64,000 bases of DNA from Nitrospira sp. MA-1. Lineage in GTDB: Bacteria > Nitrospirota > Nitrospiria > Nitrospirales > UBA8639. Below, piece after piece: positions 1-64,000 of the stretch (the stretch's first letter is position 1; the number at the start of each line of letters is the position of its first letter). The notes below the pieces were generated by a model, which saw nothing but the letters and a program-made list of their open reading frames with translations, did no database searches and was not told the DNA's origin. The DNA lies in NCBI GenBank assembly GCA_032139905.1, contig JAQJDB010000007.1, positions 806,001 through 870,000 of the forward strand. Reading direction: 5' to 3'. The position numbers and the translations under genes were made by a program.

Positions 1-62
1 CTTGCCGGGGGTCGGCCCGGCAGCCGAGGTCCTTTTGTTTCGGCAAAAGGACCCAAAACCAT
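1..62. repeat. Left arm of 62-bp inverted repeat
   Basis: The first 62 bases are the reverse complement of 1826-1887, with only two adjacent mismatches near the outer end. Each arm itself contains a small perfect hairpin, CCTTTTG-TTTCGG-CAAAAGG, so the arm is a palindromic repeat and not simply a transposon end. The pair encloses about 1.8 kb with the TIR-domain gene. The repeat may continue beyond the window edge. Confidence 0.9.
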
Positions 63-465
63 GGTGGCCGTGGCCTGGCCCTTCGGGTTCCCTCCGCGGT
101 TCGCCGACCCCGGCGGCGCACAAACTCGCTGCGCTTGAACAATGTGCGCCTTGTCTCCGGTGCCGGCTGCACTGCTCGGCCACACCACAAGGCCAAAGGA
201 AGATGCCAAAAAATTGAGTCCCTTTCTGATGGCTGGCCAATCCGCTATCTTCACCCCAGGCCCGCCGATCAGTAAGAGCATCAGATGCTGGGACTGGGCG
301 GCAGGCGTCGGAGCGGAGAAACAGGGAGGATTTCAAGATTTGAGTTTCTTCTGAAAATTTTTTAACTCGCGGAGGTGATACACGGCTTGACTAATTTCGC
401 TCGTTGAACAAGAATCCGCCTAAACGTTGCTAGCATTTACATATAAATAATCACTTGAGGAAACA
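63..465. other. Gene-free stretch before the TIR gene
   Basis: I see no convincing gene here. The first half is GC-rich and continues the repeat-like sequence of the left inverted-repeat arm. From about 340 the base composition becomes AT-rich and stays so through the TIR gene. The stretch contains one copy of the dispersed 27-bp palindromic motif (386-412). A weak ribosome-binding sequence (TTGAGGAAAC) stands just before the start codon at 466. Confidence 0.5.
386..412 (+). repeat. Dispersed 27-bp palindromic motif, copy A
   Basis: This is an imperfect palindrome of the form CTTG-N3-AATT-N5-NNTT-N3-CAAG, followed by AATCCGCC. The same element occurs at 15491-15517, 18471-18497 and, more diverged, 28446-28472, always in the same orientation. 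This copy lies 53 bp upstream of the TIR gene, so it could be an operator or promoter element. It could equally be a dispersed repeat with no regulatory role. Confidence 0.65.
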
Positions 466-1284
466 ATGAAAATATTTGTGAGTTGGTCTGGGAAGAGAAG
501 TAAGGCAGTGGCAGAATTAATCAGTGATTGGCTGAAGTGTGTCATTCAAGCTTCTCAACCATGGATTTCTACTAGGGATATTGATCGTGGAGCGATTTGG
601 TTTTCCGAAATAAGCGATAAGCTCAAAGATGTATCTGTTGGCGTCGTATGCCTAACTCAGGAAAATAAAGAAAAGCCTTGGATCTTGTTTGAGGCCGGTG
701 CCTTGGCAAAAGGATTGACTACTAATCGAGTATGTACATTCTTAATAGATTTGAGCCCTGAAGATTTACAAGATCCGCTTGCGCAATTTAATCACACGTT
801 GCCAGTCAAAGACAGTGTGTGGGAATTGACGAGAACGATAAATGCCTGTCTCGGTGAAAAAGCTCTTGATGAACGAATCTTGAAGCAAGTATTCGATACA
901 TACTGGGCTCAATTTGACAGGAATTTCAAAGAGGCGCTAAAGGAGAACCCTCCAGGAGAAGTCGTGCCTCCTCGCTCGGAACAAGATATCCTCTCTGAAA
1001 TTCTTGCCAATACAAGAAGTTTGACGAACAGAATCAGAAACCTTGAATCCGAGGTCCATATAAAATCCAAAAACAGATTTTTTAATTCAATTAACTCAAT
1101 TGAATTTGAAAAAAACATCAGGAAGAAAATAATCAACCTAATTCAATCAGGAAAATTTAGTGAGGATGAAATAATTTCTTCTTTGATAGACTATGACATC
1201 CCAGAATCTTATGCTCGCGATTTCATCAAAAACACGATGCTGAGTCTTGGTCTTAACGAGATAGGGAAGATTGCCAACAAGTAA
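466..1284 (+). CDS. TIR-domain protein (probable NAD-consuming defence effector)
   Basis: The 272-residue product starts with a TIR fold: strand A is KIFVSWSG (residues 2-9), a BB-loop-like segment follows at 33-45 (WISTRDIDRGAIW), and the conserved PWILFEAGAL block lies at 71-80. Glu76 in that block is the likely catalytic glutamate of TIR NADases. Residues about 165-272 form a helical, charged C-terminal region of unknown role. Prokaryotic TIR proteins commonly act in antiphage defence by destroying NAD. That role is inferred from the family, and no partner gene such as a Thoeris SLOG protein is adjacent. The gene is clearly more AT-rich than its surroundings. Its stop codon falls inside an attC-like hairpin, and the island is bracketed by inverted repeats, so recent transfer is likely. 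Confidence 0.85.
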   Translation: MKIFVSWSGKRSKAVAELISDWLKCVIQASQPWISTRDIDRGAIWFSEISDKLKDVSVGVVCLTQENKEKPWILFEAGALAKGLTTNRVCTFLIDLSPEDLQDPLAQFNHTLPVKDSVWELTRTINACLGEKALDERILKQVFDTYWAQFDRNFKEALKENPPGEVVPPRSEQDILSEILANTRSLTNRIRNLESEVHIKSKNRFFNSINSIEFEKNIRKKIINLIQSGKFSEDEIISSLIDYDIPESYARDFIKNTMLSLGLNEIGKIANK

Positions 1285-1328
1285 ATGCAGCCGACGCAAA
1301 AAGCGCGTGGCTGATTTAAGTGTTAGCT
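1273..1328 (+). repeat. Integron attC-like recombination site
   Basis: The sequence folds as an attC site would. Outer boxes GCCAAC (1273-1278) and GTTAGC (1322-1327) pair with one mismatch. A spacer arm of eight pairs has two mismatches. Then come the perfect stems CAGCC/GGCTG (1288-1292 with 1309-1313) and ACGC/GCGT (1294-1297 with 1305-1308), separated by one unpaired G (1293) like the extrahelical bases of real attC sites. The loop is AAAAAGC. The core CAGCCGACGC resembles the L-box of known cassettes. The TIR stop codon (1282-1284) lies inside the site, the usual layout of a gene cassette. Weak points: the left box does not fit the RYYYAAC consensus, no second attC is obvious, and no integrase gene is present in the window. 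Confidence 0.55.
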
Positions 1329-1558
1329 ACATAGACTCAAGCAGGAGTGAGTTGGAAACACCGGATAATCCAGCAGAAGAAAGCGTCGAAAGACCTGTCT
1401 CGATTGATCTGGGAAGAGTCCTTAGTTCGGTCGCCAGCAGGGTCAAGTCGCGAATGAAGAATGATAGGGATATACGTTGAATTATGACCAGACCGGTCCG
1501 CTTAGAATTTCCACATGCGCTTTATCACCGGACCTCACTTGTAGATTGACGGGAATTG

Positions 1559-1665
1559 CTTGGGGTCATGTCTTGCAATATCACAGCGGCTGGTCACGCT
1601 TAGGGATAGTTGAGTGAAGCCGAAAGCGAATTGTTTGATTTAAGACAAAACCTCAGATAGACCCC
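1559..1665 (+). repeat. MITE-like dispersed repeat, copy A
   Basis: This is the best-preserved of three copies (others near 3734-3825 and 18563-18660). It begins TTGGGGTCATGTCTTG and ends in TTTAAGAC...GACCC, so its two ends are partly inverted. The most conserved inner part reads CACGCTTAGGGATAGTTGAG then TGAAGCC. No open reading frame runs through it. It looks like a non-autonomous palindromic element. Confidence 0.65.
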
Positions 1666-1825
1666 CACAGATTTTCTTCCACACTTTTTTTGAATCGACG
1701 CCTGCTGTTCGGCCTTATTGGCGGACGCTCTTCAAGCATTGGCGGGCCTTGTTTGAGCCTGGCGAGTTGGCCCGCCCTTCTGTTTCCTGCGTCCGCTTAA
1801 TCTAAAGAGGCCGAACTGGGCGTCA

Positions 1826-1887
1826 ATGGTTTTGGGTCCTTTTGCCGAAACAAAAGGACCTCGGCTGCCGGGCCGAAACCCGGCAAG
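1826..1887. repeat. Right arm of 62-bp inverted repeat
   Basis: Reverse complement of positions 1-62 with two mismatches. It carries the same internal CCTTTTG/CAAAAGG hairpin, here on the opposite strand. Beyond it, from about 1890, there is ordinary spacer up to the helicase gene. Confidence 0.9.
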
Positions 1888-2110
1888 GTTTACGCAATTG
1901 AATGCCGAAAAAGTTATTTGTCTGTTGTGAAAATCGGCTTCGCAGGCGAACGGCAGAGGTCATCTTTTCCGATTAAGAAAAGGTTGAGGCCAGATCATGG
2001 GCTATTTGGGATGGACTCCTCCCGCCATTCCTTGTATCCAAGGCCACTTGAGCGGGAAACGAATTTCAGTCCACAAAAATTTCGATTGATTCCTATTCTT
2101 TAACGAGCCA

Positions 2111-3376
2111 TTAGGTCTTTTTCTTCTTCTTTTGCGGTTTAATTTTTTTCCTTTTTTTCCTTTTCTCCTCCTCTTCCTCCTCTATTTCTTTGAGCAACTC
2201 TTCCAAAGTAGGTTCCCCGCTGGGATGTGTCACGGTAAAGGCATAATCCTTTTTCGTGATTTTGACGACATCGATCTCTTGATCTAAAAACACCTGAATC
2301 TCCTCAAGTCGTACCTTTTCTTCTTTGCTGCAGAACGATATCGCAATCCCCTTTTTGACACCCCGCCCGGTTCTTCCGACACGATGCACGTAGTTTTCTG
2401 CCTTATCCGGCAAGTCATAGTTCAGCACATAAAGAACATCCGGAATGTCGATGCCGCGTGCGCTGACATCTGTGGCGATTAAAACCTGACAGGTCCCTGC
2501 TTTAAAGGCGTTCATCACCGCAGCCCGGTCATGCTGATCCTTTTCCCCATGAATCGTCAGCGTGGCTATCCCGACACGACCCATCGCCTTGGCGACCCGT
2601 TCAGCGCGCACTCGCGTCCGGACAAACACGATCACCCGGCTCTCAGGATTATCGGTCAGGAACCGCTCCAGGAAAAACCGTTTATCATCCATTTCAACGA
2701 ACATCACATAGTGAGTGACATTTTTTGAGACACGATTGTCCGGGGAGATTTGAATCCGGATAGCCGAACTCCTCACCTGAGAATACGCCAGTTTTTTGAT
2801 CTCGGCATTAATGGTTGCTGAGAAAAAAAGCGTTTGATGTTGGTGTGGCAGCTTTTTTTTGATCGCATGAATATCTCCAATAAATCCGAGATCCAGCATG
2901 TGATCGGCTTCATCCAACACAAGGGTTTGGACTCGGTTCAGCAGAACAAATCCCTGACTGATCAGATCAAACAGTCGGCCGGGTGTCGTAATGAGCACAT
3001 CGATGCCTTTCTGAAGTGTTTGTATCTGCGGATCCTGCTCAACGCCGCCATACATGGCAAACACCTTGACCTTGGTCTGTTTGGCAAGCTGGGCAAAGAC
3101 CTCTCCAATCTGCATCGCCAGTTCGTGTGTCGGCACCATGACAATACATTGGATACCATCGGAGCGTTGACTCCTTTTCCACTTGTCAATGTGATTAATG
3201 ATCGGGATGGCAAATGCTGCCGTTTTCCCCGTTCCTGTCTGGGCGATGGCCAGAACATCTTCCCCCGCCATGATCGAGGGCATGGCTTTAAATTGGATGT
3301 CCGTTGTTTTCACAAACCCGAGTCGGGCCAGGTTATTTTTTAAAGCATCTGAAATGGGATATTTCTCAAACTTCAT
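2111..3376 (-). CDS. DEAD-box ATP-dependent RNA helicase, RhlE-like
   Basis: The 421-residue protein unwinds RNA duplexes using ATP, probably in ribosome assembly or mRNA turnover in the cytoplasm. All classical motifs can be read: Q-motif region around residues 23-30, Walker A AQTGTGKT (45-52), DEAD (155-158), SAT (186-188) and the late HRVGRTGR motif around 340. The C-terminus (about 385-421) is an acidic run followed by a lysine-rich tail, typical of RhlE-type enzymes and likely to bind RNA. It stands alone on the minus strand; a purine-rich GAAGAGGT sequence lies upstream of the start. Confidence 0.93.
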   Translation of the reverse strand: MKFEKYPISDALKNNLARLGFVKTTDIQFKAMPSIMAGEDVLAIAQTGTGKTAAFAIPIINHIDKWKRSQRSDGIQCIVMVPTHELAMQIGEVFAQLAKQTKVKVFAMYGGVEQDPQIQTLQKGIDVLITTPGRLFDLISQGFVLLNRVQTLVLDEADHMLDLGFIGDIHAIKKKLPHQHQTLFFSATINAEIKKLAYSQVRSSAIRIQISPDNRVSKNVTHYVMFVEMDDKRFFLERFLTDNPESRVIVFVRTRVRAERVAKAMGRVGIATLTIHGEKDQHDRAAVMNAFKAGTCQVLIATDVSARGIDIPDVLYVLNYDLPDKAENYVHRVGRTGRGVKKGIAISFCSKEEKVRLEEIQVFLDQEIDVVKITKKDYAFTVTHPSGEPTLEELLKEIEEEEEEKRKKRKKIKPQKKKKKT

Positions 3377-3891
3377 GGCGTTTCAATACCTCTTCTTCTC
3401 ATCAAATCCGGCACAACAGGGGTGGATCATTCTGGTGATCATGAAAAATGCCGCCAGCGACGTTCTCGCCATTTTGCCGTGCTCACGTAATAAAAGTACG
3501 CTCCGGGCGCCAAAATGGCTGCGGTCTTTCCTTCGGTATGACTCAGGACAAGACTGGACGACTGTTTTGATCATTCCCGTCGACCATTGATATCGAATCC
3601 CTGTTGAGTGAATACCTGTAATTTTTCAGAAATATTCAACAGGAACATTCTGATTTCGGACTGTGCCACAGTCTACTCGGAAATGATCAGACAGGCAAAA
3701 AACATTAGGGAGAAGAAATGTGCTTAGGGGGCATGCTTGGGGTCAGCTTGCCATGCAACAGCGGATTGTCCCGCCTGAGGGTAGTTAAGTGAAGCCCAAA
3801 GGAGATTTCGTGATATCCTGGCATTTCCACATTTTTCCTTTTGGACATGGGCGATGGAGGGAATGCTCTTTGGCTGCTTAAATAGACTCTC
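3377..3891. other. Gene-free stretch between helicase and RND operon
   Basis: No gene is convincing. It contains an imperfect hairpin with arms CTGTTGA (3601-3607) and TCAACAG (3636-3642), and one copy of the MITE-like repeat. Since both flanking genes are on the minus strand, it holds the helicase promoter and the end of the efflux operon. Confidence 0.5.
3734..3825 (+). repeat. MITE-like dispersed repeat, copy B
   Basis: It shares the opening GCTTGGGGTCA, an AACAGCGG block, and the core AGGGTAGTTAAGTGAAGCCC with copy A at 1559-1665 and copy C at 18563-18660. The right end (TTTCGTGATATCC) is more diverged. Confidence 0.6.
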
Positions 3892-6800
3892 TTACTCCGC
3901 AGCGATGGCTTCCGGTTCATTCTGAACTTTTTCCGGGGAAGGCGAGTTGGCAGTAACGGTGAACATGCCCAACACATCCTCTACGACCAGATAGAGACAG
4001 GGAATGAGCACGAGCATGATGGCGGTGGCAAAAAGAATTCCAAATCCCAATGAAATGGCCATGGGAATCATGAACCGTGCCTGACGGGACGTTTCGAAAA
4101 TCATGGGACCCAATCCGCCGAAGGTTGTAAGGGTGGTCAATAGAATGGGCCGGAACCGGCGGATGCCGGCCTGGCAGATGGCCTCAAATGCATGATGTCC
4201 TTCCCGCCTCCGGGTATTGGCATAGTCGATCATGATTAACGAATCATTGACCACCACTCCGCCAAGCGCAATGATCCCCATCATACTGATGATGCTGATG
4301 TTGTAGCCCATAATCATGTGGCCGATCACCGCACCAACCAACCCGAACGGAATGGATGTCATCACAATGGCTGGTTGCAGGTAACTACGAAACGGCACGG
4401 CAAGCAAGACATATATTATGATCAATGCCAGTGTCGAACTATAGAGAAAACTCTGAAGCGCATCTCGCATATCGGCCTGGCGTCCTTCGAAGCTGTAACT
4501 CAGGCCGGGATAATCACGTAGCAAGGCCGGAAGCACGTCGCTTTTCAGTTTATTCAGGACAAGGTTAGTCTCCTTTGTGGGTTGGACGTTCGCGGTGACG
4601 GTCACGGTACGGTGTCCGTCCCGACGGGTGATTTCCCGAAACGCCCGGCCCTTTTCGACCGTCGCCACCTGATACAACGGCACGTGCGGACCGGCAGGCG
4701 TTCGAATCACCAGATTTTCCACATGATATTCGCTTGACCGTTCCGACTCGGGGAATCGCACCAACACCTTGATCTCGTTGCGCCCTCGTTGCTGGCGAAG
4801 GGCTTCCGATCCGTAAAAGGCGTTGCGGGCTTGTCTGGCGATATCCCCTGCGGTGAGGCCGAGGCTGCGGGCCTCTTCTTTGATCCGGAAGTCCAGTTGG
4901 GGTTTTCCTTGAGAATACCCGTCGTCTATGTCTTTGACGCTTCCGAATTCAGCCAGACGGCCGGCCAGATCGGTGCTCGCCTTATCGAGCATGTCAATAT
5001 TCCGATGGCTGAGTTCTACACTAATCCCGGCCCCGCGCCCCGGTCCCCCGCTATCCGCTTCAAACCGCAGGTATTCCACTCCCGTGAAATTTGGAGTATG
5101 TTCCCGCCAGAGGGTGGTCAATTCGCTTGTGCTGAGCGGACGATGGTTGGCATCCGGCAAATACGCACGAACGTCGATGGTATTTTCCAGGACCAGCGCA
5201 AAGGTGCCGTTGATAATATGTTGTCCCGGATACAGGTCGATCACGTCCTGCACGGAACGGATCAACCCATCCCGGATCCGGATTATTTCACTGGGAGGAC
5301 TTCCGAAAGGCAGTGCGGCTGTGGCCTTGGCAAAATCCGCTTCAACGGTGGGCATAAGAATAAAGCCCATGCGTCCACTGAATGGGTAGGCCAGCACAAT
5401 GGCAAAAATCCCGAATCCAATGGCAATCGTCAGATAGCGGTGAGTAATGGCCCGGCGAAGAAACGGACCATAGGTCCGTTCGACAAATCGGGAAAACCAT
5501 GCACTGAACCGTTGTTGGTTGTGATGCAGGGTCCTGCCGATAGTGCCGGTCGGATTGGTGCCCGAATGCGCCAGATGGGCTGGAAGGACGAACAACGCTT
5601 CGACCCAGGAAATAATGAAGGCTATCGAGACGACCACGGGAATCACGGCCCAGATTTTTCCGAAGGATCCGGGCATGAACATCAGCGGCAGGAAGGCCAC
5701 GATATTCGTTAAAATGCTGAAGCTGATGGGAATGGCGATATCCCGCGCCCCCAGGATGGCCGCCTCGCTGAAGGATTTGCCGCGTTGCCGGTATTCATAA
5801 ATGTTTTCCCCGGCAATAATGGCGTCATCCACCACAATCCCGAGCGCAATAATAAACGCAAAGAGGGACACCATATTGATGGACACGTCCATGGCCGGCA
5901 GGAAGAGCATGGCCCCCAGAAATGAGGTCGGGATCCCTACCGTCACCCAGAACGCCAGTTTATATTCCAGAAACAGGGTGAGAATGGCCAGGACCAGCAA
6001 CAACCCGAGAAATCCATTCTTCAGCAGAAGCGTGAGCCTTTGATAATAGATTTCCGACCGGTCTTTGAGAATGGTGTAATAGATGGAGGCCGGTAGATCA
6101 GGAACAATATGGGCCATCGCGGCGCGTACACTTTCCGACACACCGATCGGGGTTTGATCTCCCACTCGAAAGATTTCGATGCCAATGGCGGGTACCCCGT
6201 TAAAGGTGGCATACGTTTCGCTTTCCTGGAATCCTTCCGACACGTGCGCGAGATCCCTGAGACGTAAGAGCGTTCCCGTTTGGTTGGCAATGATGGGGAT
6301 GTCGGCAAAGTCCGAGGCCCAATCCCGTCGTTCCTGCACGCGCAACAAAATTTCTCCGCTGGAGGTTTCCACGCTTCCACCCGATCGATCGAGCGCGGTC
6401 GCGCGAATGGTTTGTGCGATGTCCTCCAAGGTGAGTCCATAGGCCCGGAGGTCCTCTTGAGACACCTCCACATGAATTTCATACGCTCGCGCGCCTTCAA
6501 GGTCGATTTGGGTAATGCCGGGTTCTTGTAAGAGACGATCCCGAACCTGTTCGGCGACCTCACGAAGGGTCCATTCCGAGACGTCACCATACAACTGAAG
6601 CGTCAGGACGTCGCGACGGCGGGTATCTAATGTAACACTCGGCTTTTCCGTATCCTCGGGAAACGTCACGATGCGGCTGATCGCCTGCTGAATGTCCTGA
6701 TACACTTTTTGATTGTTGGAGTTGGCGAGGAGTTCGACGATGACCGTTCCCTGGTTTTCACCGGCGGTGGCCCGGATCTCGTTCACCCCTTCAAGTCCGC

Positions 6801-7053
6801 GAACCCCTTCTTCAATCGCCAGAATCACCCCTTGTTCGACTTCTTCGGGACTTGCGCCGGGAAAGGGGACCGTAATGGTAACGGTGTCTTCTTCAAACTC
6901 GGGAAAGACCTCCTGTTTGATTTGGGAGGCCATAAACAGTCCACCAAGCAGTAACGTCAACATGAGCAGGTTGGGCGTAATCCGGTTGTGCACCATCCAG
7001 GCCAGAGGGCCGGATTCCCGATGAGGGGGAGTCGTGGAAGGGTTAGGTTCCAT
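3892..7053 (-). CDS. RND-family efflux pump inner-membrane permease
   Basis: The 1053-residue protein has the size and architecture of AcrB/HAE1-type proton-driven exporters. An N-terminal membrane segment (about 24-42) is followed by the first large periplasmic loop, a block of five to six membrane helices, a second periplasmic loop and a last helix block near the C-terminus. The helix-4 motif GIVVDDAI (around residue 405) carries the aspartate pair needed for proton coupling. It begins 11 bp inside the adaptor gene, so the two are translationally linked. Together with the adaptor and the outer-membrane factor it forms a tripartite pump; the substrate cannot be told from sequence. Confidence 0.95.
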   Translation of the reverse strand: MEPNPSTTPPHRESGPLAWMVHNRITPNLLMLTLLLGGLFMASQIKQEVFPEFEEDTVTITVPFPGASPEEVEQGVILAIEEGVRGLEGVNEIRATAGENQGTVIVELLANSNNQKVYQDIQQAISRIVTFPEDTEKPSVTLDTRRRDVLTLQLYGDVSEWTLREVAEQVRDRLLQEPGITQIDLEGARAYEIHVEVSQEDLRAYGLTLEDIAQTIRATALDRSGGSVETSSGEILLRVQERRDWASDFADIPIIANQTGTLLRLRDLAHVSEGFQESETYATFNGVPAIGIEIFRVGDQTPIGVSESVRAAMAHIVPDLPASIYYTILKDRSEIYYQRLTLLLKNGFLGLLLVLAILTLFLEYKLAFWVTVGIPTSFLGAMLFLPAMDVSINMVSLFAFIIALGIVVDDAIIAGENIYEYRQRGKSFSEAAILGARDIAIPISFSILTNIVAFLPLMFMPGSFGKIWAVIPVVVSIAFIISWVEALFVLPAHLAHSGTNPTGTIGRTLHHNQQRFSAWFSRFVERTYGPFLRRAITHRYLTIAIGFGIFAIVLAYPFSGRMGFILMPTVEADFAKATAALPFGSPPSEIIRIRDGLIRSVQDVIDLYPGQHIINGTFALVLENTIDVRAYLPDANHRPLSTSELTTLWREHTPNFTGVEYLRFEADSGGPGRGAGISVELSHRNIDMLDKASTDLAGRLAEFGSVKDIDDGYSQGKPQLDFRIKEEARSLGLTAGDIARQARNAFYGSEALRQQRGRNEIKVLVRFPESERSSEYHVENLVIRTPAGPHVPLYQVATVEKGRAFREITRRDGHRTVTVTANVQPTKETNLVLNKLKSDVLPALLRDYPGLSYSFEGRQADMRDALQSFLYSSTLALIIIYVLLAVPFRSYLQPAIVMTSIPFGLVGAVIGHMIMGYNISIISMMGIIALGGVVVNDSLIMIDYANTRRREGHHAFEAICQAGIRRFRPILLTTLTTFGGLGPMIFETSRQARFMIPMAISLGFGILFATAIMLVLIPCLYLVVEDVLGMFTVTANSPSPEKVQNEPEAIAAE

Positions 7054-8266
7054 GGGGAGTCACTGGTGTGTCGGAACGACTGGTATTCAAGCGAATGGGC
7101 ATCCCATCAGTGGGAGCGGAAATGTCGGTAACTACTAAGCGGTCTCCCGTTTCCAGGCCTTCTGAAATAAAGACCTCATGTTGGCCACGATAAGCGATCG
7201 TTACCTGACGAATGGCCAGCGTATTGTCTGTGTTCATTAGCCACACGGTGTCCTGGTCATGGATCCAGCGACGATCGACTTTGGCCAGCCTGGTGAGTTC
7301 CTGCCCTTGAATTTCCGCGCGAAGATACGAGCCGAGCAGCACGCGAGGCAACTGCGCATGCCGTTCTTCAAGATTCAGCGGATCTTGTATGGCCACCAGA
7401 AGCCTGGCCATTCGCCCGTTGGGTTCAAGATCGGTGAGCAACCGGACCACCCGGCCCGTCCGGAATTTGTCTTTTCCCCACACACTTTCCTGGAAGAGTT
7501 TGACGGCGGACCCTGGTTGATCAGGTGTGCGAGGAATCGTGATCCAACGTAGCTGAGCCATGGGGACCGCTAACTCAACCCAATATTCTTTCGTTCCTGC
7601 AATCGTTACGAGATCCGAGGTGGTTGTCACATAGGTTCCCAGATCAATGTGACGGCTAACGACGGTTGCCTCAAACGGGGCTTTGATGACGGTGCGGGAC
7701 AGCGAGAGCTTCGCGGATTGAAGGGCAGCCGCGGCGGCATCGACGTCGGCTTTCATCGCGCTTAGCTGCGGCAAACGAAGGACCAGGGATTTTTCCTGGT
7801 CGTTGATCGTGGCACCCAATAAATCGAACTCTTGTTTGGCGACGACCTGGTTGCCCTCCTCGAGGCGAAGTGCCACGCGGGCTTTCGCCAGATCGGATTG
7901 TCGCTGGCGGACAGCCAGCACATAATCTGCCGGTTCCAAACGAAGAATGGTTTCCTGTGCGGCGAAACGACCGCCGGGAACGAGTTCCGGGTTGACGGCG
8001 ATGATTTTTCCGTTCACCTGTGACCGGAGCGTGATTTGATGCACAGGTTGGACTTGTCCCCAAGCTTCTATTGTCAGAGTCTGTTTGGTCACATCGATTG
8101 CAATCGTTTCTACCAGCCGGGGTTGTCTGGGCTTGGGATGACGTTCAGGCTGTGGGGCGCTCTTGACGATCGAAAAGGCGATGCCTCCGGCCAGCACCAG
8201 GATCAGAATCGGCAGTACAGCCTTCAAGACCATCAGGCATTTTTTGGAAAAGGATGGGGATGACAT
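7043..8266 (-). CDS. RND efflux periplasmic adaptor (membrane fusion protein)
   Basis: The 407-residue product has an N-terminal membrane anchor (about 11-31), a barrel-sandwich hybrid/lipoyl-like part around 70-110, a helical hairpin, the second lipoyl half (EATVVSRHIDLGTYV) and C-terminal beta-barrel and membrane-proximal domains. This is the MFP/HlyD_D23 layout. It bridges the inner-membrane RND permease to the outer-membrane channel. It is the middle gene of the operon, overlapping the permease gene by 11 bp and lying 27 bp after the outer-membrane factor. Confidence 0.93.
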   Translation of the reverse strand: MSSPSFSKKCLMVLKAVLPILILVLAGGIAFSIVKSAPQPERHPKPRQPRLVETIAIDVTKQTLTIEAWGQVQPVHQITLRSQVNGKIIAVNPELVPGGRFAAQETILRLEPADYVLAVRQRQSDLAKARVALRLEEGNQVVAKQEFDLLGATINDQEKSLVLRLPQLSAMKADVDAAAAALQSAKLSLSRTVIKAPFEATVVSRHIDLGTYVTTTSDLVTIAGTKEYWVELAVPMAQLRWITIPRTPDQPGSAVKLFQESVWGKDKFRTGRVVRLLTDLEPNGRMARLLVAIQDPLNLEERHAQLPRVLLGSYLRAEIQGQELTRLAKVDRRWIHDQDTVWLMNTDNTLAIRQVTIAYRGQHEVFISEGLETGDRLVVTDISAPTDGMPIRLNTSRSDTPVTPHGT

Positions 8267-8293
8267 GATTTGGTAGCGTTTCGAGAAAAATGT

Positions 8294-9724
8294 CTATCCG
8301 TTGGAAATGGTTAATCCCCGGATTTCAGGTTTGGTCATGGGCCAGCCACCGGCCAGAGCCTTGGCCAGATCAACGCGGAAATCGATGAGCGTCCGTCGGG
8401 CGGTCAGGATCTCGCGTTCAAGCTCCTGTTGACTATTCAGAGCATTGAGTACGTCCAGGTAGGCGGTTGCACCATTCAGATAACGGGCTCGCAAGCGTTC
8501 GATCACCTGGGTGGCGATGTGGAACTGATCTTCCAGACTATTTGTTTTTGCCCGTTGTTGTGTTTCACCAATCAAGGCATTTTCGACCTCCTGGAAGGCT
8601 TGAAGTACCGTGAATTCGTAGTTGTGAAGGACTTCGGACCGAGCGGCTTTGGAGAGATCGACTTGCGCCGCCCGCGCCCCCGCATTAAAGATCGGTGCGA
8701 CGATTTGTGCTGATACGGTGGCCAACCAATTGGCAAACAGTCCTCCCGGAGCAACGGCAAAGGCTCCGCTGGTCAGGGTTGGGGTGAGATTTGTGGTGAT
8801 CGACCCGGCAAGATCAATGCGCGGGAAACGTTCGGCAATGGCGGCCGCGACACGCGCATCGGCCGCTTGTACCTGATAAAACGTGGCCTGCACATCAGGA
8901 CGCCGTTGAATGAGCTCTCCCGGCAGGCCGGTACTCGGCAATGGGGGAAGGTCAATCAGCACAGGATCGTCGGGGATAACCAGAGACTTGGGAGGTTTCC
9001 CAAGAAGAATGGCGAGTTGATGGGTCAGCGTGCCGATTTGCGCGCGGACGTCTTTGGTGTTTCCCCGCGTTTGCTCCACTAACTGTTTCTGTCGCAGAAC
9101 GTCGGCCGCAGCGGCCACGCCCTGCCGGAACCGCAAGGTGACCAATTGAAGAACTTTCTCATTGGTCGAGATCTGTTTCTCCAGCAAAGCCAGTTGGCCT
9201 CGCTGTTCAAGCAGGTTATACCAGGTTTTCGCCATCTGACTTGATAAGGTGATCGCGGCAACCGTGAGGTCGGCCTGACTGGTCTGCGCATCAAATTGCG
9301 CCGCACTTCCGAAAGCCCGTACCCGTCCCCACAGGTCCAGCTCATAGGCCACCGATACTCCTATAGCGAAACGATCGGTCTGCGTGCCTAAATCACTGCG
9401 ACTCCGGCTGGCGGTACTGTTTCCGTTTAAGAAGGGAAACCGGGGAGCTCCATCACGCACGGCGATGGCTTCCGCCTGCCGCAGGCGGTCCCAGGTGGCC
9501 AACAGAGTCGGATTGTCTTCCATTGCGCGTTCAATCAGCCGGTCAAGGGCCTCGTCTTCAAACGCTTCCCACCATTTGTCCGGCAACGCATGCTGGCCGG
9601 AACGGGAAAAGGAATCGGGCGGATGGATTTTCAATTCAATGGGTTGTGGGTCGAACAGACAACCGGTAATCAGCATCAGGGAAATTCCTGTGAGGATGGC
9701 GCGATAAAAACGGAAGGTGGTCAT
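8294..9724 (-). CDS. Outer-membrane efflux lipoprotein, NodT/OprM family
   Basis: Starting at 9724 the product has a lipoprotein signal, hydrophobic stretch then LITGC, giving a lipidated cysteine. The open frame extends upstream to 9826, but the extension would bury this signal, so the internal ATG is preferred. The mature part has the duplicated TolC-like helical barrel repeat (KWWEAFEDEALDRLIERA and later RRPDVQ). It forms the outer-membrane channel of the tripartite pump. It is the first gene of the minus-strand operon. Confidence 0.92.
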   Translation of the reverse strand: MTTFRFYRAILTGISLMLITGCLFDPQPIELKIHPPDSFSRSGQHALPDKWWEAFEDEALDRLIERAMEDNPTLLATWDRLRQAEAIAVRDGAPRFPFLNGNSTASRSRSDLGTQTDRFAIGVSVAYELDLWGRVRAFGSAAQFDAQTSQADLTVAAITLSSQMAKTWYNLLEQRGQLALLEKQISTNEKVLQLVTLRFRQGVAAAADVLRQKQLVEQTRGNTKDVRAQIGTLTHQLAILLGKPPKSLVIPDDPVLIDLPPLPSTGLPGELIQRRPDVQATFYQVQAADARVAAAIAERFPRIDLAGSITTNLTPTLTSGAFAVAPGGLFANWLATVSAQIVAPIFNAGARAAQVDLSKAARSEVLHNYEFTVLQAFQEVENALIGETQQRAKTNSLEDQFHIATQVIERLRARYLNGATAYLDVLNALNSQQELEREILTARRTLIDFRVDLAKALAGGWPMTKPEIRGLTISNG

Positions 9725-10041
9725 GCGATGTTTAGAGTGACGAAGGAAAATATCTGTCGATTTTGTGATGGATGATGGTTGTCGCTTTTTTAATGACCGG
9801 AGAAGGAAAATGTCTTTTTGTCCCAAGTTGCTGATGAAAGCGATTCAGCTAGGCGTTTGGCCCTGATCTTTCTCTGTTCGGTCAGTATACCCGGGATATT
9901 TCCCTGAAATTTATCCACATCCTTCTTTTTTGTAAGAAAACCTGCCAGAATTCCGTTTTGACAAACTTTGATACAATTTTTCTTCCCTCACTTTCGGTCC
10001 CGGCGTCATAATAATAAAGACGGGTAATCTTCAGGAGCCTT
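9725..10041. promoter_or_regulatory. Divergent control region: efflux operon and two-component system
   Basis: This 317-bp gap must hold the promoters of both the minus-strand pump operon and the plus-strand regulator genes. A TTGACA hexamer near 9957 and several AT-rich blocks could serve, but spacing does not single out one promoter. A Shine-Dalgarno-like CAGGAG stands just before the response-regulator start. Divergence suggests that the response regulator binds here. Confidence 0.45.
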
Positions 10042-10761
10042 ATGGATTCTTCGCCGCATCTCCTTGTTGTTGATGATCAGCCGGATATTCGCAATCCGCT
10101 CGCCACCTATCTCACGCAAAAAGGCTTTCGACTGAGTGCGGCCGGAAGCGCGGCTGAAGCTCGAAAAACTCTCGAAAACAGCGCCATTGATCTCGTTGTC
10201 CTGGATATCATGATGCCGGGGGAAGACGGTCTCTCTCTCTGCCGTCATTTACGCGAAACAAGGGATATTCCCATTATTTTGCTCACCGCCATGGCGGAAG
10301 AAACGGACCGTGTGATCGGGTTGGAAATGGGCGCGGATGATTATCTGGTGAAACCTTTTAATCCCAGGGAATTGTTGGCACGAATCAAGTCCGTGCTTCG
10401 GCGTGCGAATAGTCTGCCATGGAAGGAACGGGGAATAGCCGAAAAACCCATTCGATTCGACCGATGGGTCTTACAGGTTTCGCAACGAGAGCTCATCGGA
10501 GAAGATGGCGTGGCCATTCCGCTCAGCACCGGGGAATTCGTGCTGTTGACGGTGTTTCTGAATCATCCACACATGGTGTTGACCCGTGATCAATTGCTGG
10601 ATCTCACCCGGCATCGCACCGGCGATGTGTTTGATCGCAGTATCGACAATCAGGTCAGCCGGTTGCGAAAAAAAATTGAAATCGATCCCAAGCTGCCCTC
10701 CTTGATTAAAACGGTGTGGGGCGGCGGTTACACGTTCACGGCTGAGGTCTCCTTTCAATGA
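10042..10761 (+). CDS. OmpR/PhoB-family response regulator
   Basis: The 239-residue protein has a receiver domain with the acidic pair Asp11-Asp12, phosphoacceptor Asp55 (VLDIMMPG) and Lys104 (LVKPF), then a winged-helix DNA-binding domain (about 140-235) of the OmpR type. It overlaps the sensor kinase gene by four bases. Its position divergent to the RND operon suggests local control of the pump, comparable to other pump-linked two-component systems. That target is inferred. Confidence 0.95.
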   Translation: MDSSPHLLVVDDQPDIRNPLATYLTQKGFRLSAAGSAAEARKTLENSAIDLVVLDIMMPGEDGLSLCRHLRETRDIPIILLTAMAEETDRVIGLEMGADDYLVKPFNPRELLARIKSVLRRANSLPWKERGIAEKPIRFDRWVLQVSQRELIGEDGVAIPLSTGEFVLLTVFLNHPHMVLTRDQLLDLTRHRTGDVFDRSIDNQVSRLRKKIEIDPKLPSLIKTVWGGGYTFTAEVSFQ

Positions 10762-12227
10762 AACCGGGAATGCCCGTTTTCCGACGGTGGTGGCCGCAAC
10801 GGCTGACCAGCCAGATGATTGCCCTTCTGCTTGTGGCCCTCGTCATAGCCCAAGTGGCCAACTTTCTTATTTTTACCGATGAACGTCGTGCGGCTATTCG
10901 ATCCATCGAGCGGACTCAAATTCTTGAGCGAACGGCTTCTCTGATCGATCTCATTGCACACAGTCCATCTGGTTTGCACAACCGTATGGTCCAAGCCGCC
11001 AGTTCACGAAAGTTGTACTACTGGTTGTCGGATACCAGTCAGATTCCTCAAGGTTTGCAACAGGGCGACCATGAGTGGATCAGCCGTCTCAAGGATTTGC
11101 TCAACAAGAAGGACGTATCTGAACTGCGGTTCATGCTTCCGCAACAGGACGGGTTATGGAAAAAGACCATAGGGGAGGCGCCGGAGGACATCCGGCGTTC
11201 CATTTTACAAAGTGAAAAATCCGGATCGTCCTTTCCTCTTCCGCTCTCGGAGCTTGATGCTCCCGGTCTGCTGATTTCCGCCCGTTTACAGGATGGCCGG
11301 TGGCTGAATGTCGGCATGGGGATCACCCCATCCCTGGGCCGGTGGGCTCTGCCCACACTGATTTCAATGGTGTTCACGGGGGGCAGTATCTGCCTGATTG
11401 TGGTGTTCATGGTGCAACGTCTCACCCGTCCGCTCCAACAACTTACAGAAGTCGCGGAGCGGGTTGGTCGCGGGGAATCCATCACGCCCATTCCGGAAGA
11501 CGGTCCCGTCGATATTCAGCAGATGATCCGCGCGTTTAACCGCATGTACGAACGATTGCAACGGTTTGTTCAGGATCGCACGAGAATGCTGGCGGCCATC
11601 AGTCACGATTTACGCTCTCCCATTACCTCTCTTCGACTGCAAGTGGAATTGATGAAGGATCAGGAAGCAAGAGCCAAGATGATGGACACATTGGATGACA
11701 TGCAACGGATGACCGAAGCCACCCTGGCCTTCGCCCGGGACGAGGCTTCGACGGAGGTATCCCGTTCGGTCGATCTCAGTGCCTTAATCGATAGTCTTTG
11801 TCAGGATCTGGCCGATATGGGCATGGATGTGCAATTCGAGAGCGCGCAGAAAACGCCGCACACCTGCCGCCCCCTCAGCCTCAAACGGGCCATTCGAAAT
11901 CTCATTGAGAATGCCGTGAGCTATGGAGGACGGGTCGAGGTCACGCTTCGACAGCACGACACGGAATTTCAGATTGTGATTCAAGATAACGGTCCGGGAA
12001 TCCCCGAGCAGGATTTTGAACGGGTTTTTCAGCCGTTTGTGCGGCTGGAGGAATCCCGCAATAAACAAACCGGAGGCATCGGTCTCGGCATGGCCATCGC
12101 CCGATCCATCGTTCGCAATCATGGCGGGGATATCAGTTTGGCTAACCTCCCGGACGGTGGCTTGACGGTGATCATTCACCTACCGGAATCTCCACTTCAA
12201 CAGGCTGAAGTTCAACCAAACGCCTAA
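10758..12227 (+). CDS. EnvZ-type sensor histidine kinase
   Basis: The 489-residue protein has one membrane helix near residues 18-37, a periplasmic sensor part, a second helix around 200-222 and a HAMP segment. The dimerisation domain carries the phosphoacceptor His283 (ISHDLRSPIT), and an HATPase_c domain has the N box (NLIENAVSYGG) and G1/G2 boxes (DNGPGIP, GIGLGMAI). It phosphorylates the response regulator encoded just upstream, whose stop codon it overlaps. The stimulus is unknown. Confidence 0.94.
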   Translation: MKPGMPVFRRWWPQRLTSQMIALLLVALVIAQVANFLIFTDERRAAIRSIERTQILERTASLIDLIAHSPSGLHNRMVQAASSRKLYYWLSDTSQIPQGLQQGDHEWISRLKDLLNKKDVSELRFMLPQQDGLWKKTIGEAPEDIRRSILQSEKSGSSFPLPLSELDAPGLLISARLQDGRWLNVGMGITPSLGRWALPTLISMVFTGGSICLIVVFMVQRLTRPLQQLTEVAERVGRGESITPIPEDGPVDIQQMIRAFNRMYERLQRFVQDRTRMLAAISHDLRSPITSLRLQVELMKDQEARAKMMDTLDDMQRMTEATLAFARDEASTEVSRSVDLSALIDSLCQDLADMGMDVQFESAQKTPHTCRPLSLKRAIRNLIENAVSYGGRVEVTLRQHDTEFQIVIQDNGPGIPEQDFERVFQPFVRLEESRNKQTGGIGLGMAIARSIVRNHGGDISLANLPDGGLTVIIHLPESPLQQAEVQPNA

Positions 12228-12394
12228 CCTTACACTCAAGTATGTTCCTCAATGGGCCTCTCGAATCCTTCAAAAATTAACGATCTAAATAATTCCCACT
12301 TCTTTTACCCAATCCCTCACCTTGACTTATCTTCTCCATTTTCAAAGAATTCTACTGGCTGCTCAGGTGGATGACTGGTATTACGTTTTCTTGT

Positions 12395-13354
12395 TCACGG
12401 CAGCCCGATGTAGCGTCGTGAACCGGGCGGGAAGGCACGTAGGTATGTCAGTGCTAAGCAAAGCAGGTCACGAGGATCGATGCACTGCGAGTGGCGCATA
12501 GCCTTAAGGAAACAGGAGCGCGCCGCTCGCCACTGGCGGGACCGCAACAATTCCTGCCCTTTCCATGCAAACGCACTTGCTTCAGTCGTTTGGCGCAGCC
12601 GTGTCAGCTCCTCCGGTGTGAAGCAATTGACCACACCCGGCATAGCGTAAATTTCTCGGATGGCGGGCATAACTTCTTCAATGTCCGTCGTGTGGTTGCC
12701 AGCTGTTGCCAGCCTTCTCGCCATACTGTTCGGCAAGATGCGGTACTCGGTTACGGGCTCGCCGCCAATATAAAAAAATTCATGGGATGCCGCGATTTCG
12801 CAGTACAAAACCCAGTCGGCTGCCCTCCTGAGATCTAAGCGTAGGGCCGTTGAATGCTCCAAACACTCGGCGCGGATGCATGTCTGACCAATTGTAGAAA
12901 TGAAATTACGAGTCAACAACTGGCGCAGGACCTGTCCGTTTGGACAAGGATTGAGCAATGCACCCCGGCGGCTACCATAAGACCTGCCGTCGTGGTCAAT
13001 CAATATCCGGTCACCATAGAGCAGACCGACTTGCGGTCGTGCCTTAAACAGTTGTTGATAGCGGGTAATCGCATCGGGCCGCAACCGGTCATCGCCATCC
13101 AGAAACACCACGGCGTTCGCGCGACAGGCTTCAAATCCAACTTTTCGTGCGACCATCACTCCTGAGTTTTCCTGGGATATGATGCGCAATCGAGGATCCT
13201 TGATCGCCTGAGCCTCGGCCAGGGAATGATCGGTCGAGCCATCATCAACCACAACGACTTCCAGGTCACCGTGGGCCTGCCCAATTGCACTGTAAATCGT
13301 TTCGGCAATGTAAGCTTCGCAGTTGAAAGCCGGAATTACGATGGCAAAACGCAT
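12395..13354 (-). CDS. Family 2 glycosyltransferase
   Basis: The 319-residue protein opens with the GT-A fold signature: VIPAFNCEAYI, then VVVDDGSTD at about 35-43, then FLDGDDRL as the metal-binding DxD-like motif near 95. It transfers a sugar from a nucleotide donor, probably to a surface glycan. The gene runs in the same direction as the phosphodiesterase-like gene 50 bp upstream, so the two probably form a small unit in surface polysaccharide metabolism. Donor and acceptor are unknown. Confidence 0.88.
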   Translation of the reverse strand: MRFAIVIPAFNCEAYIAETIYSAIGQAHGDLEVVVVDDGSTDHSLAEAQAIKDPRLRIISQENSGVMVARKVGFEACRANAVVFLDGDDRLRPDAITRYQQLFKARPQVGLLYGDRILIDHDGRSYGSRRGALLNPCPNGQVLRQLLTRNFISTIGQTCIRAECLEHSTALRLDLRRAADWVLYCEIAASHEFFYIGGEPVTEYRILPNSMARRLATAGNHTTDIEEVMPAIREIYAMPGVVNCFTPEELTRLRQTTEASAFAWKGQELLRSRQWRAARSCFLKAMRHSQCIDPRDLLCLALTYLRAFPPGSRRYIGLP

Positions 13355-13403
13355 ATCAGATCGGTTGGGCTAGTGGACGCTATCGGGGACGAACGAGAAC
13401 TTA

Positions 13404-14924
13404 CTAGTGTTTTGTTGGATGTATGGCGCATAGGGAAGGTATAGGCTTACCATCTACATCCAAGAGATCAACGTTCAGCATCGCAGCGATGGTGGGGGCA
13501 AAATCTGTAATATTCACAGCATCAGAGAGGTTGCCCGCAGCTATACCAGGACCGCGCGCATAGAACCTGCCGTGATTGCGGTGGTCGCCTGTACGTATAC
13601 CACTATACTCTCTTTCCAAATTTCCGATTTTCTCAGATGCCACTTTCCGAATCGGTGCTGTCCGATCCCAAAGTACCAACAGGTCGGGAAGAGCGCTCTG
13701 ATACTTGCCTGGAAATTCCTCAGCTGTGCGCAACACTTCGCGAACCAATGGTTTACCCGTCTCCACATTAATAATCTTGGTCAGGTCGGACACAAGGGAA
13801 TTGCAGAAGACGTGAAATTCAGTGCCGGGTTGCACCATTCCCTTAGGTTCCCGGCCAATTAAATTGATGCGAATACCCGCGCAATTGTCATTCGTTGGGA
13901 CAAGAAAACACTTACGGGCACTGCGGTCGCGACCGACCCAGCTATCATAAAATCGATCAGAGAGCGGCATGAGACGGGAACGCAGATTTTCGGGCGTCTT
14001 TTGCCAGAGTGCTTGCAGCTTTCTGAGGGTTCCCCTACCCCCATCAGTGGTGATGCCTTCCAATCGCCGCAAGATTTCATCCAGCATGAACGTGCCGTCG
14101 TAATGTGCGCCCATACCGTGACTTGCGAGCACTATAACATGCGCTTCCGATCCGGCTGCAGCAAGGACTTGGCCGATACCTTGATCGATGGCCCCGTAAA
14201 TATCGCGTAACGGATCACCACCGAGTGTCTGCAAAAGGTAGGCGTCATGGTCAGGATGTGACGGGTCGTGCAGGGACCAGAATTGATGTCCAGCGCAGTG
14301 CGATTCGGCGTAGACTGTTGCAAATAGGTCCCAGGACTTGCGACCCAGCAGATCCAGTATAATATCCGTTTTTCGTTGGGTTCGTTCAATGAGTTTTGCA
14401 CGCAGTCCAGCAACACCTGCCCAGTTGCGCATCGCAAGGTCACAGAGTCCAACCGGCTCCTTGCCAAAGCGAGCCGTGATCTCAGGGGCTAGCGTGGTAG
14501 GTGAACTACAGGGCGGTCCGTCAGGATCATGCATACCCCAGTCACAGAGTTGTATTCCCGATTCAAGTTTTACTAGCGGTGCCTTGGGTAAATCGACAAT
14601 GGCCACTTTGCGCTGATGACGGTCCAACTGATCCCAGAACGGGGCCACAGGTAACCGGTTTGCGGGGAACGCAGAAGTCTTATACGTACCTTGCTCAAGC
14701 TGGCGATAAAAGTAACGACCATGCCGACCTGGTTGGAGTCCGGTGTGAAAGGATGGCCAGACACTGCCGGTATAGATGCCAGAGGAATTGGCCGACACGC
14801 CTTGAAGTGCATTACGTGAAAATGCCGCCAGGTTTGGCATCACGCCTTCTTCCATCCACAAATGGATAAGGCTAGCCTCGGCAGCATCAAGACCGATGAA
14901 TACTACACGGGCCGGCTGGTTCAT
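13404..14924 (-). CDS. Alkaline phosphatase-superfamily hydrolase (phosphodiesterase/pyrophosphatase type)
   Basis: The product (506 residues from 14924) shows the alkaline-phosphatase superfamily layout: a first metal-binding FIGLDAA segment, the nucleophile region SVWPSFHTG with a Thr or Ser, and later ASHGMGAH and TGDHRNHGRF segments that supply metal ligands. It resembles type I phosphodiesterases/nucleotide pyrophosphatases. The frame is open to 15242. An ATG at 15047 would add a basic, strongly hydrophobic segment that could be a membrane anchor, so the start is uncertain. It is paired with the glycosyltransferase gene downstream. Confidence 0.8.
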   Translation of the reverse strand: MNQPARVVFIGLDAAEASLIHLWMEEGVMPNLAAFSRNALQGVSANSSGIYTGSVWPSFHTGLQPGRHGRYFYRQLEQGTYKTSAFPANRLPVAPFWDQLDRHQRKVAIVDLPKAPLVKLESGIQLCDWGMHDPDGPPCSSPTTLAPEITARFGKEPVGLCDLAMRNWAGVAGLRAKLIERTQRKTDIILDLLGRKSWDLFATVYAESHCAGHQFWSLHDPSHPDHDAYLLQTLGGDPLRDIYGAIDQGIGQVLAAAGSEAHVIVLASHGMGAHYDGTFMLDEILRRLEGITTDGGRGTLRKLQALWQKTPENLRSRLMPLSDRFYDSWVGRDRSARKCFLVPTNDNCAGIRINLIGREPKGMVQPGTEFHVFCNSLVSDLTKIINVETGKPLVREVLRTAEEFPGKYQSALPDLLVLWDRTAPIRKVASEKIGNLEREYSGIRTGDHRNHGRFYARGPGIAAGNLSDAVNITDFAPTIAAMLNVDLLDVDGKPIPSLCAIHPTKH

Positions 14925-15576
14925 GATCATTAGTATATAAAATGGTATGACCAATATCACGAAAAAAATACGCGAAAATCGGTTGGTGCGTATTTTCCTT
15001 CGTAATGGTGCTCGAAAAAACTCATCCCGTTTCGTGGCATCTAACATATTCAAGTTTTTAGGGCAGATGAATTTATAAGGGACAAGGGAGCGGTGGCGGT
15101 GTGGTAGATTGGTGATAGAAGATCCACAACAGAGAGAAATAATTGAATTTAAGGGTTTGGCAGGAGCCGCATGAAAATTGCGATTGATGAGGCTCGCTCC
15201 ATTTCCTTCCTTTTTAAAAGGCTTCCAACTATTTGGTTCCATTAAAGGGGTTTAATTTTTCCTTTTGCACCATTCATTGGTCCGTTCCTTCTAACTTACA
15301 GAATTCACATTTTTTGTTGAAACATAGACAGTTTTTCAACAGTGCCTAATTGTTTTTGTTAATTGTAGGGCAATAGTGAAAAAAGAGGTCGGAAGTGGTT
15401 GTTAGCGACAGATATGAATGCACGCCTGTGAAAATGAAAAAGGGTCATCAAAAATTTCCCAACCATATCCTTTCCATTTGCAGACCATAACTTGACTAAT
15501 TTCGTCAATTGACCAAGAATTCGCCGCTGACTCCGTTATACTATCACTTATTTGATCCACTGGAGGTTATGACACC
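14925..15576. other. Intergenic region before the cupin gene
   Basis: Part may encode an N-terminal extension of the minus-strand hydrolase (up to 15047 or 15242). From about 15243 onward no gene is visible, and the sequence is AT-rich. It contains the inverted TTAAAGGGGTTTAA followed by T-rich sequence (15243-15260), and the second copy of the dispersed 27-bp palindrome 59 bp before the cupin start. Confidence 0.5.
15491..15517 (+). repeat. Dispersed 27-bp palindromic motif, copy B
   Basis: The motif reads CTTGACTAATTTCG and then TCAATTGACCAAG, with CTTG/CAAG ends and two AATT boxes in mirror positions. It is followed by AATTCGCC as in the other copies. A TATACT box lies about 22 bp downstream, so the site could belong to the promoter of the cupin gene at 15577. 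Confidence 0.65.
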
Positions 15577-16032
15577 ATGAAGCCGCAACCCTTTATTGTC
15601 TCACCCGATAATTACGAACCCGCTTTGAATGTGATTGGCACGAAGGTGACCGTGCTTGCGTCAAACGACGCAACACAAGGCTATGAGATCACGCTGCAGC
15701 AAGGCGATGAAGGAATGGGTCCGCCCCTGCATAGTCACGGCTGGGACGAGTCCTTCTTTGTCCTTAAAGGGCAGATCGAATTCAGTTATGACAACAAGAC
15801 GGTCATGTGCCTGCCGGGTACGCTGGTGCATGTACCCGCAGGCACCGTGCACGGCTTCCGCTACGGCCCGGGCGGCGGAGAGATGTTCGAACTCACCGGT
15901 CAGGGCAGCATGGCCACCCGAATGTTCACCGCCTTCAACAGGGAAATTCTTCCAGGCCCTCCAGACATTCCCAAGGTGCTGGAGGTCCTCAAAGAAAACG
16001 GCGTCACCGTCGCAAGCCAAGTGGAGGTATAG
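15577..16032 (+). CDS. Cupin-domain protein
   Basis: The 151-residue product is a single-domain cupin. Motif 1 is G-PPLHSHGWDESFFVLKG (about residues 49-66) with the metal-binding histidines and glutamate, and motif 2 is PGTLVHVPAGTVHGF (about 82-96). Such small proteins are metal-dependent isomerases or oxygenases, or bind small ligands; the substrate cannot be read off. A strong GGAGGT ribosome-binding site precedes the start. The methyltransferase gene follows 84 bp downstream in the same direction. Confidence 0.9.
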   Translation: MKPQPFIVSPDNYEPALNVIGTKVTVLASNDATQGYEITLQQGDEGMGPPLHSHGWDESFFVLKGQIEFSYDNKTVMCLPGTLVHVPAGTVHGFRYGPGGGEMFELTGQGSMATRMFTAFNREILPGPPDIPKVLEVLKENGVTVASQVEV

Positions 16033-16116
16033 CAGAACTAATTTAAAACGTGGATGTGTGCCGGAGGAGTCTATGCACCCACAGGGCGGGAAGCGCATAT
16101 TATTGACGGGAGAACA

Positions 16117-16872
16117 ATGAAATCGGAGGTCTACACTCCAGGTCATACACCTAACGCTACCAACTTTATGGCAACCCGAACCTTGGAGTCGCACGGTCGG
16201 TTTTTTGTCCCCTTCCTGAGTGCGAACCACGATGTGTTGGATCTAGGTTGTGGTCCCGGAACCATCAGTGTTGATATTGCCAGACTGGTTGCTGCGGGGA
16301 CGGTTGCGGGAATTGATTCCAGCGAGTCTCAGGTTGTGCAGGCGCGCAAGCTTGCGGAAGAGACCGGAGTGTCAAACGTGGATTTCCACGTAGGGTCATG
16401 CTACGAACTGCCATTTTTAAACCAATCATTTGATCGGATTTTTTGTCATGCGCTGATGGAACACCTTGCCGATCCAGTGGCTGCCCTGAGGGAGGCTTTT
16501 CATAAATTGAAAAAGGATGGAATGATTGGTGTGTGCAGTCCAGATTCCGATGGGTGGTTACTTTCTCCTTCCTCGGCTGAGCTCGAGGCTGCCGTAACAG
16601 CTTATGCTGATCTTCAGCAAGCGAATGGCGGCAATCTACGGATTGGAAAGAATTTGGGTGTTCTCCTTCAAGATGCGGGGTTTACAGACATACATCTTGC
16701 GGCACGATACGAATGTTATCCTTCCTTAAAATTCATCGGAGAGTACCTTGCCCTTCAACTTGAAAAAAATGGGTTCAGTCCTCACGCGACAACTCTTCGG
16801 GAGTGGGCCAAGGATCCAACCGGCATGTTTGCTCAAGCCTGGGTGTCTGCCGTTGCTAAAAGGTCCCAATAA
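16117..16872 (+). CDS. Class I SAM-dependent methyltransferase
   Basis: The 251-residue protein has the SAM-binding motif I VLDLGCGPG (about residues 40-48), the acidic motif II (VAGIDSS) and the post-motif FDRIFCHALMEHLADP. This is the Methyltransf_11/25 type that acts on small molecules. The frame is open further upstream to 16054, but ATG 16117 has a good GGGAGAAC ribosome-binding site and starts a normal family N-terminus. Substrate unknown; a transcript shared with the cupin gene is likely. Confidence 0.88.
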   Translation: MKSEVYTPGHTPNATNFMATRTLESHGRFFVPFLSANHDVLDLGCGPGTISVDIARLVAAGTVAGIDSSESQVVQARKLAEETGVSNVDFHVGSCYELPFLNQSFDRIFCHALMEHLADPVAALREAFHKLKKDGMIGVCSPDSDGWLLSPSSAELEAAVTAYADLQQANGGNLRIGKNLGVLLQDAGFTDIHLAARYECYPSLKFIGEYLALQLEKNGFSPHATTLREWAKDPTGMFAQAWVSAVAKRSQ

Positions 16873-17091
16873 TGGAGTGCAGTTTCCGGAAAGCATTGGA
16901 CGAATATAGGTAGTCTTCCCAGTCTTCATGGATGTAGGCAATTTCTTCTAACGCTTTATAATCTTCAAGCGAAAGCATCAAGACAGACTGCTCTCCCTTG
17001 CGTGTGATGGTAAGTGGTTCCTGATCGTTGCAAACGCGATTATAGCACTGGCCGAATTGGCACGAACGGTAGTATAGGTCAAGGCATCCAT
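16856..17091 (-). pseudogene. Decayed YefM-type antitoxin with remnant of YoeB-like toxin
   Basis: The continuous frame contains a clear Phd/YefM antitoxin core (RVCNDQEPLTITRKGEQ and VLMLSLEDYKALEE). Its proper N-terminus (MDALTYTTVRANSASA, starting at 17091) lies in another frame: one base appears to be missing near 17040-17043. The C-terminus is also wrong. After LEEIAYI the frame runs into HEDWEDYLY, which resembles the first residues of a YoeB/Txe toxin, then stops at 16856. This looks like an antitoxin fused by deletion to a toxin fragment. No intact toxin follows, so the module is probably dead. Confidence 0.75.
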
Positions 17092-17334
17092 GGCTAGTTC
17101 TCTTAAAGCGGATCATCTCGGAGTCTATCCTGAGTTGTTCTTCGCCTCACGTATGTCTTGTAGAAACAAAGAGCTAAAATGAATGATTCACTCGGTTATT
17201 AGCGCATATGCCATTCGCGCAAACTTGGCCCATCCGATTTGATGACATAATATGATGCTGTACACTATTCCGTATAGGCATATTGGGGATAGCCCCTGCA
17301 CTGGACCAAAGACTGATCAACATGAGGTAAGCAT

Positions 17335-18333
17335 ATGCGTGCGTGGTTAATGGATGATTATGAGGGTGTTGAAAACTTGCGGCTCGGCGAAGTGCCGGAT
17401 CCACAGCCGGGTCCGACACAAGTGGTGCTGAGGGTGAAATTTGCCGCACTGAACCCGGCTGATGCATTCCTTGCTCGAAAGATGTACCCGGCCAATCCAT
17501 CGCTTCCTCACATTCTTGGACGTGATGGGGTGGGAGAAGTGGTAGCGGTCGGACCAGGCGTAGAAAACGTGGGCGTAGGCGAGACCGTTGGGATCTTGCG
17601 TTGCGAGGTGGGTGTCGAGGCATGGGGAACGCTTGCTGAGAAAGTGGTGGTTCCGGCGGAAAGTGTGACTCGTATCCCAACCGGCTGGTCGTATGAAGAA
17701 ATGGCCGGGGCTCCGTTGGTCTTTTTGACCGCTTGGCAAGCGTTGACGCAATGGGCCGATCCTCCGGCACCGCCATCGGCCGGATCTGTCCTCCTCGTGA
17801 CCGGTGCTTCCGGGGGTGTCGGTGTAGCCTCGGTGCTGCTAGGGAAATCGATGAATTTGACAGTGGTGGCCCTCTCGCGTAGCGCGAAAAAGAGAGCAAA
17901 ATTGCAAAAACTTGGAGCTGATTTCGTGTTGGACCCCATGGACAGCAACCTCGTCAAGATCGTGACGGCGGCACTGGACCCGCGCAAGGTCGATCTCGCG
18001 GTGGATAACGTGGGAGGCGCACTGCTCCCTCAGGTTGTGGCTCTGCTTGGATATGGCGGGCGGGTCAGCGTCGTCGGCCGGAGCGGTGGAATGGTGCCGA
18101 AGTTTAACACGGCGACCCTGTTTTTCCGTCGTAATCGAATAGGCGGAGTCTCGGTTGGAGACTATACCGCTCCGGAAGCGCATGCGGCATGGGAACAGAT
18201 CGTCGGTCGATTGGATGCCATAGGGCAGCGGCCACAGGTGGACGCCATTGTCCCCTTCGAAGAGGCGAAAGCGGGATTTGAGCGATTGGCCAAGGGGCCG
18301 ATGGGGAAAGTGCTGGTGCAGGTCGCTGACTAA
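17335..18333 (+). CDS. Medium-chain quinone oxidoreductase/zinc-type alcohol dehydrogenase homologue
   Basis: The 332-residue protein has a GroES-like N-terminal domain (ALNPADAFLARKM, ILGRDGVGEVVAVG at about 60-74) and a Rossmann domain with the dinucleotide motif TGASGGVGVAS (around 160-170). Most catalytic-zinc ligands of classical alcohol dehydrogenases seem absent, which points to the NADPH:quinone reductase branch. A GAGGT ribosome-binding site precedes the ATG. It stands alone on the plus strand. Confidence 0.88.
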   Translation: MRAWLMDDYEGVENLRLGEVPDPQPGPTQVVLRVKFAALNPADAFLARKMYPANPSLPHILGRDGVGEVVAVGPGVENVGVGETVGILRCEVGVEAWGTLAEKVVVPAESVTRIPTGWSYEEMAGAPLVFLTAWQALTQWADPPAPPSAGSVLLVTGASGGVGVASVLLGKSMNLTVVALSRSAKKRAKLQKLGADFVLDPMDSNLVKIVTAALDPRKVDLAVDNVGGALLPQVVALLGYGGRVSVVGRSGGMVPKFNTATLFFRRNRIGGVSVGDYTAPEAHAAWEQIVGRLDAIGQRPQVDAIVPFEEAKAGFERLAKGPMGKVLVQVAD

Positions 18334-18470
18334 GGACTGATTGGCTTCACCCTGTCGTCAGTTGTAAAAAAGATAAAGAAGGAGATTGCCTGACCGCAAC
18401 GGATCATCATTACATAAAATTTTTATTCACCCTCTTTTGAAAATCCTGTTCCATTTATCCCTTCCTAATG

Positions 18471-18497
18471 CTTGACATAATTCGTCGATTAACCAAG
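18471..18497 (+). repeat. Dispersed 27-bp palindromic motif, copy C
   Basis: It reads CTTGACATAATTCG then TCGATTAACCAAG, with the conserved CTTG/CAAG ends and the trailing AATCTCACC. The similarity to copy B (15491-15517) extends upstream: both are preceded by a pyrimidine-rich TTCCATTT-containing stretch, so the repeated unit is about 60 bp. Confidence 0.6.
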
Positions 18498-18562
18498 AAT
18501 CTCACCTGAATTATTCAGGCCCAGTGTATGAGCTTTAAGGCTAGAAAAAAGGGTGGTTATAG

Positions 18563-18660
18563 TGCTTTGAGCTGGGACTTGAAGTTGAACAGAAGATGGG
18601 CACGCTTTGGGACAGTTTAGTGAAGCCCAAATTGAATTGCGTGGTTGTAAGGCCTGACCC
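18563..18660 (+). repeat. MITE-like dispersed repeat, copy C
   Basis: It shares the core GGGCACGCTTTGGGACAGTT and AGTGAAGCCCAAA with the copies at 1559-1665 and 3734-3825, and ends in GGCCTGACCC. It is the most diverged of the three at its left end. Confidence 0.55.
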
Positions 18661-18712
18661 TAGAAACCAATTGGAAAATGTGAGCGAATGAGAAGCAGAA
18701 AAGGGGCGAAAC

Positions 18713-19480
18713 GTGCAAAGAATAGGCATTGCTGAAATACCAAACTTCGATAATGGTACGACTAAAGAAAATGGCTTACGCGTCCAAAAGATGAGATCGG
18801 TCATGCTCAATACCGTCAATTCTCTATTAAATCAGAATGATCAGGCAAGTAAGGCTTCCCCTATGATCGTGGTGACGGGCGTTTTTCATCGGATGGCCGA
18901 ATGTACGCTTTCTATCGAACTTCTTGCATCAAAGGGATTTGTTCGCGATGCAGCTATCTTGCTCGTTACACTCATTGAATTACGTTTAGATTTACAGTAC
19001 ATCGCTCTATCTCCAGGCCGCGTGGACGATTGGCTCAAGCATAAAACAAAAAATCAAAAACCGTGGAAAGTTAAAAAACAAATTCTTGAAATATTCCGTA
19101 ATACAAATGAGCGAGACGCAGAGGTTGAAAACTATTGCACATTCTCGATGGTGAAACATGGTAATCCAGCCGGTGAAACTGCGACCTTCCCTATAGGGGT
19201 TCGCGAAGATGCATTAGTTTTACCAAATCCAGATGAGAAGCGTAACTTGTTGCCAATATACTTATTCACAGTTGCTGCAAATTTATACCAGGCTAGTGTG
19301 GCCGCAGGTAAAATGGTACATCCGATAGGCTTCGATATTAGTAGTGAAATTGAGCAACTCAATAAATTGTATGCAGAACTGAAAATACTAAATGAAAGGC
19401 ATCTTCTTGCGATAATAAAAAAATACAGACAAGGGCCAGACAATTCAAACGTGAAATCAACAACTGAGAATGGGAGCTAA
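18713..19480 (+). CDS. DUF5677-family protein of unknown function
   Basis: The 255-residue product starts with GTG. Its helical core (FHRMAECTLSIELLASKG, then LLVTLIELRLDLQYIAL and WLKHK) resembles the DUF5677 family, soluble helical proteins of unknown function often found in accessory regions. No catalytic motif is evident. It is AT-rich relative to core genes, and two repeats stand directly upstream. It is the first of four accessory genes in the same direction. Confidence 0.6.
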   Translation: MQRIGIAEIPNFDNGTTKENGLRVQKMRSVMLNTVNSLLNQNDQASKASPMIVVTGVFHRMAECTLSIELLASKGFVRDAAILLVTLIELRLDLQYIALSPGRVDDWLKHKTKNQKPWKVKKQILEIFRNTNERDAEVENYCTFSMVKHGNPAGETATFPIGVREDALVLPNPDEKRNLLPIYLFTVAANLYQASVAAGKMVHPIGFDISSEIEQLNKLYAELKILNERHLLAIIKKYRQGPDNSNVKSTTENGS

Positions 19481-19513
19481 TGAGGTTTGGCCCCATTAAA
19501 GGGCTTTAATATT

Positions 19514-19534
19514 GATCCGCATCTTAGGCGGATC
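19514..19534 (+). other. Perfect hairpin after DUF5677 gene
   Basis: GATCCGC (19514-19520) pairs perfectly with GCGGATC (19528-19534) around a 7-base loop, 33 bp after the stop codon. There is no T-run, so a rho-independent terminator is possible but not clear. Confidence 0.35.
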
Positions 19535-19605
19535 CAGGAAATTACTTTTATTTGGACGCAAGGCATACTTAGTGGTGTCGGATTGACGGCTTAAGGAACT
19601 TGTTA

Positions 19606-20163
19606 ATGCGAACTCCTGATGGACTTTTTTTCGCGCCAGGTCTCCGATTCAAAGACTTGGATATCCAAGATTCGAACGCGTTGGCAAACTCCCTAACCGC
19701 GCGCGCGGAAAAATGGTTCTTTGACCCAGCGAAGCTTATTGCCAATTCATCTCCCTTTGCTTCGGGGGTCATCGTCGTGTGCTTCATTGATTCAGCGGCA
19801 AAATTTTCAGGAATGAAGATGCCTGAGTGGCTTTGCGAAGCAGTTACCAATTGCGCCAAGAGAGATCCGAGAGGGAACAATAGAACCATCGCCGTTTCGT
19901 TCAAGGAAGATGTGCGGAATGGGTTGGTCCACCATTCTAGGCTAAATAGAGGTGCGGAGTTTTCACTGGATCTTGAAAAGCCCTTGGAAGTCGTTGGTTC
20001 AGTTTTGATTGTCAATCCATTGCTACTCCTTGACGCGGTTGAGGTCAGATGGCAAAGAACCCTCGACGGCATCCGTTCAAACTCGGAGACTCATCAACGA
20101 GTGGCAAAAGAGGTTCAGCGTGTCTTTAAAGTTGATTTTCAAGCGGATGAGGCATGGGAATGA
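19606..20163 (+). CDS. Hypothetical protein, accessory region
   Basis: The 185-residue product (MRTPDGLFFAPGLRFKDLD) is not recognised. ATG 19606 is chosen because AAGGA lies 8 bp upstream; the frame can also start at TTG 19600. The protein is soluble, mixed alpha/beta, with an internal segment SFKEDVRNGLVHHSRLNRG and no membrane segments. The RNGLVHH segment recalls the R-N-x-x-x-H motif of HEPN RNases, found in many defence and toxin proteins (RNGLVHH: Arg, Asn, three residues, His). That match is suggestive but short. Confidence 0.6.
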   Translation: MRTPDGLFFAPGLRFKDLDIQDSNALANSLTARAEKWFFDPAKLIANSSPFASGVIVVCFIDSAAKFSGMKMPEWLCEAVTNCAKRDPRGNNRTIAVSFKEDVRNGLVHHSRLNRGAEFSLDLEKPLEVVGSVLIVNPLLLLDAVEVRWQRTLDGIRSNSETHQRVAKEVQRVFKVDFQADEAWE

Positions 20164-20293
20164 CGTGAGTTCAACCCGAATCCGGGATGAAATGAGAATG
20201 GAGCAGCCGTGGTATTAGGCCTGAACTCGCACGGCTCATTCACCACCCTTTAATGTTCCCCAGCGAGGCCATGGTATGAAAATGTGAATAACC

Positions 20294-20310
20294 CGGCTTT
20301 TGGCAAGCCG
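20294..20310 (+). terminator. Possible terminator hairpin
   Basis: CGGCTT (20294-20299) pairs with AAGCCG (20305-20310) around a 5-base loop and is followed by TTT. It lies between two plus-strand accessory genes. A second hairpin, AGCCGTG/CACGGCT, lies upstream (20205-20211 with 20230-20236). The T-run is short, so the call is tentative. Confidence 0.35.
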
Positions 20311-20348
20311 TTTAGCCATAGACTCTTTTAGTGCGCACGAAACTACCA

Positions 20349-20711
20349 ATGAAACGCGATTTAGACCTTATACGTAATCTCCTCCTCGCACTTGAGGATA
20401 AGCCGGGCCCGGAGTCGGTAGATTCATTTCATATCGAAGGATACGATGACCTCACCGTCAAGTACCATTTGCTGTTGCTCGCTCAAGCCAAGCTGATTGA
20501 TTATGAGCCGGAAACCACGAAGACGGGTCGAATTATCCGAGTCTTAGCCTTCAATCCATCGTGGCAAGGGCATGAGTTTCTCGATGCTGTACGAAACGAA
20601 ACTGTATGGCGAAAAGTAAAGGCTCAATCGTCTGAAATGGGGCTTTCGGTGCCCTTCGAAATTGTAAAGTCATTAGCAATCGAAGCAATTAAAGGAATTT
20701 TCGGTTTGTGA
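20349..20711 (+). CDS. DUF2513-family protein
   Basis: The 120-residue product starting MKRDLDLIRNLLLALED resembles DUF2513 proteins, small winged-helix-like proteins common in phages and mobile regions. The family start is at this ATG, not at the GTG 18 bp upstream that opens the same frame. The core LTVKYHLLLLAQAKLIDYE has the look of a wHTH fold, and the C-terminus is hydrophobic (IVKSLAIEAIKGIFGL). Role unknown; DNA binding is a fold-based guess. Confidence 0.72.
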   Translation: MKRDLDLIRNLLLALEDKPGPESVDSFHIEGYDDLTVKYHLLLLAQAKLIDYEPETTKTGRIIRVLAFNPSWQGHEFLDAVRNETVWRKVKAQSSEMGLSVPFEIVKSLAIEAIKGIFGL

Positions 20712-21164
20712 TCCCAATGCGCTGCTCAATCGGATGCCTAATATATACTATATTTATGGCCTCAATGCTGGCGAATGTCGAATGACTTCTACTGGTGACT
20801 CTGTTTGTGTACGGATGAAACTTTTAGTGCTGGCGAATTTCGAGGTGTTGGGAAGGACGGTAAAGTCTGCTGTCGAGAGTTTCGAACCAAAGAATTAAGA
20901 AGAAGAAAATGTGACTAGATCTCTTTTTGTCGGTTTCTTGCTCCTTAATTGCTTGATTCAGGTTTCTCGACAGTTCTCTTTTTTGTTTTCGCAGAGCTCA
21001 ACTGGGCTAATCTCTTCCACACACCACTAGGATTTATTCCAACCTAACTATAGTCCGCATGGCCCTGCTTATCAACATTGTTCAACAGATTCGGTGTGGT
21101 GTTTCGTAGAGCTAGGAAAGCGACATAACTAATTTAACGACATGGTCAAGGTATTTGGCAATCA
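20712..21164. other. Gene-free stretch, accessory region
   Basis: I see no gene, clear repeat or terminator here. The sequence is moderately AT-rich and carries a near-duplicated phrase (ATGCTGGCGAATGTCGAA at about 20765 and GTGCTGGCGAATTTCGAG at about 20828). Confidence 0.45.
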
Positions 21165-21533
21165 GTGAAACGAGGTTTTTCCTTTTCAGGTGGTCTTATT
21201 GTCGGCGCGTTGATCTTCGGTATTGGAGGGATTTTCTTTGGATATGTCTTTGCGCACCACAGTGAGCCATCCGTTATTGTTCGCAATTTTACTCATTCGA
21301 CGATTCAACAAATTCGTATTGAAACTAGCATCGGCGAAACATACATTTTTCAGAATATCCATCCTGAAGAATCCCGTCGCACTCAGATTGCAAAAGGGGA
21401 CATGGCGCTCTGGGTTGTTGCTACCTCTCCAACGGGCGAGACAAAAAAGAGTAAACAAATCTATGTGTCATCTCAGGGGACGGTGTTTGTGGCTGTTTCC
21501 GATGATGCAATCACTCTGGATTATGAACCCTGA
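21165..21533 (+). CDS. Small membrane-anchored hypothetical protein
   Basis: The 122-residue product starts with GTG. It has one N-terminal membrane helix (about residues 8-30, GGLIVGALIFGIGGIFFGYV) followed by a short beta-rich, probably periplasmic domain (IVRNFTHSTIQQIRIETS and so on). No family is recognised. The upstream ribosome-binding site is poor, which lowers confidence in the start. It ends the accessory block. Confidence 0.55.
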   Translation: MKRGFSFSGGLIVGALIFGIGGIFFGYVFAHHSEPSVIVRNFTHSTIQQIRIETSIGETYIFQNIHPEESRRTQIAKGDMALWVVATSPTGETKKSKQIYVSSQGTVFVAVSDDAITLDYEP

Positions 21534-21694
21534 TGCAAATAGCACTTTATTCGGCTGCGCTGAAAAAAACGCGCTGGCTTAGGAAGGCATCTCGATAGGA
21601 ATCAAGCGAAGGTTTATCCCGAAATGCTGGATGTTTCTGGAATCTACCAATTCTCCATCATTAATCTTTAATAAGTTACAGGAGATTCTATCGC

Positions 21695-22723
21695 ATGTCG
21701 AAACCTATCAACCGTATCGGTGTGATCACTGGAGATCCCAGACTGGCTGATCCGACTAAGCGCAATTCGCAATATAATGAAGAGGATACGGCGACGCACA
21801 ATGCGATGAAGGCCGCCTTTCAGGAGCTTTCCGACTATACGTTTTTGTTTTACGACGATCACACTCGTTTGTTCGAGCAGCTTCAGCAAGACCGTCCGGA
21901 TTTAGTTGTCAATTTTTGCGATACGGGGTTTCGCAATGTGCCTGCTCAGGAACTCAACATTCCTGCGTATCTGGAGATGCTGGGGATTCCTTATAGCGGG
22001 GCTCCGCCGTCGGCCATGGTTATCTGTTTTGATAAAGCCATTGTCCGGCTCGTGGCCCAGTCGCACGGCGTCCCGGTTCCGCGTGAGTATTTTATCGACT
22101 GTGGAGCTTCGCTTGATGCATTGCCCGATTTTTATCCTGCGCTGATTAAACCCAATGCGGCTGATGGGAGTGTAGGTATTACGAAGGATGCTGTGGTCCG
22201 GTCGCCGGAGGAAGCGAGCAAGTATCTCCAATGGCTGCGCTCGACACTTCCCGGTCGTGATGCGCTGATGCAGGAATATCTGCCAGGCCCGGAATACGGC
22301 ATCGGCGTGATCGGCAATCTTGAAACGGATTTCTGTATCCTGCCTCCTCTGGAAGTTGATTTCTCGCGTCTTCCCGCTGGACTCGATCCGATTTTGTCCT
22401 TTGAATCGAAGGCGTATCCTGACTCCCCCTACTGGACCGACATCAAATTCAAACAGGCGGTGCTTGATCCGGGTCTTGAGGATCAGATGAAAGACTGGGT
22501 GCGGACCTTGTTCAGGAGGTTCGGGCTGCGCGACTATGCGCGGTTTGATTTTCGCGTCGGGTCGGATGGTAAGCCAAAGCTAATGGAGGTGAATCCGAAT
22601 CCGGCCTGGGCTTACGACGGGAAACTGGCCTTTATGGCGGGATTTGCAGGAATCAAATATGGAGAGATGTTACACACGATTCTTCAGGCGGCCATCACCC
22701 GGTTGTCAGTTGCAACCAGTTAG
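21695..22723 (+). CDS. ATP-grasp ligase related to D-alanine-D-alanine ligase
   Basis: The 342-residue protein has the ATP-grasp elements in order: an N-terminal Rossmann-like part (GVITGDPRLADP, LVVNFCDTGFRN), LIKPNAADGSVGIT as the ATP-lysine and glycine-rich loop (about 153-166), MQEYLPGPEYGIGVIG, and LMEVNPNPAWA with the metal-binding Glu and Asn near 310. The N-terminal third differs from true Ddl enzymes, and the gene is not near cell-wall genes. It probably makes a peptide-like bond on an unknown substrate. Its stop overlaps by four bases the stop of the convergent hydrolase gene. A good AGGAG site precedes the start. Confidence 0.82.
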   Translation: MSKPINRIGVITGDPRLADPTKRNSQYNEEDTATHNAMKAAFQELSDYTFLFYDDHTRLFEQLQQDRPDLVVNFCDTGFRNVPAQELNIPAYLEMLGIPYSGAPPSAMVICFDKAIVRLVAQSHGVPVPREYFIDCGASLDALPDFYPALIKPNAADGSVGITKDAVVRSPEEASKYLQWLRSTLPGRDALMQEYLPGPEYGIGVIGNLETDFCILPPLEVDFSRLPAGLDPILSFESKAYPDSPYWTDIKFKQAVLDPGLEDQMKDWVRTLFRRFGLRDYARFDFRVGSDGKPKLMEVNPNPAWAYDGKLAFMAGFAGIKYGEMLHTILQAAITRLSVATS

Positions 22724-24753
22724 AGGAGCGACCGTGGAATCGCCAGTGCCCAGTCATGTCGTTTGATGAGTTGATCGCCATGATAGGCTTCCAATTCTCC
22801 CGCAAACTGAAAGGTTTCGGTCGTGGCGGTGAGCCGTGTCCGACACTCCAGCCAAATCGACCAGTCTCGCCGTTTCAAGTGGGCGGTCTGCGTTAATTCG
22901 GTCTGAGCCGACAGCGCATCTTTTTCAAGAATGCGATACCGTTTAAAGAGGGTGTACCCCACATCGAGATCGATCTCTTCAATCCTGGCGTGCGATGCGC
23001 CGTCAAATTCTCCCCCGTCACTCCGTAACGTGTAGACCATTTCGTTGCTGGCGAGATCGATCTCAATGGTTCGCCGCATGCTGAGTTGCCGCAGTTTTTT
23101 ATGCGGGGTGCCGGGCGCGGCTTCGGGTGGCCCGAACGGCCGTAGGGCTTCGTCTTCCTGGCGGGGAGGGCGCACGGGAAGAGTCACATTGCTCATCCCG
23201 GTCCGGACGGTCATTGTCACAGGAAAGGGTGGCGGCCAGGCAATCGGCCAGTAACTGGTGGACAGAGCGAGTCTGATCCGGGAGCCCGGAGGGAACGCAT
23301 GGGCGAAGTCGTTGAGTTGCACACGTACCTGATACCATTTGCCTGGCTCCAGGGGCTGGGGTGTTTCATGACTCTCGCGATGTGTGAGATTCAACAGTCC
23401 GTACGTGACACGCAGAACGGACCCGTCGGGAGCGACTTCTCCGAGACGGACAGCGATCATCGCCACCGGTTGATTGACGCACAGATCCAGTTCCACGACC
23501 GGTGCGCCCAAGACTTCAAGTCGTTCGGTGAGGGGATCACTATCGAAGACGAGCGAACCACCATCGTCGGGTCGTTGATCCCGCGGCATTTCTCCATCCG
23601 CGCCGAATCCGCACCATTCTCCGGACCGGACCCCGGTTGTCTGAGGTGAGCAAAACGACAACTCCGTGGATTTCTCAGGAATAGGAGAGAGATGACCCGG
23701 TTCCAGAAACCACCGTTGTTCGCTGATGCGAGGGCTCGGCCAGGTCTCTTCCGCTATCCATCTGCCGGGCCAGACGGCGTATTGGGGTTGCGGCGTCTGA
23801 CTCTCTTGCATCCATACCCGAAAAGCGGGTTCATCCATGATTCCTGTCTTCTTCCCCTTCAGCCAGTGGTCCCACCACCGGACGGCTTCCTGCAGAAAGC
23901 CGATGGCCGGGCCGGGGACGCCGTCATGCGGAAAGACATGGGCCCAGGGACCGATGAGCGATTTTTTCGGACAGGAGAGATGGCTCATCATTCGGGGGAT
24001 GGCATTGGTATAGCCATCGGCCCAGCCTCCGATGGCATAGACCGGGCAGCGAATGGCGTCGTAGTGTTCGCACACCGACCCGTGTTTCCAATAATTGTCT
24101 CGCGCTTGGTGTCGCATCCAGACCACGGGAAACGGTTCGAGATTGTTTAACCGTTGCTGCCACATCTCCCACCATTGGTCGCCGACAATTTCCGGATCGG
24201 GCGGCAGTGCCGAGTACAGGGTCAGCATGGAACCCCATTGCATATTTTCGTTCAGGAGGCAGCCGCCCATATAATGCGCGTCATCAGCGTACCGGTCATC
24301 CGTTGAACACAAGGTAATAATGGCTTTCAAATTCGACGGATTCCGGGCGGCGACCTGGAGCGCATTAAATCCGCCCCACGAAATCCCCATCATCCCGATC
24401 GCGCCCGAACACCAGGGTTGTTTCGCAATCCAGGTGATGACTTCCAGGGCGTCGTCATGCTCCTGATGGGAGTATTCATCATGCAGGATCCCTTCTGAAT
24501 CCCCTGATCCCCGGATATCCACGCGGATGCTGGCATAGCCATGCGCCGCAAAATAGCGATGGATGGGCTCGTCCCGTGATCGCATAAAGTCCCGTTTGCG
24601 ATAGGGGAGGTATTCCAAAATGGCTGGAACCGGCTCCGTATCGGCTGACTTCGGTAACCAGATGCGCGCGGCGATGCGACATCCGTCCGACATCGTAATC
24701 CAAGTGTTTTCGATTTCGGTAATGCGGTCGAGGATGGTGTAATCGATAAGCAT
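22720..24753 (-). CDS. CocE/NonD-family (peptidase S15-like) serine hydrolase
   Basis: The 677-residue enzyme has an alpha/beta-hydrolase domain with nucleophile Ser125 (MGISWGGFNA), an acid residue in YAIGGWADGYTN and His in GPWAHVFPH. A C-terminal jelly-roll domain typical of the X-Pro dipeptidyl-peptidase C region follows (about 380-560), plus an extra roughly 100-residue tail. Such enzymes cleave esters, acylated compounds or X-Pro peptides. No signal peptide is seen, so it is probably cytoplasmic. The gene lies 14 bp after the ATP-grasp-like gene, implying one transcript, and faces the ligase gene. Confidence 0.9.
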   Translation of the reverse strand: MLIDYTILDRITEIENTWITMSDGCRIAARIWLPKSADTEPVPAILEYLPYRKRDFMRSRDEPIHRYFAAHGYASIRVDIRGSGDSEGILHDEYSHQEHDDALEVITWIAKQPWCSGAIGMMGISWGGFNALQVAARNPSNLKAIITLCSTDDRYADDAHYMGGCLLNENMQWGSMLTLYSALPPDPEIVGDQWWEMWQQRLNNLEPFPVVWMRHQARDNYWKHGSVCEHYDAIRCPVYAIGGWADGYTNAIPRMMSHLSCPKKSLIGPWAHVFPHDGVPGPAIGFLQEAVRWWDHWLKGKKTGIMDEPAFRVWMQESQTPQPQYAVWPGRWIAEETWPSPRISEQRWFLEPGHLSPIPEKSTELSFCSPQTTGVRSGEWCGFGADGEMPRDQRPDDGGSLVFDSDPLTERLEVLGAPVVELDLCVNQPVAMIAVRLGEVAPDGSVLRVTYGLLNLTHRESHETPQPLEPGKWYQVRVQLNDFAHAFPPGSRIRLALSTSYWPIAWPPPFPVTMTVRTGMSNVTLPVRPPRQEDEALRPFGPPEAAPGTPHKKLRQLSMRRTIEIDLASNEMVYTLRSDGGEFDGASHARIEEIDLDVGYTLFKRYRILEKDALSAQTELTQTAHLKRRDWSIWLECRTRLTATTETFQFAGELEAYHGDQLIKRHDWALAIPRSLL

Positions 24754-24767
24754 CAAAAATCTCTGAG

Positions 24768-25754
24768 TTATTCGACAGTCTGTTCATGGCGTTCCGCAGC
24801 GGAGTCGCGGAGAGTTTTTGGAGCGGGGGGGCGATTGGGTTGAAACTGATGAGTGGACCAAAAACTCAGCGCCAGCTTTTTTCTGACTTCGAATCCCGTT
24901 TCAAGATCCCAGCAGTTGACGATAGCCAGACGAAATCCGCCTGGTGGCATGGAGTGGTCCTTCGGAGGTTTCTCTTCGTGGAACGTGATCTGAATGCTGG
25001 AGACGTGTGGTGTTTGGCGCAACTGGGCGATCACGTCTTTGGGTGGATGCTGATAGTGGACGCCATGGGCGCCAAACAAGACGACACTGTACCCTTCCTG
25101 TCGATGGGAATCATCAAATTGCCATTGTTCTTCCGCATACAGCCGAACGAGGGACCCAACCCAACCGGCGCCGTACAAATCCGGCCATTGGTCTGCGAAT
25201 CGTAAATGTACCTCGATGATTTTGCCGCCGATCGTCTCGAAGTTAATCATGCCGGTGTATCCGGCAAGATGCCGGCGCAGCCAGTCGCCGCAGTAGGCTT
25301 CGATGGTTGGAAATGGCGTTGCCAACACCGTCCAATAATCAAACATTCCTCCTTCCAACGGTTTGCCCGTGGCATGTCGCCACCAGTGGGGTTCGCCCTT
25401 AACCACGGCGACGTCGCTGGACACATGATCGCCTTGGAGTAACGGCATCCACATATGTCCCGGCCGTTCCAAATGTTTGTATTCTTTTAACGAACGCAAC
25501 ACGCGGCTCCCGGCACCCATGCCGCGCATGTTGTAAATCGGTTTGGAAAACACGGGAAAGAAGGATGGATCCAGCCCATGCGGAGCACACGCCAGGTTTT
25601 GGCTCTCGGCAATCATCAGTTTGTTATAGATCCACTTGTACTGTGGGTACCATGCCCAGGCATCGCCGTCCTCGGTAGGGATGTTGACTTCCGGCGGGCA
25701 TGGAATGCCCTCGAAATACTGCATTCTCCAGGGATCAGCTTCACAAATCGGCAT
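24768..25754 (-). CDS. Hypothetical protein, possible degenerate ATP-grasp
   Basis: This 328-residue protein is not recognised with certainty. The central part (GKPLEGGMFDYW, HLAGYTGMINFETIGGKIIE, then VHLRFADQWPDLYG) resembles the final strands of an ATP-grasp fold, where Glu-x-Asn-x-Arg is expected. Here the sequence is E-V-H-L-R, with His in place of Asn. No clear glycine-rich loop is seen. ATG 25754 is chosen because GAGG lies upstream; the frame also opens with TTG 18 bp earlier. It is the first gene of the operon with the CocE-type hydrolase. Confidence 0.55.
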   Translation of the reverse strand: MPICEADPWRMQYFEGIPCPPEVNIPTEDGDAWAWYPQYKWIYNKLMIAESQNLACAPHGLDPSFFPVFSKPIYNMRGMGAGSRVLRSLKEYKHLERPGHMWMPLLQGDHVSSDVAVVKGEPHWWRHATGKPLEGGMFDYWTVLATPFPTIEAYCGDWLRRHLAGYTGMINFETIGGKIIEVHLRFADQWPDLYGAGWVGSLVRLYAEEQWQFDDSHRQEGYSVVLFGAHGVHYQHPPKDVIAQLRQTPHVSSIQITFHEEKPPKDHSMPPGGFRLAIVNCWDLETGFEVRKKLALSFWSTHQFQPNRPPAPKTLRDSAAERHEQTVE

Positions 25755-26241
25755 GCTCGCCTCTTCGTTCAATATTATTCATCTCTGACGTGGAAGCCGT
25801 ACCATACCCAGTGAGATGGAGTCATGCAACATGCCTTTTCTCTCATCTGCAGCAGGTTCATCACCTTGCCCGAGGCCTTGGGAATTCTCACTCCTCATAT
25901 TGCAGCATCCTACCCACGAATTCTTTTGAGCTATCACGTACAGTTGAGTGGGGTGTTCCCCTGCGCGGTCCGCCACAAGTGGACGCAATGCATGAATCTT
26001 CTTGGTTCCCAGCACATCCGGAGAGATGTCCGGGAATAGACGAATCCATGCTCGAGTAGACAAAAGTATCCATTTCAATCAAGATGGGAATGTCTCATGA
26101 TGTTTGCTGTAGTCTTGGAAAAAATTGAGAAGCGCCTGTGCCGCATGTGAGGAGGAAAATGAAGAACCAGATTATACGAGTGGAAAAACAGTTTTCAGTT
26201 CCTTCCGACATGATTATTACCTTAAAGAGAAAGGACCTGCC
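25755..26241. other. Intergenic region with a dispersed repeat
   Basis: No gene is supported. The notable structure is the first copy of a roughly 75-bp repeat shared with 32528-32606. The rest holds the promoters of the two divergent neighbours, which I cannot place. Confidence 0.5.
26025..26100 (+). repeat. Dispersed repeat, third family, copy 1
   Basis: Shared blocks with 32528-32606: GATGTCC, then ATAGACGAATCC, then AAAAGTATCCATTTCAATCA, then GGGAATGTC. Order and spacing are conserved to within one base. No reading frame is conserved, so this is a non-coding repeat. Confidence 0.7.
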
Positions 26242-26646
26242 ATGAGTTTTTTCAGCAAAATCCTTGATAAGCTTGGTTTCAGCGGCTCCGAAGCCCAGGC
26301 TGCTCCTGCCCCACAATCACCAGCACCCAAATCCCCGGCTCCGCAGGTTGCCCCTGCTACCCCGGCACCTTCACCTGGAACCCCAGTGGTGGATGTCAAA
26401 GGGAAACTCGAGGGCCTCGCAGCCTCGAACCCCCAAAAGCTTAATTGGAAAACTTCGATTGTGGACCTGCTGAAGCTCCTGGATCTCGATAGCAGCTTCA
26501 CAGCTCGTAAGGAACTCGCGACTGAGCTCGGGTGCCCGGCTGACAAGATGGGGGATTCCGCCCAGATGAATATGTGGTTGCATAAAACCGTGTTGCAAAA
26601 ACTGGCCGAGAACGGAGGCAATATTCCGAAGGAACTTCTGAATTAG
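26242..26646 (+). CDS. DUF3597-domain protein
   Basis: The 134-residue product starts MSFFSKILDKLGF, has a Pro/Ala-rich linker (about residues 19-52), and ends with the DUF3597 domain: LNWKTSIVDLLKLLDLDSS, ARKELATELG, MNMWLHKTVLQKLAENGG. The domain resembles LysM-linked or stress-related proteins and has no known enzymatic role. The frame is open from 26125, but ATG 26242 with AAAGGACC upstream matches the usual family start. Confidence 0.85.
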   Translation: MSFFSKILDKLGFSGSEAQAAPAPQSPAPKSPAPQVAPATPAPSPGTPVVDVKGKLEGLAASNPQKLNWKTSIVDLLKLLDLDSSFTARKELATELGCPADKMGDSAQMNMWLHKTVLQKLAENGGNIPKELLN

Positions 26647-27265
26647 TTTCGCGAGGAGCAGCCGGAACGAGACCAGGCCATGATTCACGATGGTGAATGC
26701 GGTTAACCTGTGCAATAAGAGCACGCAAGGTTTGCCGTAACGGGCGGACGTGGGGCAAGTGAATGCTAAGGTCCTGACGGCATGAACAATGCGTAGGACA
26801 TGGCCTGTATGCCCTATGAGACGCGTGTCCAGCTCGTTCATGATCAAACCGAATCCAGGGACGGTGATCGCGAAGCCCAGCGCGAAAGATGGCCCGCACC
26901 CGAAGAGGGGGCAACTCAGCCACGTTGGAAAGCAGAGGCGACACTTCGAGAGTCCCTCATGACTTATTCACACCAATAAGACTAAATCCTTTAATCGCAA
27001 GCGTCGAGATTGTTTCCACTTAAAACATGATACGCCCCGGGCAAATTCTGTTTGGTGTTTTCAAGGTGGAAGTGCAACCAAACGAGCGGTCTGAAGGCGA
27101 AGATGAAAATTATGTTAATCCGGCGGAATGGGGGATAGATAAAACCCATAAATATGACTCGCCTTGAATCTTAAGGGTAACGAGCGTCAATTAAAGAAGT
27201 CTGGAGTTATTCCAAAAATATGCCATGAACGTGGCAGGGTCATTGGCTCCAGTGATAAGGAAATT
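26647..27265. other. Gene-free stretch before the YjbQ-like gene
   Basis: I see no convincing gene. Minus-strand open frames (26371-26847, 26498-26944) are mostly antisense to the DUF3597 gene and have no family character. The last 100 bases are part of a longer open frame ending in the YjbQ gene but lie upstream of its likely start. Confidence 0.45.
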
Positions 27266-27664
27266 ATGGAAACTATTCAGGTGAAAACAAAGAAACTCAA
27301 AGATATTGTAAATCTCACACCGAAATTGAATAGGATCATCCAAAGTAAAAATTTCCAGAATGGTTTGTGCCACGTCTTTTTGCCTCATACCACCGCGGCT
27401 CTGACAACCGGAGAAATAGGAGAAGGTACGGAGGAAGACCTCCTCGAAGTCGCCGAAAAAATCATCCCTCAGATCAATTTCCGTCATGCCCATGATCCCT
27501 CTCACGCGTGGTCTCATATGGCGTCCTCCTTGATCGGAGGGTCGCTGACCTTGCCCGTGATGGACGGTGAGTTGCGTTTGGGTACCTGGCAATCGGTCTT
27601 ATTAGTTGAACTCGATGGCCCCAGGGAACGCCAGCTCGTGGTGGGCTTAGCTTCTACAGTGTGA
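27266..27664 (+). CDS. YjbQ/UPF0047-family protein
   Basis: The 132-residue product shows the family signatures HVFLPHTTAALTTGE (about residues 36-50), HAHDPSHAWSHMASSLIGGS and ELRLGTWQSVLLVELDGPR. Members have weak thiamine-phosphate synthase activity in some bacteria; the real role is unclear. The frame opens at 27164, but the family N-terminus (METIQVKTKKLKDI) starts at 27266, with AAGGA just upstream. Confidence 0.9.
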   Translation: METIQVKTKKLKDIVNLTPKLNRIIQSKNFQNGLCHVFLPHTTAALTTGEIGEGTEEDLLEVAEKIIPQINFRHAHDPSHAWSHMASSLIGGSLTLPVMDGELRLGTWQSVLLVELDGPRERQLVVGLASTV

Positions 27665-27749
27665 AGCCAATGATATGAAGATTACAGATTGAGAGAAAAG
27701 TGAAATTGCCTAAATGCGTGAGCATGAGGGCCCAGGGCACAATCGTTTT

Positions 27750-28298
27750 TTACCGGATTCCTAAAATCCAGGATCTCTTTTGGAAGGTTTTCAAGTCTTC
27801 CACTGTCTGAATTCCAATACGCAATGCATCATGAAGCAGATCACGAAGTCCCGTGGTCAACTCCAGTAAGGCAGGCCTGTCAATGTCCTTTGAATCTGTC
27901 GTTATTTCGTCCCGCATCTCCTCAAGGGCATGGATATCCTCAATGATGGATTTTGCTTTGGTGTAAAAATCTGCAACGGTGTCACTCCGACCAACAAGCA
28001 AGCCGACTTTATTAGCCAAGCTATTAAACACCGGGAAATAATTTTCGCGAATTCTTGGTGCAAAAAAATCGTTGCCGGTCAGCTGATGGGCGGGGTCGGA
28101 AAGTTTCTGAATGATTTTTTCAAGGTGGTGCAGGTACCGTCGTTTTAAGACAATTTCGATGATGGCGGTGATCTCACCCTGTATGGCAAGGGCGATGCCT
28201 TTGCCTTCTTTAAAGGTGGCGTATCGCCTGACGGCCGCATTGATGACGCCCCCAAGTAGCGCTCCGAGGAGAAGCCAGGTCACAGCATTGTCTCTCAT
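27750..28298 (-). CDS. Hypothetical membrane-anchored helical protein
   Basis: The 182-residue protein has an N-terminal membrane helix (about residues 6-24, TWLLLGALLGGVINAAV) and a long helical, probably coiled-coil cytoplasmic part (GEITAIIEIVLKRRYLHHLE, KAKSIIEDIHALEEM). I do not recognise a family. An AAGGAC ribosome-binding sequence precedes the ATG. It stands alone. Confidence 0.65.
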   Translation of the reverse strand: MRDNAVTWLLLGALLGGVINAAVRRYATFKEGKGIALAIQGEITAIIEIVLKRRYLHHLEKIIQKLSDPAHQLTGNDFFAPRIRENYFPVFNSLANKVGLLVGRSDTVADFYTKAKSIIEDIHALEEMRDEITTDSKDIDRPALLELTTGLRDLLHDALRIGIQTVEDLKTFQKRSWILGIR

Positions 28299-28329
28299 GC
28301 AGTCCTTTTTTCAAGGGGAGAAAATATGT

Positions 28330-28351
28330 CCCGGAGGGTTTTCCCCCCGGG
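28330..28351. other. GC-rich hairpin upstream of minus-strand gene
   Basis: CCCGGAGGG and CCCCCCGGG pair in eight of nine positions around a TTTT loop. On the minus strand it lies 32 bp before the start of the membrane-protein gene. It lacks a T-run, so a transcript-leader structure is as likely as a terminator. Confidence 0.35.
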
Positions 28352-28445
28352 GCTTCTTAAATTAGAGCTTTACGGTGATTTTTGCAAGACCCTGTCGGGC
28401 ATGGTCCGATGCCTCACTTCCTTTCCCATCCTTTCAGATCCATAA

Positions 28446-28472
28446 CTGACCTTATTCCCTCAATTGAGGAAG
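28446..28472 (+). repeat. Dispersed 27-bp palindromic motif, copy D (diverged)
   Basis: It reads CTGACCTTATTCCC then TCAATTGAGGAAG and is followed by AATTCGC, as in copy B. It is preceded by CCTTTC...CAGATCCATAA, matching CCTTTC...CAGACCATAA before copy B. The alignment over about 60 bp supports common origin despite changes in the palindrome ends. Confidence 0.5.
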
Positions 28473-28918
28473 AATTCGCTTTTTGGGACTTTGACATGGG
28501 CACCGATCATTTGCCTCAGGTTCTGGATGACGATCGCATCGCTGAGAAACTCATTCACTCCTTGTTCGTGAAGGGGAAAAAGGGGTGAGTGAAATTTTCA
28601 TGAACAAGATCAAGAAAGTCGGTTTCGGAAACAGGTTTCAAGTTGATCAAGGATAAGAGGTTGGCTAGGCAAACCAGGAGATCGTCAGACCAGGTTTGTC
28701 TTGCCGTCTCCCTATGCGACTTCGACATTGTACTCCGGAAGCAGCCCTATTAAAGCTCTCGCTCCCGTCATCGCAGAGAAGGCGTAATGCCAAACATGGG
28801 ATCTGAAGTGCTCAGACTATGAGCACAAACGGCGGGGAGTGTAGGGGTAGTGGGGCTCTGAGTGAATCAGAAGCCGCCACATAAGGGTGTGCTGTGAGGA
28901 TACAACTCCAATGGCAGG

Positions 28919-29548
28919 TCAAAAATGAAAACGAATCCCGATCATTCCGGTTAGGCCACTCAAATTTTCAACATCAAGTTTATTTTTTCCTGATCCATTC
29001 TTATACCGCGTTAACTGAAAGTCCGCACTTACCCGGCCTTCGACAAATAGGGCTACTCCCTGTGCCACGGGGGCCTCGACCCCCACGAGTCCCATGATGC
29101 CGTACCCAAAACCTTTGTCTCCTTTTACGTTAATCGAATCCCTCTTTTTTTCAATATCCTTTTCATCAAAAACATTGAGTGCAATATTGAGTCCAAGACC
29201 GATATACGGTGAAATGCCGTGGGTACGGAAAAAGTACTGCCCTATTCCCCTGAAAATATACGACTGCATATCGATATTGTTCGCGTGCAAAAGGTCGTTT
29301 TTGTAATTGCGATATTCCAGCTCCACACCCATTCGTTCTTGAGGAGAGATGATTCCCATGGCTTGAATGGCACCGCTTCCCCCGGTTTTGCCTTGAAACG
29401 GATAAAAGATTCCTCCACCACCCGAAAGCACCACCGTCTCCGATTCCTCAGGTTCTATGACTTTTGCCTGTGCGTGACTCGATAGTCCGTTAAAGACGAT
29501 CAGTCCCATCACGATGGGTAACAGATACCTTAAAAGTGATCGTTTCAT
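28919..29548 (-). CDS. Outer-membrane beta-barrel protein
   Basis: The 209-residue product has a signal peptide (basic start, hydrophobic YLLPIVMGLIVFNG, cleavage after AQA at about residue 28) and a series of amphipathic beta strands with aromatic ends (GIGQYFFRTHGISPYIGLGL, GLTGMIGIRFHF). The terminal phenylalanine is the usual BAM-recognised end. It resembles the small OmpA-like/porin-family eight-strand barrels. Function unknown. GGGGGAAC precedes the start. Confidence 0.85.
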   Translation of the reverse strand: MKRSLLRYLLPIVMGLIVFNGLSSHAQAKVIEPEESETVVLSGGGGIFYPFQGKTGGSGAIQAMGIISPQERMGVELEYRNYKNDLLHANNIDMQSYIFRGIGQYFFRTHGISPYIGLGLNIALNVFDEKDIEKKRDSINVKGDKGFGYGIMGLVGVEAPVAQGVALFVEGRVSADFQLTRYKNGSGKNKLDVENLSGLTGMIGIRFHF

Positions 29549-30126
29549 GTTCCCCCTGTGGGTTGTATTTGCCTCCTGCTATGGACAAAAGAAATGACAA
29601 AATTCTGATGAAGATCATGAGAGTGTGCTGGTAATATCTGAAGGGAAGGACTTGTCATGCAATATCAGGAGGAGAGGAAATTATTGAGATGGTCATTGAC
29701 GTCCCTGATGAGCAGGGAAAGAAACGCTAAGTTCTTTATCGGCGGAAGGCATGGACAAACTTAAATTTTCTAGCAGTGATACAGCTTGTGGAATGCTCCG
29801 CTTTCCCTTGTTTGGAAAAAATGTTCTTATCAGGGACAACTAGTTGATCGCTTTTGGCAATTCACCGGGAATCCCGCCGCATTTATTTTTACCCAATTGA
29901 TGGGAGAGGTGAGCTAGGCGGATCTGATGCCGGATGTCGAAAGATGAGGCTGTAAACAATGGCCGTTGGGAAGGCAACTGAAATGAAATAAGACCGATGA
30001 TCGCGTATTTTCCAGAGAATTGGATGGTCTATAATACAGTCCCAAAATCCGAGAGCTGCACCTTATGCCGATATATCTATTCATTTTTTGGCGCCAAAGA
30101 AACACGAGGAGGTCTGAGGGGAAAGC
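29549..30126. other. Gene-free stretch before the GNAT gene
   Basis: No gene or clear repeat is seen. The flanking genes diverge, so both promoters should be here. A purine-rich GAGGGGAAAGC immediately precedes the acetyltransferase start. Confidence 0.45.
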
Positions 30127-30624
30127 ATGACCATTCGCGAGTTAACATCGACGGATGTGAGTGCATATCAAACTCTCATGCTTTGCGGGTTACGAGAGCA
30201 TCCTGAATCCTTTCGCATCAGTTCGCAAGACGCCGGAGAACCCATGGTTCCCTTTGCGTCGATCTGTTCAGATTCCTTTACCCTGGGGGCCTGGCTTGAT
30301 GAAGGGCAATTGGCTGGAGCGGTGAGTTTTGCACGAGAAACGCAGGCAAAGCTGAGACATAAAGGCTTGCTGTATCGTATGTATGTGCGTGCGGAGTCCT
30401 CCGGCAGAGGAATTGGCAGGAAGCTTGTCCAGGAAGTCGTGAAGCGGGCACGGACCATCGAAGGCCTGGAACACATCAATTTGACGGTGGTTTCGCTCAA
30501 CGTTCACGCGAAGAGTCTCTATGTTTCAGAAGGCTTCACATCGTTCGCACGTGAAGAACGCGGATTAAAAACGGGGGATTCCTACTTCGACGAAGAACAA
30601 ATGGCTTTGCGCTTGTTCACGTGA
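30127..30624 (+). CDS. GNAT-family N-acetyltransferase
   Basis: The 165-residue protein has the GNAT fold. Strand beta-4 is LLYRMYVRAESSGRGIGRKL, with the acetyl-CoA loop R-x-x-G-x-G (about residues 93-100), and motif B is LTVVSLNVHAKSLYVSEGF. It transfers acetyl from acetyl-CoA to an unknown amine. A good ribosome-binding site precedes it. The methyltransferase gene follows 91 bp later in the same direction. Confidence 0.9.
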   Translation: MTIRELTSTDVSAYQTLMLCGLREHPESFRISSQDAGEPMVPFASICSDSFTLGAWLDEGQLAGAVSFARETQAKLRHKGLLYRMYVRAESSGRGIGRKLVQEVVKRARTIEGLEHINLTVVSLNVHAKSLYVSEGFTSFAREERGLKTGDSYFDEEQMALRLFT

Positions 30625-30715
30625 TGACCCTCATACGGCATTCCAGCCGATCTGTCAGTAAAGGTTTGTTCCTGAACGTGGCATGAGGTCGGTATGTTTA
30701 GGAGAGCAAGAAACG

Positions 30716-31474
30716 ATGGAACACAACGACACGATCATTACGCAATTTACCCTACAGGCAGTCCCTTTCTCAGAACTTCCCGGCCATTCCGAATCGATGG
30801 ATATGCTGGTTCAATTCAGTGGGTTATGTGCCACGGATAGGGTTCTCGATGTGGCCTGTGGTCCCGGCATTGTGGCCTGCGAATTTGCCAAACATGTCGC
30901 TCATGTGACCGGTCTTGATCTCACTCCAACCATGATTAAGGAAGCCGGGAAACGGCAGCAAGAACAGAATCTCACCAATGTTTCCTGGCACATTGGGGAC
31001 ATTTTGCCACTCCCATTTCCCGATGACCATTTTTCGTGTGTGGTGACGCGCTATAGCTTCCATCACTTCCTCGATCCCATGGCGGTGTTGTTGGAAATGG
31101 TTCGGGTTTGCAGGCCTGAGGGGAGAGTCATGGTGGTTGACGCGGTCCTTCCATCAGAAAAAATCGATGCATACAATCGGATGGAACAAATCCGGGACCC
31201 TTCGCATACTAAAGCGCTCAGTTTTGACGGGATGGCGGCAGCTATTGAGAGGTCGGGTCTGACCAATATCAAAACGGGACGGTATAAGGTCGAGATGGAG
31301 TTGGAACAGCAACTGGCTGCTTCCTTTCCCCATTCTGGTAACAAAGACAAGCTTCGCCAGATGTTCCAGTCTGACATTGGGAAAGATGCCATGGGTGTTG
31401 GGGTGCATCGCATGGACAGTGAGATTCGCTTTGCCTACCCGATCCTTATCACGGTTGGACAAAAGGTTGCCTAA
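30716..31474 (+). CDS. Class I SAM-dependent methyltransferase
   Basis: The 252-residue product has motif I VLDVACGPGIVACEF (about residues 42-56), motif II LDLTPTMI and the post-motif VVTRYSFHHFLDP. This is typical of the UbiE/Methyltransf_11 group. ATG 30716 is preferred over an upstream in-frame start (30683) because TAGGAGAGC lies before it. Substrate unknown. It differs clearly from the methyltransferase at 16117. Confidence 0.88.
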   Translation: MEHNDTIITQFTLQAVPFSELPGHSESMDMLVQFSGLCATDRVLDVACGPGIVACEFAKHVAHVTGLDLTPTMIKEAGKRQQEQNLTNVSWHIGDILPLPFPDDHFSCVVTRYSFHHFLDPMAVLLEMVRVCRPEGRVMVVDAVLPSEKIDAYNRMEQIRDPSHTKALSFDGMAAAIERSGLTNIKTGRYKVEMELEQQLAASFPHSGNKDKLRQMFQSDIGKDAMGVGVHRMDSEIRFAYPILITVGQKVA

Positions 31475-31667
31475 CCTGGTTTTCTGAGAGGCGAAAAGGG
31501 TGGGAATTATACATGAGTCATGAATTTGGAGGAATGATTTTGGAAATCTAAACTTATTGGCAAAATTTAAATGCAACTTTTAATTGCGCACTCCGCTCCT
31601 TTACTCAGGTTCTCCATTAACCACTCGCATAGGCGTACTTTTTACTTCCGAAAGATCAGGTCCTTCT

Positions 31668-32221
31668 ATGTTGACTGAAAAACAAAAGATGCTCAATGGT
31701 GAGTTATATAACGGTGCCGATTCGGAGTTGGTTGAAGAGCGCCAGCGGGCCAGATTCCTTTGCCAACGTTTGAATGCTTCGCCTGCGACCGCACCGGAAG
31801 CCGAGCGTCAAACGATCCTTGCCGACCTTTTGCACACGGAAACCGATGCGTATCTCACCCCGCCATTTTACTGTGACTACGGATACAATATTCGTCTCGG
31901 AGCACAGCCTACTTCAATTTTAACTGCGTTCTTCTTGATGTCATGCCGATTTCAATCGGAAGTCATGTCTTGTTCGGTCCTGCGGTTCACATCTACACCG
32001 CCTTACATCCACTGAATGCTCAGGAACGACGTTCCGGTCTGGAATTCGCCAAGACGGTGACCATTGGCGATGATGTCTGGGTTGGTGGCGGTGCGATCAT
32101 TTGCCCTGGGGTCGTCATCGGGGATGGTGCCGTCATTGGTGCTGGTAGCGTGGTCACTCGTGATGTCAGGCCGGGTGTCGTGGCCGCGGGCAATCCCTGT
32201 CGCGTCATTCGTCAAATCTAA
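31668..32221 (+). pseudogene. maa: Maltose/galactoside O-acetyltransferase, frameshifted
   Basis: The first 80 residues (MLTEKQKMLNGELYN, then CDYGYNIRLGAQ) match the N-terminal part of maltose/galactoside acetyltransferases. At about 31908 the frame breaks. The continuation in another frame is unmistakable: YFNFNCVLLDVMPISIG, HIYTALHPL with the catalytic His, then hexapeptide repeats (IGDDVWVGGGAII, VIGDGAVIGAGSVV) and the terminal VAAGNPCRVIRQI. One missing base after CAG (31905-31907) explains it. Everything else, including length, is intact, so this is either a very young pseudogene or a sequencing/assembly error. Confidence 0.88.
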
Positions 32222-32718
32222 CCTGCCCCATGCATATTGGTCTCCGACCCTTTTCCAATAATGGATTACCCCGCCAAGCCCGGTGATGCCGGTTAAATCA
32301 CACAGTCCGCTAACCCCCGGTTATACAGTGTAAGAGTAGGGACATGATGCGGCTCGTGAGTAGGCGAGAGATTCGGGATGGAATCGGCAGGCAGGACTCC
32401 ATGAATCACATCCTGAAAGTGCATGTTGCCATGGTTCGAATTGGTTTATGCTTTGGAAGGGTTCGTTCCCACACAATTGGAAAGATCACCACGTAAATTC
32501 CAGGGTAGTTTGATTGTGATGTCTATGGATGTCCTGCGGATAGACGAATCCTCTAAGGAAAATTTGAAAGTATCCATTTCAATCAATAGAGGAAATGTCC
32601 TATTAATAGGAAAGCTGGCTACCGAGCCTTGGATAGTTATCCTTTAGGGTTTGAGGATGTAAGATAAATTTTAAAGGCAGGTTCCGGCCCTTTCGCCTGT
32701 CTGACAGGAGATTTTCCT
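32222..32718. other. Intergenic region with second copy of a dispersed repeat
   Basis: No gene is supported; a 74-residue frame at 32423-32647 runs through the repeat and is rejected. The HAD gene has a clear CAGGAG site at the end of this stretch. Confidence 0.5.
32528..32606 (+). repeat. Dispersed repeat, third family, copy 2
   Basis: The blocks GATGTCC, ATAGACGAATCC, GAAAGTATCCATTTCAATCA and GGAAATGTCC are shared in the same order and spacing with 26025-26100. The copies lie 6.5 kb apart in the same orientation. Confidence 0.7.
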
Positions 32719-33375
32719 ATGATACGAGTGGTGATTTTCGACGTGGATGGCACGCTTATGGATACGAATTATTTACACGTTGAGGCCTGGGCCCGTGCTT
32801 TTTCGATAGTCAAACATCCAGTCCCGCGTGCCGCGATTCATCGTCAGATTGGTAAGGGATCGGACCTGATGCTGGGTGCGCTTCTTACGGATGAGGCCTT
32901 ACACGGAAAGGCCAATGAGTTGCACAGCGAATTTTTTGAGGAGTTGAAAGATCATACCTATCCTTTGCCTGGAGCCAAAGAAATCCTTGCATCCCTCTCA
33001 TCCCAAGACATCGCCATCTGGTTGGCGACGAGTGCGAAGTCTGAAGAATTGGAACATCATGTTCAAGCACTTGAGGCGAAGGATAAGCTGGCCGGGATGG
33101 TGTCATCAGCGGATGTAGACAGTGCGAAACCCGCACCGGATATTTTTCAACTCACTCTGGAGCGGGCCGGATGTTCCCCGCAGGAGAGCATTGTGGTCGG
33201 GGATACGATTTGGGACATTCAGTCCGCTCAAGGTTGTGGTCTTCAGACGATTGCGGTCAGAACAGGAGGAGCCTTTAGTCGAGAGGAACTCCATGCGGCT
33301 GGAGCGGTGGCTGTATACCAGGATTGTGCAGAACTTCTGGCATCCGGGTTTCCCACAACATTTGAAACGAAATAG
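32719..33375 (+). CDS. HAD-superfamily phosphatase, phosphoglycolate-phosphatase-like
   Basis: The 218-residue protein has HAD motif I FDVDGTLMDTN (residues 7-17), motif II LATSAKS, the motif III lysine in SAKPAPDIF and motif IV GDTIWDI, with a helical cap between I and II. It removes phosphate from a small metabolite. The closest type is the beta-phosphoglucomutase/phosphoglycolate phosphatase group. Substrate not determinable. ACAGGAG precedes the start. Confidence 0.9.
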   Translation: MIRVVIFDVDGTLMDTNYLHVEAWARAFSIVKHPVPRAAIHRQIGKGSDLMLGALLTDEALHGKANELHSEFFEELKDHTYPLPGAKEILASLSSQDIAIWLATSAKSEELEHHVQALEAKDKLAGMVSSADVDSAKPAPDIFQLTLERAGCSPQESIVVGDTIWDIQSAQGCGLQTIAVRTGGAFSREELHAAGAVAVYQDCAELLASGFPTTFETK

Positions 33376-33528
33376 GAAGGAGGGGGCATTCAGCGATGGG
33401 TGATATAACTGCACCCGGAATCCAGACGAAATCCCCTCATTGTTTATTCTGCTCATGTGGTAGCTGGAAACAGACGAGTCAGCGAGGGGAAAAAACTGTC
33501 CCCGACGATCCGGGGAAAATTGCTGACG

Positions 33529-33783
33529 TCACGTGTCACCACGGCGGGTAATTACCCGATAAAGCCAGAGAAACAGGATGGCTCCGATTACGGCCATCAC
33601 AAACCCCACGGGATCATCCTGTCCATACATGCCGACCATTCGGCCGAGCATCCCACCAAAAAGCGCCCCAATGATACCGATAGCAACAGTGGCAAAAAAC
33701 CCTCCAGGGTCTTTCCCGGGCATTAAGATTTTTCCAACTACTCCCACAATTAATCCAAAGACGATCCAACCGATGATACTCAT
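33529..33783 (-). CDS. GlsB/YeaQ/YmgE-family stress membrane protein
   Basis: The 84-residue protein has three membrane segments (GWIVFGLIVGVVGKIL, FATVAIGIIGALFGGMLG, VGFVMAVIGAILFLWLY) and the family signature GKDPGGF. These transglycosylase-associated-type proteins are induced in general stress. A strong AGGAGGGATGAGG site precedes the ATG. It follows the transporter gene by 12 bp and is probably co-transcribed with it. Confidence 0.92.
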   Translation of the reverse strand: MSIIGWIVFGLIVGVVGKILMPGKDPGGFFATVAIGIIGALFGGMLGRMVGMYGQDDPVGFVMAVIGAILFLWLYRVITRRGDT

Positions 33784-33795
33784 ACCTCATCCCTC

Positions 33796-34917
33796 CTATT
33801 TAATTGTTGGGTTCTCCGGCTCTTGTGGGTGTCCCGATCCTGCTTTTATTAAAAGACCTGCCTGCTCCTGATAATTTTCACGGTAAATTTGGAAAACCGC
33901 CAGGGCGATCCCAAGCAGAATTGGACCCAGAAATAATCCTATGAATCCGAAGTAGGCGAGGCCGCCTAAGGAAGCGAAGAAGAGAAACAGGACCGGCAGG
34001 TCCGCTTTGGAGCCGACCAGAAGAGGCTGCAGAATATTATCCATGAGTCCGACCAATCCGATTCCTATGCCGATCATGACGATCCCTTTCCATACCGGCG
34101 CGGTCCAAAAAAGATAGACGGCGACCGGACCCCAGACGAATGCCGTGCCTCCGAACGGGAGAAGAGAAAAGAGTGCGCTCAGAGCTCCCAGAAAAACGGC
34201 AAACGGGACGCCCAGCGCTCCATAGGTGAGGCCAGCCGCGAACCCCTGTGCCAACGCGGTGAGCATGGTACCCTGAACGACCGCCACCATCACATGGTCC
34301 AGGCGTTCCATGATGGCCGCCTTATAGCTTTCCTCGATAGGGAGGGCTTCGTAAAATGCCCGATAGAGGTGATGCCCGTCGCGAAAAAGGAAGAATAAGG
34401 TAAACAGAATCACAAATAAATCCATCAGGAGATCAATGCCGTTCTTGGCCAATCCTCCGACGCTGGACAGGAGGACCCCGCTCACCACCTTCCCTCCTTC
34501 AAGCAGAGATACTTGGAGATCCCCATACGCCACGATAAATCCCCCCAACAATTCTTGGGAGAGGTCGCCGATGAGAGGCAATTTTGCGGCAAGATCAGGA
34601 AGTCTATTCAATCCTCCTTCCTGCACCCACGTCATCGCGAGCTGATAGGCATTTATGGTCTCTGTGATGACCAGAAAGAGAATATACGCTACCGGCAACA
34701 CGGCCACCAACATGACACTCAGCGTGCTCAGGGCAGCCGAGGCGGTATTCCGGTTTCCCAGGATTCGGGTCAACCATTGATAAAGTGGATAGAAGATGCG
34801 AACCAAAATCAGGGCCCATAAAATGGGTGTCAGAAATGGGGCAAAAATAAGGGCTAACACATACAGCAGGAGGGAACACAATACGAGGAAGGCTACAGAG
34901 AGAACTTGTGGAGACAT
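33796..34917 (-). CDS. AI-2E (PerM/UPF0118) family transporter
   Basis: The 373-residue inner-membrane protein has two N-terminal helices (FLVLCSLLLYVLALIFAPFL, then PILWALILVRIFYP), a hydrophilic middle, and a C-terminal block of five or six helices with the family segments GIGIGLVGLMDNILQPLLVG and FFASLGGLAYFGFIGLFLGP. Members export diverse small molecules or take part in sodium/proton exchange; the AI-2 name should not be taken literally. Upstream of the stress protein gene in one unit. Confidence 0.92.
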   Translation of the reverse strand: MSPQVLSVAFLVLCSLLLYVLALIFAPFLTPILWALILVRIFYPLYQWLTRILGNRNTASAALSTLSVMLVAVLPVAYILFLVITETINAYQLAMTWVQEGGLNRLPDLAAKLPLIGDLSQELLGGFIVAYGDLQVSLLEGGKVVSGVLLSSVGGLAKNGIDLLMDLFVILFTLFFLFRDGHHLYRAFYEALPIEESYKAAIMERLDHVMVAVVQGTMLTALAQGFAAGLTYGALGVPFAVFLGALSALFSLLPFGGTAFVWGPVAVYLFWTAPVWKGIVMIGIGIGLVGLMDNILQPLLVGSKADLPVLFLFFASLGGLAYFGFIGLFLGPILLGIALAVFQIYRENYQEQAGLLIKAGSGHPQEPENPTIK

Positions 34918-35562
34918 TTATGTTGACGCCCCAAAGGGTGAGGGTATCGGCATACCTGAAGCCGTCCGCTTGGTCGAGGAAAAGGATGAAACCATAATCA
35001 TCATTAGGAGCGCCTGCATGTTTTACCTCTGCAGTGTAACACTTACAGTTCGCTGAGTATTTGCATTTTTGAAAACTTCTTAGGTTGAAATGGATTCAGG
35101 CAAATCTCCCTCCTATTTATGATACGCACCGGCCCGTTGATTTATTATAGACAAATCATTAAGCGGAACTTCTCAAGTATCCACATCCCCACTCCTAGAG
35201 TCCCATCGTATTCACAGAGCGGTTTTGACGGATGTTTTCAGATAGTCCGACCTGAATTTGTCTGTTGAATCATTCATAGGGATTTGTGAATTATGAAAAC
35301 GATCTCAACAAGCCTTGAATTATTTATCCTTTCTCAATGGGCGATCTTCTGAGATTATTCTGAAATTCAGGTTTGTATCCTCCTCTGCCGCAATGTCACA
35401 TTTTTATTTCAAGAGGAGTGCCGCTTTTTCTGGTCTAGATAAATTCGGGTATCGACTGAGACGGAGATTGTACTTTGACTACTTTGACGGAGAGGTCCGG
35501 CAACGTGTTCGTCGGTCTCTCGAAGTAGTCAATGATGGGAAATAAGGACAGGATGTAATGTT
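34918..35562. other. Gene-free stretch before the MscS-type channel
   Basis: No convincing gene; a 76-codon plus frame (35315-35545) lacks a ribosome-binding site and has no family character. AAGGACAGG at its end serves the channel gene. Promoters of both divergent genes must lie here. Confidence 0.45.
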
Positions 35563-36936
35563 ATGTACTTTAGATTCTATTCAGTAATTCTCGTATTCCT
35601 TATCGTACTTCTCGTGAGTGCGCGGGTTGAACCATTGTGGTGCCAGGAACCTGTGGATAATCCAGAGGCTCCCACAGATTCACGACTCACCGAGAAACCA
35701 CAGGAAATTGCGGTTGGAGCGCACAAGGTTGAAGACAGGCTAATTACACAACGGCTTACGGAGGTTTTCCAGAATTTGCCGGAGCTTGCCAATGTCGACA
35801 TCGCTGTGAAGGCGGGGGTGGTACGTCTGTCAGGGTTTACATCCACCAAGGAAGCCCACAAACAGGCTCTTGAACTTGCCGAACGCGTGGATGGTGTAGT
35901 CAGTGTGACAGATGAAATCACCCAGAAACGGGAGGTCCGTGAACGGTTGACCGTCGTGCAGGAAAAAATGTTTGACCAACTCAATAATTTTATCTCTTAT
36001 CTGCCACTCCTAATCATCGGCTTCACGGTATTTCTTCTATTCTGGTTTCTCGCATCCTTTATGACCAAATGGGATAACCTGTATGAAAAAATTACTCCCC
36101 ATGCGTTTTTACAATCATTAGCCAAACAAATCGTCAAAGGGGCTGTCATATTTCTTGGCTTTATCGTCATGCTCGAAATCCTGGACGCCACAGCTCTTTT
36201 GGGTACTATCGTTGGTGTGGCCGGAGTCATGGGCCTGGCCATAGGTTTTGCCCTCCGAGACACGGTGGAAAATTACATTGCCAGCATTCTGCTGAGTATC
36301 AGACAACCCTTTCGGCCACTGGACCAGATTGTTTTGGAAAATTATGAAGGCTTGGTCATGAAGTTGACATCGCGGGAGACCATTCTCATGACGCTGGACG
36401 GGAATCATGTACGCATACCGAATGCTACGGTGTACAAAGGTATTATTCTCAACTATTCCCGGAACCCCAAACGGCGTTTCTCCTTTGAGGTTGGTATCGA
36501 CACTGCTGTCAATATCGAGTCGGCGTTGCAATTGGCTATAAAAACTTTAGAGGAAACCCGCGGGGTGATAGCTGATCCGCCGGTTCGATGCGCGGTCGAG
36601 AAATTAGGCGATTCGAATGTGATCCTGAAAATGTTCGCATGGACGACCCAGGATCAATACGACTTCGGAAAGGTAAAAAGTGAAGCGATTCGGGCGGTGA
36701 AAGAAGCCTTTGATCTGGCCAATTATGAAATGCCCGAACCCATCTATCGACTGAAGATGCAGGGGTATTCCCCTCTTGATGACCAGGCCCTCGTTGAGCA
36801 GACCGAGCATACAAAGGATGCTTCATCACCCGCTGTGCAATCGGATTCTCAGGCCGATGTCACCAAAGATAATCATATTGTTGAGCAAATTTCGAAGGAT
36901 CGAATAGAGAATCAGGAAAAGGATTTACTGAAGTGA
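35563..36936 (+). CDS. MscS-type mechanosensitive channel with N-terminal BON domain
   Basis: The 457-residue protein begins with a signal peptide (about 1-28), followed by a periplasmic BON domain (about 55-120: NVDIAVKAGVVRLSGFT, then AERVDGVVSVTDEI). Membrane helices follow at about 143-165 and 185-210, then the pore helix and the MscS core (GLAIGFALRDTVENYIASIL, about 223-242), then the beta domain with the typical NHVRIPNATVYKG, and a polar C-terminal tail. It releases solutes on hypo-osmotic shock. The BON domain, usually involved in membrane or lipid contacts, is an unusual addition to a channel. Confidence 0.92.
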   Translation: MYFRFYSVILVFLIVLLVSARVEPLWCQEPVDNPEAPTDSRLTEKPQEIAVGAHKVEDRLITQRLTEVFQNLPELANVDIAVKAGVVRLSGFTSTKEAHKQALELAERVDGVVSVTDEITQKREVRERLTVVQEKMFDQLNNFISYLPLLIIGFTVFLLFWFLASFMTKWDNLYEKITPHAFLQSLAKQIVKGAVIFLGFIVMLEILDATALLGTIVGVAGVMGLAIGFALRDTVENYIASILLSIRQPFRPLDQIVLENYEGLVMKLTSRETILMTLDGNHVRIPNATVYKGIILNYSRNPKRRFSFEVGIDTAVNIESALQLAIKTLEETRGVIADPPVRCAVEKLGDSNVILKMFAWTTQDQYDFGKVKSEAIRAVKEAFDLANYEMPEPIYRLKMQGYSPLDDQALVEQTEHTKDASSPAVQSDSQADVTKDNHIVEQISKDRIENQEKDLLK

Positions 36937-37622
36937 TAACTTCGTGTTTCGAAGGACATTCTGCTGGTTTGCCTGACCGGAGATAGTCCCAGCTGATGGA
37001 GAGCAACAGACACGGCGTTCTGCTACTCAGATGATTAGGAGATGGCTTAACCAGTTCTTGTTACCTCCTACCCCCAAACGGTTGAAGGCATTGACTAAAG
37101 AATCCCTTCCCACACTCAATTGGCCAATTTTGGCATGTGACCTATGAATTTGAGCCGCTGACCCATGTGGCTCTTCTCATGTTTTCCTGAACACCCCGCA
37201 TCCAGGAGAGGACGGGACTTCACGTTTCCAGCGGTGCATGACGGGAGAATGCACGCCATACCTTAAAGCTGGCCTTGATATCGAGGCATCCTCCCGAATC
37301 GCCGCTGGCGTATTTTTGGCCTTATCAGTGGCCGTATGCATTATTCGGATTCAACTCATAATTCATGCCACTCCTCTGTCAGGAATTGTAGCCTAACACC
37401 CTGTCCGAGTTCCTGGGACTACCTCTGTTACCTGTTGTCGATTCGGCCAAAACGAAAATTTTCCAGAATTCCCGACCTTAGTGGAAAGGCTGCGCTTTCT
37501 CTTTTCGGTTGGCTGCCCATCCACACAAATAGGCATCCCTCATTTTGGTGAAAATATTCCCCGGATGTCTGTTCATTACTTTCCGTTCACACGTACGTCC
37601 TGGTTTTGTCCGGTGGTTACCT
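36937..37622. other. Gene-free stretch between convergent genes
   Basis: The 686 bp between two convergent genes show no convincing frame, repeat or clear terminator. A frame at 37336-37551 has no family resemblance. Confidence 0.45.
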
Positions 37623-38024
37623 TCATCCCACTTTTTTATCATCCATAAGGCGTTGGCCTTCAGCTCTATGCATGTTTGCCATTTCTCTTAATTCCTTAGC
37701 CGCTTTCCAGCGTGAGGAGGCCACATGCATGAGGCTGGTCCGTTGAAAGCCTTTTGGATCCATATGCGGTTTCAGCATAAGGGATGTGGCTCGCCGTTCT
37801 ATGCGGACAGCGTCCATTTGCAGTTCATCGGCTTGTTGATCATAGATTTTTGCCATCTCCAGGAGATCGTCTCCCGTCCAGGGTGTCGGGTCATCTGGTT
37901 CGGGGGCAGCCATAGCATACCCCATCGGTGGCGAATGAAGGGGTTGTTCGCTCGCACCAGCCGAAAACATCATGACGCCAATCCCTCCTAACACTCCTAT
38001 CAAAACATAGGCTAACGCTCGCAT
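37623..38024 (-). CDS. Exported hypothetical protein
   Basis: The 133-residue product has a signal peptide (RALAYVLIGVLGGIGVMMF, cleavage near SAGA-S at 24) and a helical, probably coiled-coil periplasmic domain (DLLEMAKIYDQQADELQMDA, KELREMANMHRAEGQRLM). No family is recognised. A strong AAGGAGGG ribosome-binding site lies before the start, which argues that it is real. Confidence 0.7.
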   Translation of the reverse strand: MRALAYVLIGVLGGIGVMMFSAGASEQPLHSPPMGYAMAAPEPDDPTPWTGDDLLEMAKIYDQQADELQMDAVRIERRATSLMLKPHMDPKGFQRTSLMHVASSRWKAAKELREMANMHRAEGQRLMDDKKVG

Positions 38025-38710
38025 AGAGAACCCTCCTTGTTAGAATGTGTCGATCGAAATTTCAAGACTATCCTATAAAAAAACCCCATGAAGGTAAAAT
38101 AGGTGCCTTGCCTGGATATCGTTCAAGTGCTTCCTGTGGTGCGGCCATCCTTAACATCTTAAGAGCCTTACCTTCTTTAGGGTACATCGAGGTGATGCTA
38201 CCTGATTCTCTCACAATGGGATAGCGATTGGGAGCCAGTGGAATATCCCATTGTTCGAGGATCACGTGAAAGGTTCCATGTCCAGGGTCCTGAAACCACC
38301 TCTGGGAAGAAAAAAACAGGGGGCGAGCGGTCGTTCTTTCCACAGTCGCTGCCGATCCCGATCAGGGGAACAAAGCCATTGTCACCAGTTAAGGAGACGT
38401 TTGCCCGAGCTACGTTTGGATTAGCCATGCGATGGTCAACGTTCTGCCGCCGATGGTAGGCATGACGACGAAGAATTTCAGTGGGGAGCGAATGTTACAT
38501 GCTGGTTTGCCATGACAGGCGAGGGAATTCATCTGTCGCTGGGATGGGGAGGAAAGCGGATTCAGTTAGAACGATGGGGGTCGAATCTGGCACCGTAAAG
38601 ACACGAGAGGAAGCTATTCTCAAATCGGGAGGCGGTTTCATAAACTATCTGGATAGAAAGAGCCGCCTCTCGATCGAGAATCCCCTCCGTGGGAGTATAT
38701 AAACAAAGCA
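38025..38710. other. Gene-free stretch
   Basis: Two overlapping minus-strand frames (38068-38343 and 38198-38428) occur but neither has a ribosome-binding site or recognisable domain. I see no repeat of the families found elsewhere. Confidence 0.4.
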
Positions 38711-39154
38711 TTAACTCGCCGTGGCTTGTTTTTTTGCTTCTTGGAATTCTTTCCCTATGGTCTGTATTTCTTCCTTTTCCAAAATCTCTTTGGCCTTTTT
38801 GAAAATTTCCCCTTCTTCCTCTTTGACATGGTGCAGGACATTTTTTTTGAGCTGGGAAAGTTTTGAGTCCCATTCCTCGGATTCCGGCCCCAGCTCCTCC
38901 AGTTCTTCCAGAAGATTGGCGACCTCTGCATGCTCCTCCGTGGCTTCATTAATGAGGTCTACCATCTCTGCATTTTCTCTTAAGGCAGGATAGAACGCGA
39001 CTTCTTCCCCATGCGAATGGGCTTCGAGGTCATTCTTTAATTGTGAAAATAACTTTTCACGGCTTTTGGTGGCACGCGGGCCGGTTCCTTCCAATTTTTT
39101 AAATAAGTCCTTTGCCTTTTGGTGGTCCTTTTTTAAGATTTGAAAAATGTCCAT
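38711..39154 (-). CDS. Hemerythrin/HHE-domain protein
   Basis: The 147-residue helical protein has the HHE pattern: DHQKAKDLFKKLEG (His10), AHSHGEEVAFYPAL (about 46-59), EEHAEVANLLEEL and HHVKEEEGEIF (about 110-120). These His/Glu residues bind a diiron site for oxygen or nitric-oxide sensing or iron-related stress. The C-terminus is Lys/Glu-rich. It stands alone on the minus strand, with AGGAAGCGGGGA before the start. Confidence 0.9.
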   Translation of the reverse strand: MDIFQILKKDHQKAKDLFKKLEGTGPRATKSREKLFSQLKNDLEAHSHGEEVAFYPALRENAEMVDLINEATEEHAEVANLLEELEELGPESEEWDSKLSQLKKNVLHHVKEEEGEIFKKAKEILEKEEIQTIGKEFQEAKKQATAS

Positions 39155-39432
39155 TCCCCGCTTCCTTTCCGGTCAATGACCGATGATTACCTACTGTAAA
39201 ATAATAAACCCTCGATTTCTTGATCGAAGAATAATCTTGTTCCTTCATACACGTGAACTGGTAAGAACCCTGGAGCCTTATGGGAAATGCGAATTGGAAA
39301 GCAAGAAACGGAGTGTCCTCTGTCCGCGAATTCTGTATAAGAAAAATTGATCCGGAAATGAGGAATGTCCGGGCGGGGAGGTTTCTTGGTAAATTATGCT
39401 TTCAACATTCGAGTCTTCAACAGGGGGTCGTC

Positions 39433-40512
39433 GTGAAACATACAGCGAACCAAGCCCGGCTTTTGGTCGCAACGGCACATGACCCTCGTTGGGCCAGCGT
39501 AGTTTCCCGCGATCTGAAAGCCGACGGCACATTCTACTATTCCGTCAAAACCACCGGAGTGTACTGCCGCCCGTCCTGCCCATCTCGTTTGCCGCGGCCT
39601 GAAAATGTCCGATTCCATGCTTCGCGGGAAGGTGCCGAGAAGGCTGGTTTCCGTCCCTGTAAGCGTTGCATCCCTAATCAACCTGCATGGGGAAACCGAC
39701 ATACCCAAACTGTCATCGCGGCATGCCGGTTCATTGAGAAATCTGGAAAGGCACCGAGTCTCAAAGAATTGGCCACGAATGCAGGTCTGAGCATCTATCA
39801 TTTTCATCGGCTGTTTAAGGCGATCACGGGTGTGACGCCGAAAGAATATGTGACCGCACTTCGTGCCAATCGTGTGAGGACTCAATTACAGGGGAGGGGC
39901 AGCGTGACAGATGCAATCTACGAGGCCGGATATAATTCCAGCGGGAGATTTTATGAAAACGCCAATGACGTCTTGGGGATGACACCTTCCACATACCGGG
40001 CCGGAGGCGCATGGACCACAATACGGTTTGGGGTGGGGAAATGTTCTCTTGGGTCGATTCTTGTCGCCAACAGTGAACGCGGCGTCTGTGCGATCTTTCT
40101 TGGTGATGATCCTGAGCAATTGACGCGTGATTTGCAAAACCAGTTCCCTCACGCTCATCTCATCCAGGGAGATGCTGGTTTTGACCACCTTGTCGAAAAA
40201 GTAGTCGGTATTATCGAAGCCCCTGCGCGAAGTCTGGATTTGCCACTGGACGTGCGTGGTACGGCGTTTCAGCAACGGGTCTGGAAGGCCTTGCAGGGAA
40301 TTCCGGCCGGCTCAACGGCAAGCTATGCCGACATCGCCGGGAGAATCGGGTCGCCGACATCGATCCGGGCTGTGGCTCGGGCCTGCGGTGCCAATCCCTT
40401 AGCTGTCGCGATTCCCTGTCATCGTGTCGTGCGTACCAATGGCGAACTCTCAGGCTATCGCTGGAGTATTGAACGGAAACGAGTATTGCTGGAACGGGAG
40501 AGACCGACATGA
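39433..40512 (+). CDS. ada: Ada: methylated-DNA repair enzyme and transcription activator
   Basis: From GTG 39433 the 359-residue product has all three Ada parts. The N-terminal zinc domain carries the methyl-acceptor region TTGVYCRPSCPSRLP and the distal CKRC. An AraC-type helix-turn-helix follows (LKELATNAGLSIYHFHRLFK), then the O6-methylguanine methyltransferase domain with the active site NPLAVAIPCHRVVR. The frame is open to 39280, but the family start and a GGGGGTC ribosome-binding sequence point to 39433. It removes alkyl groups from guanine and phosphotriesters and activates its own regulon. It overlaps the oxygenase gene by four bases. Confidence 0.93.
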   Translation: MKHTANQARLLVATAHDPRWASVVSRDLKADGTFYYSVKTTGVYCRPSCPSRLPRPENVRFHASREGAEKAGFRPCKRCIPNQPAWGNRHTQTVIAACRFIEKSGKAPSLKELATNAGLSIYHFHRLFKAITGVTPKEYVTALRANRVRTQLQGRGSVTDAIYEAGYNSSGRFYENANDVLGMTPSTYRAGGAWTTIRFGVGKCSLGSILVANSERGVCAIFLGDDPEQLTRDLQNQFPHAHLIQGDAGFDHLVEKVVGIIEAPARSLDLPLDVRGTAFQQRVWKALQGIPAGSTASYADIAGRIGSPTSIRAVARACGANPLAVAIPCHRVVRTNGELSGYRWSIERKRVLLERERPT

Positions 40513-41258
40513 AGGTGGTGGGGCAACCAACATCTCCCATTGCCTTGCACAACAGTCTATCTGAACGAGTGAGGCGGTTGGATTGGGACCAGTTGTCGCC
40601 TGACCTCGACGCCCACGGATACGCCGTGATCGAACACCTTCTCGCTCCGAAAGAATGTCACTCCTTGGTCTCGTTGTACTCCCGCGATGAGATATTCCGC
40701 AACCGTATTGTGATGAGCCGCCATGGGTTTGGCCGTGGAGAATATCAGTATTTCCGGTATCCGCTTCCTGGTCTCATCGAACAACTCCGAAGGAGTGTAT
40801 ACCCTCATCTGGTCCCGATCGCCAACCGGTGGAATACGGCCATGGGCATCGAGGTGAGCTATCCGACGACGCATGCGGAATTCCTCGCTCGCTGTCACCA
40901 AGCCGGCCAGGATAAGCCCACACCGATCATACTCAAATATGAAGCCGACGATTACAATTGTCTGCATCAGGATCTCTATGGCCCACATGTGTTTCCCCTT
41001 CAGCTTGCCATTCTCCTATCTAATCCTCAGGCGGATTTTACGGGTGGGGAATTTGTGATGACCGAGCAGCGACCACGAATGCAATCCCGGCCGATAGTTG
41101 TCCCCCTCCGACAGGGCGATGGCGTCTTGTTCGCGGTTCATCATCGCCCTGTGCGAGGGGGAAGGGGCTGGTATCGTGTGAACCTTCGGCATGGGGTTAG
41201 CCGCGTTCGCTCAGGGCAACGCTATACAGTCGGGATAATTTTCCACGACGCCAGGTAA
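40509..41258 (+). CDS. 2-oxoglutarate/Fe(II)-dependent oxygenase linked to ada
   Basis: The 249-residue protein has the Fe-binding HxD (HQDLYGP, about 156-162), the second His in RHGVSRVRSGQRY, and the Arg after it that holds 2-oxoglutarate. The start ATG overlaps the ada stop codon, implying translational coupling. That link suggests a role in alkylation repair, possibly with an AlkB-like dealkylation activity. The sequence looks more like the prolyl-hydroxylase-type branch, so the substrate is unsure. Confidence 0.87.
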   Translation: MKVVGQPTSPIALHNSLSERVRRLDWDQLSPDLDAHGYAVIEHLLAPKECHSLVSLYSRDEIFRNRIVMSRHGFGRGEYQYFRYPLPGLIEQLRRSVYPHLVPIANRWNTAMGIEVSYPTTHAEFLARCHQAGQDKPTPIILKYEADDYNCLHQDLYGPHVFPLQLAILLSNPQADFTGGEFVMTEQRPRMQSRPIVVPLRQGDGVLFAVHHRPVRGGRGWYRVNLRHGVSRVRSGQRYTVGIIFHDAR

Positions 41259-41324
41259 CCCGGATGGAGAATTTCCACCCAAACGGAATTTGGTGGTCGT
41301 GACAAGGAATACCCTTGCCGGTGC

Positions 41325-41627
41325 TTAGCCGCCGGCCATGGCCCCGACAATCAGAAAGGGCTCTTCTCCGTTTGTGATCGCGTCAGGTAACGGGGCGTCC
41401 GGTGGTTCATGGGACAGATCCTGCCCGCAGGCAAAGAACCTGATAAACGGTCGGCGCTGTTGTGTCACCTGGTCACGAATTGTCCCCCGCAACATCGGGT
41501 AACGGGTTTCGAGTGTGTTGAGGACGGAGTGTTGCGTGACCTGACCCCCCAATTCCAGGTTCACCTCACCGTCGATACGTGCAAGTGTTCGCAAATGGGC
41601 TGGAAGGATAACTCGAATTGTGTTCAC
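41325..41627 (-). CDS. MoaD/ThiS-like ubiquitin-fold protein
   Basis: The 100-residue product has a beta-grasp fold pattern ([14 protein letters not shown], then [14 protein letters not shown]) and ends in MAGG, the C-terminal diglycine needed for adenylation and thiocarboxylate formation in MoaD/ThiS proteins. It overlaps the end of the BNR-protein gene by four bases, so the two are translationally coupled. No molybdopterin or thiamine genes are near, so its role in sulfur transfer here is open. Confidence 0.85.
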
Positions 41628-42811
41628 GGTAACGCCTGGACTTCGACCGATAATACGGGTGGAAGATCGCGGACGATGGGCATCCAGCTGTCTCCTGAAT
41701 CAGCCGAAGCATACACCTGTCCGCCGGTGGTGCCGACATAGATCCCGCAGGGTTCGAGCGAGTCGACGGCCATGGCATCTCGCAAGATATTGACGTAGCA
41801 GTCCTGTTGCGGCAATCCTTTTGTCAGCCCTTCCCATTCGTTCCCGCCCGTTCGACTGCGGTAGACGCGCAGTTTCCCCTCCGGCGGATAATGTTCGGAG
41901 TCGCTCTTGATCGGTACCACGTAGATGGTTTCCGGCTCATGGGCATGCACGGCAATGGGGAATCCGAAATCGGAGGGCAAGTCTCCACTGATTTCATGCC
42001 ACGACTCGCCTGCGTCATCGCTACGCATCACATCCCAGTGCTTTTGCATGAAGAGCACATTCGGGCGCGACGGGTGTTTGGCGATACAGTGCACACAGTG
42101 GCCGACTTCGGCAGTAGGGTCGGGAAGTTCATAGGGCGATTTCAGTCCGCGGTTGACCGGCTGCCATGTCTTGCCTCCGTTCTCGGTTCGAAAGGTGCCG
42201 GCTGCCGAAATGGCGACGAATATCCTTTCCGGATTGCCGGGATCCAGAAGAATGGTATGCAGGCACATTCCCCCGGCGCCCGGTTGCCAAAGGTTCCCTT
42301 TAGCGCTGCGCAGGCCGGGAAGCTCCTGCCATGTCTGTCCGCCGTCGGTGGAACGGAAAATGGCCGCATCCTCAACCCCTGCGTATATCGTGTCCGGATC
42401 GGTCAGCGATGGCTCCAGATGCCAGACACGCTTGAACTCCCAGGGACGCTGCGTGCCATCGTACCACTGATGGGTGGTGAGAGGTTGTCCCGTTTCCATT
42501 GAGCTGTCATACACGAACTTGTTGCTCTCCCCCTTGGGCGTGCCGTCCGGGTCCGTGGTCGGCTCGCCGGGTGGTGTTCCCGGTTGAAACCAGGTTTTGC
42601 CGCCATCATCGGATCGTTGGATGATCTGCCCGAACCAGCTGCTCGACTGCGAGGCATACAACCGATTGGGATCGGCTGGAGATCCCTTTACGTGAAACAA
42701 TTCCCATCCACCAAAAAAGGGGCCGTTAACGTCCCACTGCTTGCGTTTGCCGTCCGATGTCAGCACGAACGCACCTTTGCGTGTTCCAACAAGCACTCGT
42801 ACTCCACTCAT
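41624..42811 (-). CDS. BNR/Asp-box beta-propeller protein (sialidase/sortilin-like fold)
   Basis: The 395-residue protein contains at least five Asp-box repeats of the S-x-D-x-G-x-T-W type ([46 protein letters not shown]), which build a beta-propeller. There is no signal peptide, so it is probably cytoplasmic. True sialidase residues are not evident. AAGGAGTGAGG precedes the start. It is coupled to the MoaD-like gene. Confidence 0.88.
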
Positions 42812-42926
42812 ACCTCACTCCTTTCTGAAAATTCGGGCGATCATCGTATAAAGTTTATATGACTAATGAGAGCCTATTCCGTCCCTCTATCAATCGTGTT
42901 GGCCGTTGTGATCGAGGCGTCGTGAC

Positions 42927-43412
42927 CTATTGTTCGTAAGCCTCCTGTAGCCGTTTGATGTCAAGTTTCTTCATTTGAAGGAGGGCACTCATGACTCTAT
43001 TCGTTTTCTCGGGATCGTGGCTTTGCATCATTTCGCTCAGTACAGTGGGAACAATTTGCCATGACAGACCATACTTGTCTTTCAGCCAACCGCACTGCCC
43101 TTTTTCACCATCTTCGGAGAGCTTTTCCCATAGCTCGTCAATCTCTTCTTGTGTCTGACAATTCACGATAAACGATACGGCTTCCGTAAATGTGAAATGC
43201 GGTCCTCCATTTAAGGCCATAAATTCTTGCCCGTGGAGCTGGAATGTGACGGTCATCACTGATCCCTTGGGTCTACCGGAAACCTTTGCGCCTTCCTCTC
43301 CATAACGGGTGATATTTCCTATCTTGGTATTCTTGAAAATCGACGCATAAAAATTCACCGCCTCTTCAGCCTGATTATCGAACCACAAACACGGGCTAAT
43401 TTTCTGCATCAT
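42927..43412 (-). CDS. VOC-family protein, PhnB-like
   Basis: The 161-residue protein has the PhnB/3-demethylubiquinone-like VOC pattern: ISPCLWFDNQAEEAVNFYAS, GQEFMALNGGPHFTFTEAVS and CGWLKDKYGLSWQIVP. Paralogues of this kind are frequently encoded next to ECF42 sigma factors and DGPF proteins, as here. Enzymatic activity unknown. Confidence 0.88.
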   Translation of the reverse strand: MMQKISPCLWFDNQAEEAVNFYASIFKNTKIGNITRYGEEGAKVSGRPKGSVMTVTFQLHGQEFMALNGGPHFTFTEAVSFIVNCQTQEEIDELWEKLSEDGEKGQCGWLKDKYGLSWQIVPTVLSEMMQSHDPEKTNRVMSALLQMKKLDIKRLQEAYEQ

Positions 43413-43498
43413 GTTTTGCGCCTTTGCTGAGCGTTAATATGATCTGTTTGTCAACCTCGCGACCTGCCGGCTGCCATTGTACTCTTAGCGGCAGGTCC

Positions 43499-43855
43499 CT
43501 ATTCCGTTGGCAAACCTCCAATCTCTAAAACCGGTCGGATTTCGACCGTGCCCACCCGGGCCCCCGGGATTTGTGCGGCGATGTTCATTGCCTCATCCAG
43601 ATCCTTGGCTTCGATAAGAAAGTAACCGCCCAGTTGTTCTCGTGTTTCAGCAAACGGACCATCGGTGATGAGCCGATTGCCATCTCGTATACGGATGCTG
43701 GTCGCCATAGTGACAGGATGCAGAGGAGCGGCCGCCAGATAATTTCCTTCAGCTTTGAGTCGGTGTGCAAGCTCCGTGGATTCTTTGTAACACTTTTCAC
43801 GTCCGGCCTCGTCCCATGCCTGATCAGTTCCGTAAATCAACAGCATGTATTTCAT
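43499..43855 (-). CDS. YciI-like DGPF-domain protein, copy 1
   Basis: The 118-residue product starts MKYMLLIYGTDQ and has the DGPF signature ITDGPFAETREQLGGYFLIE. The frame is open to 43945, but GGAGGAATTC just before 43855 and the family start fix this ATG. DGPF proteins are the usual partners of ECF42 sigma factors; their activity is unknown. Nearest in sequence to copy 3. Confidence 0.9.
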   Translation of the reverse strand: MKYMLLIYGTDQAWDEAGREKCYKESTELAHRLKAEGNYLAAAPLHPVTMATSIRIRDGNRLITDGPFAETREQLGGYFLIEAKDLDEAMNIAAQIPGARVGTVEIRPVLEIGGLPTE

Positions 43856-43965
43856 ATGAATTCCTCCATTCGAAAGAATGAACGCCAATACTCGAATGCC
43901 GCAACCCTTTCTGGTTAAAAGGGCGACCCCTGCGACAAATAGCAACGATAGGGTTTTGCGTCCCG

Positions 43966-44556
43966 CTACTGCCTGGTATAGGTGATCTCCATGATCTTCA
44001 TTTCCTTGCCGCCGTGATGAGTCCCATACATATCAAACGTTGTGGTATTGTTATCGACGATCTTCCAGACCGCCCGATGCGTCATTTGCCCTCCGCCCGG
44101 CTCAGGATGCGATCCATTCAGCGTAATGGTCTTGCCATTGTCGCTCGCCGTCCCTTCCATGATGAAAATCCCCGTCCCCATCGTATCCATCCAGGCCGTG
44201 ACATATTTCTTGGTGATGTTGTCGTAGGCGTCGATTCCAATCCCGGAGAATGGTTGTCCCATCATTTGACCAGTGTAAGCTTGGTAGAGATAGCGTCCGT
44301 CCAGCAACATTTTCATTTCTGCGGTGCCGGTCGATTCTGTGGGAGGCTTGCCTGGTTCCATCCATTCTTTGGATTTGGTCGTCCAGCTCCCGGCAAGGCT
44401 GGCAAACAATTTGTGCGGTTCCCCTGGAGCAGCCAGCTTCTTGTACATCTCCATCATGGCTTGTGGGTCCATCTGCTTTTCTTTGTCTGTGGCGAACCCT
44501 GGAATTGCCGTCAGAACCATACAGAGACAGGTGAATGTGATGGTTGTCAAACGCAT
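43966..44556 (-). CDS. DUF1579-family exported protein
   Basis: The 196-residue product has a signal peptide (LTTITFTCLCMVLTAIPGFA, cut at about residue 22) and the DUF1579 pattern: LASLAGSWTTKSKEW, SGIGIDAYDNITKKYV, MEGTASDNGKTI. These proteins are lipocalin-like barrels of unknown ligand, and their genes often accompany YciI/ECF42 loci. AAGGAGGCG precedes the start. Confidence 0.88.
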   Translation of the reverse strand: MRLTTITFTCLCMVLTAIPGFATDKEKQMDPQAMMEMYKKLAAPGEPHKLFASLAGSWTTKSKEWMEPGKPPTESTGTAEMKMLLDGRYLYQAYTGQMMGQPFSGIGIDAYDNITKKYVTAWMDTMGTGIFIMEGTASDNGKTITLNGSHPEPGGGQMTHRAVWKIVDNNTTTFDMYGTHHGGKEMKIMEITYTRQ

Positions 44557-44616
44557 AGACGCCTCCTTGTGATTAGATAATGAAAACTATTGAAGTAAGT
44601 AGGTCATGTTGTACTT

Positions 44617-45042
44617 TTATGAAGACAATTTTTTGCGAAGGTGCTCCTCTTGCTCCCTCAGCTCTGGCGTGAACTCCGGTCCGAAGTCCTCCGCCTCGAA
44701 GAGTTGGCGAATCTCAATCTCGCCTTCTTTGTCATCACCTGCAGGATTCGGACAACGCTTGACCCATTCGATTGCCTCTTCTTTCGAATTCACCTGCCAG
44801 ACCCAATAGCCGGCGATCAGTTCCTTGGTCTCGGCAAAGGGTCCGTCGATAACTGTTCGCTTATTTCCTGAAAATTGCACGCGCGCGCCTTTTGAACTCG
44901 GATGGAGCCCATCTCCCGCCAGCATGACGCCGGCATTTACCAGTTCCTCGTTGAATTTTCCCATCTCAGTAAGAAGTTGCCCGCTAGGCATCACACCGGC
45001 TTCAGACTCTTTGGTGGCTTTGACAATAATCATGAATCGCAT
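44617..45042 (-). CDS. YciI-like DGPF-domain protein, copy 2
   Basis: The 141-residue protein (MRFMIIVKATKESEAG) carries TVIDGPFAETKELIAGYWVW and is longer and more diverged than the other three copies. ATG 45042 with AAGGAG upstream is preferred to the adjacent in-frame GTG. A candidate ECF-type promoter lies about 70 bp upstream. Confidence 0.88.
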   Translation of the reverse strand: MRFMIIVKATKESEAGVMPSGQLLTEMGKFNEELVNAGVMLAGDGLHPSSKGARVQFSGNKRTVIDGPFAETKELIAGYWVWQVNSKEEAIEWVKRCPNPAGDDKEGEIEIRQLFEAEDFGPEFTPELREQEEHLRKKLSS

Positions 45043-45112
45043 CACTCAGTCTCCTTGGCTTTAGTACATTAAACTGGATTCTAAAATAGCCTTATCCGGA
45101 TTCTCCTTGTTT

Positions 45113-45139
45113 GTCGAACGGGGGCTGGTAAAATCGACA
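45113..45139 (-). promoter_or_regulatory. Candidate ECF42-type promoter before DGPF copy 2
   Basis: On the minus strand TGTCGA (45139-45134) is followed after 17 bp by CGAC (45116-45113). This matches the pattern expected for ECF42 targets (TGTCGA in the -35, CGA-C in the -10). The same pair occurs at 46150-46125. It lies 71 bp from the start codon at 45042. Confidence 0.5.
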
Positions 45140-45242
45140 TTTCAAAAAAACCTCCTGTAGTTGCCGCTCTGTAACCATGTGTTTCTGATCATAGAGCCAC
45201 AAGGCAGCTTGGACAGGATTGAACTGGTTCCTTTCATAATCA

Positions 45243-45614
45243 TCAACATTCCTCAGTGGGAAGACCGGAGACCTCAATCAACGGACGCACCTCGACGGTG
45301 CCAATGCGTGCTCCTGGAACCCGCAAGGCGATACCGATCGCCTCGTCAAAATCCTTGGCATTGATCAAAAAGTATCCCGCCAGTTGCTCGCGTGTTTCCA
45401 CGAAAGGACCGTCAGTCACCAATGGCTTGCCTTCGCGCACACGAACGAGGACAGCCGTCGATGCCGGATGAAGCGGCGACGCACTCAGATACTGCCCCTT
45501 GTTGTGGAGCTGATGAGTGAGTTGCACGGATTCCTCAAGCATCTCCTTACGGATGGTCTCACTCATTGCCCTGAATGCGTCTTCGTCATGGTGAACCAAC
45601 AACAGGTATTTCAT
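45243..45614 (-). CDS. YciI-like DGPF-domain protein, copy 3
   Basis: The 123-residue product (MKYLLLVHHDEDAFR) has VTDGPFVETREQLAGYFLIN and VRPLIEVSGLPTEE. It closely resembles copy 1 at 43499, suggesting local duplication. A GAGG sequence precedes the start. Confidence 0.9.
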   Translation of the reverse strand: MKYLLLVHHDEDAFRAMSETIRKEMLEESVQLTHQLHNKGQYLSASPLHPASTAVLVRVREGKPLVTDGPFVETREQLAGYFLINAKDFDEAIGIALRVPGARIGTVEVRPLIEVSGLPTEEC

Positions 45615-45691
45615 GTGAATGCCTCTATCAGGTGGTTATGCCAGGAATGATCATATGGATTTTCCCCGATCTCATTGTTCCTCATAAAAAT

Positions 45692-46078
45692 CTACTCCTT
45701 CTGACAAGATTCCGCTTCCATCCCTTGCCTGGGCAGGTCCCTCACCGGCCGAACCTCCATACTCCCAAGCCTCACTGATGGAAACTTGGAGGCGATCTGA
45801 ACAGCCTGATTGATGTCCCTGGCCTCGATCAGGAAAAACCCGCCAATCTGCTCCTTCGTTTCGGCGAAGGGGCCATCGGTGAGGGACATTCCGCCGTTGC
45901 GGACCCGCACGGTCATGGCCATCCCGACCGGTTCAAGGGGATTTGCCAAAAGGAGTTGGCCGCTCTTTCGAAGTTTCTCGCAGTAGGCCAACGTTTCGTT
46001 CATGAGAGCATCGCCCTCACTTTTGGACATGCTGTCCAGCTTCTTTTCCTCGTGGCAACAAAAGAGAAGATATTTCAT
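45692..46078 (-). CDS. YciI-like DGPF-domain protein, copy 4
   Basis: The 128-residue product (MKYLLFCCHEEKKLDSMSK) has LTDGPFAETKEQIGGFFLIE. It lies nearest the sigma-factor gene but has its own candidate ECF promoter 47 bp upstream. GGAGGTC precedes the ATG. Confidence 0.9.
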   Translation of the reverse strand: MKYLLFCCHEEKKLDSMSKSEGDALMNETLAYCEKLRKSGQLLLANPLEPVGMAMTVRVRNGGMSLTDGPFAETKEQIGGFFLIEARDINQAVQIASKFPSVRLGSMEVRPVRDLPRQGMEAESCQKE

Positions 46079-46124
46079 GACTTCTGACCTCCGAATGGTG
46101 GTGAATTGGTATTGTTGTCAGTTA

Positions 46125-46150
46125 GTCGTTTAGGAGGATCAAATTCGACA
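46125..46150 (-). promoter_or_regulatory. Candidate ECF42-type promoter before DGPF copy 4
   Basis: On the minus strand TGTCGA (46150-46145) is followed after 16 bp by CGAC (46128-46125), 47 bp before the start codon. The agreement with the site at 45113-45139 supports both. Confidence 0.55.
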
Positions 46151-46303
46151 ATGGGGTCTTATAGGTTCTATCTGTGAATCCGGTACTCTAGGAATAGGGA
46201 GCTTCAAATAATTCTCAACAAGATGTTGTGGGTGACGATGCTCTGGTCATTTGAATTCAGAAAAGTTTCTGGTCGTCACTATTGATACGGAAGGGGAGGG
46301 GGA

Positions 46304-47563
46304 TTAATTGCCATCTTGTAATAGGGCCAGCCGTTGTTCAAGAAATCGCTTTTCCGGTTTCTGCTGAGTGAGACAGAGAGCCCGTTCATAGGCCGACTTG
46401 GCTTCCGCAGTTCGGCCCAATCGCCGGCAGAGTTCCGCTCTCGCCGAATGTGCTAAGTAATAGTTATGAAGGTCCCCTCGCGTCAGGATCGCGTCGATGA
46501 GGGTAAGACCCGCCAGTGGACTGTCACGCATGGCCACCGCGACGGCGCGATTCAGTTCTACCACAGGTGAAGGGGACGCCTGCATCAACAGGTCGTAGAG
46601 TGACACGATTTGAGGCCAGTCCGTGGCCTTGGGGTGTGCGGCCTGGGAATGCACCCCGGAAATCGCGGCTTGGATGGTATAAGGGCCGATCTGGCCTGAA
46701 GCAAAGGCCTGTCCTACCAGGGTTGCCCCTTCCCTGATCTGATCCCGGTTCCACAACGAACGATCCTGGTCCTCAAGCAGAATCAGATCTCCCGTTCGAG
46801 AGATGCGTGCGGCGCGGCGTGAGTCATGAAGGAGCATTAATGCCAAGAGCCCTATCGCTTCGCCGTCCGGCAGTAATTCCAACAGTAAACGTCCCAGTCG
46901 AATAGCTTCAGCCGAGAGGTCATGACGTGTGAGAGATTCCCCTGAAGAGGCAGAGTATCCTTCGTTAAACACGAGGTAGATCACCCGCAGCACCGCATCC
47001 AGACGGTCCGGCAAAGCGGTCTCCGAAGGTACCTCATAGGGTATGCGTGCCTTGCGAATTTTGGCTTTAGCGCGAACGATCCGCTGAGCCACCGTGGGCG
47101 GGGATGTGAGAAAAGCTTTCGCGATTTCTTCCGTCGTCAGGCCACAAACCTCCCGGAGAGTCATCGCCACTTGAGCTTCGGATGAAAGAGCCGGATGGCA
47201 GCAGGTAAAGATCAAACGTAACCGGTCGTCGTCGATACTGTCATCCGTATTCTCTTGAGGGTCATGAATGCCGGCTTCCAACTGCGTGGCGAATTCCGCA
47301 AGCGAGGCGTCAAACCTGGTCCGTCGCCGAATCCCATCGATCGCTTTGAAACGACCGGTCGACACAAGCCAGGTTCGCGGATTGGCGGGAACACCATCCC
47401 TGGTCCATTGGTCGACCGCCACCGCAAATGCCTCGTGCAACGCTTCTTCAGCCGCATCAAAATCGCCGAGCAGACGGATTAAGGTGGCAAGAACCCGTCG
47501 TGATTCGGTGCGGTACACTTCCTCCACCACCTCCCGCACCTGTTTGGGGGATCTTTCACTCAT
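46304..47563 (-). CDS. ECF-type RNA polymerase sigma factor, ECF42-like
   Basis: The 419-residue protein has sigma region 2 ([20 protein letters not shown], about 19-38) and region 4 ([27 protein letters not shown], about 135-161). An unusually long C-terminal extension of about 230 residues follows, with TPR-like helices ([40 protein letters not shown]). ECF42 factors have this extension instead of an anti-sigma partner and neighbour DGPF genes, which is what is seen here. No anti-sigma gene is present. Confidence 0.92.
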
Positions 47564-47673
47564 GATCGAAAAGGCCTCACATGGAGAGGTACGGAAAAAC
47601 CACTGTGGTAAGCGACGGGTGTGCCGGCGAGCGTTCGCCTCTGCTGGTGGGGGATAAGAGAGGGAGTTGACGG

Positions 47674-48123
47674 TTATTCTGCTTCAACCGTGACCTCTGT
47701 CGTCACTGAATTGGCAATGAAACATTCGCTATGGGCTCGCTCATGGAGGGCGTGTATCTGTTCCCGAGTCGGAAGAGTCGGTCCACCGAACATCACTTGA
47801 GGACGTAAAATGGCACGTGTAATGGCAAGCTTTTTGTTCTGATTTTTTTCCAATAATCCAACGGCGTGATCAATATAGCAATCTACAACGAACCGTTTCT
47901 TGGCTGCCATCGCCAGGAAAGTGAGCATATGACAGCTCGACAAGGCCGCCACGAAGGCTTCCTCAGGATTCACATGAGCGGGATTCCCGCCATAGGCAGG
48001 AACAGCCGAGGCAGGAACTCGAATACCACCTTCAAATACCAAGATATGGTCTCGATTATAAGACTCGTACGAAAAGTCTTCCGATGCCCTCTTCCATTCT
48101 ACCGTGATCTTATGCTCAGACAT
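47674..48123 (-). CDS. OsmC/Ohr-family peroxide-related protein
   Basis: The 149-residue protein has the two conserved redox cysteines in [11 protein letters not shown] and HSECFIANS, the OsmC/Ohr pattern, and a [13 protein letters not shown] loop. It reduces organic hydroperoxides in related systems. AAAGGGG precedes the start. It lies just downstream of the sigma-factor gene in transcription order, 110 bp before that gene's start. Confidence 0.9.
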
Positions 48124-48235
48124 CGTTCAACCCCTTTCGGGAAAGTGATATTTGGCCAACAGACTTCCAGACGATTGCCACTGGCGGCATTATTCTCAAA
48201 ATATTCCATCTCAGATTATTTTACCCGAATGACTA

Positions 48236-48640
48236 TTATTTCCGCTCTGCCGCCGAATCGGCAACGGCAATGGCTTCAATCTCAATCATCGCGTCGGGGG
48301 AGTAAAGGGAGCGGACTTCCACGATGGTGTCTGCGGGATAGGGAGGCGTAAACCGTTGACCGCGGAGTTCCACGATTTTATCGAAATGGGTCATGTCGGT
48401 CAGGAAGATCGTCACTTTGATGACGTTCCGTAAGCTCGACCCTCCCGCACGGAGTACCCGCTCAAGATTATCAAATGTCTGTTTTCCCTGGACATCAAAG
48501 TTGCCTACGCCGACAATCTGACCGCTTGTATCGATGGCAGTCTGGCCTGAGATAAAGAGCAGATCCCCGACCCGATAACCCTGTGAAAGACGATAGGGTT
48601 CGTAGGGATCGGGGTCGATCCGGATTTGTGTGATGTTCAT
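48236..48640 (-). CDS. RidA-family protein
   Basis: The 134-residue product has the Rid signatures LLFISGQTAIDTSGQIVGVG, FDNLERVLRAGGSSLRNVIKV and the C-terminal IEIEAIAVA. RidA hydrolyses reactive enamine/imine intermediates. The variable active-site arginine region is PADTIVEVRSLYSPDAMIEIE, so it belongs to one of the Rid1-7 subgroups, not clearly RidA proper. AAAAGGAGAGGG precedes the start. Confidence 0.9.
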   Translation of the reverse strand: MNITQIRIDPDPYEPYRLSQGYRVGDLLFISGQTAIDTSGQIVGVGNFDVQGKQTFDNLERVLRAGGSSLRNVIKVTIFLTDMTHFDKIVELRGQRFTPPYPADTIVEVRSLYSPDAMIEIEAIAVADSAAERK

Positions 48641-48825
48641 AGGGCCCTCTCCTTTTTAATGGAAAAACAGATCTCAAAAAACGACTTGGCTTACCATTTG
48701 CTCCTTTATGACACATGAAGATTGTTCAGTATATCCATTCGGATGACATTAATTCCTGTTGGTATCGGAGAGTCCAATTGAATCACGGCTTCGGTCAAGC
48801 TCCATGTCTCCAAATCAACATGGCC

Positions 48826-48844
48826 ACCCTCGACACTTGAGGGT
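48826..48844. other. Hairpin downstream of MBL-fold gene
   Basis: ACCCTC (48826-48831) and GAGGGT (48839-48844) pair perfectly around a seven-base loop, 18 bp after the minus-strand stop at 48863. There is no T-run, so termination is only possible. Confidence 0.35.
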
Positions 48845-48862
48845 ACAGACGTCTGTAGGTGT

Positions 48863-49615
48863 TTATTGAGGCAAACGCTCTGCGCTCTTCCCCAGTATTT
48901 CCCGCATGACGGACGTCAGGTCGTGAAGCGCTTGTTTTCCATCTCCCACGAAAACGGACCCATGCATGAGCGCCAACTGTTTTGGCTGGAGATCTGCCAG
49001 GCCATGCAGTATTGGCTCAGTCAAGGGAGTGTAGGGGTAGGCATTGGCAAACGCGCTGTTCTGCCCTTCGATCAACGCCCGTTTGGCAGGTTCGACGATA
49101 TCCGATTCGGTCACCGCCTCCACATCTCCCTCATGAGAGAACAGGTCCGAGCACAGTAAGGTACGGGTGACCTCCTCGAATAAAAGGCCTGCTTCCCAAT
49201 TATGCGGGACATGCGGAGTCTGGCGGAACCGCAGTCGATATTTTCCGGTTTCCAGAATTTCGTCATGCGCGAGCATGCGGGCCTGACGATGAGAAAAGTC
49301 GTTCACACTGACGAGTGCCCCGACCAGGCCGCACACCGGTTCCGCCTGTGGAGCGATGGTCAGCCATTCGTTGAGCGCCCCACATTCATCCGCCTCGAAA
49401 TGACTGAATGAAATCCATCGTAGCGTGGTCGGATCAATGACGCGTGCGACTGCCTCCTGTATCATCGGAAACATCCGCTTCATCCCGGTGTGAAACAGCA
49501 GCGGCTCCTCGTCCTTGATCAGAAAGTGGTTAAACCGCAGATTGAATTCGGGAACATAGATAGAAATTGAATAGTGGTCGGGAGCAATCTCTGTCACTCT
49601 GGTTATATTTTTCAT
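48863..49615 (-). CDS. MBL-fold diiron protein (ODP/flavodiiron-like, without flavin domain)
   Basis: The 250-residue protein has the MBL pattern [12 protein letters not shown], then [14 protein letters not shown] (the H-x-E-x-D metal motif of flavodiiron proteins, about 72-85), [19 protein letters not shown] and [12 protein letters not shown]. It lacks the flavodoxin domain of full FprA enzymes. Members bind oxygen or sense redox state. AACAGGAG precedes the ATG. Confidence 0.85.
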
Positions 49616-49962
49616 TGTAACTCCTGTTCCAGCAGGGTGTTGAAAACGTCCCCCAGCGGTGCCTCCTTAAATGAGTAAAAATATCATGCCGAAGGCACCT
49701 TCGCACAGTGGACTTTCTATCATTTAATGAGAGCCTTTCCATCAGATTCGTTTGACAAAGTCGAGAATAATTATTAGGGTAAATTTCCCCGTCCGCTAGA
49801 CATCAATTCCCGTTTACAATGGGTTATTTCCTAAAAGAACAATCCTTGATGAGGGCATGCCCTTCGGAGGGGATAAGCTCCGGATGCTTGGGTTTTTATG
49901 GGATCATCAACGATCACATATACGGCAAGGGAATTTTCGGATAATCAAAGGAAGATGAACAT
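49616..49962. other. Control region before the osmolyte operon
   Basis: No gene. It includes a perfect palindrome CGAAGG-CA-CCTTCG (49690-49703) and AT-rich blocks. AAAGGAAGATG precedes the amidotransferase start. It lies between divergent genes and should hold the promoter of the NAGGN operon, which is osmotically induced in bacteria studied so far. Confidence 0.45.
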
Positions 49963-51735
49963 ATGTGCGGAATCCTAGGCCAGATCAATTTTTCAGATGA
50001 CCCCGTCGATCCCCAGGAGTTGATGGCTATGAATGCCACTATGACCAGCCGTGGTCCTGATGGCGTCGGGCTGTACGTTCAAGGGCGGTTAGGGTTCGGG
50101 CACCGACGGCTCAAGGTGATTGATTTGACCCAGGCTTCCCAACAACCCATGGTGGATTCAAGATTGGGACTTGGTATTGTCTTCAATGGTGCGATTTACA
50201 ACTACAAGGAATTAAGAAAAGAGCTGGAGTCAAAAGGCTATATCTTCTTTTCCCAGGGAGATACTGAAGTCATTCTCAAGGCCTACCATGCGTGGGGAGA
50301 AGACTTTATTCGCCGCTTGAACGGCATGTTCGCGTTTGCCATTTGGGAAAGAGATTCAGAGCGGGTTGTGCTGGCGCGTGATCGTTTGGGGATTAAACCG
50401 CTCTATTATACTGAAACGTCTCAGCGGTTTCGATTCGCATCGACCTTGCCGGCTCTCTTAGCGGGGGGAAACGTTTCCACGGAGATGGATCCCGTGGCTC
50501 TTCATCACTATTTCATGTTTCACGCCGTGGTGCCTGCACCACACACCTTGCTGAAAAGCATTCGAAAATTAGTGCCCGGCGCCATGATGGTCATTGAGCC
50601 AACGGGAGCACGACGCCAACATCACTATTGGCAACTCTCCTTCGAGCCGCGTGAAGATGAGAGGATCTTGAAAGAACGAGACTGGCAGGACCGGCTTTAT
50701 GAGGTTTTACGGTCGGCTGTCCGCCGACGGCTTATTGCGGATGTGCCCGTGGGGGTCCTTCTGTCCGGTGGGTTGGACTCGAGCCTTATCGTGGGCCTGT
50801 TAGCGGCTGAAGGCGCGTCAGGCCTGAATACGTTTTCCATTGGGTTTGAAACGGTGGCAGAGGAAAAGGGGGACGAATTCTCCTACTCTGATATCATTGC
50901 CAACGAATTTTCGACCCGACACCACAAACTTCCGGTTGATACGACCCACGTTCTGCCCAACCTGCCAAGTTGCATTCATGCTATGTCCGAGCCAATGGTC
51001 AGTCACGATGCCATCGGGTTTTATTTGCTTTCTAAAGAAGTGTCTAAGCATGTCACTGTGGTGCAAAGTGGTCAGGGCGCCGACGAAATTTTCGCAGGAT
51101 ATCACTGGTATCCTCCCCTCTTGAACAGTCAACGTCCCGTTGATGACTATCGCCAGGTGTTTTTTGATCGGGACCAGAAAGAATTTCAGCGAGTCATTCA
51201 TCCACGGTTTCACGAAGACGATCACAGTCATCGTTTTGTGGAGAAGCATTTTTCCCAACCGGGAGCGTCCCGACCGATTGATAAGGCCCTCCGGCTTGAT
51301 ACGACCATTATGTTAGTTGACGATCCGGTCAAGCGTGTGGACAACATGACGATGGCATGGAGTTTGGAGGCGCGAGTGCCGTTTTTAGATCATGAAGTCG
51401 TCGAATTGGCCGCACGAGTGCCGGCAGAAATGAAAGTTGCACAAGGGGGAAAAGGCATTCTGAAGGAAGTCGCCCGTCGGGTGATCCCTTCCGAGGTCAT
51501 TGATCGTCCCAAGGGGTATTTCCCCGTTCCCGCCTTGAAATATCTTCGTGGCCCTTATTTAAATATGGTAAAAGACGCGCTTGTGTCAGAGACCAGTCAG
51601 AAACGCGAGATCTTTCAGCGGGACTATATCGATGAATTGTTAAAAAATCCGGATGATCATCTCACACCATTACGTGGGTCAAAGCTTTGGCAGCTTGGAT
51701 TATTGGAACTGTGGCTTCAGTCCCATGGCATTTAA
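49963..51735 (+). CDS. Asparagine-synthase-like amidotransferase of NAGGN synthesis
   Basis: The 590-residue protein has the class II glutaminase domain with nucleophile Cys2 (MCGILGQINF) and a synthetase domain with the PP-loop SGGLDSSL (around 268-275). In the N-acetylglutaminylglutamine amide (NAGGN) pathway this enzyme converts the dipeptide's carboxylate to the amide. The assignment rests on the following gene, which is the pathway's hallmark. On its own the gene could be taken for asparagine synthetase. It overlaps the next gene by 11 bases. Confidence 0.92.
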   Translation: MCGILGQINFSDDPVDPQELMAMNATMTSRGPDGVGLYVQGRLGFGHRRLKVIDLTQASQQPMVDSRLGLGIVFNGAIYNYKELRKELESKGYIFFSQGDTEVILKAYHAWGEDFIRRLNGMFAFAIWERDSERVVLARDRLGIKPLYYTETSQRFRFASTLPALLAGGNVSTEMDPVALHHYFMFHAVVPAPHTLLKSIRKLVPGAMMVIEPTGARRQHHYWQLSFEPREDERILKERDWQDRLYEVLRSAVRRRLIADVPVGVLLSGGLDSSLIVGLLAAEGASGLNTFSIGFETVAEEKGDEFSYSDIIANEFSTRHHKLPVDTTHVLPNLPSCIHAMSEPMVSHDAIGFYLLSKEVSKHVTVVQSGQGADEIFAGYHWYPPLLNSQRPVDDYRQVFFDRDQKEFQRVIHPRFHEDDHSHRFVEKHFSQPGASRPIDKALRLDTTIMLVDDPVKRVDNMTMAWSLEARVPFLDHEVVELAARVPAEMKVAQGGKGILKEVARRVIPSEVIDRPKGYFPVPALKYLRGPYLNMVKDALVSETSQKREIFQRDYIDELLKNPDDHLTPLRGSKLWQLGLLELWLQSHGI

Positions 51736-53509
51736 GGATCCCAATGTTGTGAAGAACCCGCAAGCTCTTCACATGACGAGCCCTCGTCAGCGACCGATCG
51801 GGCCGACGGTCAAAAACTGGGAAGTTGGACCGGCGACCTACCAGGGACGGCGAGTGAAACCAAAAGTGGTCCTGGATTGCGGGTGGGGGCGGCTCATTTT
51901 TGCCCACACCTTTACAGGCCCCGAAGAGGTGGCTTCCACGCTGATGCAGGAACGTCCCGGCCACAGGGATATTGCCTTTTATCTACGGGATCCTCATGTG
52001 GTCCTGGCCCTGCGCCCGCATAAGCTGTTTCTGGATCCTTCGCATACGTTTCGATTGTGGTTGGCTGATTATCAATCGGTCGCACATCAGAAATCAGGCA
52101 TGGTGATCACTCCCATCCAGTCGGAGGCCGATGTCACGGCGTTGAATCGGATCTATGCGGCACGGGGCATGGTTACGGCCGACACCGATATCCTTATGAG
52201 GCATCGCCGCTCCCAAAAGCTCTGCTATTTTCTCGCTAAAGACCAGGCCACGAATGAAGTGATTGGCGTTATCCTAGCTGTGAATCATCGCCTGATTTTT
52301 GACGATCCCGAAAAAGGCAGTAGCATCTGGAGTCTGGCTGTTGACCCTCAAGCCCACCATCCCGGAGTGGGGGAAGCGTTGATTCGTCATGCGGCCGAAC
52401 GGATGAAGGCCCGGGGGTGCAACTATGTGGATCTCTCAGTGCTGCATGACAACCATGAGGCCATTGCGCTCTACCGGAAACTGGGCTTTGGACGAATTCC
52501 TGTATTTGCGGTGAAAACGCGAAATACCATTAATGAAAAATTGTTTGCAGGTCCCTCACCGGATCAACGACTCAACCCCTATGCCACCATTATTGTTAAT
52601 GAGGCCAGGCGCCGAAGCATCGACGTCGATGTCCTGGATGCCGAGAATAGCTACTTCCGCTTGACGTTTGGGGGCCGGTCCATTACCTGTCGGGAATCGT
52701 TGTCCGAATTGACCACGGCGATAGCGATGAGCCGTTGTGCGGATAAGACCCTCACGCGGCGGGTGCTGCGGGAAGCCGGTCTATCCGTTCCAGCTCAGAT
52801 GGAGGCCAATGGGCGGAAGCACAACGGCAAATTTCTTGAACAGTATCAATCGATTGTTGTCAAGCCGGCGATGGGGGAACAGGGAGCCGGGGTGAGTGTG
52901 GATGTGCGGAGGGTTAAGGAAATGGAGTCCGCAATCACCCTTGCCGGTAAATGTGGTGATCCCGTCATTCTGGAACAATATGTGAAAGGCGAGGATTTAC
53001 GCATTGTGTTGATCAACTATGAAGTGGTTGCCGCTGCCGTTCGACGGCCACCTCGAATCACGGGGACAGGTCATCATTCGATTGCCGAATTGATTGACCG
53101 GCAGAGTCAGCGACGGGCCCGATTGACGGGCGGAGAAAGTCGAATTCCTCTGGACGGAGAAACCAGGAGGTGTGTGAAGGAGGGCGGTTTTACCCTTACA
53201 GAGGTTTTGCCAAAAGGCAAAACCCTCACGGTGCGTAAGACGGCCAATCTCCATACCGGAGGAACCATTCATGACGTGACAGGAAAGCTTCATCCTGATT
53301 TAGCCACTGCGGCGGTGGTTGGTGCCAAAGCGCTGGCTATCCCGGTGGTAGGATTTGATTTTATTGTCGCCTCGGTTTCCAAGCCTGAGTATGTCATTAT
53401 TGAAGCAAACGAGCGACCCGGTCTCGCCAATCATGAACCGCAACCGACGGCAGAACGATTTATCGACCTGTTGTTTCCTCAAACGAAGACACCCACAAAA
53501 TTGCGGTAG
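51725..53509 (+). CDS. N-acetylglutaminylglutamine synthetase (GNAT plus ATP-grasp fusion)
   Basis: The 594-residue protein fuses a GNAT acetyltransferase domain (SIWSLAVDPQAHHPGVGEAL at about 200-220) to an ATP-grasp ligase domain (IVVKPAMGEQGAGVSVD at about 375-391, then EANERPGL near 565). This combination is diagnostic of the NAGGN synthetase: acetylation of glutamine and ligation to a second glutamine. ATG 51725 overlaps the end of the amidotransferase gene. The frame opens upstream at 51653, but that part is inside the previous gene. Confidence 0.95.
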   Translation: MAFKDPNVVKNPQALHMTSPRQRPIGPTVKNWEVGPATYQGRRVKPKVVLDCGWGRLIFAHTFTGPEEVASTLMQERPGHRDIAFYLRDPHVVLALRPHKLFLDPSHTFRLWLADYQSVAHQKSGMVITPIQSEADVTALNRIYAARGMVTADTDILMRHRRSQKLCYFLAKDQATNEVIGVILAVNHRLIFDDPEKGSSIWSLAVDPQAHHPGVGEALIRHAAERMKARGCNYVDLSVLHDNHEAIALYRKLGFGRIPVFAVKTRNTINEKLFAGPSPDQRLNPYATIIVNEARRRSIDVDVLDAENSYFRLTFGGRSITCRESLSELTTAIAMSRCADKTLTRRVLREAGLSVPAQMEANGRKHNGKFLEQYQSIVVKPAMGEQGAGVSVDVRRVKEMESAITLAGKCGDPVILEQYVKGEDLRIVLINYEVVAAAVRRPPRITGTGHHSIAELIDRQSQRRARLTGGESRIPLDGETRRCVKEGGFTLTEVLPKGKTLTVRKTANLHTGGTIHDVTGKLHPDLATAAVVGAKALAIPVVGFDFIVASVSKPEYVIIEANERPGLANHEPQPTAERFIDLLFPQTKTPTKLR

Positions 53510-53533
53510 TCCTTTGGGGTGATGGGGGATTGT

Positions 53534-54766
53534 ATGATCGAATCGAAAATTGACACTCAGTATCTCCTGCATATTCTCCAAAAATTGTTGGTGATTCCGA
53601 GCCCGACTGGCTATACGGATCAAATTGTCCATGCGGTATCGGGTGAACTGAAGCAATTAGGGATTCCCTTCGAACTCACCCGGCGCGGAGCGATTCGAGC
53701 CACAATGGCGGGACAGGTCAGTACACCTGATCGAGCCATTGTGGCTCATCTGGATACCCTGGGGGCTTTGGTTAAATGGCTCAAAAACAACGGCCGGCTG
53801 GCCATTGTGCCGATCGGAACCTGGTCCAGTCGGTTTGCCGAGGGTGCGCGCGTGACCGTCTTTTCCGATACAAAGAAGCATCGTGGCACCATCCTGCCTC
53901 TGAAAGCATCAGGGCACACCTATGGTGATGAAATCGATACCCAACCGGTGTCCTGGAAGAATCTGGAAATTCGACTTGATGAAACGGTTACGGACGCCAA
54001 TGGACATATCCAACACTTATCAAACGAAGAGGATCTCCGACGACTCGGGATTCATATTGGTGATTTTATTGCCATTGATCCCTCACCTGAAATCAGTCCC
54101 AATGGTTTTATCAACTCGCGGCATTTGGATGATAAAGCCGGAGTGGCCACCATCTTGGCGGCTGCCAAATCCATCCTTGAAAGCGGGGTCACGCTCCCTG
54201 TGGATTGCCATTTACTGTTTACGATTTCCGAAGAGGTCGGATCCGGGGCATCAGCGATCTTACATGGTGATGTGGCAGAAATGATCACGATTGATAATGG
54301 CACCCCCGCGCCCTTTCAAGCCTCAAGCGAATTCGGCGCGACGATTGCCATGGCTGATTCAGCCGGGCCTTTTGATTATCACCTGGTCAGGCGGCTCATC
54401 GCCTTATGTGTCGAACATGACATTCCGTTTCAACGAGACATCTTTTGTGACTACAGAAGTGACAGTGCGTCGGCCGTAGAGGCCGGAAATGACATTCGGA
54501 CCGCCCTCCTTACGTTCGGGGTCGATTCCTCCCACGGCTATGAGCGAACTCATCTGAGTGGGCTTGAGGCTATTGCGAAGTTACTCGTCGTGTATATGAA
54601 AAATGAACCGGTGTTTTGGCGAGATCGCGATTCGTTAGGGTCCGATAATGATTTCCCCACTCAACCGATTGAAGAACATTCTTTTCCTCAAACTCTTGAG
54701 GACATGGTTCGACGCCATGGTGAACACCAACATGACTCATTGCGTTCAGGGACTGAAGACCGATGA
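53534..54766 (+). CDS. M42-family peptidase of the NAGGN cluster
   Basis: The 410-residue metallopeptidase has the M42 metal ligands in order: the first His in IVAHLDTLGA, Asp in NSRHLDDKAGVATIL, the catalytic Glu-Glu in ISEEVGSGA, Asp in TIDNG and His in SSHGYERTH. The start at 53534 has GGGGGA upstream; GTG 53519 is an alternative. It completes the conserved trio with the two genes before it. It probably degrades NAGGN or related peptides when osmotic stress ends. Confidence 0.93.
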   Translation: MIESKIDTQYLLHILQKLLVIPSPTGYTDQIVHAVSGELKQLGIPFELTRRGAIRATMAGQVSTPDRAIVAHLDTLGALVKWLKNNGRLAIVPIGTWSSRFAEGARVTVFSDTKKHRGTILPLKASGHTYGDEIDTQPVSWKNLEIRLDETVTDANGHIQHLSNEEDLRRLGIHIGDFIAIDPSPEISPNGFINSRHLDDKAGVATILAAAKSILESGVTLPVDCHLLFTISEEVGSGASAILHGDVAEMITIDNGTPAPFQASSEFGATIAMADSAGPFDYHLVRRLIALCVEHDIPFQRDIFCDYRSDSASAVEAGNDIRTALLTFGVDSSHGYERTHLSGLEAIAKLLVVYMKNEPVFWRDRDSLGSDNDFPTQPIEEHSFPQTLEDMVRRHGEHQHDSLRSGTEDR

Positions 54767-54823
54767 TGGGGTGATGAACACATTCCCCCTTGCGGGTTGA
54801 CTCCTCATTACTCTGTCAGCTTA

Positions 54824-56641
54824 ATGCCCTCTCTTTTACCCACACCTACTTTTCCCCCACCCGACACGACCCATCCACAGTTGACGATTCGTGCTATTGC
54901 CACGGGAATGGTCTTAGGAGTACTCCTCACCCCCTGCAATATCTATAGCGGACTGAAGATTGGGTGGACATTTAATATGTCCATCACCGCAGCCTTGCTC
55001 AGTTATGCGTTTTGGAAAATATTCGAAACCACCGCCCAAACTGAGCGCTGGGGTTTGCTCGAAAATAATATCAATCAAACCACGGCCTCTTCGGCTGCAT
55101 CCATTATCTCGTCAGGGCTGGTGGCCCCGATTCCCGCCTTGGCCATGCTGACGGGGGAGCAATTACCGTGGTCTCTCCTCTCTGTATGGGTCTTTTCCGT
55201 CAGTCTGGTTGGCATTGTGGTCGCGGTCGGTCTCCGGCAACAGATGCTTATTCGTGACCGATTGCCGTTTCCCGCCGGTGTTGCCACAGCGGAAACCGTC
55301 AGGGAAATCTATGGAAAAGGGGGGGAAGCCCTGGCTCGCGTGAAAGTTCTCCTCACGGCTGGGGGGATCGCCGGGATCATAAAAATTTTCAACGAAGCTA
55401 TTCTGACCATTCCCAAGATGGCCACGGGCCTGGCCATTCCACTTAAGGGAGCGCTCAACAAGGCGGGGTTATCCACTGTGTCCCTTTCCAATCTTGGGTT
55501 TGTTCTCGATCCCTCGCTCCTGATGGTGGGCTTTGGGGCCATTATCGGGCTTCGCGCCGGACTCTCTCTACTCCTTGGAGCGATCCTCGCCTGGGGCATC
55601 ATTGGTCCTTGGGTCTTAACGCAGGGCTGGATTCCTGCGGAAAGTCTGGCGCCCGACGGCTATTGGTTCGGACCCATGGTGGAATGGTTGCTTTGGCCGG
55701 GGGTTACCTTGATGGTCATGGCCTCACTCACGTCTTTTGCCTGCTCTTGGGGGTCAGGGCTGACGGGCGGCATACTTTCTCGAAAAGCTCCGGCATCACT
55801 TGTAACCCCGAATGATCCCCATGTCATTCCACGTCAATGGTTTGTGATCGGACTGTGTGTCTCTTTGGTGTTTGGGGTGTTGACTCAGATCACGTTATTC
55901 AATATTTCGATTGGTATTGCGATCCTTGCGGTCCTACTCTCTTTTGTCTTGGCCATTGTGGCGGGACGAGTTTCAGGGGAAACCGGGATTACGCCAATCG
56001 GTGCCATGGGGAAAGTCACACAGCTCACGTTTGGTTTCCTCATTCCTGGCAATGTCACGACCAATTTGATGGCAGCCAATGTCACAGGTGGAGCGGCTGG
56101 CCAGTGCGCGGATCTCCTTCATGATTTAAAGACCGGTCTCCTCCTCGGTGCGTCGCCGCGATTTCAAGCCCTGGCGCAAATTTTTGGAGTGTTAACCGGC
56201 TCTCTGGTGGGTAGTGCGGTGTATCTGGTGCTCATTCCTGATCCTCAATCCATGCTGTTAACCATTGAATGGCCGGCTCCTGCTGTTGCCACATGGAAGG
56301 CTGTCGCGGAGGTCTTTCAACTCGGTAGTGAGGCTATTCCTCAGGGAAGTCTGTTGGCCATGGGCATTGCAGGTCTGCTAGGCGTGGGGATGGTTGTTCT
56401 CGACCAGGCTCTCCCACGATTCATCAGCCGATGGATCCCCAGCGCCTCGACGATGGGACTGGCGTTTGTCATACCGGCCTGGAATTCTTTGTCCCTTTTT
56501 CTCGGTGCTCTTCTTGGAACCTTTTTGATGAGGTATGCGAAAACCTGGGCGGAACGATTTTTAATGGCGCTGGCCGCCGGGCTTGTCGCTGGTGAAAGCC
56601 TCGCAGGTGTGGCGAGTGTTCTTGTTAAAATATTGTTTTGA
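54824..56641 (+). CDS. OPT-family oligopeptide transporter
   Basis: The product of about 605 residues has at least a dozen membrane helices and the family motif PCNIYSGLKIGWTFNMS at its start, with GRVSGETGITPIGAMGKVTQL in the middle. OPT carriers move oligopeptides or metal chelates with protons. The start is uncertain: TTG 54797 would add nine residues, and no strong ribosome-binding site is seen for either. It follows the NAGGN trio by 57 bp in the same direction, suggesting it moves NAGGN or related dipeptides. Confidence 0.9.
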   Translation: MPSLLPTPTFPPPDTTHPQLTIRAIATGMVLGVLLTPCNIYSGLKIGWTFNMSITAALLSYAFWKIFETTAQTERWGLLENNINQTTASSAASIISSGLVAPIPALAMLTGEQLPWSLLSVWVFSVSLVGIVVAVGLRQQMLIRDRLPFPAGVATAETVREIYGKGGEALARVKVLLTAGGIAGIIKIFNEAILTIPKMATGLAIPLKGALNKAGLSTVSLSNLGFVLDPSLLMVGFGAIIGLRAGLSLLLGAILAWGIIGPWVLTQGWIPAESLAPDGYWFGPMVEWLLWPGVTLMVMASLTSFACSWGSGLTGGILSRKAPASLVTPNDPHVIPRQWFVIGLCVSLVFGVLTQITLFNISIGIAILAVLLSFVLAIVAGRVSGETGITPIGAMGKVTQLTFGFLIPGNVTTNLMAANVTGGAAGQCADLLHDLKTGLLLGASPRFQALAQIFGVLTGSLVGSAVYLVLIPDPQSMLLTIEWPAPAVATWKAVAEVFQLGSEAIPQGSLLAMGIAGLLGVGMVVLDQALPRFISRWIPSASTMGLAFVIPAWNSLSLFLGALLGTFLMRYAKTWAERFLMALAAGLVAGESLAGVASVLVKILF

Positions 56642-56784
56642 ACTGATTCAAAAAAATGGCCACAGAGGTTTTTGAAGGTCGTTGCCACCTTGCTGTGGTT
56701 TCATAAATTCCAAGCCGGTTTCCCCTTTGGCTCTAAAAACCACTCGTCATATCTGACCATCCTTCGCCGATATCTGACCTGCTT

Positions 56785-56976
56785 CTATTCCTCGGGACAG
56801 GTTCTGTCGAGAATGAAATAGACTGGGCAAAATCCGGTGAACCCGCTTTGCAGCAGTGTGACTCCAAGGATTCCCGGAACTAACAACCACAAAGGATTAA
56901 CGTAGTACCCCAGTGCGACGCCTGCAGTAATGAGCGCACCGGCGATTCCGTCATGGAGTTGGCGTTTTCGCTTCAT
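56785..56976 (-). CDS. DUF2892-family small membrane protein
   Basis: The 63-residue product has two membrane segments (AGALITAGVALGYYVNPLWL and LLVPGILGVTLLQSGFTGFC) and the family ending FCPVYFILDRTC. AGGAGG lies just before ATG 56976, so this start is preferred to the one 33 bp upstream. Related domains are found joined to rhodanese in YgaP. Function unknown. Confidence 0.85.
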   Translation of the reverse strand: MKRKRQLHDGIAGALITAGVALGYYVNPLWLLVPGILGVTLLQSGFTGFCPVYFILDRTCPEE

Positions 56977-57332
56977 CTTCACTCCTCCTGTTTGTTGATG
57001 TTCATTCATTCTCTCCCTGGATTCCTTCTTGCCACACAGGATTTTTCCTGTTTTCCCGTGGCTACCAAACTGCCCATTTTTTGTATGTATGTTTCTTGGA
57101 ATGTAAGAACATAGGAGAGAAGTCTAACTCCAGGTACTTTTTTGAAAAATACGTATTTAAACCTACCTTATTTTGCTTGTTTTTAAATTGATCAATTACT
57201 GGGCAATACATTGAAAATAAAGCATAATTTAATGTTTTACCTCAGTATATCTCCCGTCTTTTCTGCCAGGATCAAGGGGTGCTACTCTTGGGGTGCTCGA
57301 TGAAATTCATTAAACAGAATGGAGATCAAGAC
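56977..57332. other. AT-rich intergenic region
   Basis: No gene. The 57,060-57,260 part is markedly AT-rich and holds the divergent promoters of its neighbours, which I cannot place. GGAG before 57333 is the ribosome-binding site of the next gene. Confidence 0.45.
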
Positions 57333-57890
57333 ATGCCATTCGGCTATTACCACCAGCTTAACGCCAAGGCGAAGCGGATCTATCGGGCAAGCGACAAGGT
57401 CTCGGATTTTCAGTTGCCCAATGTTTCTGTCGTTCGGCCTGTCGTGCGAAAAATATTTGAGGCTTTACAGGCCGAGAGTCATTTGCGGACCCAAAAATGG
57501 ACTCAACGCCTTCTGAATAGATTAACGAGCCAACTTCATATTCGGCCCATTCGGTTTGAATTGTTGGATATCCGACCTTCCAATCCCCGGATGGAACTGT
57601 ATGGTTTGTATTACCCCATGGAAGGACGGCGGATTCCGAGAATCCAAGTATGGATGCGCACGGCCAAACGGCATCAAGTCGTCGCTTTTCGCACGTTTCT
57701 GCGCACCTTGCTTCATGAGCTTTGTCATCATTTGGATTATGATTGTTTAGGCTTGAAAGACTCTTTTCATACCAAGGGCTTTTATGGTCGTGAAGCCAGT
57801 TTAGCCTCTCAAGTCTTATCGTTGGTCGATACTGCCGCTTGGGGAACAGGTCACTCGTCCAAGATGGGAAAAACAAAACGAAAGATCTGA
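57333..57890 (+). CDS. Putative zinc metallopeptidase with HExxH motif
   Basis: The 185-residue product (MPFGYYHQLNAKAKRIYRAS) has a central region (IRFELLDIRPSNPRMELYGL) and the motif HELCHHLDYD (about residues 129-138), which fits the HExxH zinc site, followed by DSFHTKGFYGRE with possible third ligands. It resembles SprT-like proteins in outline, but the family is not certain. ATG 57333 is chosen for the GGAG site. The tail is very basic. Confidence 0.75.
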   Translation: MPFGYYHQLNAKAKRIYRASDKVSDFQLPNVSVVRPVVRKIFEALQAESHLRTQKWTQRLLNRLTSQLHIRPIRFELLDIRPSNPRMELYGLYYPMEGRRIPRIQVWMRTAKRHQVVAFRTFLRTLLHELCHHLDYDCLGLKDSFHTKGFYGREASLASQVLSLVDTAAWGTGHSSKMGKTKRKI

Positions 57891-58131
57891 CGATTTCTGG
57901 TCCCTCTTCAGCCTGTCCCACTTCCCTGTCTTGCCCCCAATCTGGTGCCTGACACGGTCTCCATCTGTTCTTTCCCGCCATTCCGTTGGGTTGGTCCCCC
58001 TCTGACTGTCTATCTCTTTTACGGTTTCGGAGGGTAGAATGCGAAATCGTGCCGATTGCAGGGGGGTGTTGTACATCCCTGTGAATTATAACGAAAAAAT
58101 CTTTTCCGAAAGGAGGGGTAGAGACGAAGCT

Positions 58132-58953
58132 ATGTTGCAGGATATTCAACCCATTCAACCCTTGTCCCATCTGACCGGATCTAGCGAGAAGCTTCATACC
58201 CGTTTGTGCCGAATGGTAGGGCAGGCCGTTGCCGATTTCAACATGATTGAAGGAGGCGATAAGGTCATGGTGTGCCTTTCCGGGGGGAAGGATAGTTATG
58301 CGATGTTGGACGTGTTGATGTCCATGCAGTCTCGTGCACCGGTGTCCTATGAACTGATTGCGGTGAATTTGGATCAGAAACAACCGGGATTTCCTGAAGA
58401 TGTGCTTCCGGATTATCTCACGAGGCTTGGTGTGCCGTTTCATATTGAAGAACGCGATACCTATTCGGTAGTGAAACGGTTGATTCCAGAAGGCGAGACG
58501 ACCTGCTCGCTTTGTTCACGGTTGCGTCGTGGCATCCTGTATGGATTGGCGGAACGGTTGGGGGCGACCAAGATTGCTCTTGGCCATCATCGCAACGATA
58601 TGATGGAGACCTTGTTGTTGAACATGTTATTCAACGGAACCCTCAAAAGCATGCCGCCGAAACTGAAATCTGATGACGGACAACATGTGGTGATCCGCCC
58701 ATTGGCATATGTGAAGGAATCCGAGCTGGCCCGTTATGCGGAAATGAGAAACTTTCCCATTATTCCCTGCGATCTATGCGGTTCACAGGAAAATTTGAAA
58801 CGCAAAGAAGTGAAGGCCCTGCTTCAAGAATGGGATACCCGGTATCCCGGCTCGGGTGACAGTGTGTTTGCGGCCTTGTCCAAGGTCATACCCAGTCATC
58901 TCCTCGATCGTCGATTATTTGATTTCGAGGCTTTTCGCGAGCCCGAACCGTAG
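58132..58953 (+). CDS. ttcA: tRNA 2-thiocytidine biosynthesis protein TtcA
   Basis: The 273-residue protein has the PP-loop [10 protein letters not shown] (about 50-59), the CxxC pair [10 protein letters not shown] (about 125) and the third cysteine in [10 protein letters not shown]. Together these bind the iron-sulfur cluster required to thiolate C32 of certain tRNAs. ATG 58132 is chosen because AGGAGGGG lies upstream; the frame opens earlier at 58039. It lies 241 bp downstream of the HExxH gene. Confidence 0.94.
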
Positions 58954-59009
58954 ATGGGCCTGACGGTGGTTCCCGTGCGAATGATGACCGACCTGCCAGT
59001 TCCTGTTCC

Positions 59010-59543
59010 ATGGTGTGTCTTTCCTCGCTTCTCCTGGGTGTGCGGTTTTTGCCGGGCATCATTATGGTCTATCTCCAGGCTTTTTTGTTAATTATGGCGG
59101 CCAATGCCGCCCCGATTTTCGGTCGGCTGCTTATGAAAGGGCGTTGGATTGCTCCTCTTGATGGGGGAGCGACCTTCTTCGATGGGCAGCCGTTGTTGGG
59201 ACCCTCGAAAACCTATCGAGGTGTGGCTTTCTCGTTGGTGGGTACGGTTCTGGCGGCGGATGTGCTGGCTATGCCATGGGAGATAGGCCTCCTGACGGGG
59301 GGGTTAGCGATGACCGGCGATTGCTTCTCCAGCTTTATCAAGCGACGATTGGGCTATGTCTCAGGCGGGATGGCCTTGGGCTTAGACCAAATTCCGGAGA
59401 GCCTATTTCCCCTGTTAGGGCTATGGGGACCCCTATCGTTATCGCCTATTGGCATAATGGCCACTGCAGGTGCGTTTATGGTGTTCGAATTGTTTATTTC
59501 TCCGATTTTATACAGATTCCGGATTCGTAAAAATCCGCATTAA
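59010..59543 (+). CDS. CDP-archaeol synthase-like (CarS/DUF46) membrane protein
   Basis: The 177-residue inner-membrane protein has four to five hydrophobic segments and the signature PLLGPSKTYRGV, followed by AMTGDCFSSFIKRRLGY, which is the CarS/CdsA-like active region. Archaeal members activate archaeol with CTP; bacterial homologues of this size exist and their lipid substrate is unknown. The start may be ATG 59064 (MVYLQAFLLIMAANAAP), since the first 18 residues are not well supported by a ribosome-binding site. Confidence 0.82.
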   Translation: MVCLSSLLLGVRFLPGIIMVYLQAFLLIMAANAAPIFGRLLMKGRWIAPLDGGATFFDGQPLLGPSKTYRGVAFSLVGTVLAADVLAMPWEIGLLTGGLAMTGDCFSSFIKRRLGYVSGGMALGLDQIPESLFPLLGLWGPLSLSPIGIMATAGAFMVFELFISPILYRFRIRKNPH

Positions 59544-59565
59544 ATTTGTGTTCCCGTTGCAGAGT

Positions 59566-59883
59566 TTATTCCTTGGAGAGATTTTTGGTCTTGGGGAGGG
59601 TAATCCCCAATTGGTCAATTTTCCGGGTAAACCCGGCCGGCGTGTTGAGGGTATGGATTAAGCGCCCATCCGGCTGTTCGTAGGTAATAAGGCCACCATC
59701 TTGTAGCGGCCAGACGAGTACTCGATCTTTGGTCTGGTGGCTGGAAAAGGCTTGAGGGGAACATGGCATGCCGAGTAGCATTTCGAAGGATACGGGAGGC
59801 TCCAACCTGGGGAGAACAAGCCGCCCCGGACAATTTCGAATGGGCCGCCAGGGCCAACGGGTTCGTAATTCCTCAAAGGTCAT
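59566..59883 (-). CDS. Conserved-looking hypothetical protein
   Basis: The 105-residue protein (MTFEELRTRWPWRPIRNCPG) is soluble and has no recognisable motif apart from the regular segment GGLITYEQPDGRLIHTLNTP. It is encoded on the minus strand between two plus-strand genes. The frame has good codon use and the N-terminus MTFEELRTRWPWRPI is of a type seen in small conserved proteins, so I keep it. Confidence 0.6.
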   Translation of the reverse strand: MTFEELRTRWPWRPIRNCPGRLVLPRLEPPVSFEMLLGMPCSPQAFSSHQTKDRVLVWPLQDGGLITYEQPDGRLIHTLNTPAGFTRKIDQLGITLPKTKNLSKE

Positions 59884-60017
59884 CGGACAGCCTCCTCGAA
59901 GTTCTCACACCAGCCCATCATAACTCCTGCTCGGGCCTTTTGGGAGAGAATACGGTTAGAATGTTTTCGCTCTGGATTTTGCCAACAACTCCAACACGGT
60001 GAAATGGTGGAGTCCTG

Positions 60018-60458
60018 ATGAATGTGGATCCCTCATCGGAAGAAGAATCTTCGACCAATTCCCGGGCCCCCCTTATGTCGATCGGTTTGGCGGTTTTTGC
60101 TGTCCTCATGGTACCGGTAATTCTTTTCTCTATGGGGCCGGATGGGCCTGCCAAAGTCGGGGACGTGGTTTTTGTCACGGATCGTCATCGTGTACGGGTG
60201 ATGACTTCCGATGGTGATGCGATTGGACCAAATCCCGAGACGTGTGTCCTCGAGCCCCGCGTGCAGTTAGTGGTCCAGAAAATGGGCATACCCTCAGGAG
60301 GCTCGATGATTGCGGAACCGGTTGTCACGGAAAAGGTCGGACGACCTTTTTGCTTTCCGGGAAGGCCAATTGTCGTGTATGCCCATCAGGTGACCTTACG
60401 GCCAGATCTGTGGGGTGGCCTCCGAGACTCACTTTCGCATTTCTTCTCTGGTCGCTGA
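60018..60458 (+). CDS. Membrane-anchored hypothetical protein
   Basis: The 146-residue product has an N-terminal polar segment, one membrane helix (about 21-40, SIGLAVFAVLMVPVILFSMG) and a beta-rich C-terminal domain (VGDVVFVTDRHRVRVM, EPRVQLVVQKMGI). No family is recognised. It stands alone between the minus-strand hypothetical gene and msrA. Confidence 0.6.
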   Translation: MNVDPSSEEESSTNSRAPLMSIGLAVFAVLMVPVILFSMGPDGPAKVGDVVFVTDRHRVRVMTSDGDAIGPNPETCVLEPRVQLVVQKMGIPSGGSMIAEPVVTEKVGRPFCFPGRPIVVYAHQVTLRPDLWGGLRDSLSHFFSGR

Positions 60459-60493
60459 GCAGGACGCCCACACCGTCGTTTCTCTCCAGGCGC

Positions 60494-61060
60494 TCACGAG
60501 GGTTTGAGCTTATCTGAAAAGCGTTGCCGGAACTTCGCCACTTTGGGATTAATGAGATAGGCGCAGTAAGGTTGTGACGGGTTCTGCACAAAATATTCCT
60601 GGTGGTAGGCTTCGGCCATGTAAAAGGATGACGCGGGTTCCACCTGGGTTACAATGGGATCGTCGAACAACCTGGCTTCCGTCAGCGTGCGAATGACCTC
60701 GTGTGCGGTCGCCTCTTGTGCTGAGGAATGGGTGAAAATGGCGGAGCGATATTGAGTGCCCGCATCATTCCCTTGTCGGTTGAGGGTGGTGGGGTCATGG
60801 ATGCCAAAAAAGATTTCCAGGAGTTCTCGATAGGTGATGATGCCGGGATTAAAGGTAACTTGTATCACCTCGGCATGTCCCGTGTTTCCGCCGCAGACGG
60901 CTTCATAAGTTGGATTGGGGCGACTACCGCCCATATAGCCGGATTCAACGGACTCGACACCCTTCACTTGATCGAATACGGCTTCGAGGCACCAGAAGCA
61001 GCCGCCACCCAATGTGGCGAGTTCTTTTCCTGTTGATGAGGCTATGGCCGAGTCAGACAT
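60494..61060 (-). CDS. msrA: Peptide-methionine (S)-S-oxide reductase MsrA
   Basis: The 188-residue enzyme has the catalytic GGGCFWCLEAVFDQVKGV (Cys in GCFW, about residue 21), the conserved GYMGG, and FFGIHDPTTLNRQGNDAGTQ. It reduces methionine sulfoxide in oxidised proteins. AAGGAG precedes the start. No msrB is seen next to it. The C-terminus carries no obvious resolving cysteine beyond PYCAYL. Confidence 0.95.
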   Translation of the reverse strand: MSDSAIASSTGKELATLGGGCFWCLEAVFDQVKGVESVESGYMGGSRPNPTYEAVCGGNTGHAEVIQVTFNPGIITYRELLEIFFGIHDPTTLNRQGNDAGTQYRSAIFTHSSAQEATAHEVIRTLTEARLFDDPIVTQVEPASSFYMAEAYHQEYFVQNPSQPYCAYLINPKVAKFRQRFSDKLKPS

Positions 61061-61272
61061 GCGTTACTCCTTGCTCATGAAAAAGGCTAAAGTTGTGCGA
61101 TTGAAGTGGATGGTTTCAGGTTTATATCACGACCTGGTTTCTTGGGCCACTGCTGGTTGGACTGGTGAATAGGCAAGAGTGAAATTCTTCGCTTTACTTT
61201 TTGTTCGGCCCCTTTATAGGCTTGGACGATTTTCTTTTAGTCTGTTAAGTGGTGAGGAGAGGAGCAAGTCAT

Positions 61273-62169
61273 ATGCGGGTTGTGTGGGCCACGGACATCC
61301 ACTTGAATTTTCTGGGTATCGAGGGACGGGACGCATTTTTTTCATCCATTCGTGCTCAACAGCCGGACGTCGTGTTTGTGACGGGAGACATTGCTGAGGC
61401 TCCATCGTTGACCCATCTGATACATGAAATGCGTCGAGCCATTCACGTGCCGATGTATTTCGTCCTGGGGAATCATGATTTTTACTATGGTTCGATTTCC
61501 CAAATTCGAAATGATTTGAAATGCTGGTGTCAGAGCCAGCCAGGACTCACCTATCTTTCGACATCGGAGTTGGTCGAATTGACTCCGACAACGGCGTTGG
61601 TCGGGCATGACGGATGGGGAGACGGGCGCTATGGAAACTATCATCTGTCCCCGGTCAGACTCAGTGATCAGGAGTTGATCTCGGATTTTCAGGATTTAGA
61701 TCGGGAGGGGGTATTACGCAAACTCCATGCGTTGGGCGATGAGGCGGCTTGCTATTTGCGGGATCGATTGGATGAGGCCTTGTCATCATATCAGCGCGTC
61801 ATTTGCCTGACGCATGTCCCACCATTTAAAGAAGCCTGCTGGTATCAGGGAAAAAAGGGGAACGATGATTGGCTACCATATTTTGCCTGTCAGGCAGTTG
61901 GCGAGGTGTTGCTGAATGTGTCGCGAGACCGGCCGGATTGTCAAATCACTGTCTTGTGCGGCCACACTCATCATGCGGGGACCGTTCACCTGCGGCCAAA
62001 GCTGCGGGTTCTTACGGGATCTGCCGAATATGGTGCTCCGTGTATTCAAGAGAGCTTCGACCTTGAGAAATTGTTTCCCCAATCAATGTTGGTAGGAGGC
62101 GGTGAGGGTGAAGGAGGCCAATCGATAGAACCTGATGCCGCCGGAAGGCCATCAGGTCCCATTAAATAA
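61273..62169 (+). CDS. Calcineurin-like metallophosphoesterase
   Basis: The 298-residue product has the five metallophosphoesterase blocks: TDIHLNF, VTGDIAEA, LGNHDFYYG, a His-bearing LTHVPPF and CGHTHHAG. ATG 61273 is preferred over an upstream in-frame start because GGAGAGGAGC lies before it. The protein has no signal peptide. Substrate unknown. The gene converges on the DCC gene and overlaps its end by eight bases. Confidence 0.92.
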   Translation: MRVVWATDIHLNFLGIEGRDAFFSSIRAQQPDVVFVTGDIAEAPSLTHLIHEMRRAIHVPMYFVLGNHDFYYGSISQIRNDLKCWCQSQPGLTYLSTSELVELTPTTALVGHDGWGDGRYGNYHLSPVRLSDQELISDFQDLDREGVLRKLHALGDEAACYLRDRLDEALSSYQRVICLTHVPPFKEACWYQGKKGNDDWLPYFACQAVGEVLLNVSRDRPDCQITVLCGHTHHAGTVHLRPKLRVLTGSAEYGAPCIQESFDLEKLFPQSMLVGGGEGEGGQSIEPDAAGRPSGPIK

Positions 62170-62650
62170 ATCTGGTCCGTTCGTTTGGAGTAGGTACGCG
62201 GCACGAGTTGGATCTTCCCATCCATTGATAGCGGTGCCGGGCGATGAAACTGTATACCATATCGCGAAGTGGCCGGGGGATGATGATGAAGCCATACAGC
62301 CAAGGCCAAGCCCCAGGTAGGCAGCGAAGAATTTTGAGAGCTGCAGTGGATTTTGTGAAGACCTTCCCGTGTTCCAGCAGTAAAAAGGTTTCATAATCCT
62401 CGGTCGAAAGATGAAGGTAAGTGAGAATGTCCTGCGCCGGTTGGGATTGAAGCGTTCCGAATTTAAATAATCCTCGGGAATCCCGCTCGAGGACAAAATT
62501 GACAAACGCATTGCAAAAATTACACACCCCATCAAAGACAATCACTTTCTCGTGCTTGCCCCAGTCATGTGATGGTAAGGAAGATCCCTGTTTCACGTAA
62601 CATGCCCTTTTTCTCTGATCGATCTTTTGTCTGTATTGGTCGTTCGGCAA
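62162..62650 (-). CDS. DCC-family thiol-disulfide oxidoreductase-like protein
   Basis: The 162-residue protein has the family's eponymous motif FDGVCNFCNAFVNF (about residues 39-52) with the redox CxxC, then LLLEHGKVFTKSTAALKILRCL and IPRPLRDMVYSFIARHRY. The start at TTG 62650 is weak; GTG 62596 is an alternative that keeps the whole domain. It lies near the HTTM protein gene in the same direction. DCC and HTTM genes often occur together, so a shared role in membrane-linked thiol chemistry is plausible. Confidence 0.85.
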   Translation of the reverse strand: MPNDQYRQKIDQRKRACYVKQGSSLPSHDWGKHEKVIVFDGVCNFCNAFVNFVLERDSRGLFKFGTLQSQPAQDILTYLHLSTEDYETFLLLEHGKVFTKSTAALKILRCLPGAWPWLYGFIIIPRPLRDMVYSFIARHRYQWMGRSNSCRVPTPNERTRFI

Positions 62651-62712
62651 TCAATAACTTCCCTTCCATTATAATACATGAGAGCCATACGGGTTTTCTA
62701 AGGCGGTAGCGC

Positions 62713-63672
62713 CTAACCAGCCATGGAAGGTCGACGTTTGAAAAGTCGCCACGCATGGATTTGGAGCCATTGATGGATAGGAACAAGATCGAAAAAAATG
62801 AGATAGACAAACGGGATTAACAAAAAATTGACATCCATAAGGATAAAGGAGGAAATGTGGAAAATAATGACGCCGGACAGAAAGAAGGCCCGCAGCTTGA
62901 CTGATTTGATGAAGAGGATCAATGGGAACCCGAGTTCGAACGCGAGCACCAGATGGGAGAAAATTTGAATCAGATCCGGGCGTTGGGCCAGCTCGAAGCT
63001 TAAGCTATTTTTGACAAGTTCCCCTTCGCCTGTCATGCCCCATCGGACAGAGCGTTTGATCAGCACCTCCTGGATTCGGCCTTCGCCGGAAAACCATTCC
63101 CATCCGCTGACCCGCACTTTGGCAATGACACTCCAAAAATAAAACAGAGCGACATAGAGTTGCATCATTTTAATGGGCCAACTGGCCTCCCATTCCTGGA
63201 GAGGAGGGTGTGTGCCATGGAGTGAGTCACGAGAATGGACTTCTCCGCACCTGGAAAGCAGAAATAGAAAAAGCATTTGCATCGGAATGATATAACGATG
63301 ATGAACGTCGCCGCTAAAGCTGTCTCTCACCCCCTTTAAGTAAAAAATACAGAGGATAACGATTAAAATTGATGTCCGGGTCCATTTCCCCATGATCATA
63401 CTGACCGTGGCGCTCATGAGGAGTGCATAGACGATAAATGACAGGGCAGGGATATGGTATTGAATCCCAAGCAGATGAAAATACCAAATGGGGTCCAGGA
63501 AATAATTTCTGGAGCCGATGGGGTTGAGAGTCAGGACCGTGGCGAATTGATAGGTGTGGAAAAACAGTAAACCGCACCCAATATACATCCGCAACAGACC
63601 AAGGCTTTCTCCAGAAAATCCTCTAAAGAAAAATTGATTCCAGCCACGGCTGATGAGGTTACAGAATGCCAT
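62713..63672 (-). CDS. HTTM-domain membrane protein (gamma-carboxylase-like)
   Basis: The 319-residue protein begins MAFCNLISRGWNQFFFRG and has several membrane helices (LRMYIGCGLLFFHTYQF, ALSFIVYALLMSATVSMIMG, LVLAFELGFPLILFI, FLSGVIIFHISSFIL), as in the HTTM/vitamin-K-dependent gamma-carboxylase-like group. The active role of bacterial members is unknown. AAGGTGGGAAC before ATG 63672 sets the start. It overlaps the end of the upstream gene by 14 bases. Confidence 0.88.
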   Translation of the reverse strand: MAFCNLISRGWNQFFFRGFSGESLGLLRMYIGCGLLFFHTYQFATVLTLNPIGSRNYFLDPIWYFHLLGIQYHIPALSFIVYALLMSATVSMIMGKWTRTSILIVILCIFYLKGVRDSFSGDVHHRYIIPMQMLFLFLLSRCGEVHSRDSLHGTHPPLQEWEASWPIKMMQLYVALFYFWSVIAKVRVSGWEWFSGEGRIQEVLIKRSVRWGMTGEGELVKNSLSFELAQRPDLIQIFSHLVLAFELGFPLILFIKSVKLRAFFLSGVIIFHISSFILMDVNFLLIPFVYLIFFDLVPIHQWLQIHAWRLFKRRPSMAG

Positions 63673-63985
63673 GTTCCCACCTTGGCAGCCATTCGTCATG
63701 CCATTCGATCAAGGCTTCTCGCGTGTCAATTTGAACGGTGGTAAGGTCTTGCCGTAGTAAATCTTTCTTCCGGTACACACGCTTTTGATGGTCGGCCTCT
63801 ATTCGAATGATAAATTTAGGGTCGGACGGTTCATGTCCTAATGTTTTGTTGAGAGTCCAAAACATTCGCCATTCCCAATCAACTTCAAACCGGGGCTCAT
63901 CTTCCTCTAACCCGCGGACCCATTGGTTAATCGTCCCCAATTCAATATTTCCCTGTTTATGTTTGGGGGGGGCGGTGCCAAACAT
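63659..63985 (-). CDS. Hypothetical protein, possibly 5'-truncated by the window
   Basis: The product shown (108 residues from ATG 63985) is soluble, with the segment EWRMFWTLNKTLGHEPSDPK. The frame stays open to the window edge, so the true start may be outside. It overlaps the HTTM gene, so it is the first visible gene of an operon with HTTM and perhaps DCC. No family recognised. Confidence 0.6.
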   Translation of the reverse strand: MFGTAPPKHKQGNIELGTINQWVRGLEEDEPRFEVDWEWRMFWTLNKTLGHEPSDPKFIIRIEADHQKRVYRKKDLLRQDLTTVQIDTREALIEWHDEWLPRWEHGIL

Positions 63986-64000
63986 TCTTGAATAATATAG

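Follow-up and report, generated by a model that had tools for sequence, protein, structure and literature searches.

A conserved cassette of two predicted ATP-grasp ligases and a CocE-type hydrolase in Nitrospira, a candidate for making and recycling a peptide-like metabolite

What might two predicted ATP-grasp proteins and a serine hydrolase do together when their genes are packed end to end in a Nitrospira genome? The three genes, here called lig, hyd and unk, lie in the window (the whole 64-kb stretch of DNA that was analyzed), in which no tRNA or Rfam elements were detected. They make up a compact cassette of 4 kb, with the following features.

21695..22723, plus strand: lig, a 342-aa ATP-grasp ligase, Ddl-related (PF07478, E value 3.8e-13).
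22720..24756, minus strand: hyd, a 678-aa CocE/NonD-type serine hydrolase (Peptidase_S15 plus PepX_C).
24768..25754, minus strand: unk, a 328-aa protein with a predicted ATP-grasp fold and a reduced N-terminal (pre-ATP-grasp) part.
22720..22723, no strand: overlap of the convergent lig and hyd stop codons.

The lig frame starts at ATG 21695 and ends with a TAG at 22721-22723 on the plus strand, and hyd ends with a TAA at 22722-22720 on the minus strand; both stops therefore overlap. The hyd gene lies directly downstream of unk on the same strand and was listed from a TTG at 24756, the ATG at 24753 being the probable start. The unk frame runs from ATG 25754 to a stop at 24768-24770, and its N-terminus, MPICEADPWR, is conserved among relatives. 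Because it is on the opposite strand, lig stands outside the unk-hyd operon, and this tail-to-tail order is retained in relatives. An earlier note on this DNA had placed the genes and the overlapping stops correctly, and its descriptions of lig as Ddl-related with an unusual N-terminus and of hyd as a CocE/NonD serine hydrolase agree with the domain matches obtained here.

The lig product matched Dala_Dala_lig_C, and its closest solved relatives were VanA and DdlB. Residues K152, R283, D285, E298 and N300, the counterparts of DdlB K144, R255, D257, E270 and N272, were invariant in 13 aligned members. The N-terminus is not Ddl-like, a conserved motif, ITGD..D..K....Y.EED, taking its place. DdlB S150, Y216 and S281, which we take to be substrate residues, are replaced in lig by G158, A240 and G309; G158 was present in 12 of the 13 members (Ser in one), A240 was variable, and G309 was present in 11/13 (Ala in two). 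With most of the Ddl substrate residues thus replaced and a best score of 83 bits against the NCBIfam Ddl models, below the cut-off of 243, a plain D-Ala-D-Ala ligase was ruled out. The same replacements bear on cell-wall modification, in which lig would make a (depsi)peptide variant of peptidoglycan and hyd would trim it, as in Van-type systems. The kinship with VanA and Ddl speaks for such a role, but the exchanged residues speak against it and VanX, VanY, VanH and mur genes were not recognized beside the cassette, making this the least probable of the explanations considered.

A sister clade of lig has a different architecture, with lig forming the C-terminal half of a ~650-aa protein that carries a Methyltransf_25 domain. 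One such fusion lies directly before unk in locus L057 and another is found near unk-hyd in SAR324, and the fused clade usually occurs without unk. When the trio genomes were searched for a free-standing form of this methyltransferase, generic methyltransferases alone were found.

The hyd product was matched by Peptidase_S15 (2e-66), PepX_C (6e-43) and CocE_NonD (4e-76), and its score against TIGR00976 (257 bits) was above the cut-off of 66. The Ser-Asp-His triad of CocE type is kept, as S126, D247 and H273. The subfamily to which it belongs is large, multi-copy and often transporter-linked. Paralogues of ~50% identity that adjoin peptide-type ABC transporter genes were located on alphaproteobacterial plasmids; plasmid-borne relatives of unk were sought and none was found.

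The third protein, unk, was matched by neither Pfam nor NCBIfam models, and searches of PDB sequences, one with a profile included, gave nothing meaningful. Its AlphaFold2 model reached a pLDDT of 69 with an alignment of 11 sequences and 87.5 with one of 30. In structure comparison the model aligned with GAR synthetase at Z 20.9 (rmsd 2.9 over 283 residues) and with the dipeptide ligases BL00235 (Z 19.9) and BacD (Z 19.4). Biotin carboxylase and PurT were also among the structural matches, and PylC and RizA were among the top Foldseek matches. All of the structural matches listed were ATP-grasp enzymes, several of them carboxylate-amine ligases. The model thus supports the assignment of unk as an ATP-grasp enzyme whose predicted nearest relatives are GAR synthetase and the L-amino-acid ligases. 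In the model, approximately residues 1 to 65 are helical and the first ATP-grasp strand is at residue 68; with no Rossmann strands before it, the pre-ATP-grasp domain appears to be missing or strongly reduced. The structural aligner nevertheless paired the unk N-terminus with the pre-ATP-grasp part of GAR synthetase.

Features of the ATP-grasp superfamily include two lysines, an acidic residue and an ExN motif, and a survey of the superfamily recorded that the Asn of this motif is occasionally exchanged for another polar residue (PMC4431377). In an alignment of 30 unk family members, 36 to 89% identical to the window protein, K71, N171, E173, H183 and R185 were invariant. Position 181 was Glu in 28 of the 30 and Glu or Asp in 29, and K45, which may be the linker lysine, was kept in 29/30. 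The signature is E173...E181-x-H183-L-R185, in which E-V-H-L-R forms residues 181 to 185; since its positions are invariant or nearly so across the family, it is a fixed family signature. Judged from the alignment, the catalytic set appears intact except for a family-wide His in place of Asn, a change that may mean altered chemistry. The earlier note had pointed out E-V-H-L-R and read unk as a protein with a degenerate ATP-grasp end. The motif is present and an ATP-grasp fold is indeed predicted for the 24768-25754 product, for which a fold check had been proposed, whereas degeneracy does not fit the 30/30 conservation of H183 and R185; a degenerate second ligase was ruled out by the invariant E-x-H-L-R motif.

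The three genes were found linked in genomes of several phyla, as a proposed check on co-occurrence had anticipated. The trio with unk-hyd convergent on lig was present in Nitrospirales, in gammaproteobacteria (L167 and L168) and in several alphaproteobacteria, among them Kiloniellales-type MAGs, Afifella and Oceanibacterium. In SAR324 the trio is rearranged, its lig homologue being the methyltransferase fusion, at a distance of ~5 kb; lig is ~4.5 kb away in L055. Among 60 relatives examined, lig orthologues (70 to 93%) were restricted to G000 (the genome of the window), G011, G019, G028 and G032, and all five hold unk and hyd beside lig. Two fragmented drafts whose assemblies hold no lig orthologue contained unk, in G013 together with hyd on a 3.3-kb contig and in G018 as a piece of 29 residues at the end of a contig. 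Across Nitrospirota more widely, unk was detected in two of 296 genomes drawn, both from the window's own genus. It was detected in 21 of 385 alphaproteobacteria sampled; six of the alphaproteobacterial genomes carried both lig and unk, with the two linked in 6/6, where ~1 such genome was expected (hypergeometric P ~1e-4, a value that ignores the shared ancestry of the genomes). Being conserved across phyla, the unk-hyd/lig arrangement is more than chance. The three genes are nevertheless not an obligate set, as 15 of the 21 alphaproteobacterial unk carriers had no lig orthologue and hyd was often missing too.

The lig, unk and hyd trees agreed, with Nitrospira nested in alphaproteobacterial diversity near the same Kiloniellales-type sequences. 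The G+C content of the cassette was ~54 to 60%, compared with 44 to 54% for most flanks. Given the agreement of the trees, the position of Nitrospira within the alphaproteobacteria and the higher G+C content, whole-cassette transfer is the simplest reading, and the cassette was probably transferred between bacteria as a unit. It is very unlikely that the genes are neighbors by chance, having moved together without a shared pathway: each gene family does also occur without the other two, but the order is retained from Nitrospirota to Gammaproteobacteria and the trees are congruent.

The alphaproteobacterial genomes with unk and no lig raise another explanation, that unk is a hub, a protein- or metabolite-modifying ATP-grasp enzyme with a role of its own, with lig and hyd optional in some lineages. 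Other genes may then be its partners elsewhere. In four loci lacking lig, all from one Rhizobiales-type group, unk is divergent from egtB and egtD; elsewhere it lies behind an epmA-like gene (L069) or before a gene of the glutamine synthetase family (L070). These neighbors, and the fact that most alphaproteobacterial carriers lack lig, favor the idea, but the unk proteins linked with lig and hyd fall largely into a single clade, which branches in the same way as lig and hyd, and we consider the hub idea quite improbable.

A salvage role starts instead from hyd, which would release an amino acid or other acid from an acylated or peptide-like compound that the cell has scavenged; the product would then be re-conjugated or detoxified by lig and unk, and the cassette would serve as an assimilation module. 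It is suggested by subfamily members of ~50% identity that adjoin peptide-type ABC transporter genes in Aureimonas, Phyllobacterium, Ketogulonicigenium and Paracoccus, by the up to 15 subfamily matches per genome, and by genes for peptide-type ABC substrate-binding proteins in the vicinity of unk (L055, L060 and L069). However, the cassette hyd formed a clade separate from the transporter-linked paralogues in the hyd tree, and among the ORFs beside the Nitrospira cassette copy no transporter or other uptake system was seen. Salvage appears fairly unlikely; together with the hub role of unk it is one of the two main rivals to the reading given next.

The reading that we prefer, and to which we would give roughly even chances, is that the three genes are a cassette spread by horizontal transfer, whose products make and recycle a small, peptide-like metabolite held together by an amide link. 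Beside the observed linkage, shared history, catalytic sets and predicted folds, we infer the chemistry, the common pathway and its direction as follows. The lig and unk proteins would both be carboxylate-amine ligases of the ATP-grasp superfamily and would together build an amide-linked small molecule. From fold and residues, each would convert a carboxylate and ATP to an acyl phosphate, which would then be condensed with an amine. The hydrolase, presumed to be located in the cytoplasm, would cleave an amide or ester linkage in this compound or a related one, either to turn it over or to release a building block. The earlier note had suggested that a peptide-like molecule is made and turned over, and this is still the best reading, with the genes linked and an ATP-grasp fold predicted; it stands without the degenerate ligase and without the notion of a fixed set. 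The peptide-type transporter genes beside hyd paralogues speak for it as well; the unk carriers that lack lig and often hyd, the place of lig outside the unk-hyd operon, the His in the ExN motif and the failure to see a transporter next to the Nitrospira copy speak against it.

Neighboring genes offer hints to a role. A RimK gene adjoins the trio in L168, and L009 has one close to it; L003, L005 and L165 have an MFS transporter gene before unk; in L004 an RloB/RloC-like pair separates unk from hyd; and MscS and TerC genes are next to some cassette copies. RimBK and RloABC are systems of an ATP-grasp enzyme and a protease, and RloABC has been tied to osmotic stress (PMC12239564). These RimK, MscS, TerC, MFS and Rlo-type neighbors hint weakly at a role in osmotic or envelope stress, and the sister ligase's fusion to a methyltransferase and the egtB-egtD genes beside unk are similarly faint pointers. 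The RimK, MscS and TerC neighbors are hints only, because the loci are too few and MscS is common. An extended reading, which we hold tentatively and as a whole, is that unk founds a new ATP-grasp family, with E-x-H and almost no pre-ATP-grasp domain, and that the trio makes and recycles a novel peptide-like metabolite, methylated where the methyltransferase is fused and tied to osmotic or redox stress, in a cassette exchanged between phyla.

In the literature searched on ATP-grasp enzymes together with CocE, ergothioneine, RimK, methyltransferase and transglutaminase, mainly of open-access coverage so that an earlier mention is possible, no description of the cassette was found. The earlier note's candidate for an undescribed pathway agrees with this search as regards the cassette. 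As far as tested, ATP-grasp amidoligases paired with a hydrolase are of a known kind, and the combination in the cassette and the unk family are new. With unk comes an ATP-grasp family for which Pfam and NCBIfam have no model, and the cassette, carried by nitrifiers and by marine and soil proteobacteria, is a small testable gene set and a candidate source of a new peptide-like metabolite. With a compact 4 kb, its expression as a whole in a laboratory strain would be feasible.

Each protein resembles a known enzyme and departs from it. Compared with DdlB and VanA, lig has its N-terminal substrate motif replaced and a sister clade that carries the methyltransferase fusion. GAR synthetase, BL00235 and BacD resemble unk in whole-chain fold (Z 19 to 21). 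Identity to these enzymes, to RizA and to PylC is, however, only ~10 to 20%, with the sequence match undetectable; the pre-ATP-grasp Rossmann domain is nearly absent from unk, and ExH stands where those enzymes have ExN. The CocE/NonD hydrolases, among them cocaine esterase and alpha-amino-acid ester hydrolase (PF02129 plus PF08530), have the domain order and the Ser-Asp-His triad of hyd, which differs from them in ~150 additional C-terminal residues and in its linkage to ATP-grasp ligases. The closest parallels in logic are RimK-RimB and RloA-RloB-RloC, in which an ATP-grasp enzyme is likewise opposed by a hydrolase, although in those systems the ligases are of other families and the hydrolase is an aspartic protease rather than a serine hydrolase (PMC12239564).

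The window has a DUF3597 gene upstream of unk, the cassette gene whose product has a predicted ATP-grasp fold, and the position of this DUF3597 gene is kept in four genomes of the genus. Elsewhere, the unk gene lies in a row with efp and an epmA-like gene, the latter ending 1 bp before the unk start, and at four Rhizobiales-type loci (L058, L060, L061 and L066) it is divergent from the ergothioneine genes egtB-egtD. The unk proteins of these four loci cluster with one another.

Window 26125-26646: the DUF3597 gene
L069:7593-10293: gene row efp, epmA-like, unk

The CocE/NonD hydrolase subfamily gave 14 to 15 high-scoring matches in each of two alphaproteobacterial genomes, G406 and G231.

Of 372 alphaproteobacteria, about a dozen encode a protein of ~650 aa that joins Methyltransf_25 to a Ddl-like ATP-grasp ligase, and SAR324 has such proteins too; no family model spanning the fusion was found. 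Ddl-like genes also occurred as a tandem pair, 27 to 28% to lig (the cassette ligase), with a resembling pair in a second genome (L092).

L128:9415-11355: Methyltransf_25/Ddl-like ligase fusion; further in L057, L081 and L120-L130
L085:3291-5185: tandem pair of Ddl-like ATP-grasp genes

A Thioflavicoccus mobilis plasmid (NC_019941.1; L152) carries another Ddl-like ATP-grasp gene, 29% to lig, which lines up with genes for diaminobutyrate aminotransferase, SbnA and ornithine cyclodeaminase and has a KamA-family gene next to it. This gene set looks like a pathway for a diaminopropionate-containing dipeptide.
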